Of a stretch of DNA of 64,000 nt, positions 1 to 64,000 are shown one piece after another. This DNA comes from Candidatus Rokuibacteriota bacterium (lineage in GTDB: Bacteria; Methylomirabilota; Methylomirabilia; Rokubacteriales; CSP1-6). The DNA lies in assembly GCA_016866775.1 (NCBI GenBank), contig VGLJ01000014.1, positions 1-64,000 of the forward strand, read 5' to 3'. How positions within the stretch are numbered: position 1 is the stretch's first letter; each line of letters starts with the position of its first letter. The notes under the pieces are model-generated. The model was given only the letters and a program-made list of their open reading frames with translations. It did no database searches and had not been told where the DNA came from. The position numbers and the translations under genes are program-made.

Positions 1-119
1 GCCATGCGCCGGCGTCCTCGGGAATTCCTCCACGTGTGCGCGCGCTCTACGTGGACGTCAACATCGACCGAGAGATCGCGGACGCCGTTACAACCCGCTT
101 GACAGCTGGTCCTTCCATA

Positions 120-1474
120 TCAGCTAGACGCGGGCTCCGCGCGATCGAAGCGCACGTCGATCGAGTCACCTTCGGTGAGCGCCTGGGCCTCGTGGGGCGC
201 GACGGGCCCGCTCGTGCCCTCGTGCGTGCGTCCGACGTGATCCTGGTAGCGATAGCGGATCTCCCACTGCCGTTGCCGGTTCACCGTGACCTGCGTCTCG
301 CGGATCGCGATGACCGAGCCACGCGCCGGTTGGCCGATGCGCAGCAAGCGCCACGTGCGCACCAGCCCGCGCCCCGTCACGACCGAGAGCGTGCCGCCCA
401 CGAACACGAACACGATCGCGATGCCGCTCATGATCAGCGGCCCCGCGATGCCGCCGGTACCCTCGGCGCGGCTCGCGTCCGGCGCGCCGGGCAGGTACGT
501 GACCTTGAAGGGGCGGCCGGGCTCCAGGCGTTCCCATTCTTCGACATCGACGACGTTCACGCCCTCGACCGGCCGGCCGTCCTCCGCGAAGAAGCGGTAC
601 GCGATCTCGTACCTCGTGCTGGAGTTGCCGTCACGCGAGGCGCGCGCGAGCGACTTGCCGACGACCACCGCGTTCACGACCACGCCGCTCTTCTCGAACC
701 GGCGCTCGCGGAGCGCCTCGCTGATGCCCGCGATCAGCAGGCCGAGCCCGACGCAGAAGAAGAAGGCGCCGAAGAGCACGAGGACATGACGCCGCAGAAG
801 GCGAAGGAACGTCACGGCCGTCTCGCCGGCCTTCCAGCCTTCCGCCTCTTCCGGCGACATGGCGGCGCTCCACTTCCCGTACGTACGCCCGCGATGATCC
901 TGGTAGCGATAGCGGATGCGCCACTGCGCGACGCCGTTGATCCGCATCTTCGTCGGCGCCACGTCGATCACCGTCGCGTACGTCCGCGTGCCCTCGGTCT
1001 GCAGGCGGACCTGGCGGGCGATGCCGCGGACGCCCTTGAAGAAGACCACGGCGCCGATCGGCGCGACGACGAGGCCGATGAGCGTCAGGATGGCCGGACC
1101 CGACCGGTCGGGTCCGGCGCCTTCGAGCCGGCTGACGCGCGGGTCGGATTTCAGATACGTCACGCGCACGGGCTCCCGCTCGGCGAGGCGGTCCCAGAGG
1201 CCGGGGCTCACCTGCGCGTGCGTCCGGATCGTCGTGCCGTCGGACGCGAGGAAGCGATACCCGACGCGATACGTGCGCTCGTTCTTGCCGCGCGCGATCG
1301 ACTTGGTGAGCACCATCCCGTCCGTGATCTCCGCCTCCTGCGGAAGCGCTCCTGCACGCGCATGGTGTCGTACGCGGTGGAGAGGCCGGCGGCCAGGAAC
1401 GGCGCGCCGACGAGAAGCCAGATGCCGCCGAACAGGAACGGAAACGAGCGGAACGCCGCCCGGAAGAACGTCAC
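120..1474 (-). CDS. DUF3592 membrane protein, apparent single-base frameshift
   Basis: The product is an uncharacterised membrane protein with repeated DUF3592 modules: a membrane helix followed by a small beta domain with motifs such as 'YRVGYRFLASDG' and 'YEIAYRFFAEDG', then 'VTYLPGAPD'. Downstream of about 1325 one frame runs uninterrupted to a TGA at 120. The N-terminal helix ('FLFGGIWLLVGAPFLAAG') is encoded in another frame from a GTG at 1474, five bases after the stop of the upstream exporter gene, with a GAGG-like ribosome site. The frames meet near 1325-1345, where one missing base would join them. The reading frame from 1316 alone gives 398 residues. DUF3592 function is unknown. The gene is probably the last of the minus-strand operon starting near 4.9 kb. 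Confidence 0.75.
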
Positions 1475-1479
1475 CTGCC

Positions 1480-3096
1480 TCACGTCACGCCTTCCTCCAC
1501 CGGCGCGGCGCGACGCGCCTCGGCCGCGGGCGTCGTCGGCGCCGGCTTGTCGAGCCGGATCCGGCGCATGAGCGGAAGGAGGAACGGGACGGCGGCGAAC
1601 ATCGTCGCGAGCAGCCAGAAGTCGTCGGCGTAGGCGAGGAGCTGCGCCTGCGTGACGGTCTCGCGATAGAGCATCGCGACGGCACGGCGCTGCGCCGTGA
1701 ACGTGTCGCTGCCCTGGCTCACGAAGTGGCTCGCGTAGTGGGCGAGGCGCGCGCGCGTCTCCTCGTCGAAGGTGGTGATGTGGCTGACGAGCGTCGACTG
1801 GTGGATCTGGCTCCGTTGCGCGAGCAGCGTCGTCACCACCGCGATGCCGACGCTGGCGCCCACGTTGCGCATCATGCTGTACACGGCGGTGGCGTTGACG
1901 AGCTTCTCCCGGCGGATCGTGGCGAGCGTCAGCGTCGACATCGGGACGTAGATGAATCCGGCCGCGAAGCCCTGGACGAAGCGGGGAAACGCGAGCGCCC
2001 AGTAGTCCATGTCGGGCGTCAGCACGGTCATCATGTAGAGAGCGACCGCGTTGAGCAGGCACCCGAACGCCAGCATCGCCCGCTGGTCGACGCGCTTCAC
2101 CAGCCCGGAGGCGAAGAGCGAGACGATGTTGCCGAGGCCTCCGGGCGCCAGCACCAGGCCCGCCGTCCACGCGTCGTAGCCGAGGAGCTTTTGCGTGAAC
2201 ACCGCGACGAGCAGCATGCCGGCGAACATGCCGAAGCCCACGATGGCGCTCAGGACGGTGCCGGTGGCGAAGTTGAGGTCGGCGAAGACCGTGAGGTCGA
2301 GCACCGGATCGCTCGTGGTCAGCTCGCGGACGAGGAACGCGACGAGGGCGACCACGGAGACGATCGTCATGCCCAGGATGACGTGCGAGTCGAACCAGTC
2401 CTCACGCTCCCCGCGGTCGAGCACGAGCTGCAGACAGCCGAAGCCCAGGACCATGAACGCCAGACCGATCCAGTCGATGCGCGCGTGCTTGCGGAGGTAC
2501 GGCGGATCGAAGAGGAAGACGCTCGCCAGGAAGAAGCCGACGATGCCGACCGGCAGGTTGATGTAGAAGATCCAGCGCCACGACCATTCGTCGGCGAGGA
2601 AGCCGCCGACGGTCGGGCCGAGGATGGGCCCGAGAATGAAGCCCATGCCCCACACCGCCATCGCGAGCCCGCGCTGATGGAACGGGAAGATCTCCCAGAG
2701 GATCGCCTGAGACATCGGGATGATCGGCCCGCCGCCGAGGCCCTGGAAGATGCGCGCGACGATCAGCGTGGTCAGGTCGGGCGCGGCGCCGGAGATCAAC
2801 GAGCTGACCGTGAACAGCGTGGCGCAGATGAGGAAGAACTTCCGGCGGCCGAAGTATCCGGTCAGCCATCCCGTCGCCGGGATCACGACGGCGTTCGCGG
2901 CGAGATACGACGTGATCACCCACGAGACTTCGTCGAGCCCCGCGGAGAGCGAGCCCTGCAGGTGCGGCAGGATCACGTTGGTGACGCTCGTGTCGAGGAT
3001 CTGCATGAAGGCCACCACCATGACCGTGAAGGTGATGGCCCACTTGCGCGCCGCGGAGAGCGGCGCGTCGGGGACCGCAGGAATGCGTTCGGTCAC
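1480..3096 (-). CDS. DHA2-family MFS drug/proton antiporter (EmrB-like)
   Basis: This 538-residue protein should be an inner-membrane exporter of small toxic molecules driven by proton antiport. It has the DHA2 layout of about 14 hydrophobic helices, the helix 1 signature 'LDTSVTNVILP', the loop 2-3 motif A 'GYFGRRKFF' and the antiporter motif C region 'GMGFILGPILGP'. Length matches the EmrB family (about 510-550). The start is GTG at 3096, overlapping the upstream reductase stop as GTGA, so the two are probably translationally coupled. No EmrA-type periplasmic adaptor is adjacent, and the substrate cannot be predicted. Confidence 0.92.
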   Translation of the reverse strand: MTERIPAVPDAPLSAARKWAITFTVMVVAFMQILDTSVTNVILPHLQGSLSAGLDEVSWVITSYLAANAVVIPATGWLTGYFGRRKFFLICATLFTVSSLISGAAPDLTTLIVARIFQGLGGGPIIPMSQAILWEIFPFHQRGLAMAVWGMGFILGPILGPTVGGFLADEWSWRWIFYINLPVGIVGFFLASVFLFDPPYLRKHARIDWIGLAFMVLGFGCLQLVLDRGEREDWFDSHVILGMTIVSVVALVAFLVRELTTSDPVLDLTVFADLNFATGTVLSAIVGFGMFAGMLLVAVFTQKLLGYDAWTAGLVLAPGGLGNIVSLFASGLVKRVDQRAMLAFGCLLNAVALYMMTVLTPDMDYWALAFPRFVQGFAAGFIYVPMSTLTLATIRREKLVNATAVYSMMRNVGASVGIAVVTTLLAQRSQIHQSTLVSHITTFDEETRARLAHYASHFVSQGSDTFTAQRRAVAMLYRETVTQAQLLAYADDFWLLATMFAAVPFLLPLMRRIRLDKPAPTTPAAEARRAAPVEEGVT

Positions 3097-4082
3097 ACCG
3101 ATCCGGTCGGCGCGACGAGGATCTTGCCGGTCCGCTCTCCCCGCTGGGCGTGCGCGAGCGCGCGCGTGATGTCGTCGATCGCGTACACCTGCTCGACCGG
3201 CGCGGTGAGCGTGCCGTCGATCACCTGGCGCGCGAGGTCCGCGTAGAGCGCCCGCACCTTGTCACGCGGGTAGGTCGCGAGCGGCCGGGTAAGCGTGAAG
3301 CCCGCGAGCCTCACGCCGCGGCCGCTCAGCGCGGGCCGCGACATCACCGGGTCTTCGCCGCTCATCGAGCCGTAGTTGCAGACGACGCCGTCGTCGCCCA
3401 CGCACTCCGCGATGCGATGCGTGGCGCGCCCCGACACGGCGTCGAGGCCCAGCCGGATCGTGCCGCCGGCCGTCTTCGCCTTCACGCGCTCGGCCAGATC
3501 GTCGCCGTCGACCACGCACGCGTCCGCGCCGAGCTTCGCCAGCTCCGCGAAGAGCGACTCGCGGCGCACCACGTTCATCGTCCGGATGCCGCGGGCGCGC
3601 GCGAGCGGGATCACGAGGCGCCCGACGGCGGAGTTCGCCACGTTCTGGATGACCCACTCGCCGGGCTTCACGTCGATCAGCGAGGTGAGGAGCAGCAACG
3701 CGGTCGCCGGGTTGATCCGGAGCATCGCGGCCTGCCGCAGGTCGATCCGCGGCGGGAGCGCGATGACGTCGTCGGCCTTCACGCGCCGCTGCTGCGCCCA
3801 GTTCTCCCGCTGGAGGGTGATGACGAGATCGCCGGCCTTCACGTCCGACACCCCGTCGCCCACCGCGGTCACGCGCCCGACGCATTCGGCGCCGGGTGTC
3901 GCGGGCAGCGGTGGCCGCAGTCGATACGTCCCGCGGCAGAACGAGATGTCGGCCGGGTTGATCGGGAACAGCAGCACGTCGAAGACGACCTCACCGGCGC
4001 CCGGGGCGCCGACGTCGTCCACGGTCGCGCAGCGCGCGTTCTCCTCCGGCGCGCCGTAGCGGTCGAGGAGGATCTTCTTCAT
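3093..4082 (-). CDS. Zinc-independent MDR-family reductase, MECR/enoyl-thioester reductase-like
   Basis: A 329-residue medium-chain dehydrogenase/reductase. The N-terminal GroES-like half carries 'PINPADISFCRGTYRLRP', where the Tyr matches the catalytic tyrosine region of mitochondrial-type 2-enoyl thioester reductases. The Rossmann half has 'NVANSAVGRLVIPLA' and 'NVVRRE', the NADPH-binding pattern of that family. No cysteine set for structural or catalytic zinc is visible. The start is taken as ATG at 4082, which overlaps the upstream amidohydrolase stop (ATGA); the same frame is open further upstream, but that part is antisense-like sequence within the amidohydrolase gene. It likely reduces a double bond or quinone; the substrate is unknown. 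Confidence 0.85.
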   Translation of the reverse strand: MKKILLDRYGAPEENARCATVDDVGAPGAGEVVFDVLLFPINPADISFCRGTYRLRPPLPATPGAECVGRVTAVGDGVSDVKAGDLVITLQRENWAQQRRVKADDVIALPPRIDLRQAAMLRINPATALLLLTSLIDVKPGEWVIQNVANSAVGRLVIPLARARGIRTMNVVRRESLFAELAKLGADACVVDGDDLAERVKAKTAGGTIRLGLDAVSGRATHRIAECVGDDGVVCNYGSMSGEDPVMSRPALSGRGVRLAGFTLTRPLATYPRDKVRALYADLARQVIDGTLTAPVEQVYAIDDITRALAHAQRGERTGKILVAPTGSV

Positions 4083-4906
4083 GCGCTCCGCTTCCACCCG
4101 ATCCAGTCGCAGACGGCCTGGCCCATGACGAGCTCGAGGTCGCGGCCCTTCAGCCACGGCAGCTCTTCGGTGAACATCGTCGCGCACTGCCGCCACGAGC
4201 ACGGCATGCGCGTGATGTCGGTGCCCCAGAAGAACCGCGTGGGGCCGAAGGCGTCGTACAGACGGTGCAGGTGGTCGTGGATGTCGCGATATGGATACGG
4301 CTGGTCGGAGTAGCTCGGCGCGCCCGTGGCCTTCATCGCGACGTTCGGGAACTTCGCGAGCGCCACGACCTCGTCGAGATTCGCCCACAGCTCGGCCTGG
4401 CTCTTCGCGCCGCCCGACGGCCGGCCGAGGTGATCGAGGATCAGCTTGAGGCTGGTATGCCGCTGCGCGACCTCGGCGAGCTTCGGGAGGAATCCCGCCG
4501 CCATCGTCGCCACGGGAAGGCCCGCGCGCTCGGCGGCCGGCCACAGCCAGTCGATGGTGCCGTCCGTCGGCCACGTCTTCATGTGCGGCTGCAGGAAGAC
4601 GAAGCGCAGCCCGAGCATCCCCGGACGCTGCTTCCACGTGTCCACGAGCTGCCGGCTCTCCGGCTTGTCGAGCGGGAAGTTGCCGAGGATGGCGAAGCGA
4701 TTCGGGTGCTGGCGCGCCGCTTCGACCGCGAGCTCGTTGCTGTGCGGATCCCACGAAGCCGGCGGATGGATGATGGTCGCGTCGATGCCGTTCGCGGCCA
4801 TCTCCTTCAGCGCGTCGTCCTTCGTGTAGGTGGGCACCTGGCGGTGATTGGCGTTCGTGGGCTTGCCCGCGGTCCAGAGGTGGATCTGCGCGTCGACGAT
4901 CTGCAT
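4079..4906 (-). CDS. Amidohydrolase family 2 (COG3618-like TIM-barrel hydrolase)
   Basis: A 275-residue metal-dependent TIM-barrel hydrolase of the Amidohydro_2 family. The strand 1 motif reads 'DAQIHLW', a common variant of the DxHxH metal site in this subfamily. A histidine lies in 'LILDHLGRP' and the late aspartate in 'FFWGTDITRMPC', both at family-typical places. Members hydrolyse lactones or decarboxylate cyclic acids in catabolic pathways. It starts the coupled set amidohydrolase, reductase, exporter and DUF3592 (overlaps or gaps of 5 bases or less). A carboxymuconolactone-decarboxylase-like gene lies just upstream, consistent with degradation of a ring or lactone compound; the substrate is not predictable. 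Confidence 0.88.
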   Translation of the reverse strand: MQIVDAQIHLWTAGKPTNANHRQVPTYTKDDALKEMAANGIDATIIHPPASWDPHSNELAVEAARQHPNRFAILGNFPLDKPESRQLVDTWKQRPGMLGLRFVFLQPHMKTWPTDGTIDWLWPAAERAGLPVATMAAGFLPKLAEVAQRHTSLKLILDHLGRPSGGAKSQAELWANLDEVVALAKFPNVAMKATGAPSYSDQPYPYRDIHDHLHRLYDAFGPTRFFWGTDITRMPCSWRQCATMFTEELPWLKGRDLELVMGQAVCDWIGWKRSA

Positions 4907-4916
4907 GGCGTGGCTC

Positions 4917-5465
4917 CTAGACTCTGAGCACCTCGGCCCCCTGGCCGGCTTCCAGTTCGCAGGCGTTCACGGTCATGCAGAGGAGGCTGTAGTAGCCGAT
5001 GGCGCCGGTGAGCTGGATGAACTCGTCGTCACCGAGGCGCGCGCGGAGCGCCTTCGCCGTCGCGTCGTCGACGCGATGCTTGCGCAGGAGGTCGCGCGTG
5101 AAGTCGATGATCTGCGCGTCCTCGGCCGGGACGCCGCGCGAGTGGTTCTCGCGGATCGCGCTGATCGTGCTCTCGGGGACGTTCTGCTTGCGCGCCCCGC
5201 CGGTCTGGGCCCCCCAGACGTAGAGCGCCTCGAACTCGCGCGCGACGGTCATCGCGGCGAGCACGCGCACGCGCATGTCGAGCGAGCCTTCGAAGCGCAC
5301 GTAGGCGCCGAGGTGCGCCACGCGCTCGGCGATCTCGGGCGAGTGGAGGAACATCGTGAAGGGCCCCTGCTGGATGCCGCCGCGGCTCTTGATGATGCCG
5401 TCGACGATCGCGTGATGCTTCGCGGGGACCTGCTCCTTGCTGGTGATCGGCGTCAGTCGTGCCAT
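4917..5465 (-). CDS. Carboxymuconolactone decarboxylase (CMD) family protein without CxxC
   Basis: A 182-residue all-helical CMD/AhpD-superfamily protein. It has the family pattern of an N-terminal 'GPFTMFLHSPEIAERVAHLG' stretch, a central 'REFEALYVWGAQ' helix and the 'ENHSRGVP' turn. The redox CxxC motif of AhpD is absent, so a decarboxylase or hydrolase-like role is likelier than peroxidase activity. It lies 10 bases upstream of the amidohydrolase and 4 bases after the ABC permease gene, so it links the importer to the hydrolase. This supports one operon for uptake and breakdown of a cyclic carboxylic compound (inference). Confidence 0.85.
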   Translation of the reverse strand: MARLTPITSKEQVPAKHHAIVDGIIKSRGGIQQGPFTMFLHSPEIAERVAHLGAYVRFEGSLDMRVRVLAAMTVAREFEALYVWGAQTGGARKQNVPESTISAIRENHSRGVPAEDAQIIDFTRDLLRKHRVDDATAKALRARLGDDEFIQLTGAIGYYSLLCMTVNACELEAGQGAEVLRV

Positions 5466-5469
5466 GAGC

Positions 5470-6297
5470 TCACCCCTTGACGGCGCCGGCCGACAGCCCC
5501 TGGACGACGAAGCGCTGGCCGATGAAGTAGAGGATCGTGATCGGGACCGACGCGAGGATGGCGCCGGCCATGAGCTGCCCCCAGATGTACTGGTCGCCCA
5601 CGACCATCATCGAGAGCTTGATCGGGGTCGTCATCGTCGTGTGGTCGCTGGTGAAGACGAGCGCCAGCAGGAACTCGTTCCACGACAGCGTGAACGAGAA
5701 GATCGCGGAGGCGACGATGCCCGGCGCCGAGAGCGGGAGCAGGATGCGGAAGAGCGCGCCGATCTTGGTGCAGCCGTCCACCATCGCGTGCTCTTCCAGC
5801 TCGGCGGGGATCGCGCGGAAGTAGCCCATGAGCATCCAGGTGCAGAAGGGGACGGTGATCGTCAGGTACGTCAGCATCAGCGACTTGAGCGTGTTTCCGA
5901 GCCCGAGCGCGACCACGATCGCGTAGAGCGGGACGAAGAGCATCGCGGTCGGCAGCAGGTACTTGAACAGGATGAAGCGCCCCACCCACTCCCGCCCGCG
6001 GTAGCGGTAGCGGACGATGCTGAACGCGGCGAACGCGCTCACGAACACCGTGACCGCGGTCACCGTCGACGCGACCGCGAAGCTGTTCCAGATGTTCCGC
6101 AGGAGATCCTCGCGCTCGACGACGCGGACGAAGTGCTCGAACGTGGGACTCGTCGGCAGGTAGCTGAAGTCCTCGTAGAGCGCCTTGTTCGTCTTGAGCG
6201 CGGTCGTCAGCATCCAGAAGAGCGGCACCGCGACCATGAGGACGAAGACCGCGAGGAGCCCGTAGGTGAGGGCGCGGATCGGCAGCGGGTCACGCAT
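5470..6297 (-). CDS. Sugar-type ABC transporter inner-membrane permease (MalG-like)
   Basis: A 275-residue permease with six predicted helices and the EAA cytoplasmic loop 'EHAMVDGCTKIGALFRILLP', which docks to an ABC ATPase. Length and layout match the MalG/UgpE group (binding-protein-dependent carbohydrate transporters). It follows the MalF-like permease by 12 bases and forms a three-gene importer with it and the Tat-secreted binding protein. No ATP-binding subunit is present in this gene group. Confidence 0.92.
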   Translation of the reverse strand: MRDPLPIRALTYGLLAVFVLMVAVPLFWMLTTALKTNKALYEDFSYLPTSPTFEHFVRVVEREDLLRNIWNSFAVASTVTAVTVFVSAFAAFSIVRYRYRGREWVGRFILFKYLLPTAMLFVPLYAIVVALGLGNTLKSLMLTYLTITVPFCTWMLMGYFRAIPAELEEHAMVDGCTKIGALFRILLPLSAPGIVASAIFSFTLSWNEFLLALVFTSDHTTMTTPIKLSMMVVGDQYIWGQLMAGAILASVPITILYFIGQRFVVQGLSAGAVKG

Positions 6298-6309
6298 GGC
6301 TTTCCCCTC

Positions 6310-7302
6310 TCAGGCGTTCGCCTTGCGCTGGAGCATGATCGTCACGATCAGGACGCCGCCGATGAGGAGCGGCAGGAAGAGCGTCGCGACGGCCGCGGCC
6401 TCGCCGAGCCGGAGGTTCACCATCCCCATCACGTACACGAGCATCGTGTAGACCATGGTCGCGTCCGACGGTCCGCCGCCGGTGAGGAGATAGACGGGCT
6501 CGAACGCGTTCGCGGTCTGGATCGTCGTGAGCAGCAGGACGACGCCGATGATGTGGTAGAGGCTCGGCAGCGTGATGTGCCGGAACTGCTGGACCCGTGA
6601 GGCGCCGTCGACCTGCGCGGAGTCGTAGAGCTCCTGCGAGATGGTCTGCATGCCCGCGAGGAACGAGATCGCATAGAAGGGGAAGTTCCGCCAGGCGTGG
6701 GCGACGATGACCGACGCCATGGCGGTGCTGCGGTCGGAGAGGAAGGCGATGGGCCCGCCGATGATCCCGAGGTCCATCAACGCGTAGTTGATCAGCCCGG
6801 CCAGCGGATCGTAGAGCCACCGCCACACCAGGTAGACGACGAACGCCGGCATCACCCACGGCAGCAGCAGGAACGCGCGGAAGAAGTTCCGGCCGCGGAT
6901 CTGCTGGTTCAGCACGAGCGCGACGGCCATGCCGAGCACGAACTTGATCGCCACCGCGCACACCGTGAACACCACGGTGTTCGTGACGGCGGCACTGAAC
7001 TGCGGCCACGCGATGACGTACGCGAAGTTCCGGAACCCGACGAACTGCCCCGGATTGCCGATCGTCTTGTCGGAGAAGGCAAGCCAGATCGCGTAGAAGA
7101 ACGGATACAGGATGAGCCCGAGCAGGATCGCGACGGTCGGCGCGAGCAACCCCATGCCCTGGAGCGCCTCGCGCGTGCGGGCGGAGAGCCGCCGTGACCG
7201 ACTCGGATGGGGGGTGCGAGGCGCACCCCCCAAGCCCCCCGCGCTTCGGGCCGGGAGTGAATCCCGGCCCTCCGCGGGTGCCGGGCTAGTGACGGTAGCC
7301 AT
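6310..7302 (-). CDS. Sugar-type ABC transporter inner-membrane permease (MalF-like)
   Basis: A 330-residue permease. The core from about residue 45 has six helices and the EAA loop 'YDSAQVDGASRVQQFRHITLP', as in MalF/UgpA. The first 45 residues are low-complexity, rich in Pro, Arg and Gly, and are encoded by a palindromic repeat (7205-7285). The functional start could therefore lie downstream, near the basic segment 'RRLSARTREALQG', but I see no start codon clearly better than the ATG at 7302, which sits 2 bases after the binding-protein stop. It pairs with the MalG-like permease; the imported solute is unknown. Confidence 0.88.
   Translation of the reverse strand: MATVTSPAPAEGRDSLPARSAGGLGGAPRTPHPSRSRRLSARTREALQGMGLLAPTVAILLGLILYPFFYAIWLAFSDKTIGNPGQFVGFRNFAYVIAWPQFSAAVTNTVVFTVCAVAIKFVLGMAVALVLNQQIRGRNFFRAFLLLPWVMPAFVVYLVWRWLYDPLAGLINYALMDLGIIGGPIAFLSDRSTAMASVIVAHAWRNFPFYAISFLAGMQTISQELYDSAQVDGASRVQQFRHITLPSLYHIIGVVLLLTTIQTANAFEPVYLLTGGGPSDATMVYTMLVYVMGMVNLRLGEAAAVATLFLPLLIGGVLIVTIMLQRKANA
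7205..7285 (-). repeat. Palindromic repeat, family B, inside the permease coding region
   Basis: On the minus strand this segment has a 9-bp perfect stem with loop TTCAC (7248-7270), then the shared 15-mer GGGGGGCTTGGGGGG, then a 10-bp perfect stem with a 3-base loop (7209-7231). The same order (stem with a TTSAC loop, the same 15-mer, then a C/G-run stem) recurs at 32622-32680. Here it overlaps the 5' end of a permease gene and encodes its odd N-terminus. Confidence 0.6.
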
Positions 7303-7304
7303 CG

Positions 7305-8600
7305 CTACGCGTACTTCGTGTAGATCTTGTTCAGGACGTCGATGGTCTCCGCGAACGCCTTGTCGCGGGACCAGTTGTCGACCACGAGGCGCTGGAGCAT
7401 GCGCGAGACCGTGCAGTTGGTGCTCTGCTCACGCCAGGCGTCGTTGAAGACATCGGGCCAGCTCTGGGGCTCGCCCTTGAGCGCCATGTCGACGAGGCCC
7501 TTCATGAACGGCTTCTTCTTCCAGACGTCGAAGTCGAGATAGCTCTTCAGCACCGGCGCCCACTGGCTGTGCATCATCTCCTTGTTCATCTTGTCGAAGG
7601 CGGTCGAGTCGAGCAGGAACTGCTTCGCCACGTCCGGCACCTTCGTGTACTTCATGATCGAGCGTGACGCGTACGTGAGGGGCTGCACCAGGCCCTTCGG
7701 GCCCTTCGGATAGGTGTAGTGGCCGGTCTTGGCGAGCAGCTCGGGGTTGTTCGCCTCGAGCCACAGCGAGATCGTGACCGGGTTGAAAACGAACACGACC
7801 TTCCCCGCCTGGTAGGTCGAGTTGTTCATCGTGTTATCCCAGGTCACGACGCCCGGCGGCAGCACGTTCGACTTCCAGACGTCCTCGAAGTAGTCGAGGA
7901 ACTCCCACATCTCCTTCTTGTGGTCGCCGAGGACCACGCGCTTGCCCTTGTCGTCGGCGATGCGCGGGCCGTAGCTCTTCATGATGTCTTCCCAGACCTG
8001 CGAGTCCGTCTGGTTGCTGATGGCCTGGCCGATCCCGAAGACCCTCGGGGGCTGCTGGGCCTTCTTCGCCCACTGGAGCAGCTCGACCCACGTTGCCGGA
8101 GGCGGCTTGAGCCCGGCCTTCTCGAGGAGGTCGTTGCGGGCGATCGTCATGAAGCCCTGGAGGCCGTAGAGGATGGTGTGGACGCGCCCGTCCGGCTCCA
8201 CCATGATCTTGGACGACGGGCCGATCCAGCCGCCCTCCGCCTTCTCGGCCTTCTTGTACACGTCGGTCACGTCGAGGAGCTGGCCGCGCGCGCGCAGCTC
8301 CACGCCGCCCGACTCGACGATGTCCGGCGTCGCCTTGGCCTCGATGGCCGCCGTGATCTTCGGCATGAACTCCTTCCACGGCACCATCGTGAGCTGCAGG
8401 TCGACGTTGTTCTTCTTCGCCCATTCCCGGGCGAACTCCGCGCGCGCGTCGTCGCTGCCCTTCAGGAACTGGTAGCACCAGTAGACGAGCTTCGGCCGCT
8501 GCGCGCGCGCCGGCGCGGGGAATCCGACGGCGGCGGCGGCTCCGGCGGTGATCGCGGCGGACTTCAAGAACTGGCGGCGGCTGGATGTCTGGGACGCCAT
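7305..8600 (-). CDS. ABC transporter extracellular solute-binding protein family 1, Tat-exported
   Basis: A 431-residue periplasmic binding protein that delivers solute to the two downstream permeases. The N-terminus has a twin-arginine signal ('SRRQFLKSA', then 'AAITAGAAAAVGFPAPARA'), so it should be exported folded. The mature part begins near 'QRPKLVYWCYQF' and has the class-typical 'PWKEFMPKITAAIEAKATPDIVESGG'. Length matches family 1 (MalE/UgpB-like) proteins. It is the first gene of the importer; the gene upstream (CinA) is 39 bases away. The ligand could be a sugar, polyol or similar, and nothing in the sequence decides. Confidence 0.92.
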   Translation of the reverse strand: MASQTSSRRQFLKSAAITAGAAAAVGFPAPARAQRPKLVYWCYQFLKGSDDARAEFAREWAKKNNVDLQLTMVPWKEFMPKITAAIEAKATPDIVESGGVELRARGQLLDVTDVYKKAEKAEGGWIGPSSKIMVEPDGRVHTILYGLQGFMTIARNDLLEKAGLKPPPATWVELLQWAKKAQQPPRVFGIGQAISNQTDSQVWEDIMKSYGPRIADDKGKRVVLGDHKKEMWEFLDYFEDVWKSNVLPPGVVTWDNTMNNSTYQAGKVVFVFNPVTISLWLEANNPELLAKTGHYTYPKGPKGLVQPLTYASRSIMKYTKVPDVAKQFLLDSTAFDKMNKEMMHSQWAPVLKSYLDFDVWKKKPFMKGLVDMALKGEPQSWPDVFNDAWREQSTNCTVSRMLQRLVVDNWSRDKAFAETIDVLNKIYTKYA

Positions 8601-8639
8601 CGTCCGTCCTCCTTTGCGGAGCGTCAGGTGAAGCGGAGC

Positions 8640-9908
8640 CTACACCTTTTCGAAGTCGATGCGCTCGTAGACGGGCAAACCCTGCAGAAACCGGCGGAGA
8701 CAATCGAGGCCCATCTCGACGGCGCCGAGACGGACCCACTCGCGGCCGCCGACGATGCGGCTGCGCCGCGACTCGACGGTCTCGGCCGTGGCGATGGCGA
8801 GACAGATCGCGCCGCCGAACTCGATGCGGTCCGGGCCGTCGTCGAGATCGACGAGCACGGCGAGCGCGTGGGTCGCCCCCGTCGTCCGCTGCGCGGCCCG
8901 GGCGACGGCCTCGGCGTGCTCGCGCGTGAGCTCGCCTTCCGGCGCGCCCGGCAGGCCGACGGACTCGTGGATCTGGCGGAGATCGCGCGACACGATGCCG
9001 CGCTGAATGATCGCCTCGGCCCCGGGGAGGTGGCCGAGCCGCGCGGCGATCTGGCCGCTCGTGAACGTCTCGACGATCGTGACCGTGCCCGCGCACTTCG
9101 CGAGCGCGCCGAGGATCACGCCCTCGAGGGTCTGATCGTCCTCCGCGAGGATGAAGTTGCCGAGCCGCTTGCGGATCTCCTGCTCGACCGGCACGAGCTT
9201 CGCCTTGATGTCGTCGAGGTCGCTGCCGCGCGCGGTGAGCTTGGTCTCGAGCTGCGGGTAGTGCGCGCGGAAGCCGAGCTTCACGCTGCCGTCCGGGACC
9301 AGGTCCTCGACGCCGGTCAGCAGCGAATCGACGTGCGACTCGCCGAGGCCGTACGAGTGGAAGCGCTTGAGGTGGATCGTGCTCTGCAGGCCGCTCTTCA
9401 GGAGCAGCCGCGGGATGACCTGCTCCTCGAGCATCCGCCTGAGCTCGCGCGGCACGCCCGGCGTGAAGAAGAAGCGCGCCCTGCCGATGTCGAGCGCGAA
9501 CCCGCACGCGGTGCCGATCGGGTTGTCGATCATCTCGGCCGTCGCGGGCAGCATCGCCTGCTTGCGGTTGTTCGCCGGCATCGTGCGGCTGCGGCGCCTG
9601 AAGAAGTCCTCCATCCGCGTGAACCACTCCTCGTGGAACACGAGCGGGACGCCCGCCGCCTGCGCGGCGATCTCCTGCGAGAGGTCGTCGATCGTCGGCC
9701 CGAGCCCGCCGTTGACGATCACCGCATCCGCGCGGGCGCCCGCCTGCTGGAACGCGTGGAGCAGCGTCTCGCGATCGTCGCCCACCGTCGTGCCCCAGCG
9801 CACCGAGAGGCCGACGTCCTCGAGCTTCTGGCTCATGTAGCTGAAGTTGGAGTTGACGATCTTGCCGGTGAGAACTTCGTCGCCGGTGCAAATGATCTCG
9901 ATCTGCAT
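8640..9908 (-). CDS. CinA-family protein with MoCF domain and degenerate PncC-like domain
   Basis: A 422-residue CinA-type protein. The N-terminal COG1058 domain (about 1-170) carries 'CTGDEVLTGKIVNSN' and 'IVNGGLGPTIDDLSQE', the molybdopterin-binding-like fold that acts as an ADP-ribose pyrophosphatase in studied members. The C-terminal domain corresponds to nicotinamide-nucleotide amidase. In canonical PncC the active serine lies in ESCTGG; here the aligned stretch is 'ETFTSG', so the serine position is Thr and the glycine pair is changed. Amidase activity is doubtful. Start ATG 9908; a 14-base gap separates it from the upstream hydrolase gene. Confidence 0.85.
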   Translation of the reverse strand: MQIEIICTGDEVLTGKIVNSNFSYMSQKLEDVGLSVRWGTTVGDDRETLLHAFQQAGARADAVIVNGGLGPTIDDLSQEIAAQAAGVPLVFHEEWFTRMEDFFRRRSRTMPANNRKQAMLPATAEMIDNPIGTACGFALDIGRARFFFTPGVPRELRRMLEEQVIPRLLLKSGLQSTIHLKRFHSYGLGESHVDSLLTGVEDLVPDGSVKLGFRAHYPQLETKLTARGSDLDDIKAKLVPVEQEIRKRLGNFILAEDDQTLEGVILGALAKCAGTVTIVETFTSGQIAARLGHLPGAEAIIQRGIVSRDLRQIHESVGLPGAPEGELTREHAEAVARAAQRTTGATHALAVLVDLDDGPDRIEFGGAICLAIATAETVESRRSRIVGGREWVRLGAVEMGLDCLRRFLQGLPVYERIDFEKV

Positions 9909-9922
9909 GGGGGGCGCCTACT

Positions 9923-10801
9923 CTACCGGAGAACCGTCCGCAACGCGTCGACCACCGCCTGAGGATCCTCGCGCGGCATGAAATGGCCCACGCGCGCGAT
10001 GACGCGGCGCTCCGTCTTTTCGGGAAACTGGGCGAGCTCCGCGTCGGACCGGCGCGAGGAGACGGCATCGTCGCCGCCGTGAAGGATGACGGTGGGCACC
10101 GTGATCGGCGGCCGCGTCGCGAGGTGGCGCTCGACCGCGTCGAAGCGCGGATCGCCCGGCGCGTTCTGGTGGCGGTGACGGTAGGAGTGGATCACGACCG
10201 GCACGAAGTCGGGGTTGTCGAACGACGGCGCGGTGCGCGCGTATTCGTCGTCGCCGAACCGCCACGTGGGGGACCAGTCCTTCCAGAGGAACTTGCAGAT
10301 GTCGTGGCGGTTCTTCTCGAGGCCGGCGCGGCCGCGCTCGGTGTTGAAGTACCACTGGTACCAGTACATGCGCTCTTCGAACGCGGACGCGGGGCGCGAC
10401 GGCGCCAGCGTGTTCTGCACGTTGTAGCCGCCGATCGTCACGAGCGCGCGCACGCGGTCGGGCTTCAGGATGGCGGCGATGCACGCGGCGCGCCCGCCCC
10501 AGTCGTAGCCGGCGAGCGATGCTCCCGCGAGGCCGAGCGCGTCCATGAAGTCGAGCAGGTCCTGCCCGATGGCCGCCTGCTGCGCCATGCGCGGCGTCGC
10601 GGCATCGAGGAAGCGCGTCGGTCCATGGCCGCGCAGGTACGGGACCAGGACGCGGTGGCCGGCCTCCGCGAGCGGCGGGGCGACCCGATCGTACGCGTGC
10701 GCGTCGTCGGGGAATCCGTGCAGGAGGATGATCGCGCCGCCTCTCGGCGGCCCGTACTCCTCGTACGCGATCTCGAGTGTCGGCGTCCGCACGGCCGGCA
10801 T
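9923..10801 (-). CDS. Alpha/beta hydrolase, epoxide hydrolase-like
   Basis: A 292-residue hydrolase with the HGxP-type oxyanion motif 'LLHGFPDD', nucleophile elbow 'GYDWGGRA' (Asp as nucleophile, as in soluble epoxide hydrolases and haloalkane dehalogenases) and a C-terminal 'VGHFMPRE' with the catalytic His. A cap region rich in Tyr and Trp lies between about 150 and 210. I chose ATG 10801 because the family fold begins within a few residues; an in-frame ATG at 10816 adds five residues, and neither has a clear Shine-Dalgarno site. It probably opens an epoxide or cleaves a C-X or ester bond; the substrate is unknown. Confidence 0.85.
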   Translation of the reverse strand: MPAVRTPTLEIAYEEYGPPRGGAIILLHGFPDDAHAYDRVAPPLAEAGHRVLVPYLRGHGPTRFLDAATPRMAQQAAIGQDLLDFMDALGLAGASLAGYDWGGRAACIAAILKPDRVRALVTIGGYNVQNTLAPSRPASAFEERMYWYQWYFNTERGRAGLEKNRHDICKFLWKDWSPTWRFGDDEYARTAPSFDNPDFVPVVIHSYRHRHQNAPGDPRFDAVERHLATRPPITVPTVILHGGDDAVSSRRSDAELAQFPEKTERRVIARVGHFMPREDPQAVVDALRTVLR

Positions 10802-10875
10802 GGCGGGATCATACATGCGTCGCGCATGGGGTTGCCGTCGCGACGGCGGTCTCGGCGCTGCTCGGCTCGGCGCCG

Positions 10876-11103
10876 ATGGCCCTCGAGGCGCCCGTCGTCC
10901 AGCCCGGCGAGCGCCTGGAGCTCCCCGACGGACTCCTCGTGGTGCGCGAGCCACACTCGGGAGGCATCGCGATCCCGACGCGACGACCGGGGGGACGTTC
11001 GGCTGGAATTACAGAAGCGTGGAGACGCTACAGCGCGGGCGCACGGTCAGCGCATGGGGTTGCGCCCGACGCGCTGATCGCGGTCGCCGACCTGGTGCCC
11101 TGA
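10876..11103 (+). pseudogene. Relic of a Uma2-family nuclease gene
   Basis: Conceptual translation in one frame gives 'RLELPDGLLVVREPHSGG' (compare 'RIELIDGLLIVSEPQS' in the intact Uma2 gene at 18963). The next frame gives 'RDPDATTGGTFGWNYRSVETL', and the first frame again gives 'PDALIAVADLVP' followed by a stop (the intact gene ends 'GATIAVADLLPPL'). The N-terminal and C-terminal ends of a Uma2 protein are thus recognisable, but the central nuclease core is missing and two frame changes are present. A 14-base direct repeat (10822-10835 and 11050-11063) brackets much of the relic. Confidence 0.65.
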
Positions 11104-11106
11104 CGC

Positions 11107-11850
11107 TTACAAGTACTTCGTCGGCCACATGATCGTGCGCCACATGTGGGACGACGGGCTCGCGTCGAAGCCCAGGCCTTCCTTCGGCTGCTTGAAGTTG
11201 CGGCCGACCACGTCGGTGAACTCCTCCAGCTCGACCTTCACGTTCGCGTCGAACGCGTAGAGGTCGTTCACGCAGATCTGCCGCGAGCTCATGTACCACT
11301 TGTGATTGCGCGCGTACTGATAGTCGCGCTGGATGTACGGGTCGGGGACGTAGTCCGCGCCGAAGAGGTCGATGTACGACTTCGGATACGCGTAGCCGAC
11401 CGACTCGTCGGGGAAGAAGCGCAACGCCTGGTGATAGCGGATCGCCCAGCTCGCTTCCTCGTCGATGTACGGCTCCATGAGCTGCGCCGCCCAGTAGCCG
11501 TGGTCGCCGCGGATGAAGCCGGCGACGCCGATGTCGTGGACGAGGCACGCCATCACGAGGTGCTCGGGCAGGCCGTTCTTCTGCGCGAGCCGGGCACTCT
11601 GCAGCATGTGCTGGGTCGGGCCGAAGCGCAGCGTGAAGAAGTCGAACAGCGTGGGCTTGTCCGGCATCTTCGGCAGGCGCGGGTCCGCGCCCATCATCAC
11701 CTTCTTGCCGGGCGGCCGCGGCGGCGCGCCTTCGCGCGGGTCGCGCTCTCCCGACGTGTAGATGGCGGACTTCACGACCGCCCGCTCCAGGTCCTCGGCC
11801 ATCTTCCGCTCGGCTGCCTCGGCGCGCTCTAGCATGCTCATGGCCGGCAT
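11107..11850 (-). CDS. HD-domain protein, possible di-iron oxygenase (PhnZ/MIOX-like)
   Basis: A 247-residue helical protein. Residues about 75-140 hold the metal-binding pattern of HD-fold proteins: 'PTQHMLQSARLA', then 'ACLVHDIG', 'GDHGYWAAQ' and 'IRYHQALRFF', with a later Asp in 'CVNDLYAFD'. This H...HD...H...H...D order resembles both HD phosphohydrolases and mixed-valent di-iron oxygenases such as PhnZ. An oxygenase role is my inference; a phosphohydrolase is possible. Start ATG 11850; only 14 bases separate it from the divergent gene at 11865. Confidence 0.6.
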   Translation of the reverse strand: MPAMSMLERAEAAERKMAEDLERAVVKSAIYTSGERDPREGAPPRPPGKKVMMGADPRLPKMPDKPTLFDFFTLRFGPTQHMLQSARLAQKNGLPEHLVMACLVHDIGVAGFIRGDHGYWAAQLMEPYIDEEASWAIRYHQALRFFPDESVGYAYPKSYIDLFGADYVPDPYIQRDYQYARNHKWYMSSRQICVNDLYAFDANVKVELEEFTDVVGRNFKQPKEGLGFDASPSSHMWRTIMWPTKYL

Positions 11851-11864
11851 CTTACCTTATTGGC

Positions 11865-12410
11865 GTGAGAGCCGGCCGCCTTCACTTCTGGAGCGGGCTC
11901 GTCCTCGCGCCGCTCGTGGTCGTCCTCGCGCTGAGCGGTACCGCGCTCGTCTTCGCGCCGGAGATCGACGCGGCAACACGCCCTCGCGGCGCGTTGCCGC
12001 AGCGCTCGCTCGTCGTGCCGATCCGCTCGCTCCACGCGTCGTTCCACGCCGGACCCGTGGGCGTGGTGGTGGTCGGTCTGCTCGGGCTCGCGCTCGCGGC
12101 CGAGGGCGTCACCGGTCTCTGGCTCTACCGGCGCTCGCGCGCGCCCCATCGCGCGGCGCAGCGCGTGCACCGGGTCGTCGGCGCCGTGTCGCTCGCGGTG
12201 GTCGCCGTCATCGGTCTCACGGGTACGGTGCTCGCGTTCGCCGCCGTCGGCACGGACCCGCACGCGTCCGGCGCGTACGACCTCGTTCGTCGACTGCACG
12301 CGGGTGACTTCTGGGGATGGCCGTCACGCATCGTGTACGCCGCGGCTGGCATCGTCTTGCTCGTCCTGTCGATCAACGGATACGTGCTCGTCGCACGACA
12401 GGGCCGCTGA
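11865..12410 (+). CDS. PepSY-associated-type membrane protein
   Basis: A 181-residue membrane protein with four predicted helices. The motifs 'LHFWSGLVLAPLVVVLALSGTALVF' (split around the first helix) and 'RSLHASFHAG', with repeated 'LHxG' histidines at helix edges and 'GLWLYRRSRAPH', match the PepSY-associated transmembrane family, in which His residues may hold haem in reductase-like members. It is shorter than full PepSY reductases and has no soluble PepSY domain. Start GTG 11865 lacks a ribosome-binding site and may be leaderless. Function unknown. Confidence 0.6.
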   Translation: MRAGRLHFWSGLVLAPLVVVLALSGTALVFAPEIDAATRPRGALPQRSLVVPIRSLHASFHAGPVGVVVVGLLGLALAAEGVTGLWLYRRSRAPHRAAQRVHRVVGAVSLAVVAVIGLTGTVLAFAAVGTDPHASGAYDLVRRLHAGDFWGWPSRIVYAAAGIVLLVLSINGYVLVARQGR

Positions 12411-12457
12411 AGAGGAATGCGCGGTTCTAGCGTACTCTTGCGGGCGGGAGGACCCGA

Positions 12458-13612
12458 ATGATCGTGGACGCACCCCTCGACGCCGCGCGGAAGCTCGCGC
12501 CCCAGATCCGCGCGGTGGCGGACGACGCCGAAGCGCTGCGCGAGGTGCCGCGCGCGCTGTTCGAAGCCGTCTTCGATGCGGGGCTCATCCACCTGGCGCT
12601 GCCGCGCAGCATCGGCGGCACCGAGATCGACTTGCCGGCCTACGTCCAGGTCATCGAGGAGCTCGGCAAGGCGGACGCGAGCACCGCGTGGACGGTGAAC
12701 CAGCTCGCGATCTTCGGCACGTACGCGTCCCGGATGCCGCCCGACGTCGCGCGCGCGATCTGGATCGACACGCCGTACGGCTGCGTCGCGAACACGCCGG
12801 CGGCGACGGGGAAGGCGATCGTCGTGCCCGGCGGCTATCGCGTCACCGCGCGCCAGGGCTTCAGCACCGGCTCGCGCAACGCCGCGTGGGTCGCCGCGCA
12901 CTGCCAGGTGATCGAGAACGGGCAGGTCCGCATGGAAGACGGCGCGCCGGAAGCGCGCTACCTCTTCGTGCCCGTCGCGGAGGCCGAGCTGCTCGACACG
13001 TGGAAGGTCCGCGGCATGCGCGGGACCGGCACGCATCACTTCGCCGTCAACGACGTCTTCGTGCCGGCCGAGCGCACCGTGCTCTCGGCGACGGCGAAGC
13101 TGCGCGAGCCGGGGCCGCTCTACAAGATCCCGCGCACGCTCTGCTTCGCGTCCGGCGACGCCGCCGTCGCGCTCGGCATGGCCCGCACGTGTCTCACGAC
13201 GTTCATGGAGCTCGCGGGCGCGAAGACGCCGCGCACGATGAAGGAGCTCCTCAAGGACCAGTCGATGGTGCAGGCGCACGTGGGGCAGGCGGAAGCGCTG
13301 CTCCGCACCGGCCGCGCCTTCCTCATGGAAGCCGTGCGCGAGATCTGGAACGCGGCGCTCAACGACGCGGTCACGCTCGACGAGCGCGCGAATCTGCGAT
13401 TGGCGACGACGCACGGGATTCGCCTCGCGTCACAGATCATCGACATCTGCTACAACGCCGCGGGCGCCACCGCCGCGTACGAGGACCACCTGATCCAGCG
13501 TCACTTCCAGGACATCCACGTGATCACCCAGCACCTGCAGGGCCGGCTCGCGCACTACGAGCTGATCGGCCGCTACTGGCTCGGCCTGCCGATCGACCAG
13601 GCGCGGCTCTAG
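12458..13612 (+). CDS. Acyl-CoA-dehydrogenase-fold flavin monooxygenase (HpaH/HsaA-like oxygenase component)
   Basis: A 384-residue protein with the acyl-CoA dehydrogenase fold. Motifs 'IGGTEIDLPAYVQVIEELGKADAS' (in two parts) and 'GFSTGSRNA' lie in the N-terminal half. The C-terminal 'RHFQDIHVITQHLQGR' is the signature of group D two-component flavin hydroxylases rather than true dehydrogenases. Such enzymes use reduced FMN or FAD to hydroxylate an aromatic ring. A clear ribosome site (GGGAGGA) precedes ATG 12458. It is followed 12 bases later by a Rieske dioxygenase alpha subunit, so it probably works in the same aromatic pathway. No flavin reductase is adjacent. Confidence 0.85.
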   Translation: MIVDAPLDAARKLAPQIRAVADDAEALREVPRALFEAVFDAGLIHLALPRSIGGTEIDLPAYVQVIEELGKADASTAWTVNQLAIFGTYASRMPPDVARAIWIDTPYGCVANTPAATGKAIVVPGGYRVTARQGFSTGSRNAAWVAAHCQVIENGQVRMEDGAPEARYLFVPVAEAELLDTWKVRGMRGTGTHHFAVNDVFVPAERTVLSATAKLREPGPLYKIPRTLCFASGDAAVALGMARTCLTTFMELAGAKTPRTMKELLKDQSMVQAHVGQAEALLRTGRAFLMEAVREIWNAALNDAVTLDERANLRLATTHGIRLASQIIDICYNAAGATAAYEDHLIQRHFQDIHVITQHLQGRLAHYELIGRYWLGLPIDQARL

Positions 13613-13624
13613 AAGGGGGCTCGC

Positions 13625-14863
13625 ATGGCCATCTCCGTCCCGCAGCGCCCGTGGCCGGTCGAGACGCTCGCGCGCGTGCCGTACTGGGTCTATCAGGATC
13701 CCGAGAACTACCAGCGCGAGCTGCGCCGGATCTTCGAGGGCGACACGTGGAACTTCGTGTGCCTGGAAATGGACATCCCGAACGCGGGCGATTTCCGGAC
13801 GAATACCGTCGGCGCGCTGCCGGTCATCGTCGTGCGCGACACGGACGGCCGGATCAACGCATTCGAGAATCGCTGCTCGCACCGCGGCGCGCTGATCTCC
13901 TTCGACGACGGCGGCAACGTGAAGCAGCGGTTTCAGTGCATCTACCACGCGTGGAGCTACAACCTGCGCGGCGACCTGACGAGCATCGCCTTCGAGAAAG
14001 GCTCGCAGGGACGCGGCGGCATGCCGCCCTCGTTCTGCAAGGAGGAGGTGAGCCCGCGCAAGCTCCGCACGACCACGCTCTGCGGCCTGGTCTTCGCGAG
14101 CCTCGGCGACCCGCCCCCGATCGAGGACTACCTCGGCGAGCAGATCCTCGGCCGCGTGAAGCGCGTCCTGCGCAAGCCGATCCGGGTGCTGGGCCGCACC
14201 GTCCAGGTGCTGCCGAACAACTGGAAGCTCTACGCCGAGAACGTGAAGGACACGTATCACGCGAGCCTCCTCCACGCGTTCCTCGGCACGTTCCGGCTCT
14301 CGCGCTTCACGCAGGCGGGCGGCGTGCTCGTGAGCCCCGACGGCGCGCACCACGCGAGCACGACGATCGATCGCCCGGAAGACCGCACGAGCACCGCGTA
14401 CCGCGATCAGGGCATCCGCACGGAGCAGGACGGCTACCGGCTCGAGGACCCGAGCGTCTTCGACGGCGTGGCCGAGTTCGGGGACGACATCAAGCTGCAG
14501 ATCCTCACGATCTTCCCGAGCTTCGTGCTCCAGCAGATCCAGAACTCGCTCGCGGTGCGGCAGATCGTTCCGAAGGGCCTCGATTCGATGGAGCTCTCCT
14601 GGACGTACGTCGGCTTCGAGGACGACACGCCCGAGATGCACCGCCGGCGCCTGAAGCAGTCCAATCTCGTCGGCCCGGCCGGCTTCGTCTCGATGGAGGA
14701 CGGATGCGTCGGCGGCTTCGTGCAGCGCGGCACCGCCACGGCGCCCGACGTGCTCTCCGTGGTCAACATGGGCGGCGAGGGCGCGGAAACGCAGGACACC
14801 CGAGCGACCGAGGCGTCGGTGCGCGGGTTCTGGAAGGCGTATCGCCGCCACATGGGGTACTGA
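13625..14863 (+). CDS. Rieske non-haem iron aromatic-ring dioxygenase, alpha subunit
   Basis: A 412-residue catalytic subunit of a ring-hydroxylating dioxygenase. The Rieske [2Fe-2S] ligands are C84, H86, C105 and H108 ('CSHRGA' and 'CIYHAW'). The mononuclear iron site shows 'NVKDTYHASLLH', with H212 and H217 as ligands and the bridging Asp two residues before 'YH'. Length is typical (400-450). The beta subunit gene begins 1 base after its stop. No ferredoxin or reductase gene is found nearby, so electrons must come from elsewhere. The substrate is probably an aromatic acid or ring (inference). Confidence 0.92.
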   Translation: MAISVPQRPWPVETLARVPYWVYQDPENYQRELRRIFEGDTWNFVCLEMDIPNAGDFRTNTVGALPVIVVRDTDGRINAFENRCSHRGALISFDDGGNVKQRFQCIYHAWSYNLRGDLTSIAFEKGSQGRGGMPPSFCKEEVSPRKLRTTTLCGLVFASLGDPPPIEDYLGEQILGRVKRVLRKPIRVLGRTVQVLPNNWKLYAENVKDTYHASLLHAFLGTFRLSRFTQAGGVLVSPDGAHHASTTIDRPEDRTSTAYRDQGIRTEQDGYRLEDPSVFDGVAEFGDDIKLQILTIFPSFVLQQIQNSLAVRQIVPKGLDSMELSWTYVGFEDDTPEMHRRRLKQSNLVGPAGFVSMEDGCVGGFVQRGTATAPDVLSVVNMGGEGAETQDTRATEASVRGFWKAYRRHMGY

Positions 14864-14864
14864 G

Positions 14865-15350
14865 ATGGGTGGGATCGATCTCTCCGACGGCGTGCACGGT
14901 CGCCTCGCGCAGCTGAACGCGGAGTACGCGCGCGCGATCGACGACGATCGGCTCGAGGAGTGGCCGGACTTCTTCGCCGAGCCGTGCCTCTACACGATCA
15001 CGTCCGTCGACAACTATCGGCAGGGACTGCCGCTCGGCGTGGTCTACGCCGACTCGAAGGCCATGCTGCGCGACCGCGTGACGGCGCTGCGCCGCGCGAA
15101 CATCTACGAGCGGCAGGCCTATCGTCACGTCGTCGGGCTGCCCGCGATCCTGGGCGAGTCCGACGGCGCGCTTCGCGCGGAGACGCCGTTTCTCGTCGTC
15201 CGGATCATGCACGACGGGCGGATGGATCTCTTCGCGACCGGACGCTACATCGACGTGCTCGTCGAGGAAGCCGGTGCGCTGCGGTTCCGCGAGCGCGTGG
15301 TCGTCTGCGACTCGAAGCGCGTCGACACCCTGCTCGCCATCCCTCTCTGA
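14865..15350 (+). CDS. Aromatic-ring-hydroxylating dioxygenase beta subunit (SnoaL-like fold)
   Basis: A 161-residue small subunit of the alpha3beta3 type. It has the NTF2/SnoaL-like pattern: an N-terminal helix 'LNAEYARAIDDDRLEEWPDFF', then 'YADSKAMLRDRV' and 'RHVVG', and a final sheet ending 'VVVCDSKRVDTLLAIPL'. It is structural and shapes the pocket entrance. It is tightly coupled to the alpha gene (1-base gap). A palindromic repeat that could act as terminator begins at its stop codon. Confidence 0.9.
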   Translation: MGGIDLSDGVHGRLAQLNAEYARAIDDDRLEEWPDFFAEPCLYTITSVDNYRQGLPLGVVYADSKAMLRDRVTALRRANIYERQAYRHVVGLPAILGESDGALRAETPFLVVRIMHDGRMDLFATGRYIDVLVEEAGALRFRERVVVCDSKRVDTLLAIPL

Positions 15351-15460
15351 ACTCGGAGGGGGGCTTCGCCCCCCTTCCGACCGTCGTCGCACGCCTTGCG
15401 GCGTGCTCCTCCGTGCCTCCCCCCAGGTCAGGATTGCGGCGGCGAAGCCGCCGCGCGAAC
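15350..15460 (+). repeat. Three-hairpin palindromic repeat, family A, copy 1
   Basis: The element starts AACTCGGA at the dioxygenase beta stop codon. It has three stems: 15353-15380 (TCGGA/TCCGA outer and GGGGGGC/GCCCCCC inner arms, TTC loop), 15389-15406 (GCACGCC/GGCGTGC) and 15436-15454 (GCGGCGGC, loop GAA). A second full copy is at 41237-41340 with a compensatory G-C to C-G change in stem 3. It may end transcription of the dioxygenase cluster; it lacks a T-run. Confidence 0.75.
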
Positions 15461-15467
15461 CGGGGTG

Positions 15468-15906
15468 CTAGGCAGCGCGGACTCTCCGGAGCGTGGCATC
15501 CACGCGGTTGCTGAACGAGCGGCGGCGCCGGCGCCAGGCGTCGATGCTGAAGGCGCCGGCGCCGTGAGCGGCGAAGAACACGAACGCTGCCGCGTAGAAG
15601 AGCGCGAGCTCGCCGCCGTTCTGGATCGGCACCCAGCCGCGCGGCGCGTGCGCCTTGAAATAGGCGACCAGCATCTCGACGGTCAGCACCGCCGCGACCG
15701 GGCGGGTGAAGAGACCGGCGATCACGAGGGCTCCCGCCGACCAGCTCCAGGATGCCGGCGACCCCCATGAGCGATGCGAGCTCGACCTGGCGGCCGCCGA
15801 GCAGGCCGAAGGTCTTCTGCAGGCCGTGCTGCAGGAACAGCAGACCCACCCCGATCCGGAGCACGGCGTGGGTGACGTCGGCGGCGGTCGTCGTGTTGAA
15901 ACGCAT
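15468..15906 (-). CDS. DoxX-family membrane protein, apparent single-base frameshift
   Basis: The N-terminal part from ATG 15906 (GGAGGGT ribosome site) reads 'VLRIGVGLLFLQHGLQKTFG', a classic DoxX first helix, then 'MGVAGILELVGG'. The rest ('LVIAGLFTRPVAAVLTVEMLVAYF', 'NGGELALFYAAAFVFFAAHG') is in another frame. The frames join if one C is removed from the run near 15732. DoxX proteins are small four-helix membrane proteins, some subunits of quinol-linked redox complexes; the physiological role here is unknown. A mutation or a sequence error would both explain the break. Confidence 0.8.
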
Positions 15907-15951
15907 GGCACCCTCCACGGTGCGGGGGATGCACGTCTCGTACCGCCGACT

Positions 15952-15976
15952 TATAGTAGGTCTCTCGGCGGAGGTG
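15952..15976 (+). promoter_or_regulatory. -10-like box and strong ribosome site before the 15981 gene
   Basis: TATAGT at 15952-15957 is a good -10 hexamer in an otherwise GC-rich gap, and GGAGGTGA (15969-15976) is a near-consensus ribosome site four bases before the GTG at 15981. No convincing -35 box is seen. Confidence 0.4.
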
Positions 15977-15980
15977 ACTC

Positions 15981-18196
15981 GTGCGCAGAGTGATGGTCGC
16001 CGCGCTCGTCGCCCTCCCGGTGTTCGCTCCCGCGGCTGCGCCGGCCGATAGCGCCCTCGTCATTCGCGTGCCCGCGACGCTGGTCGTCGAGCACCCGAAG
16101 AACGTCGCGAGCGGCACCATCCACGTGAAGAACACGTCGAAGAGCGCGGTGCCGCTCTACCTCAGCGCCGACGACTTCGTCGCGAAGAGCACCGGCGCGC
16201 CGCTCGGGACCACCGTCGCGTTCTCGTTACCCGGGGCCACCGCACGCGCGCCGGTCTACGACGCCACCGTGCCCGCCGGCGCGTCCGTCGCGGTGAACGT
16301 CGAGATCACGAACGTCTGGGAAGCGGGCGAGTCGACGGCGAAGCTCTTCAACCACGGGCAGGCGGTCGAGACCCTGCGCGCGGTGAAGTACCGCGTCCCG
16401 CTCGCCGTCCGGCTCCTCGGAGCCGGCGAGAATCCGCCGGTGCTCAAGTTCCGGCGTGGCGTGCCCCGTGACGTGCTGGTGAAGAACGACGACGCCATGA
16501 CGTATCACGTCGACTGGCGGCTGGTCGTCGGCGACGCCGTCGCGACCGGCAAGAACGTCGTGCTGCCGCCGAACGGGACGGGCACGATCGCCGTCACGCC
16601 CGAGCGCGCGTGGTTCGCGGCACCGCTCGAGGGGTTCTTCAAGGACGAGGTGAAGGACGGGACGCTGACGCTGCGCTTCAGCCGCGGCGCGGTGGTGAAC
16701 GCCGGCGCGTCCGAGCAGTCCATCGCGCTGCGCGCCGAGCTCACGTTCTGGCCGTTGTGGCTCCGGCAACCGATCACCATGGGCGTCGTCTTCGCGGCGC
16801 TCCTCGCCGGCGGCCTGTGCTCGCTCCTGCTCAACCAGTGGTTCCCGAACCGCATCCGCCGCGTCGACCTCGAGGAGCGGCTCGGCGAGATCGCCACGCG
16901 CAACCGCAACCTCTCGTTCCGGATCGACTCGAGCCTCCGCATCCTCGTCCGTGTCGAGCGGTTCCGGCTGCTGCGGCTCCTCGCTACACGTTCAGCCCGG
17001 AGATGGCGGACGTGCTCACGGTCGCCACGCAGGCGGTCGCGCGGCTCGAGGCCAAGGTCGCGCGGCTCGAGCGCATCGACACGGTCGAGGGCGACCTGCG
17101 CCGGCTGCGCCTCGTGCTGCCGCCCGCGCTCGCCGACGAGGTCCAGGGGGAGCTGCGCAAGGCGCTGGATCGCCTCCGGTCGCCGCAGTCGTCGGAGACC
17201 GAGCTCCAGGAAGCGGACCGGCTCGTCGCCGGCGCCGCCGCGAGCATCGGCGCGGCCGGGCAGCCGGATCCCGAGCTCGCCGCCTCCCTCGTCGCGCGCT
17301 TCGATCGCCTGCGGAACGCGCTCGACCCCGCCGCGGAGCTGCGCCTCACCGAGAAGGGCAAGGCGCTCGTGCGGCAGCTCCGCGCGCTGCTCCAGTACAT
17401 CGAAGGCGAGCCGCCGGCGGCGACGCTGCGGCCCGAGCAGTACTTCGAGCACGACGCCCGCCTCGTGCGGCTCGAGCTCGTGCACGACTACCTGAGCCTC
17501 GTCACCCACCAGGACGACGGGGCGCGCGAGCGCCTGGAGAAGAAGGAGGGCGAGCTCCTCGCGCTGGTCGCCGCGCCGAGCTGGGACAAGACGGTCGACG
17601 CGCGGCGTCTGCTCCGCGAGATGCACGACGACATCTACGTGGAACGGGTCGAGAGCGAGATCTGCGCGAAGCGCGTACGCATCACCCCGCAGCCGGCCGA
17701 TCCGCGGCCGCACCAGGCGGTCGAGCTGAGCGCCGTGTTCACCAACGACGCGTACAACGGATGCGGTGCCCGCGAGGAGCTGACGTGCGAGTGGTACTTC
17801 AAGCACGAAGACTCCGCGCGGCAGGTCGGCGAGTGGCAGGAAACCGGCTGGAAGGTGCACCACTTCTTTCCCCGCCCCGACGTGTACACGGTGACGGCGA
17901 GCTTCCGCCGCAAGGACGGCACGCACGTCGCCGATCAAACCGATACGGTGAAGGTGACCGAGAACGTCACCGTCGGCAGCGACAACACCGCGCGATTCGG
18001 CAGCCGCACGCGGATCGAGGCGGTGCGGTTCGGGATCGTGCTCGTCGCGACGATCGTGGGGCTGGTGGGCGGCGCGCGCGATCAGCTCATGAAGCTCGAC
18101 GTCGCGGCCGGCATCATCGCGGTGTTCCTCATCGGCTTCGGCGCCGACGCGGTGAAGAACATCATCGTCGACCGCGGCACCGTCCCGAGGAAGTAG
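15981..18196 (+). CDS. Unrecognised secreted/membrane protein with coiled coil and PKD-like domain, apparent frameshift
   Basis: I do not recognise this protein. Residues 1-22 form a signal peptide. About 25-250 are beta-rich and Ig-like ('GTIHVKNTSKSAVPLYLSA'). A helix at about 264-285 ('GVVFAALLAGGLCSLLLNQW') crosses the membrane and a basic coiled-coil-like region follows. Near 16982 the frame changes by one missing base. The second frame continues the coiled coil, then a PKD-like module ('CEWYFKHED', 'HHFFPRPDVYTVTASF') and two C-terminal membrane helices, ending 'IIVDRGTVPRK'. Total would be about 738 residues. GTG 15981 is preceded by GGAGGTGA. It might be an envelope sensor or scaffold; no enzyme motif is visible. 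Confidence 0.7.
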
Positions 18197-18203
18197 ACCG
18201 CGC

Positions 18204-18877
18204 TCAGCGCCCGATCAGCGCCGCGATCCGGTCCCGCGCGACGGCGTCCGGCAAGGGGCCGACGCCCGCCTTCATGTTGTCGTCGAGATGCTCGGGCTTG
18301 CTCGTCGCGGGAATCACGCACGTCACCGCCGGATGCGCCGGGATCCATTTCAGAAAGAGCTTGCCCGCAGCGTCGCGAGGTGCGCGCGCCAGTCGACGAG
18401 GTTGTGGACCTGCATGAGATCGAGCTTCTTCGTGCGGAGCCGGCGCAGCGACTCCTCCATCTGCGCGACGCCCGCGTCGCGCCCGCTCGTCCACACTTTC
18501 GTCGCCAGGAAGAGCTTGTCCGCGACCTGCAGCTCGGCGGCGAGCTCGCCGACCACCGCTTCCGCGCGGCCGTACATCGGCGACGCATCGACGACGCGCC
18601 CGCCATGCGCCACGAACCGCCGCAGGACTTCGCGCTGCGCGTCGAGCCCGCCGCGCGTGTCGAACGTCTGCCAGGTCCCGAGGCCGACGGCGGGAATCGT
18701 CTCGCCGCTCGAGGGAATCGCGCGGGTCACGAGGGGTTGCGCCGCGCTCGCCGCAGCGCGCGTGCCCCTACCCGAGGAGCCCATCGCTCCGCCCGCCGCC
18801 GCAGCCATCAGACGGAGCACCGTTCGTCGCGCGAACTCGCCTCTGTCACGCGCCACCTCGTGCCGATGATGTCGCAC
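18204..18877 (-). pseudogene. Aldo/keto reductase relic with internal deletion
   Basis: The N-terminal part (start about 18877) has a Tat-like leader ('ARRTVLRLM'), then 'IPAVGLGTWQTF', 'VVDASPMYGRAE', 'ATKVWTSGRD' and 'LDLMQVHN', which include the Asp, Tyr, Lys and His of the aldo/keto reductase tetrad. After 'DWRAHLATLR' the sequence jumps, in another frame, to 'KLFLKWIPAHPAVTCVIPATS' and 'DDNMKAGVGPLPD', the C-terminal end of the same family. About 95-100 residues that normally lie between are gone, including barrel strands 5-7, so the protein cannot fold normally. The junction is near 18370. Confidence 0.8.
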
Positions 18878-18917
18878 ACCTTCGTGATACCACGCCGACT
18901 GTATCCGTTCGACGACA

Positions 18918-18947
18918 TTGACCGCTGATGGGAGGAGTGCCTAGAGT
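18918..18947 (+). promoter_or_regulatory. Candidate sigma70-type promoter for the Uma2 gene
   Basis: TTGACC (18918-18923) and TAGAGT (18942-18947) are separated by 18 bases, 15 bases upstream of the Uma2 start region. Confidence 0.4.
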
Positions 18948-18962
18948 CCGCATGAGGATCGA

Positions 18963-19547
18963 ATGGACGAGCCAGGGCTCGAGCTCAAGCGCGGGACGCG
19001 GAAGGAGTACGACCAGCTCGTCGAGTGCGAATTCTTCACCCGCGCCGATCGCATCGAGCTGATCGATGGACTTCTGATCGTTTCCGAGCCTCAGAGCGCC
19101 TACCACTATGGAGCGATCCGACTGGTCGAGCGCGCGTTGAGGGAGGCGTTCGGCGAGGGGTGGGACGTCCGCATGGAGGCCCCCATCGCGCTGGACGACA
19201 CCTCGGAGCCCGAGCCTGATGTGGCGGTCGTCCGAGGCACCTTTCGCGATCACTTCGCGGCGCACCCCAGCGATCCCGTGCTCGTCGTGGAAGTCGCGCT
19301 GAGCAGCATGACGTTGGACCGACGGTACAAGTCGAGTCTCTACGCACGCGCGGGTCGCAAGGAATACTGGGTCTTGAATCCCATCGACCGTGTGCTCGAA
19401 GTCCGGCGCGACCCGGAGGTCTCCGCGGCAGCGCCGTACGGTTGGGACGATCGCTTCGTCGAGATCGTCGTGCCCGGGAGCAGCGTCAACCCGCTCGCCG
19501 CGCCCGGGGCGACGATCGCCGTCGCCGATCTACTGCCGCCGCTCTAG
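18963..19547 (+). CDS. Uma2-family putative restriction-endonuclease-fold nuclease
   Basis: A 194-residue PD-(D/E)xK-superfamily protein. It shows the Uma2 order 'RIELIDGLLIVSEP', 'EPEPDVAVVRG', 'VLVVEVALSS', 'YKSSLYARAGRKEYWVLN' and the terminal 'ATIAVADLLPPL'; the D...E-x-A...K residues fit the nuclease core. Uma2 genes occur in many copies in some genomes and their role is unsettled (defence, mobile or addiction modules have been suggested). GAGG six bases before ATG 18963 supports the start. It ends tail-to-tail with the next gene, sharing four bases (CTAG). A broken paralogue lies at 10.9 kb. Confidence 0.88.
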   Translation: MDEPGLELKRGTRKEYDQLVECEFFTRADRIELIDGLLIVSEPQSAYHYGAIRLVERALREAFGEGWDVRMEAPIALDDTSEPEPDVAVVRGTFRDHFAAHPSDPVLVVEVALSSMTLDRRYKSSLYARAGRKEYWVLNPIDRVLEVRRDPEVSAAAPYGWDDRFVEIVVPGSSVNPLAAPGATIAVADLLPPL

Positions 19548-20575
19548 CTCCGAAAGGCGGGCATGACCTCCTTCGCGAAGAGCTCCATCGAGCGGAGCAC
19601 GCGCGGGTGCTCGACGTCGCCGAACCAGAAGCTGCAGTTGAAGTGCGTGATGCCGACCAGCTCTTGGATCCGCTTGAGCTGACGGATGCACGTGTCCGGC
19701 GTGCCGATGACGAGGAAGCGGTCGAGGAGGTCGTCGGTGTCCGGCTCCTTCGGCATCGGCACCGCGATCGCGCGGCCACGCTCGACCTTCTCCTGGTGGT
19801 TGCGCAGGCTCAGCGTCACCCGCATGTTCCAGCGCGCTTCCTCGGCCGCGGCGCGGGCGTCGGCGACGCTGTCGGTGACGTAGACCGCGCGCTGGACGCC
19901 GACCTTCAGCGGCGCTCGCGGCTTGTGCTCGAGCACGAGCCGATCGAAGAGCTTGCGGAACTCGGCCATGCGCTCGATCGGCACGCCGAAGCCGCCGGTG
20001 AGCACGTTGAAGCCGCGCCGCACGGTGGCCTCGATCGACTCCGGGCTCTGCGCCGTCACCCAGATCGGCGGGTGCGGCTTCTGGACCGGCTGCGGGAAGA
20101 TCGACGTCTCCGGGATCTTGAAGAGCTTGCCGTCGTAGCTGAACGGCTCGCCCGAGAACGCCTTCAGGATGACGTCGACCGACTCCTCCCACCGCTGCCG
20201 GCTCGTGTCGAGCTCGAGGCCGAGCCGCTCGAACTCGTAGTGCTGATAGCCGCGTCCGAGCCCGATGTCGACGCGCCCGCCCGCGAGCAGGTCGAGCGTC
20301 GCGATCTCCTCGGCGACGATCAGCGGGTGGTGCAGCGGGACGACGATGACCGCGGTGCCCACGCGGAGCCGCTGGGTCTTCGCGGCGATGTACGTGGCGA
20401 GCTGCGCGGGGCGCGCGAGATAGCCGTACGTCGAGAAGTGATGCTCGGCGAGCCAGATGTTGCCGAAGCCGAGCGCCTCCGCCGCCTGCGCGATGTCGAG
20501 CGCGCGGGAATAGATCTCCTGCGACGAGCGCGCGGAGGGCGACTGCATGAGCAGGAACGTGCCGAAGTTGATCAT
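19544..20575 (-). CDS. LLM-class flavin-dependent monooxygenase (luciferase-like)
   Basis: A 343-residue TIM-barrel luciferase-like protein. The N-terminus 'NFGTFLLMQSPS', 'IWLAEHHFSTYGY' and 'LLAGGRVDIGLGRGYQHYEF' match the bacterial-luciferase branch that uses reduced FMN. The C-terminal 'VIGTPDTCIRQL' and 'VMPAF' are shared with the paralogue at 52.7 kb. Length is family-typical. It is 67 bases downstream of no co-directional partner other than the SMP-30 gene, which lies upstream on the same strand. Substrate unknown. Confidence 0.88.
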   Translation of the reverse strand: MINFGTFLLMQSPSARSSQEIYSRALDIAQAAEALGFGNIWLAEHHFSTYGYLARPAQLATYIAAKTQRLRVGTAVIVVPLHHPLIVAEEIATLDLLAGGRVDIGLGRGYQHYEFERLGLELDTSRQRWEESVDVILKAFSGEPFSYDGKLFKIPETSIFPQPVQKPHPPIWVTAQSPESIEATVRRGFNVLTGGFGVPIERMAEFRKLFDRLVLEHKPRAPLKVGVQRAVYVTDSVADARAAAEEARWNMRVTLSLRNHQEKVERGRAIAVPMPKEPDTDDLLDRFLVIGTPDTCIRQLKRIQELVGITHFNCSFWFGDVEHPRVLRSMELFAKEVMPAFRS

Positions 20576-20642
20576 GGCGCGATTCTACCGCGGGGATTCC
20601 AGAAGCTGGTGCGGCGCGGACCGCCGCCTCACGGCCTGGCCT

Positions 20643-21527
20643 TCACGAAGCGCGTCGGGCGCGATACCACGGGTGCGGCACGCCGGGCACCTTCACGCGC
20701 ATGGTGTAGACCGACGTGTTCGCGGTGAAGAACAGCGTCTTGAGGTCGGGGCCGCCGAACGCGACGTTCGCCGCGAACTCCGGCGTGCGGATGATGCCGA
20801 GCTTCCTGCCGTCCGGCGCGAAGACCCACGTGCCGTCCGGCCCCGTGCAGTACACGCGCCCCTCGACGTCCACCTTCATCCCGTCGGGCACGCCGTTCTT
20901 GTCGCCGTCCGACGGCATCTCCGCGAAGATCCGCCGCCGCACCATGTGGCCGGCGCTGTCGAGCTCGAGCTCGTGGATGTATTGCGCCCAGCGCGTGTTC
21001 GCGACGTAGAGCCGGCGCTCGTCGGGCGAGAACGCGAGGCCGTTCGGATACTCGAAGTCCGCCACCATGCTCGTCGTGCCGTCCGGCTTCACGCGATAGA
21101 CCGCGGCGTGCGGCATCTCGCGCTGCTCGAACGGCACGCGATAGCCCGGATCGGTGATGTAGAGGCTGCCGTCGGACTTGCAGGCGACGTCGTTGGGCCG
21201 GTTCAGGCGCTTGCCCTGCCAGCGGTCCATGACGACCTGCATGTCGCTCACGCCGTCCTGCGCCCATCGCGTGACGCGACGGTCGCCGCCCTCGCAGATC
21301 ACGAGGCGGCCCTGCAGGTCGAACGTGGTCCCGTTGCTCTCGTTCGTGTTGCCGCGGATCAGCTCGGGCGCCTTGCCCGGCGCGAGCTTGTGGAGGTTGT
21401 TGTTCCGGATGTCGACGAAGTAATAGAACCCGTCCGGGTGCCAGAGCGGGCCCTCGGTGAACGTGAACCCGGTGGCGAGACGCTCCGCCTCTGTCGACTC
21501 GAGGACCGCGGACAGATCGTCGGCCAT
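20643..21527 (-). CDS. SMP-30/gluconolactonase/LRE family protein
   Basis: A 294-residue six-bladed beta-propeller hydrolase of the SMP-30 family. The metal-site Glu lies in 'FTEGPLWHPDG', an Asn in 'LNRPNDVACKSDGSLYITDP', and a later 'NGLAFSPDERRLYVANT' carries the Asn/Asp pair of the active centre. Members open sugar lactones or related esters. It is 10 bases downstream of the peptide-type binding-protein gene, so it may process what that protein binds (inference). Confidence 0.9.
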   Translation of the reverse strand: MADDLSAVLESTEAERLATGFTFTEGPLWHPDGFYYFVDIRNNNLHKLAPGKAPELIRGNTNESNGTTFDLQGRLVICEGGDRRVTRWAQDGVSDMQVVMDRWQGKRLNRPNDVACKSDGSLYITDPGYRVPFEQREMPHAAVYRVKPDGTTSMVADFEYPNGLAFSPDERRLYVANTRWAQYIHELELDSAGHMVRRRIFAEMPSDGDKNGVPDGMKVDVEGRVYCTGPDGTWVFAPDGRKLGIIRTPEFAANVAFGGPDLKTLFFTANTSVYTMRVKVPGVPHPWYRARRAS

Positions 21528-21537
21528 GGCGAGCCTC

Positions 21538-23064
21538 CTATTTCTTCAGCCGGACGTCTTCGAGCGGCGCCGACCACGGATACGGGTTGATCAGCATCAG
21601 CGCGGGCTCGGCGACGCGCGGCCCGATGCCGCTCGGCCAGATGTACTCGTAGATCGGCGCGAGCCGCACGCGGTCGTAGATCATCTGCTGGAGCTGGTGC
21701 AGCATCGCCGCGCGCTTCTTCTTGTCCGGCTCGTTCGCCTGCTGCTTGTAGAGCGCGTCCATGTCGGGATAGCCGCCGTAGGCGTACGTCCCGTCGGTCG
21801 GGATGACCTCCGAGAGACGCGAGGCGGCGTTGCCGTAGAGCGCGCTCGTGCACACGCACACGCCCTTGAGCTTCTTGGTCGCGAGCGCGCTGTAGTACGC
21901 GGCGCGCTCCATCGGCCGCATCTTCATGCGGATCCCCACGGCCTGCAGGTAGTTCACGATCGCCTCGCCGAGCGAGAAATACGGCGGGAGCTGGTGCAGC
22001 TCGCCCGCGTCGAAGCCGTTCGGGTAGCCGGCTTCCGCGAGCAGCCGCTTCGCGCGCGCCGGATCGTAGCGGTCAGGCTCGAGCGGCAGCGCGAACTCGA
22101 AGGTGCGGGGGACATAGTTGCCGGCGGGCTTCGACGCGCCGAGGGTCTCCGCGTCGCTCAGCGCCTGTCGGTCGAGCGCGAGGCTCGCCGCCTGGCGCAC
22201 CCGCTTGTCGTGCCACGGCGACTTCGGGTCCCACTGCTCGAGGAAGTCGAGGAAGAAGATCCCGATGCCGCCCGAGAACGCGACCTTGAAGCTCGGATCG
22301 CGCCTGAGCTCCTGCGCCTGCGGCACGTCGAGCAGGTAGGCGATGTCGACCTCGCCGCGCTTGAGCATCGCGACCCGCGTGGTGGCCTCCGGGACGCTCT
22401 TGAAGACCACGCGCTTCACCGACGGCATCTTGCGCCAGTAGCCCTCGAAGGCCTCCATGACGAGCTCGATGCCGGGCGTGTGACTCACGAACTTGTAGGG
22501 ACCGAGGCCGATCGGGTGCTTCTTGAAGCCGTCGTTGCCGACCTGCTCGACGTACTTCTTCGGCACCACCCACCCGGCGCCGGAGACGACGGTGCCGAAG
22601 AACGACATGAAGTCGGGCCACGGCTCGTGAAGGTGGAAGCGCACGCGGTACGGCGACGGGGTCGTGACCTCCTTCACCTTGTCCTTGAGGACCTTCGAGC
22701 CCTTCGCCCGCGCGAAGCTGAACTTCACGTCCTCGGACGTGAACGGATCGCCGTTGTGGAACTTCAGACCCTCGCGCAGCTTGAACTCGTAGACGCGGCC
22801 GTCCGGGCTCAGCGTCCACGACTCCGCCAGGCTCGGCGTCATCAGGTTGCCCGGCATCGCCTTCACGAGCGCGTCGTGCATGCCGTAGAGGAACCAGAAC
22901 GGCGTGAGCTGCCCGACGACCTCGCCCGGATCGAAGTAGTTCGGCGAGATCGTGATGTAGAGCGCCCAGCGCATCTCGCCCTCGGGCTTCGCCTGCGCGT
23001 CCGCGCCGCCGGCGAGCCCCGTGAGGACGAGCGCGAACGCGACTGCCAGCGTGAACGATCTCAT
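21538..23064 (-). CDS. ABC transporter substrate-binding protein family 5 (DppA/OppA-like)
   Basis: A 508-residue periplasmic binding protein with a Sec signal ('SFTLAVAFALVLTGLAGGADA') and family 5 motifs 'SLAESWTLSPDGRVYEFKLREG' (in parts), 'KFHNGDPFTSEDVKFS' and 'VDIAYLLDVPQAQ'. Start ATG 23064 follows from the signal peptide; the open frame continues upstream into antisense of the SDR gene and is not used. No permease or ATPase genes are adjacent, so it is an orphan binding protein sharing transporters elsewhere. The ligand may be a peptide, glycoside or other large solute. Confidence 0.9.
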   Translation of the reverse strand: MRSFTLAVAFALVLTGLAGGADAQAKPEGEMRWALYITISPNYFDPGEVVGQLTPFWFLYGMHDALVKAMPGNLMTPSLAESWTLSPDGRVYEFKLREGLKFHNGDPFTSEDVKFSFARAKGSKVLKDKVKEVTTPSPYRVRFHLHEPWPDFMSFFGTVVSGAGWVVPKKYVEQVGNDGFKKHPIGLGPYKFVSHTPGIELVMEAFEGYWRKMPSVKRVVFKSVPEATTRVAMLKRGEVDIAYLLDVPQAQELRRDPSFKVAFSGGIGIFFLDFLEQWDPKSPWHDKRVRQAASLALDRQALSDAETLGASKPAGNYVPRTFEFALPLEPDRYDPARAKRLLAEAGYPNGFDAGELHQLPPYFSLGEAIVNYLQAVGIRMKMRPMERAAYYSALATKKLKGVCVCTSALYGNAASRLSEVIPTDGTYAYGGYPDMDALYKQQANEPDKKKRAAMLHQLQQMIYDRVRLAPIYEYIWPSGIGPRVAEPALMLINPYPWSAPLEDVRLKK

Positions 23065-23093
23065 GGAAGTCCTCCCAGGGGCGACACTGTACC

Positions 23094-23873
23094 TCAATCG
23101 AAAATGATTCCCCCGTCGACGTTGAACGATTGGCCGGTGATGTTCCGCGCCCCGTCCGAGGCGAGGAACACGGCGAGGTGGGCGATGTCGTACGGGGTGT
23201 TCGGGCGGCCGAGCGGGATGCTGGCGTTGCGCGTGCGCTCCATCTCCTCGACCGTGACGCCTTCCTCCTTCGCGCGCGCCTCGAGGTTCCCCTGCGACAG
23301 CGCGGTGACCGTGGTGCCGGGACAGATGGCGTTCACGTTGATGTTGTGGCGCGCGAGCTGGACGGCGGCCATGCGCGTGAGACCGATGACGCCGCCCTTG
23401 CTCTGCGCGTAGATGGCGTTGGAAGCCCCGGCGTAGCCCTTGCCCGCGATCGACGCGATGTTGACGATGACGCCGCGCCGGCGCGGGATCATCTCGCGGG
23501 CCACGCGCTGCAGACAGAAGAAGACGCCCTTGCTGTTCACGCGCGTGATCCGCTCCCAGTCGTCCTCGGTGAGGTCCATGATGTACGCGCGCCGCGTGAC
23601 GCCGGCGTTGTTGACCAGGATGTCGACCTGGCCGAACGTGTCGATCACGCGCCGGACCATCGCGTCGATGCTCGCGAGGTCGCCGACGTCGGCCTTCATG
23701 TAGAGGCTCTTCCGCCCGAGCCCGCCGACCCCCGCGCACGTGTCGCGCGCGGCCTGCTCGTTGAGGTCGATGCAGGCGACGTCGGCGCCGGCGTCCGCCA
23801 GCGCGAGCGCCGTGGAGCTGCCGATTCCGTTTCCGGCTCCCGTGACGATCGCGACACGGCCGGCGAGAGTCAT
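23094..23873 (-). CDS. Short-chain dehydrogenase/reductase (classical SDR)
   Basis: A 259-residue NAD(P)-dependent oxidoreductase. The cofactor motif 'VTGAGNGIGSS', an Asp after strand 2 ('VACIDLNEQ', suggesting NAD preference), 'NNAGV', catalytic Ser in 'NIASIAGKGYAG', and the Tyr and Lys in 'YAQSKGG' are all present. The C-terminal 'ITGQSFNVDGGI' is family-typical. It is the first gene of the minus-strand run with the binding protein and SMP-30; the divergent MFS gene starts 49 bases away. It probably oxidises a hydroxy compound or sugar. Confidence 0.9.
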   Translation of the reverse strand: MTLAGRVAIVTGAGNGIGSSTALALADAGADVACIDLNEQAARDTCAGVGGLGRKSLYMKADVGDLASIDAMVRRVIDTFGQVDILVNNAGVTRRAYIMDLTEDDWERITRVNSKGVFFCLQRVAREMIPRRRGVIVNIASIAGKGYAGASNAIYAQSKGGVIGLTRMAAVQLARHNINVNAICPGTTVTALSQGNLEARAKEEGVTVEEMERTRNASIPLGRPNTPYDIAHLAVFLASDGARNITGQSFNVDGGIIFD

Positions 23874-23921
23874 CGTGGTGCTCCTTTCCTCGAGCGCCTC
23901 TGGACTAGACTTTCGCCTATC

Positions 23922-25145
23922 ATGCCCTCTTCCGGCTCCGAACCGCGCTACGCCTGGGTGATGCTCGTCATCGGCACCGTGCTCGTCGCGCTGAACCTCG
24001 GCGTGCTCTCGAGCCTGTCCGTCTTCCTCAAGCCGATCTCACAGGAGTTCGGCTGGCCGCGCGGGGCGACGGCGCTCGCGTACACGATCGGCGCCGTGAC
24101 GATCGGCATCGCCGGCGTGCTCTGGGGACGCCTGGCCGATCGCTACGGCACCCGCCCGGTTGTCCTGGTCGGGGCGATCGCCCAGCCGACGGCCCTCGTG
24201 CTGCTCGCGGGGATCAGCTCGCTCCCGCAGTTCTACGCCGCCTACGTCGTGCTGGCCGCGCTGGGCGTCGCGGCGGTCAACGTGCCGACGATCGCGAACG
24301 TCGGGCTCTGGTTCCACCGGCACCAGGGCACCGCGCTGGGCGTCCTCTCGGCCGGCGGGCCGCTCGGGCAGATCCTCGTCGCGTTCGTGGCCGGGCACGT
24401 GATCGTCAGCTACGGGTGGCGCGCCGCGTACCTGACGCTCGCGGTGATCTACGCGGTCGGCAGCATCCCGCTCGCGTTCATGATCCGCACGCCGCCGGTC
24501 CTCGCCGGCGCGCAGGTGCCCGGGGCCGTGGCGCGGGCGAGCCATCCGCTGTTGCCGGCGCCGCTCGTGGTCGCCTGGCTGAGCCTGGCGACGGTGTTCT
24601 GCTGCGCGACGATGTCCGTGCCGATCGTCCACACCGTCGCGATGCTCACCGACCGCGGGATGCCGTACACCGACGCGGTCCGCGTCTTCCTCGTGATCAT
24701 GGGAGCGGGCGTGTTCGGCCGCGTCCTGCTCGGCCGGATCACCGATCACCTCGGCGGGCTTCACTCCTACTTCTGGACGTCGCTCCTGCAGACGGTGCTC
24801 CTCTTCTGGTTCCTCCGCGTGGAGTCGATGCCCGTGCTGTACGCGCTGAGCGCCCTCTTCGGCATCGGCTACAGCGGCGTGATGACGGCGGTGTGGGTCT
24901 GCATCCGCGAGCTGGTGGAGCCGAAGGTCGTGGCGATGTCGCTCGCGGTCGTGGTGATGTTCGCCTGGTTCGGGATGGGCCTCGGCGGGTGGCACGGCGG
25001 CCACGCCTACGACCGCACCGGCAGCTACACGCGGCCCTATCTCGACGCCGTCGGGGCGGGCGCCGTCAACCTCGTCATCGTGGGCGCGCTGATCCGCCGC
25101 GTCTCTCGCGCCCGCACGCTGCCCGTCGCGCAGCCGGCCGGATGA
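23922..25145 (+). CDS. MFS transporter (oxalate/formate or monocarboxylate type)
   Basis: A 407-residue secondary transporter with about 12 helices. It shows loop 2-3 motif 'GRLADRYGTRPVV' and the matching mid-protein 'GRITDHLGG', and starts 'YAWVMLVIGTVLVALNLG', as in the OFA/MCT-like subfamily that carries organic anions. Start ATG 23922; the same frame is open far upstream but that part is antisense to the SDR gene. The stop overlaps a possible ATG of the next gene (ATGA), so the two are likely co-expressed. Confidence 0.88.
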   Translation: MPSSGSEPRYAWVMLVIGTVLVALNLGVLSSLSVFLKPISQEFGWPRGATALAYTIGAVTIGIAGVLWGRLADRYGTRPVVLVGAIAQPTALVLLAGISSLPQFYAAYVVLAALGVAAVNVPTIANVGLWFHRHQGTALGVLSAGGPLGQILVAFVAGHVIVSYGWRAAYLTLAVIYAVGSIPLAFMIRTPPVLAGAQVPGAVARASHPLLPAPLVVAWLSLATVFCCATMSVPIVHTVAMLTDRGMPYTDAVRVFLVIMGAGVFGRVLLGRITDHLGGLHSYFWTSLLQTVLLFWFLRVESMPVLYALSALFGIGYSGVMTAVWVCIRELVEPKVVAMSLAVVVMFAWFGMGLGGWHGGHAYDRTGSYTRPYLDAVGAGAVNLVIVGALIRRVSRARTLPVAQPAG

Positions 25146-25162
25146 CATATAACGATAGGGGC

Positions 25163-26410
25163 ATGACGCATCACCTTCTGTTCCTCGACCCCGGGCACTT
25201 CCACGCGACGCTCACGCTCCGCGCGCCGCATCCCCGCGTGGCCGACGAGATCGTCGTCTACGCGCCCGACGGGCCGGAGCGCCGCGACTTCCTGGCACTC
25301 GTCGAGCGATTCAACCGTCGCGCCTCGGCGCCCACGCGCTGGCGCGTCGACGTGGTCACGGCCGACGATCCGCTGGCGACGCTGATCGCGGAGCGCCGGG
25401 GCGACGCGGTGATCCTCGCCGGCAGGAACGGCGGCAAGGTGCGGACGATCCGGCGCCTGCACGACGCGGGGTTCCACGTGCTCGCCGACAAGCCGTGGCT
25501 GGTGTCGGCGGAGGACGTCGACGACATCCGCCCGAGCCTCGCGGGGCCGCCGGTCGTCACCGAGATCATGACCGGCCGTCACGACGTCGCCACGCGGCTG
25601 GTGAAGCGCCTCGTCGACTCACCCGACGTCTTCGGACGTCTTCGTCCCGACGGGCCGGCGATCGAGATCGACAGCGTGCACTGCCTGGAAAAGCTCGTGG
25701 ACGGCGCGCCGCTCCGGCGTCCGTGGTGGTTCTTCGACGTCGGCGTGCAGGGCCGCGGGCTCGTCGACATCCCGACGCACATGGTCGACCGCGCGCAGGG
25801 ACTCGCCGCGGGCGCGCCGGGAGCTCCGCCCCGCGATCCGACGCTCGTGGCGGCGCGCACGTGGCCGACGCGCGTGCCGCGCGAGGTGTTCGCGCGCATC
25901 ACCGGCGAGCCGGACTTTCCGGGCGCGCTGAAGCCCGTCGTCGACGGGGACGCGCTCGTCTACGACTGCAACGCCGAGCTCACGTTCCGCGTGGGCGACG
26001 CGGAGGTGCGCGCGAGCGCGCGGTGGGATCTGGCCTCGCCGCCCGGCGGCGGCGACACGTCGCTCATGCTCGTCCACGGCACGCGCGCCGACATCCGGCT
26101 CGAGCAGACCGCGCGCACGAGCCATCGCCGCCGGCTCGCCGTCGAGCCGCACGACGACGCGGCCGCGAAGGCGGTCGACGAGGTCGTGCGCGCCGCACAG
26201 GGGGAGTTCCCAGGCGTCCGCGCCGAGCGAGGCAGCCCTCGGGAGATCGTCATCCCCGCCGGGCTCGACGGCGGACACGAGGCGCACTTCGCGATCGTGC
26301 TCGATCGTTTTCTGCGCTCGATCGACGACGGCCGCTGGCCCGCCGACGCCGCCGCGCGAACACTCGCCAAGTACGCGCTGCTCGCGCGCGCGGCCGCCAC
26401 CACACGCTGA
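25163..26410 (+). CDS. Gfo/Idh/MocA-like putative oxidoreductase
   Basis: A 415-residue protein with an N-terminal Rossmann-type half ('HLLFLDPGHFHATLTL', 'DAVILAGRNGGKVRTIRRLHDAGFHVLADKPW' in parts; 'ADKPW' replaces the usual 'xEKP'). The C-terminal sheet domain has 'VGVQGRGLVDIPTHMVD'. It resembles the group with a distinct oxidoreductase C-terminal domain; cofactor use is not certain, as no canonical GxGxxG is visible. Start ATG 25163 has AGGGG just before it; an upstream ATG at 25142 overlaps the MFS stop as ATGA and adds seven residues. The context suggests sugar or polyol metabolism (inference). Confidence 0.75.
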   Translation: MTHHLLFLDPGHFHATLTLRAPHPRVADEIVVYAPDGPERRDFLALVERFNRRASAPTRWRVDVVTADDPLATLIAERRGDAVILAGRNGGKVRTIRRLHDAGFHVLADKPWLVSAEDVDDIRPSLAGPPVVTEIMTGRHDVATRLVKRLVDSPDVFGRLRPDGPAIEIDSVHCLEKLVDGAPLRRPWWFFDVGVQGRGLVDIPTHMVDRAQGLAAGAPGAPPRDPTLVAARTWPTRVPREVFARITGEPDFPGALKPVVDGDALVYDCNAELTFRVGDAEVRASARWDLASPPGGGDTSLMLVHGTRADIRLEQTARTSHRRRLAVEPHDDAAAKAVDEVVRAAQGEFPGVRAERGSPREIVIPAGLDGGHEAHFAIVLDRFLRSIDDGRWPADAAARTLAKYALLARAAATTR

Positions 26411-26421
26411 CGGAGACGGCC

Positions 26422-27919
26422 ATGCCCGCGAAGAACATCGTGCTCTGCTCCGACGGCACCGGGAACACCGCGATCAAGAACCGCGGGACCAACGTCTACA
26501 AGCTCTACGAGGCGGTGGACCTCGAGCTGCCGCCGGACGAGCGCCGCCCCGGTCGCGTTCTACGACGACGGCGTCGGCACGGGCAGCATGAAGGTCCTCC
26601 GCATCCTGGGCGGCGCCTTCGGCTACGGCTTCGCGCGCAACGTGCGCGATCTCTACACCGACCTCGCCCGCGTGTACCGTCCCGGCGACTCCATCTACCT
26701 GTTCGGCTTCAGCCGCGGCGCCTACACGGTTCGCGCGCTCGGCGGCATGATCGCCACCTGCGGGATCCTCGACGGCGACGCGCTGTCCGAGGCCGGACTG
26801 CGCGACGGCGTCAGCGAAGCGTACCGCGTCGATCGGCAGCGGTTTCGTCCGGAGCGATTCCATGCCGAAGCGACGCGGAACGCCGAAGCGTTTCGTCGCA
26901 GCCATCCGGTGCACCAGCCGGGCGATCCGGTGCGCATCGCGTTCATCGGCGTGTGGGACACCGTCGGCGCCGTCGGCTTGCCCGACGACGCGGTGCTGAA
27001 GAAAGCGCTCTGGCTGCTGAGCGGCGTCCGGGTGCCGTGGTTCAAGCACTACCTGCTCGGCGACATCGTCGACCGCGCGTGCCACGCGCTCGCGATCGAC
27101 GACGAGCGGCAGACCTTTCATCCGATTCTGTGGGACGAGAGGCGGCCCGACGGGACCACGGACCCGCGCCTCGACCAGGTGTGGTTCGCCGGCGTGCACT
27201 CGAACGTCGGCGGCGGCTATCCGAAGCACGGCATGTCGCTGGTGACGCTCGACTGGATGATGAATCAGGCGGGCGCGGCGGGATTGCGCTTCAGCCAGCT
27301 CGACGCCGACAGCTACCACGAGCACCGGAACGTGCACGACATGCTGTACGACTCGCGCACCGGGCTCTCGTTCCTCTATCGATACTCCCCGCGCGACCTG
27401 ACGCAGATCTCGGCGAAGCACGGCATCGACCGGCCGCGGGTGCACGTGAGCGTCTTCGATCGCATCGCGCTTCGGACGGAGGGCTACGCGCCGGGGAACG
27501 TGCCGCCGACGAGCATCGTGGTGGGACCGGAGAGCGAGGCGAGCCGGCTCGAGAAGGTCAGGACCACCGTGCAAACGACGCTGGCGAAGGGCCTTCCGCT
27601 CGACGCCGTCCACACGGCGCTGCGCATGCGTCAGGCCGGCTACTTCCTCGTGCTGTTGCCGCTCCTCGCCCTCGCGCTCCTGTTCTTCGTGCGTGGTGTC
27701 GTGTCCGACGGGTTCGCGGCCACCGTCAACGCGCTCGTGTCGCTCGGCGGCCTCGCGGGCCTCGCGTGGGAGCTCGTGCGGGCGCACCCGATCATCGGCG
27801 CGTTCCTCCCGGCCTGCGTCGCCGCCGGCTGGATCGGGAACTGGCGCGCGCGGCGCTCCATGCAGGATCGCTTCGCGGACGTCTGGCGTCCGGGCGTCAA
27901 GGACCTGCGCGTCACCTGA
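26422..27919 (+). CDS. DUF2235 (T6SS Tle1-like) alpha/beta hydrolase, apparent frameshift
   Basis: The N-terminus from ATG 26422 reads 'KNIVLCSDGTGNTAIKN', the conserved DUF2235 start. From about 26546 the frame changes (one extra base in a run of C and G) and continues 'VAFYDDGVGTGS', 'LFGFSRGAYTVRALGG' (GxSxG nucleophile elbow), 'FIGVWDTVGAVG' and 'VHSNVGGGYP' (Asp and His regions). Two hydrophobic helices follow ('YFLVLLPLLALALLFFV' and a second near the end). DUF2235 proteins include phospholipase effectors of type VI secretion; no such genes are nearby, so this is probably a membrane-bound house enzyme. About 498 residues if the frame is restored. Confidence 0.85.
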
Positions 27920-28847
27920 AGGCCGGCGCGATCTCCGTGATGAAGCGGTCGAGGTCCGGACGCAGCTCGGGCAGCGGCCGCAGCATCGTCGGGACGAACA
28001 CCATGTCGATGCCGGCCGCCTGCAGCGCGTGCAGCTGCTCGCGGATCTGATCCGGCGTGCCCGCGAGGCAGGTGTCGCGCGGATCGGGGACGTGCTTGCC
28101 CATGCGGGCGCCGATGAACTCCGCGAGGGTGTCGATCGCCTGGGTCTTGTCGGTGATGAGCAGCGCCATGTTCGCCGACCGCTTGATCGTCCCGGGATCG
28201 CGGCCGACGGCCGCGCAGTGCTGATCGAGGACGGCGCCCTTGAGGGCGGCGGTCTTCGGGCCCCCCCACATGTTCCAGCGGTCGGCGTGCTTCGCGACGA
28301 TGCGCAGCGTGATCTTCTCGCCCACGCCGCCGATCATCAGCTCCGGATGCGGCGCCTGCACGGGCTTCGGATCGAGCGGCGCGTCGGAGAGCTGGTAGAA
28401 GCGTCCCTTGAACGTGCTGCGCCGCTGGGTCCACAGCGACTTCATCACGTGGCACGCCTCGTCGAGCCGCTCGAGCCGCTCGCGCATCGTCCCGTAGGGG
28501 ATGCCGTACGCCTCGTGCTCGTTCTCCTGCCAGCCCGAGCCGACGCCGAGGATCAGGCGCCCGCCCGAGATGATGTCGACCTGCGCGGCCATCTTCGCGA
28601 CGACGGCGGGATGGCGGTAGGTGTTGCCGAGCACGATCGTCCCCACGCGCATGCGCCGCACGAGGGCCGCGAGCGCGCTGAGGGTGCTCCACGCCTCGAG
28701 CGTCGAGCCCTCGCGCTGCGCGTTGTTCGGCATGAAGTGGTCGGTCACGCACGCCGCGTCCCACCCCGTCGTCTCGAGGTGGTGCCAGAGCTCGCGCACG
28801 CCGTCCCACGTCTGGTTGCCCATGCTCGTGAAAATGCCGAAGCGCAT
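27912..28847 (-). CDS. LLM-class oxidoreductase, F420-type
   Basis: A 311-residue luciferase-like TIM-barrel protein. 'RFGIFTSMGNQTWDGV', 'WDAACVTDHF', 'RVGTIVLGNTYRHPA' and 'SGGRLILGVGSGWQENEH' are typical of the F420-dependent branch. The start is ATG 28847 because GGGAGGGAGC precedes it by a good distance; 15 upstream codons are also open. It ends tail-to-tail with the DUF2235 gene (8-base overlap). The substrate is unknown, and cofactor F420 rather than FMN is inferred from family type. Confidence 0.88.
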   Translation of the reverse strand: MRFGIFTSMGNQTWDGVRELWHHLETTGWDAACVTDHFMPNNAQREGSTLEAWSTLSALAALVRRMRVGTIVLGNTYRHPAVVAKMAAQVDIISGGRLILGVGSGWQENEHEAYGIPYGTMRERLERLDEACHVMKSLWTQRRSTFKGRFYQLSDAPLDPKPVQAPHPELMIGGVGEKITLRIVAKHADRWNMWGGPKTAALKGAVLDQHCAAVGRDPGTIKRSANMALLITDKTQAIDTLAEFIGARMGKHVPDPRDTCLAGTPDQIREQLHALQAAGIDMVFVPTMLRPLPELRPDLDRFITEIAPAFR

Positions 28848-28890
28848 CGGATGCTCCCTCCCGGACAGGCATAGTATCGTCAACTGCTCC

Positions 28891-29760
28891 ATGAAGCCGC
28901 CCGCATTCGACTACGTCGCCGTCACGTCGCCGGACGAAGCCGTCGCGGAGCTCGCGCGGCACGGCGATGACGCGAAGCTCCTCGCCGGCGGTCAGAGCCT
29001 CGTGCCGATCCTGAACCTGCGCCTCGCGGCGCCGGCGCGGCTCGTGGATCTCAATCGCGCCCGCGGGCTCGCGTTCATCGAGGAGCGCGGGGGTGGCCTC
29101 GCCATCGGCGCGATGACGCGGCAGCGGACGGTCGAGCGCAGCGCGCTCGCCGCCGCGCGCGTGCCGTTGCTCACCGAGGCGCTGCCGTGGGTCGGCCACA
29201 CCGCGATCCGTCACCGCGGCACGGTCGGCGGCAGCCTCGCGCACGCCGATCCGGCCGCCGAGCTGCCCGCCGTCGCGCTCTGTCTCGACGCGCGGCTCAC
29301 CGTGCGCGATGCGACGAAGGAGCGCGTGATCGGCGCGCGCGAGTTCTTCACCGGCTACCTCTCGACCGCGCTGGCGTCGACGGAGCTGCTCAGCGAGGTG
29401 TGGTTCCCGTCGTTGCGGCCGGGCAGCGGCGCGGCATGGATGGAGATCGCGCGCCGCCACGGCGACTTCGCGCTCGCGGGCGTCGCGGCCGTGGTGACGC
29501 TGGACGGCGACGTGGTGAGAGAGGCGCGGCTCGCGCTCACGGGCGTCGACGCGGTTCCGGTGCGCGCGACGGCGGCCGAGCGGGCGCTGGTCGGCGCCGC
29601 CTTGTCCGCCGATTCGATGGCCGCCGCCGCGGACGCGGTACGCCGCCAGGTCGAGCCTCACACGGACATCCACGCGACGGCGGCCTATCGGCGTCACGTC
29701 GCGGGCGTGCTGACGGTGCGCGCGCTCGCGCGTGCGGGCGAGCGCGCGCGACGCGCATGA
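28891..29760 (+). CDS. Molybdenum hydroxylase FAD-binding (medium) subunit, CoxM-like
   Basis: A 289-residue FAD-binding subunit. 'LLAGGQSLVPILNLRLA' and 'RHRGTVGGSLAHADPAAELP' are the two FAD-contact motifs of the CoxM/xanthine-dehydrogenase family. It passes electrons from the iron-sulfur subunit to an acceptor. The stop overlaps the start of the small subunit (ATGA), giving the operon order M-S-L. The divergent LLM gene begins 43 bases upstream, so this gap should hold both promoters. Confidence 0.92.
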   Translation: MKPPAFDYVAVTSPDEAVAELARHGDDAKLLAGGQSLVPILNLRLAAPARLVDLNRARGLAFIEERGGGLAIGAMTRQRTVERSALAAARVPLLTEALPWVGHTAIRHRGTVGGSLAHADPAAELPAVALCLDARLTVRDATKERVIGAREFFTGYLSTALASTELLSEVWFPSLRPGSGAAWMEIARRHGDFALAGVAAVVTLDGDVVREARLALTGVDAVPVRATAAERALVGAALSADSMAAAADAVRRQVEPHTDIHATAAYRRHVAGVLTVRALARAGERARRA

Positions 29761-30245
29761 CCCGCGACTTCGCTGTCCGCGTGCGCGTGAACGGTCACGA
29801 GCACACGGCGACCGTGCCGGCGCGGCTGCTGCTCTCGGATTTCTTGCGCGAGCGCCTGGGGCTCACGGGCACGCACGTGGGCTGCGAGCACGGCGTGTGC
29901 GGCGCGTGCACCGTCCACCTCGACGGTCAGCCGGTGCGCGCGTGCCTGATGTTCGCCGTGCAAGCGGACGGCGCCAGTCTCACGACGGTCGAAGGGCTCG
30001 CGCCGGGGCCCGACGCGCTCCATCCCGTGCAAGAGGCGTTTCGGCAGGAGCACGGCCTCCAATGCGGCTTCTGCACGCCGGGCATGCTCATGACCATCAC
30101 GGCGCTGCTGCGCGAGCATCCGCACCCCAGCGACGACGAGATCCGGCGCGAGATCTCCGGCAACCTCTGTCGCTGCACGGGCTATCAGAACATCGTGCGG
30201 GCCGTGCGCCGGGCGAGCGCACTGATGGCGGAGGGCGTGCGATGA
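29757..30245 (+). CDS. Molybdenum hydroxylase iron-sulfur (small) subunit, CoxS-like
   Basis: A 162-residue protein with two [2Fe-2S] clusters. The plant-type ferredoxin cluster is in '[16 protein letters not shown]' followed by 'RAC'. The second, helical cluster is in 'CGFCTPGML' and '[11 protein letters not shown]'. It carries electrons from the molybdenum centre in the large subunit to the FAD subunit. Length is typical (150-170). It overlaps both neighbours by four bases. Confidence 0.95.
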
Positions 30246-32632
30246 CGACGCGCGTGATCGGCGCGCGGCTGCCGCGGACGGAGGATCCGCGGCTGCTCCG
30301 AGGGCTCGGATGCTACGTGGACGACGTGCCGTTGCCCGGCGTGCTCCACGGCGCGTGCCTGCGCAGCCCGCACGCGCACGCGCGCATCCGGTCCATCGAT
30401 GCCTCGCGCGCGCGCGCGATCCCCGGCGTGCATCTCGTGGCGACGGCGGCGGACCTCGGCGCGATCAACCAGCCCGGCCCGCTCCTGATCCCGCACCCGG
30501 CGCTCACGCATCCGCGCACGCAGCGGCCGCTCGCCACCGACGAAGTGCGCTACGTCGGCGAGATCGTCGCGTTCGTCGTCGCCGACGACCGTTATCTCGC
30601 CGAGGACGCGGCCGCGGCCGTCGACGTCGACTACGAGCCGTTGCCGGCGACTCCCGACATCGAGACGGCGCGCGCCGCGGGCGCCCCGCGCGTTCACGCC
30701 GACGTGCCGGAGAACTGCGCCGCGCAGTTCCCGCAACGGGTGGGCGACCCGGACGGACCGTTCACGGGTGCCGCGCACGTCCTGCGCGAGCGTCTCGTCA
30801 TCGAGCGCAGCTGCGGCAGCCCGATCGAGGGCCGCGGGGTCGCGGCAGAGCTCGACGCGCGCGGCGGCGGGCTCCGCGTGTGGAGCTCGACGCAGGCGCC
30901 GCTGCCCATCAAGAACGGGCTCGCGCGCCTCTTCGGGCTGCCGGAGTTCAAGGTCGAGGTGATCGCGCCCGACGTCGGCGGCGGCTTCGGCACGAAGGTC
31001 ATGCTGTTCTATCCGGAAGAGATCCTCGTGCCGTGGGCGGCGCTGCGCCTCGGCCGGCCGGTGAAGTGGATCGAGGACCGGCGCGAGCACCTGATGGCCG
31101 CCAACCAGGAGCGCGGCCAGGCTCACGACGTCGAGGTCGCGATCGACGCCGACGGCCGCATCCTCGCGCTGCGCGACCGGTTCGTGCACGACGCGGGCGC
31201 GTACACGCCGTACGGAATCGTCGTGCCGTGCATCACCGCCACCCAGCTTCCCGGCCCGTACCGCCTGCCCAACTACGCGGTGGAGTTCGACGTCGTCTAC
31301 ACGAACACGGTGCCGGTGACGCCGTATCGCGGCGCGGGGCGCCCGCACGGCGTCTTCGTCATGGAGCGCGTGATCACGCTGATCGCGCGCACGCTCGGCA
31401 TCGAGTCCGCCGAGGTGCGGCGGCGCAACTTCATCCAGCCTCACGAGTTCCCGTGGGACGTCGGGCTCACGTTCCAGGACGGCGGTCCGACGAAGTACGA
31501 CAGCGGCGACTATCCCGCGGGACTCGAGATGGCGCTGGACCGCGCGGGCGTCGCCGACTTCCGCGCGCGGCAGGCCGCGGCGCGCGCCGAGGGCCGCTAC
31601 CTCGGGCTCGGCATCGGCTGCTGCGTCGAGGGCACGGGCATCGGTCCGTACGAAGGCGCGCACGTGCGCGTCGAGCCGAGCGGCACCGTGCTCGTCGCCA
31701 CCGGCGTCACGACGCAGGGGCAGGGCCACTACACGACGTTCGCGCAGATCGCGGCGGAGGTGCTCGGCTGCGACCCGCGCGCGGTGACCGTCATCACCGG
31801 CGACACGCGCAAGTTCAACTGGGGCGCGGGCACCTACGCGAGCCGCGCGCTCGTCACGAGCGGCAGCGCGATCGACGTCGCCGCGCGCAAGGTCCGCGAC
31901 AAGGCGATCCGGATCGCGGCGGAGCTCCTCGAGGCCGCGCCGGAGGATCTCGAGCTGGTCGACGGGCGCGTGCGCGTGAGGGGCGCGCCGGGCAAGGAGC
32001 TCACGCTCGGCGCCCTCGCGACGGTGGCCGATCCGATCCGTTACGCATACGGCGAGGAGGCGTCGGCGGCGGCGCTGAAGCTCGTCAAGCCGCGCGAGGG
32101 CGCGGTGCTCGCGGAGGGCGAGGCGCCCGGGCTGGAAGCGGTCGGGTACTACGCGCCGGCGCAGTCGACGTTCGCGAGCGGGTGCCACGTGGCGATCGTC
32201 GAGGTCGATCCCGGCACCGGCGAGGTCGCGATCCTGAAGTACGTCGTGCAGCACGACTGCGGCACGCTCGTGAATCCGACCGTCGTCGAGGGACAGATCC
32301 ACGGCGGTGTCGCGCAGGGCATCGGCGGCGCGCTCTACGAGAAGATCGTCTACGACGAGAACGGCCAGCCGCTCACCACGACCTTCATGGACTTCCTGCT
32401 GCCGACGGCGGTGGAGATCCCCGAGATCGAGGTCGTCCACCTCGAGACGCCGTCGCCGCTGAATCCGCTCGGCATCAAGGGGGCGGGCGAGGCGGGCGCG
32501 ATTCCGGGGCCCGCGGTGCTCGCGGAAGCGATCGAGGACGCGCTGTCGCCGTTCGGGATCACGATCCGCGAGATGCCGCTCTCACCGAGCCGCATCCGGG
32601 AGCTCACGGCACTCGCCTCCCGGCGGACTTGA
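30242..32632 (+). CDS. Molybdenum hydroxylase large subunit, CoxL-like form II (aldehyde oxidase/xanthine dehydrogenase type)
   Basis: A 796-residue catalytic subunit that binds molybdopterin cytosine dinucleotide. 'GGGFGTKVMLFYPEE', 'CGSPIEGRGV', 'TTQGQGHYTTFAQIAAE' and the C-terminal 'GIKGAGEAGAIPGPAV' (with the catalytic Glu in 'GAGE') are present. The active-site loop is 'PYRGAGRP', not the AYxCSFR loop of true form I CO dehydrogenase, so the enzyme probably oxidises an aldehyde or N-heterocycle. Its TGA lies inside a family B palindromic repeat. Cofactor maturation genes are not in the window. Confidence 0.93.
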   Translation: MTTRVIGARLPRTEDPRLLRGLGCYVDDVPLPGVLHGACLRSPHAHARIRSIDASRARAIPGVHLVATAADLGAINQPGPLLIPHPALTHPRTQRPLATDEVRYVGEIVAFVVADDRYLAEDAAAAVDVDYEPLPATPDIETARAAGAPRVHADVPENCAAQFPQRVGDPDGPFTGAAHVLRERLVIERSCGSPIEGRGVAAELDARGGGLRVWSSTQAPLPIKNGLARLFGLPEFKVEVIAPDVGGGFGTKVMLFYPEEILVPWAALRLGRPVKWIEDRREHLMAANQERGQAHDVEVAIDADGRILALRDRFVHDAGAYTPYGIVVPCITATQLPGPYRLPNYAVEFDVVYTNTVPVTPYRGAGRPHGVFVMERVITLIARTLGIESAEVRRRNFIQPHEFPWDVGLTFQDGGPTKYDSGDYPAGLEMALDRAGVADFRARQAAARAEGRYLGLGIGCCVEGTGIGPYEGAHVRVEPSGTVLVATGVTTQGQGHYTTFAQIAAEVLGCDPRAVTVITGDTRKFNWGAGTYASRALVTSGSAIDVAARKVRDKAIRIAAELLEAAPEDLELVDGRVRVRGAPGKELTLGALATVADPIRYAYGEEASAAALKLVKPREGAVLAEGEAPGLEAVGYYAPAQSTFASGCHVAIVEVDPGTGEVAILKYVVQHDCGTLVNPTVVEGQIHGGVAQGIGGALYEKIVYDENGQPLTTTFMDFLLPTAVEIPEIEVVHLETPSPLNPLGIKGAGEAGAIPGPAVLAEAIEDALSPFGITIREMPLSPSRIRELTALASRRT

Positions 32633-32686
32633 CGTCCGCCCGGAGGCGTTGGGGGGCTTGGGGGGCGCCCTGAGCCCCCCCATCCT
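32622..32686 (+). repeat. Palindromic repeat, family B, at the coxL-like 3' end
   Basis: The element has stem GGCGGAC/GTCCGCC with loop TTGAC (32622-32640, containing the stop codon), the shared 15-mer GGGGGGCTTGGGGGG (32651-32665), then stem GGGGGGC/GCCCCCC (32660-32680). The order matches the minus-strand element at 7205-7285. It could end transcription between convergent genes. Confidence 0.6.
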
Positions 32687-32688
32687 TA

Positions 32689-33279
32689 TCAGTCCAGCTC
32701 CAGGAACTCGTTGTGCCAGTTGAACGCGACGCACTGGGTGAAGCGCCACGTCAGCTCTTCGATCTCGCGCGGCGAGAAACGCTCGCGGAGCTTCGCGTGG
32801 AGCCGCCGGCGCAGCGTGTGGACGACGCGCGGGTGGACGTCGGCCGCGCGCGCGTGCACGCCGCTCCACACGAGGAAGTACGCGAGGTCGATCACGAGGC
32901 TTTCGTCCGCGGAGAATCCCGCGCGCGCCGCGAACGCGTAGTCTTCCGGCAGCGGACCGAGGTCGAGCTTCGCGAGGGTCTCGAGCTGCATCGGGGAGAG
33001 CCCGGCCGCCTCTGCCAGAGGCGTGTGCTGTCCGAGTCAGTACGCGCAGCGCGTGAGCGTCGAGACGACGACGATGCCGATCTCGTACTGGCGCGCGGCG
33101 ACCGGGCTCGTGCGCTTGAGCTCGAGGAGCTGGCCCCACACGTGGCGGAAGATCGTCGGCGAATTCGCCATCGTCGCCCACAGGTGGCGGAACGACGGCG
33201 CGTGACGCTCGCAGTCGTCCCAGAGCGGGCGGAGATCTTCGGGGAGCTGATCGCGCGTGACGAGAGGCAGCAGCGGCAT
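32689..33279 (-). CDS. AhpD/CMD-family protein with in-frame TGA at the CxxC cysteine: candidate selenoprotein
   Basis: From ATG 33279 the frame encodes an AhpD/CMD-type protein and reaches 'STLTRCAY', then TGA (33037-33039), then, in the same frame, 'LGQHTPLAEAAGLS' and the rest of the fold to TGA at 32689 (about 196 residues). Family members read CxxCxxxH here; TGA occupies exactly the second Cys, four residues before the His, the position of the attacking thiol in AhpD. A SECIS-like hairpin follows. Reading TGA as selenocysteine gives CxxU. The alternatives are a nonsense mutation (TGC or TGG to TGA) or sequence error; the downstream half is intact with no other stop, which argues for readthrough. 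No selA, selB, selC or selD is in the window. Confidence 0.6.
32995..33039 (-). promoter_or_regulatory. SECIS-like hairpin just downstream of the in-frame TGA
   Basis: In mRNA sense, 13 bases after TGA a perfect 7-bp stem CGCCTCT/AGAGGCG (33017-33023 with 33007-33013) closes a GGC loop, so G occupies the first two loop positions and the loop begins 20 bases after TGA. A lower stem GGACAGC/GCTCTCC (33027-33033 with 32995-33001) has six of seven pairs. These spacings fit the known bacterial SECIS pattern. GC-rich sequence forms hairpins easily, so this is supportive only. Confidence 0.5.
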
Positions 33280-33308
33280 CGGGTGATTATAGGGGTGGAG
33301 GGCACGGC

Positions 33309-34064
33309 ATGGACCTCGAGCTGAAGGGCAAGGTGGCGGTCGTCACGGGCTGCAGCGTCGGCATCGGGCGTGAGACGGCGAAGGTGCTCGCGGCCGAAGG
33401 CGCGCAGACGGTCGTCGTGGCCCGTCGCGCGCACTTGCTGGAGACGCTGCAGAAGGAGATCGAAGGGCAGGGCGGGGCGAAGCCGCTCGCCGTGACGCTC
33501 GACCTCTACGACCGCGCGGCGGCCGAGCGCCTGCGCGACGCCGTGCTCGGCGCCTACGGCCGCGCGGACATCCTCGTCAACAACGCGGGCGGCTCACGCC
33601 CGATGCCGTGGGACTCGCCGGACGACGCGTGGGACGAGTCGTTCTCGATCAACTTCACCGCCGTGCGGAAGCTCACGCAGGCAGTGCTCCCCGGCATGAT
33701 CGAGCGCCGCTGGGGCCGCGTCGTGTGCGTCACCGGCACGGCGGAGCCGGCGCAGGTGAACGCCGCGGTCGCGGCGAAGGCCGGGGTGCACGCGTGGGCG
33801 AAGGGACTCTCGCGCGAGATCGGCAAGCACGGTGTGACCGTGAACTGCGTCGCGCCGGGCCGTGTCCACAGCGAGCAGATCGACGCGAAGCTCCACCCGA
33901 CGCCGGAGAGCCAGGCGGCGTTCACGCGCGCGAACATCCCGATGGGCTATTTCGGCGAGGCCGTCGACGTCGCGTGGACGGTGGCGTTCCTCTGCTCGGA
34001 GCGCGCGCGCTACGTCACCGGCGAGCGCATCCACGTCGACGGCGGCATGCACCGTGCGGTGTGA
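33309..34064 (+). CDS. SDR-family protein with atypical active site
   Basis: A 251-residue SDR. The cofactor motif 'VTGCSVGIGRE', an Arg after strand 2 ('VVARRAHLL', suggesting NADP) and 'NNAGGSRP' are intact, as is 'VTGERIHVDGGM'. At the active site, however, the Ser stretch reads 'CVTGTAEP' and the YxxxK motif reads 'AVAAK': Thr replaces Ser and Ala replaces the catalytic Tyr. This may be a non-redox or altered-mechanism SDR. It is divergent from the selenoprotein candidate with only 29 bases between starts. Confidence 0.85.
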   Translation: MDLELKGKVAVVTGCSVGIGRETAKVLAAEGAQTVVVARRAHLLETLQKEIEGQGGAKPLAVTLDLYDRAAAERLRDAVLGAYGRADILVNNAGGSRPMPWDSPDDAWDESFSINFTAVRKLTQAVLPGMIERRWGRVVCVTGTAEPAQVNAAVAAKAGVHAWAKGLSREIGKHGVTVNCVAPGRVHSEQIDAKLHPTPESQAAFTRANIPMGYFGEAVDVAWTVAFLCSERARYVTGERIHVDGGMHRAV

Positions 34065-34093
34065 GCGCTATCGCGTGCCGCGCCGCGGCGTCT

Positions 34094-34468
34094 TCACGCG
34101 AGCCGGATCGCGAACGTCGCGCGCGGCGTACGGCGGATCCGTACCAGGAGGTTGAGGAGCGCGCGCTGCCAGCCGTACTTCTCGTTCAGCATCCGATTCA
34201 CCTGACGCGCTTCCTCGCCTTCGAGCTGGCGCGCCGTTCCTCCCGCCCACTCGCCCGTGATGTTGCCGCGCCCGCCGCACGGGGCGACACGCACGCGCGG
34301 GTTCCGGCGCAGCCGCTTGACCTTGCCCGACGCCGCCATCGTGTAGAAGGCCATCTCTCCGTTGAGGTCGACGAACCAGAGCGGCGTCCGCACGGGCGTC
34401 CCGTCGCGGCGATAGCTCTCGAGGCTGAAGTAGCGCTGACCCTTGAACCGAGCGAGCGCGTCGCTCAC
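34094..34468 (-). CDS. PPOX-class (split beta-barrel) F420-dependent oxidoreductase
   Basis: A 124-residue pyridoxamine-oxidase-like split-barrel protein. 'GTPVRTPLWFVDLNGEMAFYT' (in parts) and 'SGKVKRLRRNPRVRVAPC' match the family in which the Lys and Arg residues hold F420. The start is GTG 34468, overlapping the stop of the MetE-like gene (GTGA); longer upstream reading is antisense-like. It may be an F420-dependent reductase; a flavin or haem-binding role is possible. It fits with the F420-type LLM genes of the window. Confidence 0.85.
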   Translation of the reverse strand: MSDALARFKGQRYFSLESYRRDGTPVRTPLWFVDLNGEMAFYTMAASGKVKRLRRNPRVRVAPCGGRGNITGEWAGGTARQLEGEEARQVNRMLNEKYGWQRALLNLLVRIRRTPRATFAIRLA

Positions 34469-35625
34469 CCGGCGAACGTCCAGCGCGCGTCGGCGGCGGG
34501 GATCTCGACCTCGGGCAGCTTGAGCTCGCGGCGCACGACGTTCGCGCCGAGGTTGATCGCGACCGCCTTGTAGAACGCGATCCGGCGCGAGAGGCCTTCG
34601 CGGCCGAAGCCGCAGTCGGTCGAGAGCACCAGGCGTTCGAGCGGCACGTACTCGAGCGCCTTGCGGATGAGGCTCGCGACGAACTCCGGCGGCTCGACCG
34701 CCGCCGTCGAGTGGTTCACCACGCCGATCCCGATCTTCTTGTCCGTGCGGTGGCGCTTGAGCAAGGGCAGGTCGCGGCCGTTCGTCGACGCGCACTCCAG
34801 CGTGAGCACATCGGCATTCGTCGCGAGCAGGTAAGGCAGCGAGCGCTCGTACGACGGCCGCTCCCAGTGCAACGGCTGCTGGTTCGGGTTGCCCCAGCAC
34901 GTGTGGAGCCAGATCTCACTCTGCACGCCGGTCATCTCGCGGTTGACGGCTTCGGTGAAGAACTCGAGGTCCTTGTCCGTCGCCGTGCCGTTCGCGCCCG
35001 CGATGTGGTGCTGCGGCTCCTCGATCTGGATCACACGGCAGCCTGCCGCCGCCACCTGCTTCAGCTCCGCGTTGAAGATGTCGGCGAGCGCCAGGATCAG
35101 GTCGCGATCGGACGCATAGTGCTTGTTCACCAGCATCTTCGCGAGCGACTGCGCGGTGATCGCGCCGAACTTCACGGGCCGCGTGGTGAGCCGCTGCGCC
35201 GTCTTGAAGAGCGACGAGTACTCCAGGCCCGCGTTCGCGACGGCCGCACCGACGATCGCCGGCTGGTACGCCTCCATCACCTCGCGCAGAATGTGCCCGG
35301 CGGGGAGCCCCCGCCAGCCGCCGCCCGTCGAGCGATCGACGTGGCCGGTGATCCCGCGCAGCCGCTCGATCACGTAGAAGAACCACGACTTCCCGCCGAC
35401 GGTGAGATCGAAGCGCGAGTCGCCGTCGGTGACGATGTCGAGCCCCGCCATCTCCTGCTCGCGGACGAGGCACGCGACGGCGTCGAGGTACTGCTCGCGG
35501 AAGCGCGAGTCCCCGAGCGCGTCCTTGAAGCCGCGCCCGCGCAGCTCCTCCGTAAACCAGTGTGGCCGCGGATACGACCCGGTGATCGTCGTCGGCAGCA
35601 CGAGCTCGCGCGTGGCGTTCAGCAT
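34465..35625 (-). CDS. Cobalamin-independent methionine synthase (MetE C-terminal)-like protein
   Basis: A 386-residue UroD/MetE-superfamily barrel. It starts 'LPTTITGSYPRP' and carries the zinc ligand positions 'LHTCWGNP' (His, Cys), 'TLECAS' (Glu) and 'STDCGFG' (Cys), which activate a thiol for methyl or alkyl transfer. It lacks the N-terminal half of full MetE (about 750 residues), so it belongs to the short MetE-like group whose substrates include other thiols. It is coupled to the PPOX gene by a 4-base overlap and divergent from the Liv operon. Confidence 0.85.
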   Translation of the reverse strand: MLNATRELVLPTTITGSYPRPHWFTEELRGRGFKDALGDSRFREQYLDAVACLVREQEMAGLDIVTDGDSRFDLTVGGKSWFFYVIERLRGITGHVDRSTGGGWRGLPAGHILREVMEAYQPAIVGAAVANAGLEYSSLFKTAQRLTTRPVKFGAITAQSLAKMLVNKHYASDRDLILALADIFNAELKQVAAAGCRVIQIEEPQHHIAGANGTATDKDLEFFTEAVNREMTGVQSEIWLHTCWGNPNQQPLHWERPSYERSLPYLLATNADVLTLECASTNGRDLPLLKRHRTDKKIGIGVVNHSTAAVEPPEFVASLIRKALEYVPLERLVLSTDCGFGREGLSRRIAFYKAVAINLGANVVRRELKLPEVEIPAADARWTFAG

Positions 35626-35653
35626 GGCGAGATGCTAAAGGACGACCGCTCCG

Positions 35654-35682
35654 TTGACAAACCGGGCGCCAGTCTCTAGTGT
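35654..35682 (+). promoter_or_regulatory. Candidate sigma70-type promoter of the Liv operon
   Basis: TTGACA (35654-35659) is a perfect -35 box; 17 bases later TAGTGT (35677-35682) is a moderate -10 box. Transcription would start about 10 bases upstream of the AGGAGG ribosome site before ATG 35707. Confidence 0.55.
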
Positions 35683-35706
35683 GCGCACACCTTAGGAGGC
35701 GCTCTC

Positions 35707-36894
35707 ATGATGCGTGCCGCGCTTGCTCTCGTCGTCCTCCTCGCGTTCGCCGCCGCCGCGGCCGCCGCGCCGTCCGGACAGCCGATTCGCATCGGCGGGA
35801 CGCTCGCGCTGACCGGCCCCCTCGCGCCGACGGCGTTGCTCCACAAGATCGCCGGCGAGATCTACGTCGAGGAGCTGAACAAGGCCAACGGCCTGCTCGG
35901 ACGGCCGGTCGAGTGGGTGCTGCTCGACGACCAGTCGAAGCCGGAGCTCGCGCGCAGCCTGTACGAGAAGCTGATCACCGTCGACAAGGTCGACCTGATC
36001 ATCGGCCCCTACGCGACCAGCGGCATCCTCGCCGCGATGGGCGTCGCCCAGCGCTACAACAAGGTCTACGTCCACCACTCGTTCGGCATGCCGCACCTCG
36101 CGAAGTACGAGATGCACTTCCCGACGGCGGCGTTCGGCCCGGAGCCGAACAAGACGGTTCCGACGACCGTGTTCGACGCCGTCGCGGCCACGTCGAAGCC
36201 GCCGAAGAGCGTCGCGATCGTCACCAGCAAGTTTCCCTCGGCGCAGTTCCAGTCGAACGGCGCGAAGGAGGTCGCGGAGAAGCGCGGCCTCAAAGTGCCG
36301 CTCTACCTCGAGTACGAGTTCGGCACGCGTGACTGGGGCGCCATCGCCGCGCGCGTGAAGGACGCGAACGCCGATCTTCTCTGGATCGGCGCCCTCGGTC
36401 TCGACGGCAACCAGCTCCTCGAGGCGATGAAGAAGCTCGACTACACGCCCCCGCGCCACTTCCACCTGTTCCCGGCGCCCGGCCCGCTCGTCGCGGCGCC
36501 CGACGGCAAGAACGCGCTGTCCGTCACGGTGTTCGAGGAGCATCCGCCGTTCATGAACAACCCGGGCGCGGCGAAGTTCGTCCCGATCTTCAAGGAGCGT
36601 GCGGCGAAGGCGAACGTGCCGTACACGGCGATCGAGACGCAGGTGGGCGGCTCGTTCGCCGCGTGGCAGGTGCTCGAGGCCGGCGTGACCGCGACCAAGA
36701 GTCTCGACGACAAGGCGATCGGCGCGTGGCTCCGCAAGAACCGCGTCGACACGATCATCGGCAAGCTCCGCTTCGACGGGCCGAACAACTACGGCGACGA
36801 CCTCTTCAAGGTGAAGCAGGTGCAGGACGGCAAGTGGGTCGTCGTGTGGCCCCGCGAGTTCACGGCGCCCGGCGCGCGGCTCCAGCCGCAGTAA
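35707..36894 (+). CDS. Branched-chain amino acid-type ABC transporter substrate-binding protein (LivK-like)
   Basis: A 395-residue periplasmic binding protein. The signal peptide is 'ALALVVLLAFAAAAAAAPSG'. Mature motifs 'IRIGGTLALTGPLAPTA', 'VEWVLLDDQSKPELARSLYEKL' (in parts) and 'DLIIGPYATS' define the Peripla_BP_6/LivJ group. AGGAGG lies 8 bases before ATG 35707. It is first of the LivK-H-MG-F operon. Such systems in soil bacteria often carry aromatic acids, amides or urea rather than leucine, so the ligand is open; the extradiol-type gene at the end of the operon hints at aromatic compounds. Confidence 0.92.
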   Translation: MMRAALALVVLLAFAAAAAAAPSGQPIRIGGTLALTGPLAPTALLHKIAGEIYVEELNKANGLLGRPVEWVLLDDQSKPELARSLYEKLITVDKVDLIIGPYATSGILAAMGVAQRYNKVYVHHSFGMPHLAKYEMHFPTAAFGPEPNKTVPTTVFDAVAATSKPPKSVAIVTSKFPSAQFQSNGAKEVAEKRGLKVPLYLEYEFGTRDWGAIAARVKDANADLLWIGALGLDGNQLLEAMKKLDYTPPRHFHLFPAPGPLVAAPDGKNALSVTVFEEHPPFMNNPGAAKFVPIFKERAAKANVPYTAIETQVGGSFAAWQVLEAGVTATKSLDDKAIGAWLRKNRVDTIIGKLRFDGPNNYGDDLFKVKQVQDGKWVVVWPREFTAPGARLQPQ

Positions 36895-36910
36895 GCGCAG
36901 GATCGCGACG

Positions 36911-37762
36911 ATGCCGAGCGCGACGCTGCTCGGCCAGGCGGTGGTGTCGGGCCTCCTGGCCGGCGGTCTGTACGGCCTGCTCGCCCTCGGCCTGAGCCTT
37001 TCGTGGGGGCTCCTGCGCCTCGTCAACCTGGCGCACTTCGCGCTCGCGCTGCTCGGCGCGTACCTGACGTACCAGCTCGGGACCGCGCTCCACCTGTCGC
37101 CGTGGGTCGCGGCCATCGTGCTCGTCCCCGCGTTCTTCGGGCTCGGCATCGCGCTGCACCTGCTCTTCGCCCGCTTCCGCGTCACCGAGTTCACCTCGCT
37201 GCTCGTGACGTTCGGCATCGCGGTGATCCTCGAGTCGGTCATCCAGTGGTTCTGGACGGCCGACTATCGCCGCTACGAGACGCCGTACGCGAGCGCGTCG
37301 TTCAAGCTCGGCCCGGTGTTCGTCCCGCTGCTCGAGCTCTTCGCGTGCCTGACCGCGGCGACGCTCGCGCTCGCCACCTGGGCGTGGCTGCGCTTCACCT
37401 ACGTCGGCAAGGCCCTGCGCGCCGCCGCCGAGGATCCCGCCATCGCGGGCGCGTTCGGTGTCGATCACCGGCGCCACGCGCTCCTGCTCTCGGGACTGAG
37501 TGCCGCCTACGCGGGCGCGGCCGGCACGTTCATCGCGCTCATCGCCACGCTCGCGCCGTCGCAGATCTGGGCGTGGCTCGGCGTGGTGTTCGCGGTGGTG
37601 ATCATCGGCGGTCTCGGCAACCCGGTCGGCGCGCTCCTCGCGGGGTTCCTCATCGGGATGAGCGAATCGATCACGATGGCGGTCGTCGCGCCCGCGTGGG
37701 CGCCGCTGGTGTCGTTCTCGATCCTGATCGGCCTCCTGATCTTCCGGCCGGAGCGCGTGTGA
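36911..37762 (+). CDS. Branched-chain amino acid-type ABC permease (LivH-like)
   Basis: A 283-residue inner-membrane permease. 'GLLAGGLYGLLALGLSLSWGLLRLVNLAH' (in parts) is the LivH signature, and 'RAAAEDPAIAGAFGVD' forms the ATPase-contact loop. About eight helices. It ends GTGTGA, where the GTG starts the next gene (4-base overlap), so the two permease halves are made together. Confidence 0.93.
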   Translation: MPSATLLGQAVVSGLLAGGLYGLLALGLSLSWGLLRLVNLAHFALALLGAYLTYQLGTALHLSPWVAAIVLVPAFFGLGIALHLLFARFRVTEFTSLLVTFGIAVILESVIQWFWTADYRRYETPYASASFKLGPVFVPLLELFACLTAATLALATWAWLRFTYVGKALRAAAEDPAIAGAFGVDHRRHALLLSGLSAAYAGAAGTFIALIATLAPSQIWAWLGVVFAVVIIGGLGNPVGALLAGFLIGMSESITMAVVAPAWAPLVSFSILIGLLIFRPERV

Positions 37763-39579
37763 CGGAGCGCGTGCGCGTGGTCGTGACGTTGATCGCCGTG
37801 GCGCTCGCGCTCGCGTGCCTGCCGCTCGTGGGCCTGCCCGCCTTCTACGAGTCCTTCCTCTATCTCGTCTTCCACTGGATCGCGCTGGCGACGAGCTGGA
37901 GCATCCTGAGCGGCTACGCCGGCTACTTCAGCTTCGGCCACGGCGCGTTCTTCGGCGCCGGCGTCTACACGACGACCACGCTCGCCGCGGCGTACGACGT
38001 CCCGTTCCTCGTCACGCTGCCCGTCGCGGCGCTCGTGGCCGCGCTGCTGAGCGCGGGCATCGGGGCGGTGGTCTTCCGGGTCAAGCGCCTGCGCGGCGAG
38101 CTGTTCGGCCTGCTCACGCTCGCGATCACGTTCGTGCTCGCGACGATCGTGCTGAACACCAGGCTCGACGGTGGTCCCGGCGTCTACCTGAGCAACGTGC
38201 CGCTCCCGCGTCTCGTCGGCTCGCCGACGGGCACGTTCTATCTGCTGGCGCTCGCGCTGGCGACGGGCACGCTGATCACGGCGTACCTCGTCACGCGCGC
38301 GCGCCTCGGCCTCGGCCTCTACGCCATCCACGACGACGAGGACGTCGCGGAAGTCGAGGGCGTCCCCACGTTCGCGTACAAGCTCATCGCGTTCGCGATC
38401 TCGGCCGGCGTCGCCGGCATCGCGGGCGGCATCTACGCGATGTACGTGAGCTACGTCACCGTGGGCGACACGTTCTCGGTCACCGTGCCGCTCTACGTCG
38501 TGCTCATGAGCGTGCTCGGGGGCGCGCGCCACTGGCTCGGGCCCGCGGTGGGCGCGGCGCTCATCACGGCGTCGCTCTACACGTTCACGAGCGGACAGCA
38601 GGCGATCCTCGGCCGCGCGATCGTCGCCTTCGTCCTCGTGCTCGTGATCCTGCTGTTGCCGGCGGGCGTCGTGGCGACCGTGCTGGGGTGGCGGCGGAGG
38701 CGCGCAGATGTCTCGGCAGCGAGCGCGACGGGGGGCGCGGAGGCGCGGGGTGGGTCAAGCGGCGACTGGAGGACACGAGGCCGCGAAGCGGCCTCGCAAT
38801 CCGAGTTCGGAGCCGCGGACCCACCCCGCGCCTCCGCGCCCCCCGTCGCGCTCCAGTGCGAAGACGTGTGGCGAGCGTTCGGCGGCATCCAGGCGCTGCG
38901 CGGCGTGAGCCTGCGCGTCGAGCCGGGAGAGATCGTCGGGCTCGTCGGGCCCAACGGGTCCGGGAAGACCACGCTGATCAACGTCATCAGCGGTCACTAC
39001 ACGCTCGATCGCGGGCGGATCACGCTCGGCGGCGACGACCTCGCGGCGCGCCCGGCGCACGAGATCGCCGGCCTCGGGATCTCGCGGACGTATCAGATCC
39101 CGCGGCCGTTCGCGCAGCTCACCGCGCTCGACAACGTCGCGGTCGCCGCGACGTTCGGCGCCGCCCGCTGCGCGCTGGGCGAGGCGCGCGACGAAGCGTG
39201 GCACTGGCTCGAGTTCACCGGGCTCGCGCGGCGGGCGTCGGCCCTGCCGCACGAGCTCAACCTGCACGAGCGCAAGTTCCTCGAGCTCGCGCGCGCGCTC
39301 GCCGGCCGTCCGCGCGTGATCCTGCTGGACGAAGTGCTGTCCGGTCTCACGCCGGCGGAGATCGCGAGCGCGATCACGCTGGTGCGCGAGATCCGCGCCC
39401 GCGGCGTCGCGATCCTCTTCGTCGAGCATCTGATGCGCGCGGTGCTGGAGCTCTCGGACCGCGTGGTCGTGCTCAACGAGGGCGAGGTGATCGCCGAAGG
39501 CGCGCCGCGCGAGGCGATGCGCGCGCCGCGCGTGATCGACGTCTACCTCGGCAAGACGCAGGCGCACGTCGTTGCTTGA
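37759..39579 (+). CDS. Fused LivM permease-LivG ATPase of a branched-chain amino acid-type ABC transporter
   Basis: One 606-residue frame from GTG 37759. Residues about 1-315 are LivM ('GYAGYFSFGHGAFFGAGVY', 'MSVLGGARHWLGPAVGA'). About 315-365 is a low-complexity linker of Ala, Gly, Ser and Arg. From about 366 it is LivG: Walker A 'GPNGSGKTT', 'LHERKFLELARAL' in place of a strict signature LSGGQ, Walker B 'VILLDEVLSGLTP' and switch His in 'FVEHLM'. The signature change to 'LNLHERKF' is usual for LivG. LivM and LivG are normally separate genes; the linker is encoded exactly by the inverted-repeat element at 38721-38853. The protein could work as a fusion. Confidence 0.85.
   Translation: MTERVRVVVTLIAVALALACLPLVGLPAFYESFLYLVFHWIALATSWSILSGYAGYFSFGHGAFFGAGVYTTTTLAAAYDVPFLVTLPVAALVAALLSAGIGAVVFRVKRLRGELFGLLTLAITFVLATIVLNTRLDGGPGVYLSNVPLPRLVGSPTGTFYLLALALATGTLITAYLVTRARLGLGLYAIHDDEDVAEVEGVPTFAYKLIAFAISAGVAGIAGGIYAMYVSYVTVGDTFSVTVPLYVVLMSVLGGARHWLGPAVGAALITASLYTFTSGQQAILGRAIVAFVLVLVILLLPAGVVATVLGWRRRRADVSAASATGGAEARGGSSGDWRTRGREAASQSEFGAADPPRASAPPVALQCEDVWRAFGGIQALRGVSLRVEPGEIVGLVGPNGSGKTTLINVISGHYTLDRGRITLGGDDLAARPAHEIAGLGISRTYQIPRPFAQLTALDNVAVAATFGAARCALGEARDEAWHWLEFTGLARRASALPHELNLHERKFLELARALAGRPRVILLDEVLSGLTPAEIASAITLVREIRARGVAILFVEHLMRAVLELSDRVVVLNEGEVIAEGAPREAMRAPRVIDVYLGKTQAHVVA
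38721..38853. repeat. 133-bp palindromic element with perfect 36-bp inverted repeats inside the livMG fusion
   Basis: Left arm 38721-38756 and right arm 38818-38853 are perfect reverse complements (36 of 36). Inside is a further perfect 9-bp stem with a 3-base loop (38776-38796). On the minus strand the inner part runs AACTCGGA (38800-38807), stem with TTC loop, then TCC...AGTCGCCGC, the same order as family A elements. It encodes the LivM-LivG linker in frame. Confidence 0.85.
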
Positions 39580-40282
39580 GGTCCGCGAGCTCTCCATCGC
39601 GTACGGCGGCGCCCCCGCGGTGTGGGACGTCTCGCTCGACGTCGGCGCCGGCGAGCTGGTCGCCGTCATCGGGCCGAACGGGGCGGGGAAGAGCACGCTC
39701 GTCAACACGATCGCCGGCCTTCACCGTCCGCGCGCCGGAGTGATACGCTGCGCCGGCGTGGAGCTGGGCGCGCTGCCGTCGCACCGCGTGTGCCGGCACG
39801 GGATCGCGCTGGTCCCCGAGGGCCGCCGGCTCTTCACGCGGATGACGGTCGAGGAGAATCTCGAGATCGGCTGTTATCGCGACGAGGCGCGGGCGGAGCG
39901 GGCGGCGGGCCTGGAGCGGGTGTACGGCCTGTTCCCCATCCTGCGCGAGCGACGGCGGCAGCTCGCGGGATCGCTCTCGGGCGGCCAGCAGCAGATGGTG
40001 GCGATCGGCCGTGCGATGATGGCGCGGCCACGCCTGCTCCTGCTGGACGAGCCGTCGCTGGGGCTGGCGCCGGCGGTGGTCGACGCGATGTTCGCGATCA
40101 TTCGCGCGATCCACGACGAAGGGGTGGCGATCCTGCTCGTGGAGCAGAATGTGATCCGCGCGCTGGACATCGCCAACCGGGCCTACGTCCTGGAGGAGGG
40201 CCGGATCGTCGCGGGCGGCGCGCCGGACGCGCTGCGGCGCGAGTCCCGCATCCGGGAGGCGTATCTTGGAGTCGCGAATTAA
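39572..40282 (+). CDS. Branched-chain amino acid-type ABC transporter ATPase (LivF-like)
   Basis: A 236-residue ATPase. Walker A 'GPNGAGKSTL', signature 'LSGGQQQMVAIGRAM', Walker B 'RLLLLDEPSLGLAP', H-loop region 'LLVEQNV' (Gln/Asn in place of the usual His pattern, normal for LivF). The 'PEGRRLFTRMTVEENLEIG' stretch is LivF-typical. The start is a TTG at 39572 that overlaps the end of the LivMG frame by eight bases. It completes the importer with two ATPase domains (LivG fused, LivF free). Confidence 0.93.
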   Translation: MLEVRELSIAYGGAPAVWDVSLDVGAGELVAVIGPNGAGKSTLVNTIAGLHRPRAGVIRCAGVELGALPSHRVCRHGIALVPEGRRLFTRMTVEENLEIGCYRDEARAERAAGLERVYGLFPILRERRRQLAGSLSGGQQQMVAIGRAMMARPRLLLLDEPSLGLAPAVVDAMFAIIRAIHDEGVAILLVEQNVIRALDIANRAYVLEEGRIVAGGAPDALRRESRIREAYLGVAN

Positions 40283-40293
40283 AGGAGGCTGAC

Positions 40294-41238
40294 ATGCCGG
40301 TGATCAAGGTGCGAGACCTCGCGTTCGGGCGGCTGCGCTCGCCCGATCTGGACGCCCAGGAAGAATTCCTGACCCACTTCGGCTTGATCCGCGCGGCGCG
40401 CACGCCCACCGCGCTCTACATGCGCGGCACGGATCCGCGCCACCACCTCCACGTCACCGAGAAGGGCGACCCGAAGGTGATCGGCCTCGCGTACCTCGCG
40501 GCGAGCGAGGAGGATCTGCACAAGCTCGCGAAGGTGCCCGGCGCCTCGCCGGTGGAGAAGATCGACGAGCCCGGCGGCGGGCAGCGCGTGCGGCTGCGTG
40601 AGCCGAACGGCCTGCAGGTCGAGGTCGTGTACGGCATCGAGGGCCTGCCGCCCATTCCCGTCCAGCGTCAGGAGATGAATACCGGGCGCGAGCCGCTGCG
40701 GCGCCGCGAGCCCATGCGCCTGCCGAAGTCGCCGGCGCCGATCAAGCGGATCGGCCACGGGGTCATCGCCACGCCGGACGTGAAGGGCACCGTGCGGTGG
40801 TTCCGCGAGACGCTCGGCATGATCTGCTCCGACGACGTCTACGCCGGCACGAAGGAGAACCTGATCGGCTCGTTCAACCGCGTGGACTGCGGTGACGAGT
40901 ACGTCGACCATCACGTCCTGTTCGCCGTCCACAACGAGCGTGGCGGCCTCAACCACATGTCGTTCGAGGTGCCGGACGTCGACGCGGTGTTCGCGGACCA
41001 CGAGTACATCGCGCGCCTCGGCAAGTACGAGCACATGTGGGGCGTCGGCCGCCACCTGCTCGGCAGCCAGGTCTACGACTACTGGTGCGATCCGTGGGGC
41101 CGCGTGCACGAGCGCTGGGCGGACACCGATCGCCTCAACGCGCGCACGCCGGGCACGCTCCTCTCCGCCGAGGAGGCGCTCATCAGCCAGTGGGGCGAGG
41201 ATCCGCCGGAGAAGTTCATCAAACATGTGAGCGTGTAA
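40294..41238 (+). CDS. VOC-superfamily protein, type I extradiol dioxygenase-like
   Basis: A 314-residue two-module VOC protein. The N-terminal module (about 1-115) lacks metal ligands. The C-terminal module (about 145-300) has 'RIGHGVIATPD', 'LNHMSFEVPD' and 'RVHERWADTD', giving the His, His, Glu iron site of BphC-type 2,3-dihydroxybiphenyl dioxygenases. It probably cleaves a catechol-like ring. AAAGGAGG before ATG 40294 is a perfect ribosome site. It follows LivF by 11 bases, so the Liv system may import an aromatic compound or its precursor (inference). Confidence 0.85.
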   Translation: MPVIKVRDLAFGRLRSPDLDAQEEFLTHFGLIRAARTPTALYMRGTDPRHHLHVTEKGDPKVIGLAYLAASEEDLHKLAKVPGASPVEKIDEPGGGQRVRLREPNGLQVEVVYGIEGLPPIPVQRQEMNTGREPLRRREPMRLPKSPAPIKRIGHGVIATPDVKGTVRWFRETLGMICSDDVYAGTKENLIGSFNRVDCGDEYVDHHVLFAVHNERGGLNHMSFEVPDVDAVFADHEYIARLGKYEHMWGVGRHLLGSQVYDYWCDPWGRVHERWADTDRLNARTPGTLLSAEEALISQWGEDPPEKFIKHVSV

Positions 41239-41345
41239 CTCGGAGGGGGGCTTCGCCCCCCTTCCGACGGTCGTCGCACGCCTGACGGCGTGCTCCTCCC
41301 CGCCTCCCCCCAGGAAGGATTGCGCCGGCGGAGCCGGCGCTCGGA
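41237..41345 (+). repeat. Three-hairpin palindromic repeat, family A, copy 2
   Basis: The element starts AACTCGGA at the stop codon of the extradiol-type gene. Its stems are at 41240-41267, 41276-41293 (loop TGAC) and 41322-41340 (GCGCCGGC, loop GGA). It is nearly identical to copy 1 outside stems and loops, and stem 3 differs by a paired base change. A likely transcription or mRNA end structure for the Liv operon. Confidence 0.75.
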
Positions 41346-41372
41346 CAGCGCGTGTCGACAACGGAGGGTTGC

Positions 41373-43061
41373 GTGACAGATCAGAGTTGGCGCGCACGCG
41401 CTGGTACGCATTTCGAGATCGACAAGCGGCCAGTCACTGCCGCGCGGGGGATGGTCGTCACCAATCATCCGCTGGCGTCGGCGGCGGGCGCCGAGATGCT
41501 CGCGGGCGGGGGCAACGCGGTCGACGCGGCGGTGGCCGCCCTGTTCACGCTCACCGTCGTCGAGCCGATGATGGTCGGCGTCTTCGGCGCCGGGCACGCG
41601 CAGATCGTGATCCCCGGCCGCGCGCACACGGTCATCGACGGCTACACGACCGCGCCCGCCGCCGCGCGGGCCGACATGTACCGTCCAGTTTCGGAGACGT
41701 GGCCCGACTACCTGGAAGTGGAAGGCCGGGAGAACACCGTCGGGCTCCGGGCCGTCGGCGTGCCCGGCACGCTCGCCGCGTGGTGCGAGATGCTCGCGCG
41801 CTTCGGGACGCTCGATCTCGCGACGGTGACGGCGCCCGCGATCCGGCACGCCGAGCACGGCTTCCAGGTCACGGGCTATCTCAGCGAGTGCATCGCGGAG
41901 ACGGCCGCCGATCTCGCGCGTTTCCCCGACAGCGCGCGCGTCTTCCTGCCCGGTGGCGCGCCGCTCAAGAAGGGTGATCGGCTGGTGCAGGCCGATTACG
42001 CGGTGACGCTCCGAACGATCGCGGCCGAAGGCGCGACGGCGTTGTACGGCGGCCCGCTCGGCCGCCGCGTGGTCGAGCACATGGCGCGCGCGGGCGGCCT
42101 CATCACGCTCGACGATCTCGCCGCGTACCGCACCGTCGAGCGCGTGCCGGTGCGCGGGACGTATCGCGGGTTCGAGATCGCGGGCTGCCCGCCGCCGACG
42201 GGCGGTGGCATCCACTTGATCCAGATGTTGAACGTGCTCGAAGGCTTCGACGTCGCCGGGCTCGGGTACGGCACGGCGGACGGCATCCACCTGCTCGCGG
42301 AAGCGATGAAGATCGCGTTCGCGGATCGCAACGCCGCCACCGGCGATCCGACGTTCGTCGACGTGCCCGTCGCGCGGCTCATCGCGAAGGACTACGCGGC
42401 CGCGCGGCGCGCGGGCATCGACATGGGCAAGGCCGCGACGTATCGCGCGGGTGTGGCTGCTGGGGCGCCCCACACCACGCATCTGACCGTCGCCGACGCC
42501 GACGGCGTCGTGGTCGCCGCGACGCAGACGATCAACAACCTCTTCGGCTCCAAGGCGATGGCGCCGGGCACGGGGATGCTGCTCAACAACACGATGGCGC
42601 TCTTCGATCCGCATCCGGGCCACACGCTGTCCGCGGCGCCGGGCAAGCGGATGACGAGCTCGATGGCGCCGACGATCGTGCTGCGCGGCGGGCGGCCGGT
42701 GTGGGCGCTCGGCCTGCCGGGCGGCGTGCGGATCTTCACGTCGGTGTTCCAGGCGCTCGTCAACCTGATCGATCACGGCATGGCGCTGCAGGAGGCCGTC
42801 GAGGCGCCGCGCGTGTGGACGCAGGGGCAGGAGCTCGAGGTCGAGACGGCGGTGCCGGACGCGATCCGCGCAGGGCTCGCCGCGCGCGGGCATCGGGTGG
42901 TCGCGCTGCCGCACGTCGCCGGTGGCATGGGCGCGATCGCGTTCGAGGCCGACGGCACGCTCACCGGAGCGTCCTGCTGGCGGGCCGACGGCACCCCGAT
43001 CGGCATCGGCGGCGGCTACGCGCGCGAGGGCATCCGTTTCTGGCCGGACGCCCGACGCTGA
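41373..43061 (+). CDS. Gamma-glutamyltransferase family protein
   Basis: A 562-residue N-terminal-nucleophile hydrolase. The N-terminal half has 'MVVTNHPLASAAGAEMLAGGGNAVDAA' (in parts); the self-cleavage and catalytic Thr lies in 'APHTTHLTVADADG', and 'NNTMALFDP' and 'KRMTSSMAPTIV' bind the gamma-glutamyl group. GTG 41373 is chosen for the GGAGGG site six bases upstream; an in-frame GTG at 41352 is also possible. I see no obvious signal peptide, so it may be cytoplasmic and act on gamma-glutamyl intermediates or as an acylase-like enzyme. Confidence 0.9.
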   Translation: MTDQSWRARAGTHFEIDKRPVTAARGMVVTNHPLASAAGAEMLAGGGNAVDAAVAALFTLTVVEPMMVGVFGAGHAQIVIPGRAHTVIDGYTTAPAAARADMYRPVSETWPDYLEVEGRENTVGLRAVGVPGTLAAWCEMLARFGTLDLATVTAPAIRHAEHGFQVTGYLSECIAETAADLARFPDSARVFLPGGAPLKKGDRLVQADYAVTLRTIAAEGATALYGGPLGRRVVEHMARAGGLITLDDLAAYRTVERVPVRGTYRGFEIAGCPPPTGGGIHLIQMLNVLEGFDVAGLGYGTADGIHLLAEAMKIAFADRNAATGDPTFVDVPVARLIAKDYAAARRAGIDMGKAATYRAGVAAGAPHTTHLTVADADGVVVAATQTINNLFGSKAMAPGTGMLLNNTMALFDPHPGHTLSAAPGKRMTSSMAPTIVLRGGRPVWALGLPGGVRIFTSVFQALVNLIDHGMALQEAVEAPRVWTQGQELEVETAVPDAIRAGLAARGHRVVALPHVAGGMGAIAFEADGTLTGASCWRADGTPIGIGGGYAREGIRFWPDARR

Positions 43062-43097
43062 GCGCGTAAAGGCCACGCGAGCCGTGCCCGGTGACGA

Positions 43098-43331
43098 CTA
43101 GCCCTTCAGCTCCTGGAGGACCGTCGCGCGGTCGAACCCCGCGGCGACGAGCTGACGCACGATCAGTCCCACGTGCTTTTTCGTCAGATCCTGTGGCCCG
43201 TGGCCGGGGAGCGTGATCTTGATGCCATGCCCGTCGAACTGGCGGTGGCTCGTCTTCTTGCCCGGCGCTTCGACGAACCCGTGGCTCAGTAACCAGCGCT
43301 CCATCGTGCGACGCGTGACTTCACCGCCCAT
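43098..43331 (-). CDS. HicA-like mRNA interferase-fold protein, no partner seen
   Basis: A 77-residue protein with the dsRBD-like HicA/YcfA pattern: 'WLLSHGFVEAPGKKTSHRQF', where the His in 'SHRQF' is the catalytic position, then 'IKITLPGH' and 'LIVRQLVAAGFD'. HicA toxins cleave mRNA and are normally encoded next to a HicB antitoxin; none is adjacent here, as the flanking genes are GGT and a cupin. It may be a solitary relic or a housekeeping variant. The start may be ATG 43331. Confidence 0.6.
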   Translation of the reverse strand: MGGEVTRRTMERWLLSHGFVEAPGKKTSHRQFDGHGIKITLPGHGPQDLTKKHVGLIVRQLVAAGFDRATVLQELKG

Positions 43332-43372
43332 GTCGGCGTCGTCGTAGTATCACGCCATCTCCAGGAGGCCAC

Positions 43373-43726
43373 ATGGCGATCATTCGCGTCTACGCAGGAT
43401 CCGACGGACAGTCGCACTTCGAAGAGATCACGCCGAAGCTCGAGCCGCGCGGCGACAAGTCCGCGAGCGCCGAGCTGATCCCGGGCAGCGGCATCGTCGT
43501 CCGCCGGTTCGAGTCCGATCGCTCGAACCCGTGGCACCACGCGCCCGGACGTTACGCGGTGTTCACGCTGTCGGGGGCCGTCGACATCGAGATCGGCGAC
43601 GGCACGGTGAAGCGTCTCGGCCCAGGCGACATCCTGATCGCCGAGGACCTCACGGGTCAGGGCCACGCCACGCGCGAAGTCGGTCCCGAGGCGCGCGTGT
43701 CGATCTTCGTGCCGCTGCCGAAGTGA
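43373..43726 (+). CDS. Small cupin-domain protein
   Basis: A 117-residue single cupin barrel. 'NPWHHAPGRYAVFTLSGAVDIEIGDGTVKRLGPGDI' (in parts) carries the His pair and the second motif 'GPGDILIAEDLTGQGHAT' a further His. Metal binding is likely. It sits 5 bases before a second cupin gene. AGGAGG lies before ATG 43373. Function unknown; such pairs may be isomerases, dioxygenases or regulators. Confidence 0.75.
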   Translation: MAIIRVYAGSDGQSHFEEITPKLEPRGDKSASAELIPGSGIVVRRFESDRSNPWHHAPGRYAVFTLSGAVDIEIGDGTVKRLGPGDILIAEDLTGQGHATREVGPEARVSIFVPLPK

Positions 43727-43731
43727 CGGCG

Positions 43732-44196
43732 ATGGACCCGGTCACGATCACGATCAGCGATCTCGTCAAGGGTCCGATCGCGCCACGCGCGAACGGCACC
43801 TGGCCGAACGTACTGCACACGCGCGTCGAGGAGATCGTGAAGCAGATGGGGCCGGCGCCGTGGTCGAAGCGCATCATCGCCGACGAGCGCAACCTCGTCA
43901 CGCTGATCGCGAGCGCGCCCGGCGGCGGCAACCGGCCGCACTGGCACCGCGAGTTCGACGAGTGGTGGGTGGTGCTCGCCGGCACGCTCGAGTGGGAGCT
44001 GACGGGCGACGTGGTCGTGCGCGCGCGGAAGGACGACATCGTGTGGGTGCCGCGCGGCGCCGTGCATCACATCCGCAACGTGGGGGCCGACCTCTCGCTC
44101 CGGCTCGCCGTGGCGATGCCGCCGGCGATGCACTACTTCAGTCCCTGCGAGCAGTGCGGCTACGACGACGACGGCCCGCGGGAGTGGTGCGTGTGA
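43732..44196 (+). CDS. Cupin-domain protein with conserved HxH site
   Basis: A 154-residue cupin. 'GGNRPHWHREFDEWWVVLAGTLEWELTGD' (in parts) holds the HxH-x(n)-E pattern, and 'VPRGAVHHIRNVG' the late His. A C-terminal tail has 'SPCEQCGYDDDGPREWCV', with three Cys that could bind another metal. Start ATG 43732. It probably forms an operon with the preceding cupin gene (5-base gap). Confidence 0.75.
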   Translation: MDPVTITISDLVKGPIAPRANGTWPNVLHTRVEEIVKQMGPAPWSKRIIADERNLVTLIASAPGGGNRPHWHREFDEWWVVLAGTLEWELTGDVVVRARKDDIVWVPRGAVHHIRNVGADLSLRLAVAMPPAMHYFSPCEQCGYDDDGPREWCV

Positions 44197-44200
44197 GCGA

Positions 44201-45183
44201 TCACTCGATGATCTGATCCGACCGGAGGAGCAGCGACCGCGGCACGCTCACCCCCAACGTCGCCGCGGTCTTCGTGTTGATGGCGAGCTGGAACTTGCTC
44301 GGCTGCTCGATCGGAAGATCGCCCGGCCGGGCTCCTTTCAAGATCCTGTCCACGTAGACGGCGGCGCGCCGGAAGAGGTCCGCGCGATCGACGCCGTACG
44401 CCACGAGTCCGCCCGCTTCACGAACTCGCTGAGGTGGAAGATCGACGGGAGCCGGTGTTTGATCGCGAGATCGGCCAGCCGCTTCAGACTCGTCACGAAG
44501 ATCGGGTTGGGCGTGATGACGACGGCCTCGTCCTTCGCCCTGGCCGCGTCGGCAAACGCGCGCTCGAATTGATCCGCGTTTTGGACCTCCAGGGAATGAA
44601 GCTGCACGCCGAGCTCGCGCGCGGGACCCTGGATCTCCCTCCAGTTCGACGCCGAGGCCCGATGCCCCGGGACCCAGATCACCCCGACGCGCGCGAGCCT
44701 CGGGACGATCTCCTTGAGCAGCCCCAGCCGCTTGCCGACGAGCTCCGGGGCCATCTGCGACAAGCCCGTGAGGTTCCCGCCGGGACGCGCGAGGCTGTCG
44801 ACGATGCCCGTCGCGACCGGATCGCCCGCGGCCGCCATCACGATCGGAATGGTCGTGGTGACCTTCTTCGCGACCAGCGCGTCTTCGGTGACCGACGTCA
44901 CGATGATCTGGACGTTGAGACGCGCGAGCTCGGCGATGAGTGCCGGCAGGCGCTCGTCCCGGCCGTGGGCATAGCGGTAGTCGATCCGGATGTTAGTGCC
45001 CTCGGTCCATCCGAGCTCGCGGAGACCGAGCCGGAACGCGTCGTGCCACGAGGCCGCGTCGGAAGGCGAGAACGGCGACACGAGGCCGATGCGTGCCGAA
45101 GTCGCCGGCGATTGGGCGGCACTCACGCGCGGTGAGGAGAACCCGGCACACGCCAGCGCGAGGAATGCTCGTCTGTCGATCAC
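44201..45183 (-). CDS. ABC transporter substrate-binding protein (ABC_sub_bind/TrpX family), apparent frameshift
   Basis: The protein starts '[15 protein letters not shown]' (Tat-like signal), then '[13 protein letters not shown]', '[25 protein letters not shown]' (in parts) and '[20 protein letters not shown]', all typical of this Rossmann-like binding family. At about 44404 the frame breaks after 'LSEFV'; the family reads 'FVEAGGL', which is restored by one G in the GTGGAAG context. The C-terminal end '[23 protein letters not shown]' lies in the next frame. About 327 residues if intact. It is an orphan: no permease or ATPase is nearby, which is usual for this family. Confidence 0.85.
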
Positions 45184-45195
45184 GGGATGCGCGCG

Positions 45196-46791
45196 CTAGT
45201 CGTAGACGGTGACCAGGTAGTGACCGGGGTCGACGCGCGCTTCGATCACCGTCGGGTGATCCGCCGCGAGGGCGTTCTGAAGCGCCTTCGTGAGCTCTTC
45301 CGCGCTGCGCACGCCGACGGCGGGGACGCCGAAGTAATGCGCCGGCGTGTCCGGCGCGCGACCCGTCTCGGTGCCGTAGACCGCGAGGCTTCGACGCTCC
45401 TGCTTCACCTGGATCAGCGAGAGCCAGCCGTCGTCGAGCACCACGATCGGCAGCGCGAGGCCGAGGCGCCGCGCCACCGCCACCTCGCCGGCCGTCATCT
45501 GGAAGCAGCCGTCGCCGACGAGCGCCACGACCGGCCGCTCCGGATGCGCGAGCTTCGCCGCGATGGCGGCGGGAATCCCGAAGCCCATCGACGACCAGCC
45601 GTTGGTGATGAGGAACGTGCGCGGCGCGTAGGTCGTCCACTGGCTCGCGATCTGGTGCGTGTGCGCGCCGACGTCGAAGGCGAGGATGCCGTCGCGCGGC
45701 AACCCCTCGCGCACCACGTCGATCGCGTGGTGCGGGACGAAGCCCTGGGTCGCCGGTCGCAGCGCGCGTTGAAAATGGTCGGCGTGCGGGCGCGCGACGT
45801 CGGCGCCCCATTCGCGTTCTCCAGGCAGCGCGCGGCTCAGGCCTTCGAGCGACGCGTCGAGATCGCCGACGACCTGGTGCGCAATGACGACGCTGCCGTC
45901 GGCATCGACGGCATCGACGTCGATCGCGAGGAGCGGCACGCGTCCGATCCACGCCTCGTATTCGACTTCGACGACGTCGTAGCCGAGCCCGACGATGAGA
46001 TCCGCGCCGCGCAGGAGCTCGCGCTGGATCTGCCGCCGCGCGCGCTCGATGCACCCGAGCGCCAGCGGATGCGTCTCGTCGACGAGCCCCTTCGCCATCG
46101 TGGTCGTCGCGAACGGCAGCCGGTGGCGCTCGATGACCCGGCGGAGCAGATCGACGTTACGCAGACGCATGGCCGACGCGCCGATCACCGCGACGGGCCG
46201 CCGCGCCTTGCGCAGCATCTCGGCGGCACGCTCGAGCGCCTCGGGCGTCGCCGGGTGCGCGCGGCTCACCGCGGGAACCGCCGGCACGTCTTCGGTTGCG
46301 GGCGCCATCGCGACGTCTTCCGGCAGATCGAGATGCACCGGGCCACACGGCTCGCCCAGGGCGATCGCGACCGCCTCGGCGACGATCGAGCCCACGCGCC
46401 CCGGTCGGAGCGGAAGCGTCGCCTTGGTGATCGGCCCGAAGAGCGCGTGATGGTCGATCGCCATCTGGATGCGGCGGCCGAGCTGGGCGGTCGGCACGTT
46501 GCAGGTGATGGCGATCATCGGCGAGCGATCGAGCCACGCGCACCCGACGCCCGTCGCGAGGTTCGTCGCCCCCGGCCCGAGCGTGGCGATGCAGAGCCCC
46601 GGCGCGCCGGTGAGTCGCCCGGTGACGTCGGCGGCGAACGCCGCGGACCCTTCGTGCGCGGTGAGGACGAACGGCAGGTCGCCCGCTCGCATCGCGTCCA
46701 TGAGCGGCAGCACGTTGCCGCTCGGGATCCCGAATCCATGCCGGATCCCGGCCGCGCGCAGCGTCCGCACGATCAGCTCGGCGTTGGTCAC
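45196..46791 (-). CDS. Thiamine-pyrophosphate enzyme (acetolactate synthase/benzoylformate decarboxylase-like)
   Basis: A 531-residue TPP enzyme. The N-terminal domain has the catalytic Glu in 'TAHEGSAAFAADVTGR', a central domain follows, and the C-terminal TPP domain has 'ALVGDGCFQMTAGEVAVARRLGLALPIVVLDDG' (in parts), the GDG...N/D Mg-binding motif. It probably decarboxylates a 2-oxo acid. The start is GTG 46791, overlapping the VapC-type stop (GTGA); an upstream reading is open but antisense to VapC. Substrate unknown. Confidence 0.9.
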   Translation of the reverse strand: MTNAELIVRTLRAAGIRHGFGIPSGNVLPLMDAMRAGDLPFVLTAHEGSAAFAADVTGRLTGAPGLCIATLGPGATNLATGVGCAWLDRSPMIAITCNVPTAQLGRRIQMAIDHHALFGPITKATLPLRPGRVGSIVAEAVAIALGEPCGPVHLDLPEDVAMAPATEDVPAVPAVSRAHPATPEALERAAEMLRKARRPVAVIGASAMRLRNVDLLRRVIERHRLPFATTTMAKGLVDETHPLALGCIERARRQIQRELLRGADLIVGLGYDVVEVEYEAWIGRVPLLAIDVDAVDADGSVVIAHQVVGDLDASLEGLSRALPGEREWGADVARPHADHFQRALRPATQGFVPHHAIDVVREGLPRDGILAFDVGAHTHQIASQWTTYAPRTFLITNGWSSMGFGIPAAIAAKLAHPERPVVALVGDGCFQMTAGEVAVARRLGLALPIVVLDDGWLSLIQVKQERRSLAVYGTETGRAPDTPAHYFGVPAVGVRSAEELTKALQNALAADHPTVIEARVDPGHYLVTVYD

Positions 46792-47210
46792 AGGTCGGAA
46801 GGCATGAGGGCCGGGATGACCCGACGCCCGTGAGCACGGTACACACGGAAGTCTCGGTCGAGAGTGAGGACACGAGCCGCTGGATGCCGTTCGACCATGC
46901 GCACGAGACACGCGTCGGCAAGCGACATGGGGACGTTCGCGTAGCGCATCATCAACCGGCGGAGAGCTTCCACGTCACTTTCAATGTCATAGGCGACGTT
47001 CACAATGCCCCGCCCGACGAGCTCGAGTATCGTGCTGGGCCCCCGCGGTAGCTCCCTGACCAGGAAGCACGCCTCCGTGAGCACCGGTTCGCAGGTCAGG
47101 AGGGGAGGCGCGACGTCCGACCAGTGGGTCGCCGCCCAACGATGGTATCGATCGCGCCGGTCCACGAACGCGACGAGAGGTCCGGTGTCGAGCACGACAC
47201 CGCGGATCAC
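46788..47210 (-). CDS. PIN-domain ribonuclease, VapC-type toxin
   Basis: A 140-residue PIN-domain toxin. The acidic set is present: Asp in 'VVLDTGPLVAFVDR', Glu in 'VLTEACFLV', Asp in 'LADACLVRM' and Asp in 'LTLDRDFRVY'. It cleaves RNA, tRNA or rRNA in studied systems. It is preceded by a ribbon-helix-helix antitoxin gene with a 4-base overlap, giving a VapBC-type module. Its stop also overlaps the GTG start of the TPP enzyme gene. Confidence 0.88.
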   Translation of the reverse strand: MIRGVVLDTGPLVAFVDRRDRYHRWAATHWSDVAPPLLTCEPVLTEACFLVRELPRGPSTILELVGRGIVNVAYDIESDVEALRRLMMRYANVPMSLADACLVRMVERHPAARVLTLDRDFRVYRAHGRRVIPALMPSDL

Positions 47211-47452
47211 CGGCCGAATGTCTTGAAGTAGGCCTTGTTCACCGAAAGATCACCGGGGCCCTCCAAGCACCCGACGAGATCCCGGGCGAGGTCGAGCGCC
47301 GACCCGCGTTTGGGCTTGCCGGCGTTGTCGTGGAGGGCGTGCTCCAGCGCGTTGCGGACGATCGTAGATTTCGTCGTCTTGCGACGACGCGCCATTGCGG
47401 TCAGCTTGGCGTCGAGCCCGTCAGGGACCTTTACCGACAGCGTCTTCATCAT
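47207..47452 (-). CDS. Ribbon-helix-helix antitoxin, VapB-type
   Basis: An 81-residue protein with an N-terminal RHH DNA-binding fold ('TLSVKVPDGLDAKLTAMARRRKTTKSTIVRNALEHAL' in parts) and a C-terminal tail that should mask the toxin. It should repress its own operon. GAGGAG directly precedes the tandem ATGs at 47452 and 47449; the second gives the better spacing. It overlaps VapC by four bases. Confidence 0.85.
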   Translation of the reverse strand: MMKTLSVKVPDGLDAKLTAMARRRKTTKSTIVRNALEHALHDNAGKPKRGSALDLARDLVGCLEGPGDLSVNKAYFKTFGR

Positions 47453-47508
47453 CTCCTCGCTGTCTGCCCATTATGCCAGAGGCGTCATACCTGGCACGAG
47501 GACGATGA

Positions 47509-49272
47509 TCAGCGGCTCACGGCGGGCGGATCGGTCCAGCCGCGCTGCGCGCGCAGCCCGGCGCGCCGCGCGGACGTTGCGGCCTCGTCGACCTCGACGC
47601 TCTCGCCCACGAACACCACGCCGTAGTCCTCGAACGCCGCGCGGCGGCTCACGAGCTCGTTACGCACGTCGCGCGCCACGCGCGCGGGCTCGCGCTCGAG
47701 CGGATCGCCCCAGCCCCCTGGGCCCGCGGAGTCCGCGCGGAGCACGTCGCCCCGCTTCATCGTCATCGTGAACTTGCCGGGAAGCTCGCGGTTCTCGCCG
47801 TCGGGATTCAGCACGTTGCTCGACGGGCGGCCCGGCGCGCCGCCGAAGAGTCCGTACGGACGGAAGTCGTGACGGTCCGCGCGCACCTGCAGGACCGCTT
47901 CGTCCTCCAGCAGCTTGTACTCGCGCCGGATCGACGCGCCGCCGCGATATTTCCCGGGGCCGCCGACGTCCTGGATGAACTCGGTCGACAGGATCTGCAG
48001 CGGCTGCTCGGCCTCGGTGATCTCGACCGGCGGCAGCGACATGTTCGCCATCAGGTTCGCGTTGCCGTCGAGCCCGTCCGACCACGCGCGCCCGCCCCAC
48101 GCGGAGCAGATGAACTCCACGAAGATGAACGGCGAGCGGTTCGGATAGTAGCCGCCGATCGAGATGCCGGTGTTGCCCCCTTCGGACGCCGCGATCGAGC
48201 GCTGCGGCAGCATCTTCGCGAGCGCGCCGAAGCACGTGTCGATCATGCGGAAGCCGGTGAGCCCGCGCGCGGCGGACGCGGCGGGCAAGACGCCGTTCGC
48301 GATCGTGCCGGGCGGCGCGATGACGTCGATCGCGCGATAGAAGCCGGCGTTGCACGGCACGTCGTACGAGAGCACGGACTTCAGCGCCGTGTACGTCGCC
48401 GCCTTCGTGAACGAGTGCGTGTTGGTGATGGCGCCCTTCGGCTGCGGGGACGTGCCGGTCCAGTCGGCGACGAGCGCGTCGCCGCGCTTCTTGAACGTGA
48501 CGAAGAGCCGGATCGGCTTGCCGTAGTCGACGCCGTCGTCGTCGATCCAGTCCTCGAAGGACCACTCCCCGTCGGGGAGCTCGGAGAGGATCGCGCGGGT
48601 GAGGCGCTCCGTGTGATCGAGGATCGCCTCCATGTACGCCTGCACCTGCTTCACGCCGTGGCGGTGGATGAGCCGCAGGAAGGCTTCCTCGGCGATGTGA
48701 CAGGCGGCGAGCTGCGCGCGAAGATCGCCGAAGACGCGCACCGGGATCCGCACGTTCTTCTCGAAGAGGCGGAAGAGCGTCTCGTTCGGCTCGCCCTGGT
48801 CGTACATCTTCACGGGCGGGATCCGCAGACCTTCCTGGTAGATCTCCGTGGAGTCGGACGCGTTCGACCCGGCGACGCGGCCGCCCATGTCGGTCTGGTG
48901 GCAGATGGTCGCGGCGAACGCCTGGCACTCGCCCTCGACGAAGATCGGCTTCAGCACGAAGACGTCCGGGATGTGCATCCCGCCTTCGAACGGGTCGTTG
49001 AGGCAATAGATGTCGCCCGGCTTCATCCGGCCGCCGAAGCGCGCGATCGTGGCGGCGAGCGCGTCGGGGAACGAGCTCAGGTGCGCGGGCAGCGTGAGAC
49101 CCTGCGCCACCGTGCGGCCGTTGCCGTCGCAGAACGCCGTGGAGTAGTCCATGTTGTCGCGCAGCACGCCGGAGTACGCCGTGCGCAGGATCGTCAGCGC
49201 CATCTCGTCGGCGATCGACAGCAGGGTGTTGCGGAAGAGCTCGAAGCCGATCGGGTCGCGAGTCGCGTCCAT
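47509..49272 (-). CDS. Hydantoinase B/oxoprolinase family protein
   Basis: A 587-residue HyuB-type subunit. 'DPIGFELFRNTLLSIADEMA', 'SSFPDALAATI', 'GDIYCLNDPFEGGMHIPD' (in parts) and the C-terminal 'GGPGKYRGGASIRRE' and 'SAGPGGWGDP' are classical. With HyuA it hydrolyses cyclic amides (hydantoins, 5-oxoproline) or carboxylates a ketone in an ATP-dependent way. Its start codon shares one base with the HyuA stop. The gene order HyuA then HyuB is standard. Confidence 0.93.
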   Translation of the reverse strand: MDATRDPIGFELFRNTLLSIADEMALTILRTAYSGVLRDNMDYSTAFCDGNGRTVAQGLTLPAHLSSFPDALAATIARFGGRMKPGDIYCLNDPFEGGMHIPDVFVLKPIFVEGECQAFAATICHQTDMGGRVAGSNASDSTEIYQEGLRIPPVKMYDQGEPNETLFRLFEKNVRIPVRVFGDLRAQLAACHIAEEAFLRLIHRHGVKQVQAYMEAILDHTERLTRAILSELPDGEWSFEDWIDDDGVDYGKPIRLFVTFKKRGDALVADWTGTSPQPKGAITNTHSFTKAATYTALKSVLSYDVPCNAGFYRAIDVIAPPGTIANGVLPAASAARGLTGFRMIDTCFGALAKMLPQRSIAASEGGNTGISIGGYYPNRSPFIFVEFICSAWGGRAWSDGLDGNANLMANMSLPPVEITEAEQPLQILSTEFIQDVGGPGKYRGGASIRREYKLLEDEAVLQVRADRHDFRPYGLFGGAPGRPSSNVLNPDGENRELPGKFTMTMKRGDVLRADSAGPGGWGDPLEREPARVARDVRNELVSRRAAFEDYGVVFVGESVEVDEAATSARRAGLRAQRGWTDPPAVSR

Positions 49273-51374
49273 CAGATCTCCTGTCCCAATTCGACGACGA
49301 TGTTGCCGTGCGCGTCGAGCGCGGCACGCGCGCCGGGCGGGACCACGCAGGTGGCGTCGTACTCCTCGACGATGACGGGACCGTGACGCGGCGTCGCGAG
49401 ATCCGGCCGGTCGATGATCGGCGTCTCGCGCCAGCCGAGCTCCGGGCCGAAGTAGACACGGCGCGCGCCGCCGTTGCGCCCCGGGCCCGTGCGATCGACG
49501 CGGAGGACGTCGGGCACGCGCGGCCGGTCCGGAATCCCGAGCCCGACCACGCGCAGGCTCACGATCTCGACCGGCTCGTCCTCGCCCGCGCGGTGGCCGT
49601 ACGTCCGCTGATGCTCACGGCCGAACGCTTCCTCGATGCCCTTGAGCAGCGCGCCGTCGAACGGTCCGCCGGACACGGGCACGGTCAGCTCGAACGACTG
49701 GCCCTCGTAGCGGCAGTCCGCGGAGCGCCGGATACGGATCGCGTCGGCACGGAAGCCTTCCGACGCGAGCTGCGCGCGCGCGTCGGCCTCCATGCGCCCG
49801 TAGACCTCGCCGAGCGACGCCGGCTGCATGCCACGGACGAGCCGGCGCCACGTGCGGACGTAGTGGTGCTCGACGTCCGCGAAGAGCAAGCCGAACGACG
49901 AGAAGAGACCGGGCGCCGGCGGCACGACGATGCGCCGCATCTCGAGCTGCTGCGCCATGCCGGCGGCGAAGAGGGGACCGTTGCCGCCGAACGCGAACAG
50001 CGCGTACTCGCGCGGATCGCGGCCGCGCTCGCTCGACACCGCGCGGATCGCGCGCATCATGTTCGACGCCGCGATCACGTGCGCGCCGAACGCTGCCTCG
50101 GCGAGCGGCAAGCCCATCGGCCGCGCGATCCGCGCTTCGAACACCTCGTGCGCGCGCGCGGCGTTGAGCTTCACCGCGCCGCCGGCGAGCTCGCGGGGGT
50201 TCAGGAAGCCGAGGATCACGTTCGCGTCGGTGACCGTGGGCTCGGTGCCGCCGAGGTCGTAGCAGAGCGGACCGGGGAACGCGCCGGCGCTGCGCGGGCC
50301 GACCTGCAGGCTGCCGCCCGGATCGATCCACACGAGCGAGCCGCCGCCGGCGCCCACCTCCGCGAGGTCGATCGCGGGCACGCGCAGCAGATAGCCGGCG
50401 CCGGTGAGCAGCCGCGAGCCGTGCATGATCCCGCCGCCCACCTGGTACTCGGTCGCGCGGCTCACTTCGCCGTCCTCGACGATCGAGGCCTTCGCGGTCG
50501 TGCCGCCCATGTCGAACGTCACGAGCTTGCCGAGCCCGATCTTTCGCGCGAGCGACTGCGCGCCGACCACGCCGGCGGCGGGGCCCGACTCGATGACGTG
50601 GACGGGCTTCGCGGCCGCCGCCTCGTCGGTCATGAGCCCGCCGTTGGACTGCATGATCATCAGCGGTGATTTCGCGCCGATCGTGTCGAGCCCGCCGCGC
50701 AGCGTGCGCAGATACCGCCGCACGATCGGCATCACGTACGCGTTGATCACGGTGGTCGACGTCCGCTCGTACTCGCGGATCTCCGGCAGCACCTCGGCGC
50801 TGACGGAGAGCGTGAGGCCGGGCGCCCTCTTCCTGACGATCTCGGCGATGCGCGCCTCGTGCTCGGGATTCGCGTAGGAGTTCAGCAGGCACACCGCGAG
50901 CGCTTCGATCCGCTCGCCCAGGAGGCGATCGAGCACGCGCTCGACCTCCGCGGGATCGAGCGGCGTCTGCACGCGCCCCTGCGCGTCGACGCGCTCGGTG
51001 ACTTCGAGACGCAGCGCGCGCTCGACGAGCGCGACGGGCTTTTCCCACGAGAGGTCGTAGAGCTTCGGCATCCGGATGCGCCTGATCTCGAGGACGTCGC
51101 GGAACCCCTTCGTGGTGATGAGGCCGGTGCGCGCGCCCTTCAGCTCGAGGATGGCGTTCGACGCCACGGTCGTGCCGTGCAGGACCTCGGCGAGGTCGTG
51201 CCCGCCGAGCCCCGTCTCGTCGAAGACCTCCCGCAGCCCGTCGACGATCGCGCGCGCGTAGTCGTCGACGCTCGAGGACACCTTGCGCGTGTGGATCCGG
51301 CCGCCGGCGTCGAGCAGGACGATGTCGGTGAACGTGCCGCCGATGTCGACGCCGACGCGGAAAGCCTGGGACAT
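49272..51374 (-). CDS. Hydantoinase A/oxoprolinase family protein
   Basis: A 700-residue HyuA-type ATP-binding subunit of the ASKHA fold. 'RVGVDIGGTFTDIVLLD' is the phosphate 1 motif, 'LHGTTVASNAILE' and 'TFDMGGTTAKASIV' the conserved core and 'VEVGAGGGSLVWID' (starting 'AEVGAGGGS') the later glycine loop. It phosphorylates the cyclic amide or enol for the B subunit. It is the first gene of the pair; the upstream 212 bases hold no clear promoter beyond TATACT (complement 51445-51450). Confidence 0.93.
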   Translation of the reverse strand: MSQAFRVGVDIGGTFTDIVLLDAGGRIHTRKVSSSVDDYARAIVDGLREVFDETGLGGHDLAEVLHGTTVASNAILELKGARTGLITTKGFRDVLEIRRIRMPKLYDLSWEKPVALVERALRLEVTERVDAQGRVQTPLDPAEVERVLDRLLGERIEALAVCLLNSYANPEHEARIAEIVRKRAPGLTLSVSAEVLPEIREYERTSTTVINAYVMPIVRRYLRTLRGGLDTIGAKSPLMIMQSNGGLMTDEAAAAKPVHVIESGPAAGVVGAQSLARKIGLGKLVTFDMGGTTAKASIVEDGEVSRATEYQVGGGIMHGSRLLTGAGYLLRVPAIDLAEVGAGGGSLVWIDPGGSLQVGPRSAGAFPGPLCYDLGGTEPTVTDANVILGFLNPRELAGGAVKLNAARAHEVFEARIARPMGLPLAEAAFGAHVIAASNMMRAIRAVSSERGRDPREYALFAFGGNGPLFAAGMAQQLEMRRIVVPPAPGLFSSFGLLFADVEHHYVRTWRRLVRGMQPASLGEVYGRMEADARAQLASEGFRADAIRIRRSADCRYEGQSFELTVPVSGGPFDGALLKGIEEAFGREHQRTYGHRAGEDEPVEIVSLRVVGLGIPDRPRVPDVLRVDRTGPGRNGGARRVYFGPELGWRETPIIDRPDLATPRHGPVIVEEYDATCVVPPGARAALDAHGNIVVELGQEI

Positions 51375-51586
51375 GGGGCCGAGACTACCTCAAGTCTCGC
51401 GTCGCGCGGCCGATAGAGCGCTGTGGAGGGCCTGCGCGGGGCGCAGTATAGCGGGGATGTGCGCCATGGCTCGGGCGAGCCAGGATGGTTGCGACGACGC
51501 GCACTTATGCGGGCCGAGCAGTAACAGCGCGTCCCCGATATCTTGCGGGGCGGCGCTGTGTAGCGCCCTGATCTTCCACGCTCGGC
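51375..51586. other. Intergenic stretch between recombinase and HyuA
   Basis: It holds two short hairpins, GGCTCG/CGAGCC (about 51470-51483) and GGCGCT/AGCGCC (about 51551-51566, just downstream of the recombinase stop, possible end structure). A 66-codon minus-strand frame begins at 51590 with an ATGA overlap with the recombinase stop; it has no recognisable domain and I do not call it a gene. No attC-like core sites (GTTRRRY/RYYYAAC) were found. Confidence 0.4.
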
Positions 51587-52483
51587 TCATGTTCGGAACG
51601 TCCGGTCTGCGGGGCTTCGGACTGCCGCGGGCCCGCGGTTCAATACGTGGATGTAGATCATCGTCGTGCTCACGTCACGATGACCGACCAGCTCCTGCAC
51701 GGTCCGGATGTCGTAACCGTCCTCGAGGAGATGCGTCGCAAGCGAGTGCCGGAGCGTATGGCACGTCGCTCGCTTCACGATCCCAGACTTTAGTGCAGCC
51801 TCCCTGACGGCCCGCTGTACGACCGATTCGTGAAGGTGGTGGCGGCGGCGTTGGCCGGTCGCTCGGTCGAGATAGAACCGTGTGGCCGGGAAGATCCACC
51901 GCCAAACCCATTCGCGACCGGCGTTCGGATACTTGCGGCCCAGCAGTTCAACCCGGCCGGCGCCGTGCCCAAGGTCTCTCGCGTGCTGCTTGCGGACACG
52001 GTCGATGTGTCGAGAAAGGTCCGCCTTGATGGTCGCCGGCAGCATCGTCACGCGATCCTTGGCGCCCTTTCCGTCGCGGACCGTGATCTGGTTGGTCGCG
52101 AAGTCGACGTCCTGGACCCGGAGACGGCAACACTCCAGGAGCCGGAGACCGGCGCCATACATGAGCAGCGCCATCACGCGCGGAATGCCGTTCAGCGCAT
52201 CGACGAGAGCCTGCGTCTCCTCTCGCGTCAAGACGACGGGAAGGTGCTCGGGGCGCTTGGCGCGAACGAGGCCGTCGAGCCAGGGGAGTTCGATCTCGAG
52301 AACCTCGCGATAGAGGAACAGCAGCGCGTTCAGCGCCTGGTTCTGTGTCGACGCGGCGACCCGGTCGCAGTGGACGTACGCCTTCTCGGTGCGGCGGCTG
52401 TAATGGCGCGCACGGATGCGCTGACGCACTTGATCGAGGAGCCTCGGCTTCGGCGAGCCGGGCGGAGTGTTTTCACGGACCAC
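51587..52483 (-). CDS. Tyrosine recombinase of integron-integrase (IntI) type with internal N-terminal deletion
   Basis: About 298 residues from GTG 52483. The catalytic domain is complete: Arg in 'GAGLRLLEC', Lys in 'VRDGKGAKDR', 'HTLRHSLATHLL' (H-x-x-R), His in 'LVGHRDVSTT' and Tyr in 'TMIYIHV'. The IntI-specific insert is present ('RKYPNAGREWVWRWIFPA' followed by 'RRHHLHES'). The N-terminal core-binding domain is short: 'HYSRRTEKAYVH' is followed directly by 'DRVAASTQNQALNAL', whereas IntI proteins have about 30-36 more residues between. The deletion is in frame. No attI or cassette array is seen, so it is probably an immobilised relic. Confidence 0.8.
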   Translation of the reverse strand: MVRENTPPGSPKPRLLDQVRQRIRARHYSRRTEKAYVHCDRVAASTQNQALNALLFLYREVLEIELPWLDGLVRAKRPEHLPVVLTREETQALVDALNGIPRVMALLMYGAGLRLLECCRLRVQDVDFATNQITVRDGKGAKDRVTMLPATIKADLSRHIDRVRKQHARDLGHGAGRVELLGRKYPNAGREWVWRWIFPATRFYLDRATGQRRRHHLHESVVQRAVREAALKSGIVKRATCHTLRHSLATHLLEDGYDIRTVQELVGHRDVSTTMIYIHVLNRGPAAVRSPADRTFRT

Positions 52484-52644
52484 CAACCCCGCGGTGTGAT
52501 CGGCCGCGGCTTCGTACCTCAGAGCGGGCGCCGGGTGCGCGACACCCATGACGAGTCGCCGAAAACCATAGCCGCGTCGCGACGGTGAGGCAACGTCAAT
52601 CTCCCGCACCATTTGCCGTGCACGAGCGGATACACCACCGCGAC

Positions 52645-52678
52645 GACCGTCGGAAGGGGGCGGAGCCCCCTCCGAGTT
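52645..52678 (-). repeat. Palindromic repeat, family A, partial copy 3
   Basis: On the minus strand it starts AACTCGGA at the LLM stop codon, followed by stem GGGGGC/GCCCCC (loop TCC) within TCGGA/TCCGA arms (52650-52675) and CGGTCGTCGCG. It matches stem 1 of the copies at 15350 and 41237; stems 2 and 3 are missing. Confidence 0.65.
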
Positions 52679-53738
52679 AGCGGAAGGCCGGCATCACCTC
52701 GCGGGCGAACAGCTCCATCGAGCGGCGGATCTTGTCCTGCGCGAGCCCGCCGAAGTTCATCCAGCACAGCACGTGACCGACGCCGAGGTCGCGCATCCTC
52801 TCGATCTTGCGCGCCACCGTATCGGGTGACCCGAACGCCACGGTCTCGCGGATCAAGTCGTCGTAGTTGACCTTGGCGAGGCGCTCGGCGAGCTGGCGGA
52901 AGTGTGGCTGCAGGCTCGGGTGCGCGTCCTCGATGCGCTCCGGAACGACGAAGCGCCGGAAGGAGTCCTGGTACCACATCTCCGCCTCGCGCGCCTCTTC
53001 CTTGGCCTGCGCGTCGGTCGGCGCCACGTAGATCTGCCGCGAGATCCCCCACTTCTGCAGGAGCGACGTGATCTCGTCCTCGCGCCCGCTCTTGTGGAGC
53101 GCGGCGACGTACGCGTCGCGGTTGTTCGCGATCTGCTCCTCGGCGTTGCCGCGCAGCACGGAGTTCAGCATCGGCCAGCCGCGCGCGGCGGTGTTCTCCA
53201 TGCTCTCCTTGCTGCCGCACACCTGGTAGATCGGCGGGTGCGGCTGCTGGATCGGCTTCGGCTGGACCTGCGCGTCGACCACGGTGAAGAACCGGCCGCG
53301 GAAGGTGAAGCGCGGCTCGGTCCACGCCTGCGTGAGGATCTCGACGGCTTCCTCGAAGCGGTCGCGGTTCTCCTGCTGCGGCACGTTGTAGCCGCGGAAC
53401 TCGGCGGGGCGGTTGCCGCGCCCGACGCCGACGTCGAGCCGCCCGCCGGAGATCACGTCGACGAGCGCGAGCTGCTCGGCCAGGCGCAGCGGATGGTGGA
53501 AGGGCAGGATCGCGGCGGCGAGGCCGATGCGGACGTTCCGCGTGCGAGAGGCCGCGGCGCAGGCGAGCGTGCCGGGATCGACCGCGAGGCCGTAGTCGAT
53601 GAAGTGGTGCTCCGTGAGCCAGATCCGGTCGAAGCCGAGCTCCTCGGTCCAGTCCATCTGCTGCAGCTCGCGGAGCACGACCTCCGCGTGCGTCAGCCCG
53701 GGGGCGGCCTGAAAGAAGAAGAAGGTTCCGAAGCGCAC
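52677..53738 (-). CDS. LLM-class flavin-dependent monooxygenase (luciferase-like)
   Basis: A 353-residue luciferase-like barrel. 'RFGTFFFFQAAPG', 'IWLTEHHFIDYGLAVDPG', 'ISGGRLDVGVGRGNRPAEFRGY' and the C-terminal 'RSMELFAREVMPAFR' place it beside the LLM at 19.5 kb (ending 'RSMELFAKEVMPAFRS'). The start is GTG 53738, with GAGGAG about 7 bases upstream inside the previous gene's end. It follows the beta-hydroxyacid dehydrogenase gene by 2 bases. Likely a reduced-flavin monooxygenase; substrate unknown. Confidence 0.88.
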   Translation of the reverse strand: MRFGTFFFFQAAPGLTHAEVVLRELQQMDWTEELGFDRIWLTEHHFIDYGLAVDPGTLACAAASRTRNVRIGLAAAILPFHHPLRLAEQLALVDVISGGRLDVGVGRGNRPAEFRGYNVPQQENRDRFEEAVEILTQAWTEPRFTFRGRFFTVVDAQVQPKPIQQPHPPIYQVCGSKESMENTAARGWPMLNSVLRGNAEEQIANNRDAYVAALHKSGREDEITSLLQKWGISRQIYVAPTDAQAKEEAREAEMWYQDSFRRFVVPERIEDAHPSLQPHFRQLAERLAKVNYDDLIRETVAFGSPDTVARKIERMRDLGVGHVLCWMNFGGLAQDKIRRSMELFAREVMPAFR

Positions 53739-53740
53739 CG

Positions 53741-54622
53741 TCAGCTCCTCATCCCGGCGAGGTGTTCGAGGGTGGTGATCACCGCCGCCAGATCGTCTCC
53801 GCCGTGTCCGGCCGCCGAGGTGGCCGTGCAGAGCTGATGGGCGACACTCGTGAGCGGCAGCGGCATGCCGAGCCGCTTCGCTTCCTCCAGCATCAATCCG
53901 AAGTCTTTCAGGTACAGATCGAGGCGGATGTGCGGCTCGAAGTTGTGGCTGACCATCAGCGGGCCGCGCATGTCCATCGCGCTCGTCCGCACCGGCGCCT
54001 GTCGCAGCGCCTCCAGCAGCTTCGCCGGCTCCACGCCGGCCTTCGCGCCCAGCACCAGCGCTTCCGCGAGCGCGATCGCGCTGATGCCGCCGATCAGATT
54101 CGCGGCGAGCTTCGCCACGGCCGCGGCGCCGACGCCGCCGACGTGCACGGTCTTGGCGAAGACCGCGTCGAAGATCGGCGCGCACGTGGCGGCCAGCGCT
54201 TCGTCGCCGCCGACGAAGATCGTGCCGCCGCCCTTCATCACCGCGGTGCTCGTGCCGCTGACGGGGGTCTCGAGGAAGCGGAAGCCGCGCTTCGCGGCCT
54301 CGTCGCCGAGCCGCGTGTTGAGCGCGGGGCTGACGGTGCTCATCTGCATGAGCACCGCGGTCTTCGGCGCGGTGGCGAGCAGCCCGTCCGCGCCGAGCCA
54401 CACCGCCTCGACGACGGCCGGCGTCGTCAGGATGGTGAAGATCGCGTCGGCGCCGTCGACCGCGTCGGCCATCGTCTTCGCGACGCGGAGCCCGCTCGAC
54501 GCGAGTGCTTCCACTTGCGCCGGGCGCGTGTCGTACCCGGCGACCTCGTAGCCGCGGGCGAGCAGCCGCGACGCGACCGCGCCGCCCAGGAGCCCCACGC
54601 CGACGAGGCCGATGCGCTTCAT
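53741..54622 (-). CDS. Beta-hydroxyacid dehydrogenase (3-hydroxyisobutyrate dehydrogenase-like)
   Basis: A 293-residue NAD(P)-dependent dehydrogenase. The Rossmann motif 'IGLVGVGLLGGAVASRLL', the substrate loop 'LETPVSGTSTAVMKGGGTIFVGG' (in parts) and catalytic Lys in 'AKLAANLIGG' are present. Start ATG 54622 was chosen because the family begins within three residues of the first strand; 11 more codons are open upstream. It is between a CnbZ-like gene (10-base gap) and an LLM gene (2-base gap), so all three likely serve one catabolic route. Confidence 0.9.
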   Translation of the reverse strand: MKRIGLVGVGLLGGAVASRLLARGYEVAGYDTRPAQVEALASSGLRVAKTMADAVDGADAIFTILTTPAVVEAVWLGADGLLATAPKTAVLMQMSTVSPALNTRLGDEAAKRGFRFLETPVSGTSTAVMKGGGTIFVGGDEALAATCAPIFDAVFAKTVHVGGVGAAAVAKLAANLIGGISAIALAEALVLGAKAGVEPAKLLEALRQAPVRTSAMDMRGPLMVSHNFEPHIRLDLYLKDFGLMLEEAKRLGMPLPLTSVAHQLCTATSAAGHGGDDLAAVITTLEHLAGMRS

Positions 54623-54632
54623 GCCGCGGCGA

Positions 54633-55379
54633 TCATAGCCAGAGCCGCCGGGCAACCCCGCGCATGTCCATCTCGAACTCGATGTCCTTCACGGGCGGCC
54701 CGCTCAGGTGCCAGGTGACGCCGTGGATGGCGGCGGGCCCGACCTGGCGGAGGATGGCGTCCGCCAGGTACGACTCGATCGGATACTTCGTGTAGACGTT
54801 GATCGAGGTGACGTCGGGCCAGTCGGCGCCGAGGCCGTGGAGCCGGTCGCGCATCACGCCCATCACGTGCGCCGCCTTCTCGCGCATCCCGGCCGGCGAG
54901 GTGTCGCGGAAGCGCACGAGGCCGGCGTCGTCGTACGTACGTCCGCGCGTCTCGCCCGAGCCCGCGACGACGAAGGTCGGCGAGTCGGGACCGCCGGGCG
55001 CGGTGTACGCGAAACCATACAGCGAGGGCTCGGCGGGCGCGCCGACGACCGGCGCGACGTTCGTGCGCGCGATGGGGTTCTCGCCGTCGAGCAGGATCTC
55101 CCACTCGCCGAGCAGCGCGCGGTAGCCGGCGTTGAAGCTGTCGAAGCCCTTGCCGGTGAGCGGCTCGGTGATGCGCAGCTCGATCGCGCACAGGGCCTGG
55201 CGCGGCCGCCCTTCCGCGCTCAGATGCGCGTCGATCAGCTCGAAGCCTTTGCGCCACGGGAGCGGCCGGCGCAGCGTGGCGTGGATCACCTGGTAGCCCG
55301 GATCGGCGACGGCGCCCGAGGAGAACGGCGCGATGCCGGGAAGGAACCGGTAGTTGCCTTTCGCGCACGGCTTCAGCAT
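54633..55379 (-). CDS. CnbZ-like (2-aminomuconate deaminase type) RidA-superfamily protein
   Basis: A 248-residue protein. 'NYRFLPGIAPFSSGAVADPGY', 'LRRPLPWRKGFELI' and 'GRPRQALCAIELR' resemble the 2-amino-5-chloromuconate deaminase CnbZ and relatives. 'LTGKGFDSFNAGY' and a C-terminal RidA-type half with 'INVYTKYPIESYL' follow. In that family an imine or enamine is hydrolysed after ring cleavage of an aminophenol. The assignment is from motif memory, not a search. It heads the operon with the dehydrogenase and LLM genes. Confidence 0.65.
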   Translation of the reverse strand: MLKPCAKGNYRFLPGIAPFSSGAVADPGYQVIHATLRRPLPWRKGFELIDAHLSAEGRPRQALCAIELRITEPLTGKGFDSFNAGYRALLGEWEILLDGENPIARTNVAPVVGAPAEPSLYGFAYTAPGGPDSPTFVVAGSGETRGRTYDDAGLVRFRDTSPAGMREKAAHVMGVMRDRLHGLGADWPDVTSINVYTKYPIESYLADAILRQVGPAAIHGVTWHLSGPPVKDIEFEMDMRGVARRLWL

Positions 55380-55391
55380 GGGGCGTCCTTT

Positions 55392-55541
55392 CTAGTCGAG
55401 ATCGAGCTCCCAGGCCTCGATCGCCGCGGCTTCGAGCTCTTCGTCGAGATCCTCACGCGTTCCGGCGACTGCGCCGGCGTAACGCGCACTCTCTGCGCGC
55501 AAGGTCAATCGACGAATGTTGTGAGGGATCGGGATAGGCAT
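55392..55541 (-). CDS. Small acidic hypothetical protein
   Basis: A 49-residue frame from ATG 55541 ('MPIPIPHNIRRLTLRAESAR') ending in an acidic helix ('EELEAAAIEAWELDLD'). It is not recognised. The acidic helical tail is like small antitoxins or regulatory peptides, but no partner is adjacent. There is no good ribosome site. It lies 12 bases upstream of the CnbZ-like gene. Confidence 0.3.
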   Translation of the reverse strand: MPIPIPHNIRRLTLRAESARYAGAVAGTREDLDEELEAAAIEAWELDLD

Positions 55542-55587
55542 GTCGTGAAGGATGCCATAGAAGTCGTGGCGCCTCCGCCCGAGGCCG

Positions 55588-56646
55588 TCACCCCCGCGTC
55601 GGGATGATGACCACCCCATGGTCGGCGAGCGTCACGCTCACGGCCTCGCCCGGCGCGAACGGAGCCGCCACGTCGTGACCGATCGCGAACAGCTCGCCGA
55701 GCTCGCTGGTGAGCGTGTACTCGACGACCCCGCCGAGATACGCCGCCTTCACCACCGTCGCCGCAAGCCCGTCACCGCCTGGTGGCCCGACGAGGATGGC
55801 TTCGGGACGGACCGCGACGATGACGGGGCCGATCGACTGATCGCGGTGCGCGAGGCGCACGTGCAGCGCGCCCAGCCGCACGAGGCCGGTCTTGTCGTCG
55901 CGCGTCTCCAGCGTGCCCTGCACGCGATTCGCCTCGCCCATGAAGCCGGCGACGAACGCGCTCGCGGGCCCTTCGTAGAGCTCGCGCGGTGTGCCGTCCT
56001 GCGCGATCACGCCGCGGTGCATGACGATGATGCGGTCGGACACTGCCATCGCCTCGCCCTGGTCGTGGGTGACGTAGACGACCGTCACGCCGAGCCGCTG
56101 CTGGAGGTCGCGGATCTCCTCGCGCATGTGGCGGCGGAGCCCCGCGTCCAGGTTCGACAGCGGCTCGTCGAAGAGCAGCACGGCCGGCTCGAGCACGAGC
56201 GCGCGCGCGAGGGCCACGCGCTGCTGCTGTCCGCCCGAGAGCTCGGAGGGCAGGCGGTCACCGAGGCCGCCGAGCCCGACGGTCGCGAGCATCGCGCGGG
56301 CCCGCTCGGTCGACTCGGCGCGCGAGCGGCCGGACACGCGGACACCGTAGGCGACGTTTTCCAGCACGGTCATGTGCGGGAAGAGCGCGTAGCTCTGGAA
56401 GACCATCGACACGTTGCGCTCCGCCGGCGGCAGCGCGCTGACCTCGACGTCGCCGACGAGGATGTCGCCCGCCGTCGCGAACTCGAGCCCGGCGATGAGG
56501 CGCAGGGTGGTCGTCTTCCCGCAGCCCGACGGCCCCAGCAGCGTCACCAGCGTGCCGGGCTCGATGACGAAGCTCACGTCGTCGACGGCGCGGACGTCGC
56601 CGTACCGCTTGCTCACGCGCCGGAACTCGATGCGCGCGGCCTTCAC
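55588..56646 (-). CDS. ABC transporter ATP-binding protein (FbpC/PotA/AfuC type)
   Basis: A 352-residue ATPase. Walker A 'GPSGCGKTTTLR', Q-loop 'MVFQSYALFPHMTV', signature 'LSGGQQQRVALARAL', Walker B 'VLLFDEPLSNLDAGLR' and H-loop 'VVYVTHDQGEAMAV' are complete. A C-terminal TOBE domain (about 265-352) ends in 'IIPTRG'. The start is GTG 56646, overlapping the permease stop (GTGA). It powers the two-domain permease encoded upstream. It is the only ATPase of this import type in the window outside the Liv operon. Confidence 0.93.
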   Translation of the reverse strand: MKAARIEFRRVSKRYGDVRAVDDVSFVIEPGTLVTLLGPSGCGKTTTLRLIAGLEFATAGDILVGDVEVSALPPAERNVSMVFQSYALFPHMTVLENVAYGVRVSGRSRAESTERARAMLATVGLGGLGDRLPSELSGGQQQRVALARALVLEPAVLLFDEPLSNLDAGLRRHMREEIRDLQQRLGVTVVYVTHDQGEAMAVSDRIIVMHRGVIAQDGTPRELYEGPASAFVAGFMGEANRVQGTLETRDDKTGLVRLGALHVRLAHRDQSIGPVIVAVRPEAILVGPPGGDGLAATVVKAAYLGGVVEYTLTSELGELFAIGHDVAAPFAPGEAVSVTLADHGVVIIPTRG

Positions 56647-58766
56647 GCGGGGCTCTCCGCCACGGGCGGGACGGCGGCGGGCAGGCGACGGCCGAGGCGG
56701 CGCGTGCCGACGACGAGCTGGATGACGCCGATCGCCGCGAGCATGAGCACGATCAGCGTGGAGCTGTAGGCGATCGCCACGCCGTAGTCGCCGTTGATCA
56801 CGCGGCCGATGATATAGGTGGTCGCCATCTCGTGGTCCGGCGAGACCAGGAAGATCACGGCGCTCACCGTCGTCATCGCCCGCACGAAGCTGTAGACGAG
56901 CGCGCCCGCGATCGCCGGCTTGAGCAGCGGCAGGATCACCCGCGTGAACGTCGTCGCGCCGCGCGCGCCCAGCGTGGCCGACGCCTCGTCGAGGTTCCGG
57001 TCGATCTGCGCCATCGTCGCCATGCCCGCGCGCACGCCGACCGGGAGGTTCCGGAAGATGAAGCAGAGCACGAGGATGATGCCGGTGCCCGTCACCTCGA
57101 TCGGCGCGACGTTGAACGCGAGGATGTAGGCGACGCCGATCACGGTGCCCGGCACCGCGAACGACAGCATGGTGGCGAACTCGAACAGGGTCTGACCGGC
57201 GAAGCGCTGCCGGGTCAGGAGGTACGCGGTCAGGATGCCGATGCCCGCCGTGAGCGGCGCGGCGATCGCCGCGAGCTTCACGGTCTCGAAGAACGAGTTC
57301 CACGCGGCGCCCGCCCAGATGACGCCGTGCGGGGAGCTCTCGATCGCGAACGCTTTCGCGTAGTGCGCGAGGGTCGGCGTGTAGTCGCGCCCCCACGTCC
57401 GCACGAACCCGCCCGCGAGCGCCATCGCGTAGATCACCACCGTGAAGAGCGCCCACGGCAGGGCCACCCCGTAGCACGTCCACCGTACGCGTGACGGCAG
57501 CACGGCCGGGATCCCGCCGTCGCCCTTGCCGCCGAGCCCGGTGTAGAGACGGCGCCCGAGCGCGCGGCGCTGCACGGAGAAGGCGACCAGCGCGAAGCCG
57601 AGCAGGAGGAGCGCGAGCGTCGCCGCGCGGCCCTGGTCGAGCTGGGCGCCCACGATGGAGAAGTAGATCTCGGTGGAGAGCACGCCGAGGTCGCCGCCGA
57701 GCACGATCGGGTTGCCGAAGTCCGCGATGCTCTCGACGAAGCTGACGAGGAACGCGTTCACGAGGCCGGGGCGCATCAGCGGCAACGAGACGTCGGCGAA
57801 CGTGCGCCAGCGCCCTGCGCGCACGGTCTGCGCGGCTTCCTCGAGCGTCGGCGAGACACCCTCGACGACGCCGATCAACACCAGGAACGCCACGGGCGTG
57901 AACGCGAAGACCTGCGCGACCAGCACGCCCGGGAAGCCGTAGATCCACCGCGTGGGCGGGATGCCCAGCGCCCACTCGAGGAGCTGGTTGACGAGCCCCG
58001 CCCGCCCGAAGAGCAGGATGAGCCCGAGCCCGATCACGAAGGGCGGCGTGATGACCGGCAGCACCGTGAGCGTGCGGAGCAGCCGCTTCGCCCGGAAGCC
58101 GGTGCGCGTCACGATCAGCGCGAACGCGAGACCCAGCAGCGTGCAGCAGGCGGCGGAGGTGAGCGCGAGCCCGAGCGTGTTCCACGCGACCCCGCACCGC
58201 CGCGCGCTCGTCAGGCAATGGAGCCCCCAGATGCGCGCCGACATCAGGCGCTCGATCGTCGCCGTCACGCCGAAGGCGCCCTCGGCGTCCTGGAACGCGG
58301 ACGTCAGCAGCTTCACGAGCGGGAAGGCCGTGAAGAGCCCCACGGTCACCGCGACCCCGAGCACGCTCGCCGCGACGAACCCGTCGCCGTGGAAGTGGCC
58401 GCGCAGGGCGAGGCCGAGCCCGACGCACGCCACGAGCGCCATCGCGACGGGCACCGCGCCGCTCCCCAGCGCGGCGGAGCGCGGCAGCGCGTGGGCGACG
58501 ATGCCGAGCGCGACGAGATAAAGGAAGGCCCCGCCGGCCAGCCACACGAGCGCGGCGCCGAGCCGCCGGCGCTCGTCGATGCGCCACGCCGCCGCCGCGA
58601 GCGCGAGGAGTCCGAGGACGATCGGCGCGAGCGTGACGTCGCCGCGCCCGACGTTGACCACGGCGGACGCCGCGGTCTCGGCGTACCACGGCAGGAGGAG
58701 CGCACTCCCTGCGCCGGCCGCGATCCACGCGAAGAGGACGCTTCGCCGGCGGCGCGGCCCGGTCAC
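56643..58766 (-). CDS. Two-domain ABC permease (AfuB/FbpB-like) with extra N-terminal helices
   Basis: A 707-residue double permease with two EAA loops: 'LEEAAQTVRAGRWRTFADVSLP' (in parts) and 'DEASATLGARGATTFTRVILP'. Before the first permease domain is an extension of about 190 residues with four to five helices, as in AfuB. GTG 58766 overlaps the binding-protein stop (GTGA). Total about 16 helices. With the binding protein and ATPase it forms a complete importer for ferric iron or sugar phosphates. Confidence 0.9.
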   Translation of the reverse strand: MTGPRRRRSVLFAWIAAGAGSALLLPWYAETAASAVVNVGRGDVTLAPIVLGLLALAAAAWRIDERRRLGAALVWLAGGAFLYLVALGIVAHALPRSAALGSGAVPVAMALVACVGLGLALRGHFHGDGFVAASVLGVAVTVGLFTAFPLVKLLTSAFQDAEGAFGVTATIERLMSARIWGLHCLTSARRCGVAWNTLGLALTSAACCTLLGLAFALIVTRTGFRAKRLLRTLTVLPVITPPFVIGLGLILLFGRAGLVNQLLEWALGIPPTRWIYGFPGVLVAQVFAFTPVAFLVLIGVVEGVSPTLEEAAQTVRAGRWRTFADVSLPLMRPGLVNAFLVSFVESIADFGNPIVLGGDLGVLSTEIYFSIVGAQLDQGRAATLALLLLGFALVAFSVQRRALGRRLYTGLGGKGDGGIPAVLPSRVRWTCYGVALPWALFTVVIYAMALAGGFVRTWGRDYTPTLAHYAKAFAIESSPHGVIWAGAAWNSFFETVKLAAIAAPLTAGIGILTAYLLTRQRFAGQTLFEFATMLSFAVPGTVIGVAYILAFNVAPIEVTGTGIILVLCFIFRNLPVGVRAGMATMAQIDRNLDEASATLGARGATTFTRVILPLLKPAIAGALVYSFVRAMTTVSAVIFLVSPDHEMATTYIIGRVINGDYGVAIAYSSTLIVLMLAAIGVIQLVVGTRRLGRRLPAAVPPVAESPA

Positions 58767-59785
58767 CTCGGCTGGCTTCCGATCTCCCGGTCCCAGCGGC
58801 CGATCAGGCGGCGGCGTTCCGCGCTCTTGCCGTACTTCACGAAGTCGTACTCGATGAGCTTGATCTTCGAGAGATCGGGGACGAGCGCGTGGACCGGCGT
58901 GGCCTTGTGGGACGGCAGCTGGTACTGCTTGGCCTCGGCGCCGAGCTTCTGCGCGGACGGCGTCAGCGCCCAGTCGACGAATGTCTTCGCATCCTTCAGG
59001 TTGCGCGCGCCCTTGACGATCGAGAGCGAGCCGATCTCGTAGCCCGTGCCCTCGCACGGCGTGGCGCTCTTCACCGGAAAGCCCGCGAGCGCCTCGCCCG
59101 GCACGTCGTGGATGAAGCTCACGCTGACGGCGGTCTCGCCGCGCGCCGCCGCCTTCACCGGACCGACGCCGGATTTCGGATACGCGCTGATGTTCTTGTG
59201 CAGGTCCTTGAGATACGCGAACGCCTGGTCCTCGCCCATGAGCTGCACCAGCGTCGCGATCGCGGTGTACGCGGTGCCGGACGAGTTCGGGTTCGCCATC
59301 TGGATGTCGTCACGCAGCTCGGGCCGCAGCAGGTCCTTCCAGCACGCGGGCGCCGGGAGCTTCTTCTTCGCGAGCAGCTCGGTGTTGTAACCGAAGCCGA
59401 GCGCGCCGGCGTAGATGCCGACGGTCTTGTGTCCGGACATCTCCGCCTGTCTCTGCGCCCAGGGATGCAGCTCGGCGAGGTGCTTCGACTTGTACGGCTG
59501 CGTGAGGTCCTGCTCCGCCGCCTGCAGGTGCGGGTCGCCCGTGCCGCCGAACCAGACGTCGAGCTTGGGGTTCGTCTTCTCCGCCGCCACCTGCGCCAGC
59601 GCTTCGCCGGATCCTTTCTGCGTGATCGCCACGCGGATCCCGGTCTCCTTCTGGAACGTGGCGGCGATCAGCGTGCACCACTCCTGCTGCACGCTGCAGA
59701 TCACGTTGATCGAGCCTTGCGCGGCGGCGTCGGGGGCGGCGAGGGCGACGGCGAGGAGCGCGAGGAGCACGATGCGTGTGGTCAT
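58763..59785 (-). CDS. ABC transporter substrate-binding protein (AfuA/FbpA type)
   Basis: A 340-residue periplasmic protein with a Sec signal ('IVLLALLAVALAAPDAAAQ'). The start of the mature part 'INVICSVQQEWCTLIAATFQ', 'GSGEALAQVAAEKTNPKLDVWFGGTGD' (in parts), 'ANPNSSGTAYTAI' and 'GYEIGSLSIVKGARN' resemble AfuA, a sugar-phosphate binder, as well as iron-binding FbpA. I favour AfuA-like because the 'WWGGT/WFGGT' and 'SSGTAYT' loops match. It is first in the operon of three. Confidence 0.88.
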   Translation of the reverse strand: MTTRIVLLALLAVALAAPDAAAQGSINVICSVQQEWCTLIAATFQKETGIRVAITQKGSGEALAQVAAEKTNPKLDVWFGGTGDPHLQAAEQDLTQPYKSKHLAELHPWAQRQAEMSGHKTVGIYAGALGFGYNTELLAKKKLPAPACWKDLLRPELRDDIQMANPNSSGTAYTAIATLVQLMGEDQAFAYLKDLHKNISAYPKSGVGPVKAAARGETAVSVSFIHDVPGEALAGFPVKSATPCEGTGYEIGSLSIVKGARNLKDAKTFVDWALTPSAQKLGAEAKQYQLPSHKATPVHALVPDLSKIKLIEYDFVKYGKSAERRRLIGRWDREIGSQPR

Positions 59786-59841
59786 GGGCGCGCCGAGTAT
59801 GCCACACGCGCGGCGGCCTACTTCGGCTGCTGCCGACCTCC

Positions 59842-60633
59842 TCATCGGGCGGCGAGCGCCTGTCCCGCGCTCTTGATCGCCGTGAGGTCGTACGGGGGCG
59901 AGATCAACAGGATCAGGCGCTCGACGCCGACCCGCTCCAGCATCTGTCGGGCGCGAGAGCTCGGCTCCACCCAGCGCTGCTCGAGTCCCGCGAACACCGT
60001 GACGACGAACCGCGCGGGATCGCGGCCGGACGCGGCGTGCGCGTCACGGGCGACGCGTACGAGCTCCGCGAGGTGCGGGTGAAAGGCCTGCGTGTTGAAG
60101 CCGTCGCCGTGCTGTCCCGCGATGCCGGCCATGCGCGGCCCGAAGCCGCCGACGATGATCGGGGGCGGGGGATCGGGGCGCAGGAACCCGTCCTTGCCCG
60201 ACCAGAGCCGGCGGATGAGCGTGATCGCGTCGACCACACGCTGCGCCCGCGCCGCGTCGCCGTCGACCTTCGCGCCGATCGCGTACTGCTCCTTCGCGTA
60301 CGGCGTGCGCTTGCTGCCGCCGGCGCCGATGCCGAGCAGCAAGCGACCGCCGGAAACTTGTTGGAGCGTGGCGGCCATGTTCGCGAGCACGCCGGGATGG
60401 CGGTTGGCGACGTTGAGGACGAGCGGCCCGAGCATCACGCGCTTCGTCGCCTCGGCGAGCGAGGTCAGGATCGTCCACGCTTCCGGCACTCCGGGCCCGC
60501 TGTCGCCGTCGGGATCGCGCAGGTGGTCCCACGTCCAGAGTCCGTCGAAGCCGGCGTCGTCGGCCGCGACGGCCGCCGCGCGCATGTCGGCATAGCGCGC
60601 GCTCATGGGGATCAGCAGGAGATCGGTCTTCAT
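59842..60633 (-). CDS. LLM-class oxidoreductase, F420-type
   Basis: A 263-residue, rather short, luciferase-like protein. 'FDGLWTWDHLRDPDG', 'VMLGPLVLNVANRHPGVLANMAATL' (in parts) and 'SGGRLLLGIGAGGSKRTPY' are F420-branch motifs. Start ATG 60633 matches the family start ('TDLLLIP'). It is 57 bases downstream of nothing on the same strand but the repeat-flanked secreted protein, and 56 bases upstream of the AfuA-like gene. Substrate unknown. Confidence 0.87.
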   Translation of the reverse strand: MKTDLLLIPMSARYADMRAAAVAADDAGFDGLWTWDHLRDPDGDSGPGVPEAWTILTSLAEATKRVMLGPLVLNVANRHPGVLANMAATLQQVSGGRLLLGIGAGGSKRTPYAKEQYAIGAKVDGDAARAQRVVDAITLIRRLWSGKDGFLRPDPPPPIIVGGFGPRMAGIAGQHGDGFNTQAFHPHLAELVRVARDAHAASGRDPARFVVTVFAGLEQRWVEPSSRARQMLERVGVERLILLISPPYDLTAIKSAGQALAAR

Positions 60634-60657
60634 CCCGACGAGCTTTGTACCATGTAC

Positions 60658-60691
60658 GCGGCGCCCGGACCGCTGCCGGCCCGGGCGCCGC
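60658..60691 (-). terminator. Strong inverted repeat, possible terminator
   Basis: An 11-bp perfect stem GCGGCGCCCGG/CCGGGCGCCGC (60658-60668 and 60681-60691) with a 12-base loop lies 8 bases after the stop of the secreted-protein gene and before the next LLM gene. It has no T-run, so its terminator role is not proven. Confidence 0.45.
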
Positions 60692-60699
60692 CGCATCAC

Positions 60700-61699
60700 C
60701 TACCGCTTCGCCTTGCGGCCATCCCGGTCGTGTCGCTTGCCGTGTTCGTCGTCGTCATCGTCGTCGTGGTGATGGTGACGATGGTGGCGGGCCGGCTCCT
60801 TCGTCGAGTCGAACGCCTGGCCGTCGTCGATGATCTGCGTGCCCGGCTTCAGGCTCTTCGGCACTCCGACCGACACCGAGCCGGTGCGGTGCCCGCCCTG
60901 GCCGTCGACGGCCTCGAACGTGATGACGTACACGCGGCCGTTGCCCCGTCCGGTGCGCTCCGCTCGGAGGAGCGCGGTCGAGCCCGTGATCACGCCGTCC
61001 GGGCCGGTTACCACCTGGGATGTCCACGCCATCGGGGTCGCTGACCAGCAGTCGCCGCCGGTAGGTCAGCGCATCGCCGTCGGGGTCGTAGCGGTCCGTG
61101 GCGGAGAGCGTGAAGGTGGCCCCCTCGGTCACCGTTTGCGGATCGCCGGCGTCGGCGACCGGAGCGCGGTTGACGTTCTTGATGGTGACGTTCACGGTCG
61201 AGATGCTGGTCGGGGCGACCGTGCCGTTTTTCAGAGGCGCCGTGACGGTGAGCTGAAAGGTGAGGGTGATTCCGCCCCAGTCCACCTGCGGCGCGGTGAA
61301 AGTGGGGTGAAATGGATCGGTGAGATCCAGGATCACGGCCAGCCCGGCCAGCTGCTCCCAGCTCAGGCTCATCCCGGCGGGCTGGGGACCGGTCAGGACA
61401 GAGCCCAAGGCCACGACGTCCCCCTCGTTCACCGTCGGGCTGGGCGAGGACGCGGCCGCGGGAGGGATCCATCTCGTCGTGTCGCAGGCATCCCCGATCC
61501 CGTTTGCATCGATGTCGAGCTGGTCCGGGTCGGATATCGTTACGCAGTTGTCCCTGAAGTTTGGAACTTCGTCACCGTCCGCGTCGCCGGTGAGCCCCCC
61601 GGTGATGATGCCGACCGAAGTCCCCACCCCTCCAAGCCCCACCAGGAGGACCACCAGCGCCCCGATCACCAGCCGGCCTGTCCAAGTCATGTCGCGCAT
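60700..61699 (-). CDS. Secreted protein with thrombospondin type 3-like calcium repeat, PKD-like domain and His/Asp-rich tail; apparent frameshift
   Basis: From ATG 61699 (AAAGGAGAAGG ribosome site), a signal helix 'GRLVIGALVVLLVGLGGVG' is followed by 'DADGDEVPNFRDNC' and 'DIDANGIGDACD', the thrombospondin type 3 calcium repeat. Next are an Ig/PKD-like module ('VTLxAT'-type; 'APVADAGDPQTVTEGATFTLSATD', in parts) and 'DPDGDALTY'. Between 61020 and 61060 the frame shifts by one base into 'TSQVVTGPDGVITGSTALLRAE' (in parts) and 'TFEAVDGQGG'. The tail 'RHHRHHHHDDDDDDEHG' is an extreme metal-binding-like stretch. About 332 residues if restored. Adhesion or metal binding at the cell surface is a guess. 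Confidence 0.75.
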
Positions 61700-61749
61700 T
61701 GCCTTCTCCTTTCGGGCTGCGTGCGCGCTAGGAGTACGGGCCGGGGCGC

Positions 61750-61786
61750 AAAATTTCGTCAAAACGATCGTCAAAAGTTCGTCGAC
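61750..61786 (-). promoter_or_regulatory. AT-rich direct repeats upstream of the secreted-protein gene
   Basis: TCGTCAAAA is repeated at 61756-61764 and 61768-61776 (12-base period), with a partial third TCGTC at 61779-61783, in one of the few AT-rich patches of the window. On the minus strand each unit reads TTTTGACGA and contains a TTGACG -35-like box. It may be a promoter or operator. Confidence 0.35.
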
Positions 61787-61789
61787 GGG

Positions 61790-61882
61790 GGAAAGGAGCG
61801 CCGGTTCGAGGCGGCCGTCGCGCTCTACCGGGCCATGGGCATGCGCGCTGCGCTCGGCGGCGCGGAGCGCCTGCTCGACTAG
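61790..61882 (+). pseudogene. Possible relic of a TPR/adenylate-cyclase-type protein C-terminus
   Basis: The plus frame ending at TAG 61882 reads 'RRFEAAVALYRAMGMRAALGGAERLLD'-like sequence (quoted only in part: 'ALYRAMGM' and 'GAERLL'). This resembles the last helix pair common to large bacterial ATPase/TPR and cyclase-associated proteins. No upstream part of such a gene is present. It overlaps the aminotransferase stop by four bases. Confidence 0.3.
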
Positions 61883-62769
61883 CCTCCGAACACCGGTGTG
61901 CCGTCGCGGCCGCTCTCGCGCAGCGCCCAGTAGAGCCCGTGGATACGCTGCGAGACCGGGCCTGGCTTGCCGTCGCCGATCGCGCGGCCGTCGATCTCGA
62001 CCAGCGGCATGATGCCGCCCGCGGTGCTCGTCAGGAAGACTTCGTCCGCGGCGTAGAGATCGTACGCGGTCATCTGCGCGTCGCGCGCCGGGATGCCGTG
62101 CTCGGCGGCCAGCTCGAACACGGTCCGGCGCGTGATGCCCATGAGGATCCCATCGGGCGGCGAGAACAGCGCGCCGTTCTTCACGACGAACACGTTGAAG
62201 CCCGGGCCCTCGGTCACGTGGCCGTCGAGATCGAGCATCAGCGTCACGTCCATGCCGGTCAGCCGGCCCTGGAGCATCGCGAGATCGAAGTGCAGGCGAC
62301 TCAGCGACTTGATCTTCGGATCGAGGCACTCCGCGGGCATGGCGCGGACGGAGGTGATCATCGCGCGACCACCGGCTTCGATCTGCTCGGGCTTCAGGAT
62401 CCACACGTACGGCACGACGAAGACGATCAGGCTCGGGCGGCACTGCGTGATGTCGCGCGAGCCCATCGGCGGCGCGCCGCGCGTGACGATGGTGTTGATG
62501 TAGGCGCTGCGGAGCCCGCACCGCCGCGTGGTCTCGAGGATGATCCCGCGCAGCTCCTCGATCGGCACGGGCAGGGGGATACGTGCTGCGCGCAGCGACA
62601 GCTCCAGGCGCTGGAGGTGCGCGGAGAGCTTGAAGATGCGCCCGTTCCACGCGGAGGTGGTGTCGAAGACGCCGTCGCCGCGCAGGAAGCCGAAGTCGAA
62701 GACCGAGATCTTCGCCTCGTCCTTGGGAACGTACTCGCCGTTGACGTAGACGACCAGCGACTCGCTCAT
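61879..62769 (-). CDS. Class IV (branched-chain/D-amino acid type) aminotransferase
   Basis: A 296-residue PLP enzyme. 'VYVNGEYVPKDEAKISVFDFGFLRGDGVFD' (in parts) is the fold start, the Schiff-base Lys is in 'DPKIKSLSRLHFDLAM', and 'DGHVTEGPGFNVFVVK' and 'LMGITRRTVFELA' bind the PLP phosphate. The start ATG 62769 overlaps the amidase stop (ATGA). It probably acts on a branched-chain or D-amino acid, or as a lyase. With the amidase it could take an amide to a 2-oxo acid. Confidence 0.9.
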   Translation of the reverse strand: MSESLVVYVNGEYVPKDEAKISVFDFGFLRGDGVFDTTSAWNGRIFKLSAHLQRLELSLRAARIPLPVPIEELRGIILETTRRCGLRSAYINTIVTRGAPPMGSRDITQCRPSLIVFVVPYVWILKPEQIEAGGRAMITSVRAMPAECLDPKIKSLSRLHFDLAMLQGRLTGMDVTLMLDLDGHVTEGPGFNVFVVKNGALFSPPDGILMGITRRTVFELAAEHGIPARDAQMTAYDLYAADEVFLTSTAGGIMPLVEIDGRAIGDGKPGPVSQRIHGLYWALRESGRDGTPVFGG

Positions 62770-64000
62770 GACACCACCACGGGCTTCACGTTCTCGAGCG
62801 TCCAGCGTGCAAGTGCGGTGATGCGCGCGTCGTCGTTCTGCTGGCCCATGAGCTGGACGCCGACCGGCATGCCGCCGACGGCCATCAGCGGCAGCGTGAC
62901 GACCGGCGCGAACAGCAGCGAGCTCGGCGCGTTGAAGACGTAGTCGCCCGTCGGCCGCAGCGCCGGCGGCTGGCCGGGCACGTCGCCGGACCACAGCGGC
63001 GCGGGACCCGGGCACGCGAGCGTGATCGCCGCGTCGGCGAGCGGCGCCAGCGCGGCGTGACGCTGCTGCAGGGCCGCGCGGTCCATCAGCGCGACGCGGT
63101 AGTCGTCCGGCGTCATCGCTTCCGCGCGCGCCAGCGTCGCCTTCGCGCGCGCGCTGACGCCGTCCGGGAACTGGTCGACGAGATTGCGCGTGCCCCAGCG
63201 GTTCTCCCACGCGATGATCGCCGCGCAGAGCTCGCGCGCGCCGGCGATGGCCCGCTCGAGCGCCTCGATCCACGGATGGTCGCGACGGCGCAGTAGCGTG
63301 ACGCCCACCGTGTCCAGACTGTCCAGCACCGTCTCGAATGTGTCGCGGCTCTGCGAGTCCAGATCGACCCAGCCCTGCGTTTCGAGAACGATCAGGCGCT
63401 CCGGTCTGACGGGCGCGGGCGGCGTCGGCGGCCCGAAGAGACCGGGATACCCGCGGTCGCCGCCGGCACGGCGCGCGATCTCGATCGCGACCTGCCACAT
63501 GTCCTCGAGAGAGCCGGCGTGCACGCCGTGCGTGCTCATGCTCGTCGCCAGGCGCTCGCCGCGATTGATCGCGCCTTGCGAGGGCTTCAGCGCGACGTTG
63601 CCGCAGTAGGCCGCGGGGCGGATGATCGAGCCGGCGACCTGCGTGCCGATCGCCGCGGGCACCATGCGCGCGGCGATGGCGGCAGCGGAGCCGGACGACG
63701 AGCCGCCCGGCGTGCGCGCGGGATCGAACGGGTTCGTCGTCGGCCCGGGATGCGCGGCGCCGAGCTCGGTCGTCACCGTCTTGCCGAGCACGATCGCGCC
63801 GGCCTGGCGGAGCGCCCAGACGCCGGCGTTGTCGCGCTTCGGAAAGTTCCCGCGATAGGCCTCGCAGCCCATCTGCGTCGGCATGTCCTTGGTCTCGAGA
63901 AGATCCTTGATGCCGATCGGCAGCCCGTCGATGGCGGACAGCGGGCGGCCGTCTTTCCAGCGCTTCGTGCTCTCGTCGGCCGTGGCACGCGCGCCGTCCG
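62766..64000 (-). CDS. Amidase signature family protein, 5' end outside the window
   Basis: The last about 411 residues of an amidase; the frame is open to the window edge. Ser-Ser-Lys triad: Lys in 'IGIKDLLETKD', cis-Ser in 'GGSSSGSAAAIAA' and nucleophile Ser in 'GTQVAGSIIRPAAYCG' (usually 'GTDTGGSIR'). It hydrolyses a carboxamide. Complete family members are 450-500 residues, so about 50-90 residues are missing at the right edge. It is coupled to the aminotransferase by a 4-base overlap. Confidence 0.93.
   Translation of the reverse strand, partial: DGARATADESTKRWKDGRPLSAIDGLPIGIKDLLETKDMPTQMGCEAYRGNFPKRDNAGVWALRQAGAIVLGKTVTTELGAAHPGPTTNPFDPARTPGGSSSGSAAAIAARMVPAAIGTQVAGSIIRPAAYCGNVALKPSQGAINRGERLATSMSTHGVHAGSLEDMWQVAIEIARRAGGDRGYPGLFGPPTPPAPVRPERLIVLETQGWVDLDSQSRDTFETVLDSLDTVGVTLLRRRDHPWIEALERAIAGARELCAAIIAWENRWGTRNLVDQFPDGVSARAKATLARAEAMTPDDYRVALMDRAALQQRHAALAPLADAAITLACPGPAPLWSGDVPGQPPALRPTGDYVFNAPSSLLFAPVVTLPLMAVGGMPVGVQLMGQQNDDARITALARWTLENVKPVVVS

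Follow-up and report, generated by a model that had tools for sequence, protein, structure and literature searches.

An AhpD/CMD-fold protein gene with an in-frame TGA, probably read as selenocysteine, in a Rokubacteria genome

AhpD-like and CMD-domain proteins carrying selenocysteine in a CxxU motif have been known since 2005, when they were described from the Sargasso Sea; they are abundant in GOS data (PMC1088965, PMC2398784), and are catalogued in PMC13188914. Delivery of Sec-tRNA by SelB via a hairpin is the established mechanism of selenoprotein synthesis in bacteria, and the bSECIS model describes the hairpin as a stem of 4–16 bp closed by a loop of 3–9 nt, located 16–37 nt from the UGA, with G within the first two bases of the loop and a minimum free energy of −7.5 kcal/mol or lower (PMC13188914). 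The same work mentions a MAG of Methylomirabilota for which 63 selenoprotein genes are predicted. The catalytic relay of AhpD from M. tuberculosis is made by residues E118, C130, H132, C133 and H137. PA0269, a P. aeruginosa protein, showed low peroxidase activity, and a weakening effect on catalysis has been ascribed to its Tyr (PMC3141380).

The DNA analyzed here, called the window, is a stretch of 64,000 nucleotides from Candidatus Rokuibacteriota (assembly GCA_016866775.1, contig VGLJ01000014.1). An AhpD/CMD-like gene spans positions 32689–33279 of the minus strand. The frame read from 33279 to 32689 measures 196 codons plus a terminal TGA (32691–32689), and contains one internal TGA, codon 81 (33037–33039), translated as U. 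The codon is found in the context RCAY[U]LGQH, or CxxUxxxH, exactly where the second Cys of the CxxCxxxH motif is expected. An initial annotation had described one frame running through this TGA with family sequence on both sides, and the substitution of the second Cys. Both statements hold true on the minus strand, the strand having been left unstated; reading of 32689–33279 on the plus strand was rejected, as it yields no family sequence. Under standard annotation the gene is cut off at 80 residues, and the putative enzyme is missed. Judging from the sequence, we put at roughly 0.92 the probability that the gene encodes a 196-residue selenoprotein with the AhpD/CMD fold, in which UGA81 is read as selenocysteine.

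Base composition is coding-like on both sides of codon 81, G+C at the three codon positions being 0.68/0.47/0.93 before and 0.74/0.43/0.92 after the TGA. The sequence TATAAT (33286–33291, minus strand), located six bases upstream of the ATG, may serve as −10 box, and suggests that the mRNA is leaderless; no Shine-Dalgarno-like motif was seen by inspection of the sequence upstream of the ATG. The gene and an adjacent SDR gene are arranged back to back, with starts 29 bases apart (33279–33309).

The protein was assigned to the CMD family by searches in which Cys was written for Sec. Both the Pfam CMD model (PF02627; 27.4 bits, cut-off 23) and the AhpD core domain model (TIGR00778; 33.2, cut-off 27.8) were matched above threshold, and the peroxidase-related model TIGR01926 was matched below it (33 bits, cut-off 81.8), over the N-terminal half only. 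The AlphaFold2 model is all-helical (pLDDT 86, pTM 0.85). The best Foldseek matches are the CMD/AhpD proteins 3lvy, 6k40 and 2ijc, retrieved with probability 1.00 and modest support (E ~1e-3, TM 0.58–0.63); the debrominase Bmp8 was retrieved as well. Cys78 (33046–33048), the partner and putative resolving Cys of CxxU, Glu66 (33082–33084) and His85 (33025–33027), all on the minus strand, are invariant in the subfamily alignment. Glu66 and His85 are predicted proton-relay residues, corresponding to Glu36 and His55 in PA0269, and to Glu118 and His137 in M. tuberculosis AhpD, according to the spacing in PMC3141380. The array E66-C78-Y80-U81-H85 is spaced exactly like E36-C48-Y50-C51-H55 in PA0269, and has the Tyr in common with it. 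At 4917–5465 of the window, minus strand, resides a second CMD-fold protein, which lacks both Cys (EFEALYVWGAQTG) and has no TGA.

These features suggest how the protein may be made and work. SelB carrying Sec-tRNA(UCA) would bind a stem-loop found 13 nt downstream of UGA81, and because of this binding the codon would be decoded as selenocysteine. Sec81 and Cys78 would form a CxxU redox centre, activated via a relay made by Glu66, Tyr80 and His85. The product could either reduce peroxide, with Sec81 attacking the substrate and Cys78 resolving the intermediate, or carry electrons as a selenenylsulfide/selenol-thiol carrier; the CMD fold hosts further chemistries. Taken alone, the peroxidase part of this scheme is given slightly better than even odds. 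The other course, that Sec is inserted in an enzyme which is not a peroxidase, such as a thiol/selenol oxidoreductase, a dehalogenase-like protein or another CMD-fold enzyme, is a serious possibility, rated somewhat below even. Several activities are found within the CMD fold, as the match to Bmp8 illustrates, the TIGR01926 score is below cut-off, and the Tyr is shared with the poorly active PA0269. The genes around the locus encode Sir2, amidase, FKBP, CO-dehydrogenase-like and SDR proteins, and no AhpC-like gene was found among the neighbours examined, which also favours a different activity. Conservation of the full AhpD proton-relay set and the score above cut-off in the AhpD core domain model argue on the contrary for a peroxidase. 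The neighbourhood was tried as a clue to function and rejected, being not conserved: the amidase gene is common to only two close relatives. PADLOC gave no hits.

Homologues were searched in 195 related genomes and in GTDB contigs. Seven full or near-full homologues were identified, five of which, 61–69% identical, reside in Candidatus Rokubacteria/Methylomirabilota. The remaining two were found in a cyanobacterial contig (Symploca) and in a Tectomicrobia MAG. Members of the subfamily measure 196 residues and share the C-terminus AFNWHNEFLELD. Codon 81 is TGC or TGT in six of the seven (L025, L027, L028, L029, L037, L038), and TGA in one, from Rokubacteria GWA2_73_35 (L026/L032), the only further member of the subfamily with TGA. 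The alignment proposed in the initial annotation as a check thus returned Cys codons or TGA, and no unrelated residue, at this site in the closest relatives. In a tree built for the direction of the Cys/Sec change, forks within the subfamily lacked resolution. No homologues were found in IMG/VR and plasmid collections. The Tectomicrobia homologue (L038, 2921–3510), a Cys form, is frameshifted after the CxxC motif, and may be either a decayed gene or the result of an assembly error.

The stem-loop downstream of codon 81 (33007–33023, minus strand) is made by a 7 bp stem, CGCCUCU/AGAGGCG, and a GGC triloop. It starts 13 nt past the UGA, and 20 nt separate the UGA from the loop. In the minimum-energy fold it is flanked by a lower stem (32995–33033, minus strand), in which residues 33033–33027 and 33001–32995, GGA.AGC/GCU.UCC, form six of seven pairs; the form of this lower stem is not conserved in the TGA relative. 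The length of the upper stem, the loop, both distances and the six of seven lower pairs agree with the initial annotation. The hairpin satisfies every constraint of the bSECIS model (loop 3 nt, stem 7 bp, GGC, distance 20 nt, −18.5 kcal/mol). Its folding energy is not significant in G+C-rich DNA (z −0.9 to −1.4); the z-score was therefore dropped as evidence, and comparative tests were used instead. A search of Rfam matched no family, and gave nothing relevant to SECIS.

Stems of at least 7 bp with a G-containing loop, placed anywhere in the allowed range, follow 2% of all TGAs of the window and occur in 1.3% of the sequences obtained by recoding the gene synonymously. A stem with the exact geometry follows one TGA out of 1402 in the window, codon 81 itself, and was found in none of 50,000 such recodings. 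This test of exact placement is post hoc for the window gene alone, but an independent check is provided by another CMD subfamily from this phylum. In this second subfamily, the TGA-bearing members L044, L046, L049, L050, L053 and L060 carry the hairpin CCGCUUC-G[UG]C-GAAGCGG at the identical distance. Hence a spacer of 13 nt, a 7 bp stem and a 3 nt loop containing G are found in 8/8 TGA forms of the two subfamilies. In a ninth TGA form, of a third type (L054), a 7 bp stem with GGC loop is located two bases further downstream. By contrast, at the place of the hairpin eight Cys forms feature 0–1 pairs each, and none has a stem; one (L038) has an unrelated 8 bp stem elsewhere within range. In the eight aligned elements 100% of the cells are paired, and 5/7 pairs are changed on both sides, against 0–1 in slid controls; much of this contrast falls between the two subfamilies, and the independent changes are therefore few. 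Between the window gene and L026 one pair is compensated (U-A to G-C). As to the search for a bacterial SECIS that had been advised, the hairpin goes with TGA forms, not with Cys forms. selB is also present in the genomes that carry the Rokubacteria Cys forms, and loss of the machinery therefore does not explain them. A single subfamily displays Sec and Cys forms side by side, with the hairpin present in the Sec forms and lacking in Cys forms whose genomes also have SelB.

The genome from which the window derives is a MAG of 5.13 Mb (159 contigs, 97.5% complete), and carries full-length genes for selenocysteine synthesis and insertion. selA (592.3 bits, cut-off 268), selB (380.8 bits, cut-off 242) and tRNA-Sec (70 bits, cut-off 47; anticodon TCA, UCA in the RNA) lie all inside 5 kb of contig C43, and selD (335.5 bits, cut-off 125) resides on contig C31; both contigs are tied to the window by binning only. 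The SelD gene (L019, G000:C31:24695–25639) is itself of the selenoprotein type, with an in-frame TGA in the context CAG[U]ASK. A formate dehydrogenase-like gene (L094, G000:C26:33477–34235, minus strand) similarly features a TGA in ARV[U]HSATVPALG, followed by a stem-loop. The search for selA, selB, selC and selD suggested at the outset found all four, including selB and tRNA-Sec, the absence of either of which would have told against the selenoprotein. Leaving aside the putative enzyme activity, the initial view that the gene makes a selenoprotein is supported by the Cys/TGA swap, the TGA-linked hairpin and the presence of these genes.

CMD domains (PF02627) were found at 22 places in the genome, and exactly one TGA interrupts nine of them. 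In 9/9 the TGA is aligned with the second Cys, and is followed by a 5–7 bp stem with G within the first two bases of the loop. The motifs are NCFD[U], GCRY[U], ACHY[U], GCPF[U], ACEY[U], GNTH[U], DCDY[U], GSAY[U] and RCAY[U], the last being that of the window gene; the eight further genes (L083–L090) reside on contigs C18, C11, C7, C6 (two genes), C8, C54 and C25. The partner Cys is missing in two, the GSAYU gene of contig C25 and the GNTHU gene of contig C54. Among the matches listed from sister genomes, the GSAY[U] protein has TGA in 38/38, and in the 17 closest of these the position three residues before the TGA is occupied by S, A, T or V, and in none by Cys. The GNTH[U] protein has TGA in 41/41 of the matches listed, and a hairpin in 20/20 of those read; it is apparently a Sec-only family in the lineage. 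The GNTH[U]A CMD protein (L116–L135 and other matches) measures 82 residues, and is 81–90% identical in most sister genomes. Two of the paralogues (L083, L089) are fusions of two CMD domains, which feature CxxU in the first and have lost both Cys in the second (SGFGTAFH, RYMIDHH). The existence of a lineage-wide, selenium-dependent repertoire of CMD redox proteins, with at least nine paralogues, some acting with one selenol and devoid of a resolving Cys in the motif, is judged fairly probable on these patterns. Having nine CMD genes with putative Sec at one site, the lineage is well suited to asking what benefit selenium brings to AhpD-type chemistry.

That the gene is a young, dead pseudogene, generated by a nonsense mutation of TGC to TGA, is very unlikely, even if the two codons differ by one base and Cys is found in most members of the subfamily. 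A second lineage, with 68% identity, shares the TGA at codon 81, and both sequences carry the 7 bp G-loop hairpin, which is found at that place in no Cys form. A stem change is compensated, the identical swap marks eight other CMD genes of the genome, and the Sec machinery is intact. Codon bias and purifying selection persist downstream: relative to L026, dN/dS is ~0.40 in the part upstream of codon 81 and ~0.49 in the part that follows it, as would be expected of similar constraint on the two sides. The initial annotation had held a chance mutation to be less likely, and the TGA in the second lineage, the hairpin and the downstream constraint bear this out. The misreading of TGC as TGA in sequencing or assembly is less credible still: the sequence comes from a single MAG, but an error would not make a matching hairpin, and TGA recurs at the codon in an independent assembly (L032), as in the eight paralogues. 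Reassignment of UGA to one of the common amino acids, namely Trp, Gly or Cys, would account for the clear read-through of codon 81 but is the least likely of these readings, since UGA is otherwise a stop here, ending the gene itself, 330 of the 332 window TGAs lying in frames open on both sides are devoid of two-sided coding-like composition (of the two that have it, only codon 81 combines it with a SECIS-like hairpin, and that at 6312, minus strand, is an ordinary stop, without hairpin, between two adjacent genes), and canonical tRNA-Sec, SelA, SelB and a Sec-type SelD are all present.

Read as a selenoprotein, the window protein shares with the known CxxU proteins membership in the CMD/AhpD family, Sec at the position of the second Cys, a bacterial SECIS close downstream, and the existence of Cys homologues. 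With PA0269 and M. tuberculosis AhpD it shares the relay spacing E-x11-C-x-[YH]-C-x3-H and the all-helical fold (PMC3141380), but it differs from both in having Sec for the second Cys, and a length of 196 residues. In contrast to the known AhpD-like selenoproteins, listed under TIGR01926 in PMC13188914, it scores below the cut-off of that model. None of the named selenoprotein models of NCBIfam was matched by the protein at E 1e-3. NF053654 (GroundWater_YciW) and NF041047 (GSU3128) are CMD-type selenoprotein families distantly related to the paralogues of contigs C25 and C54, which are therefore also of a known kind; the window gene itself is matched by neither. A rich selenoproteome in the phylum is likewise not new in itself, given the MAG with 63 genes already mentioned. 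With a TIGR01926 score under the threshold and no match to a named selenoprotein model, the window protein belongs to an unnamed subfamily, yet one of a kind, the CxxU AhpD/CMD selenoproteins, known since 2005.
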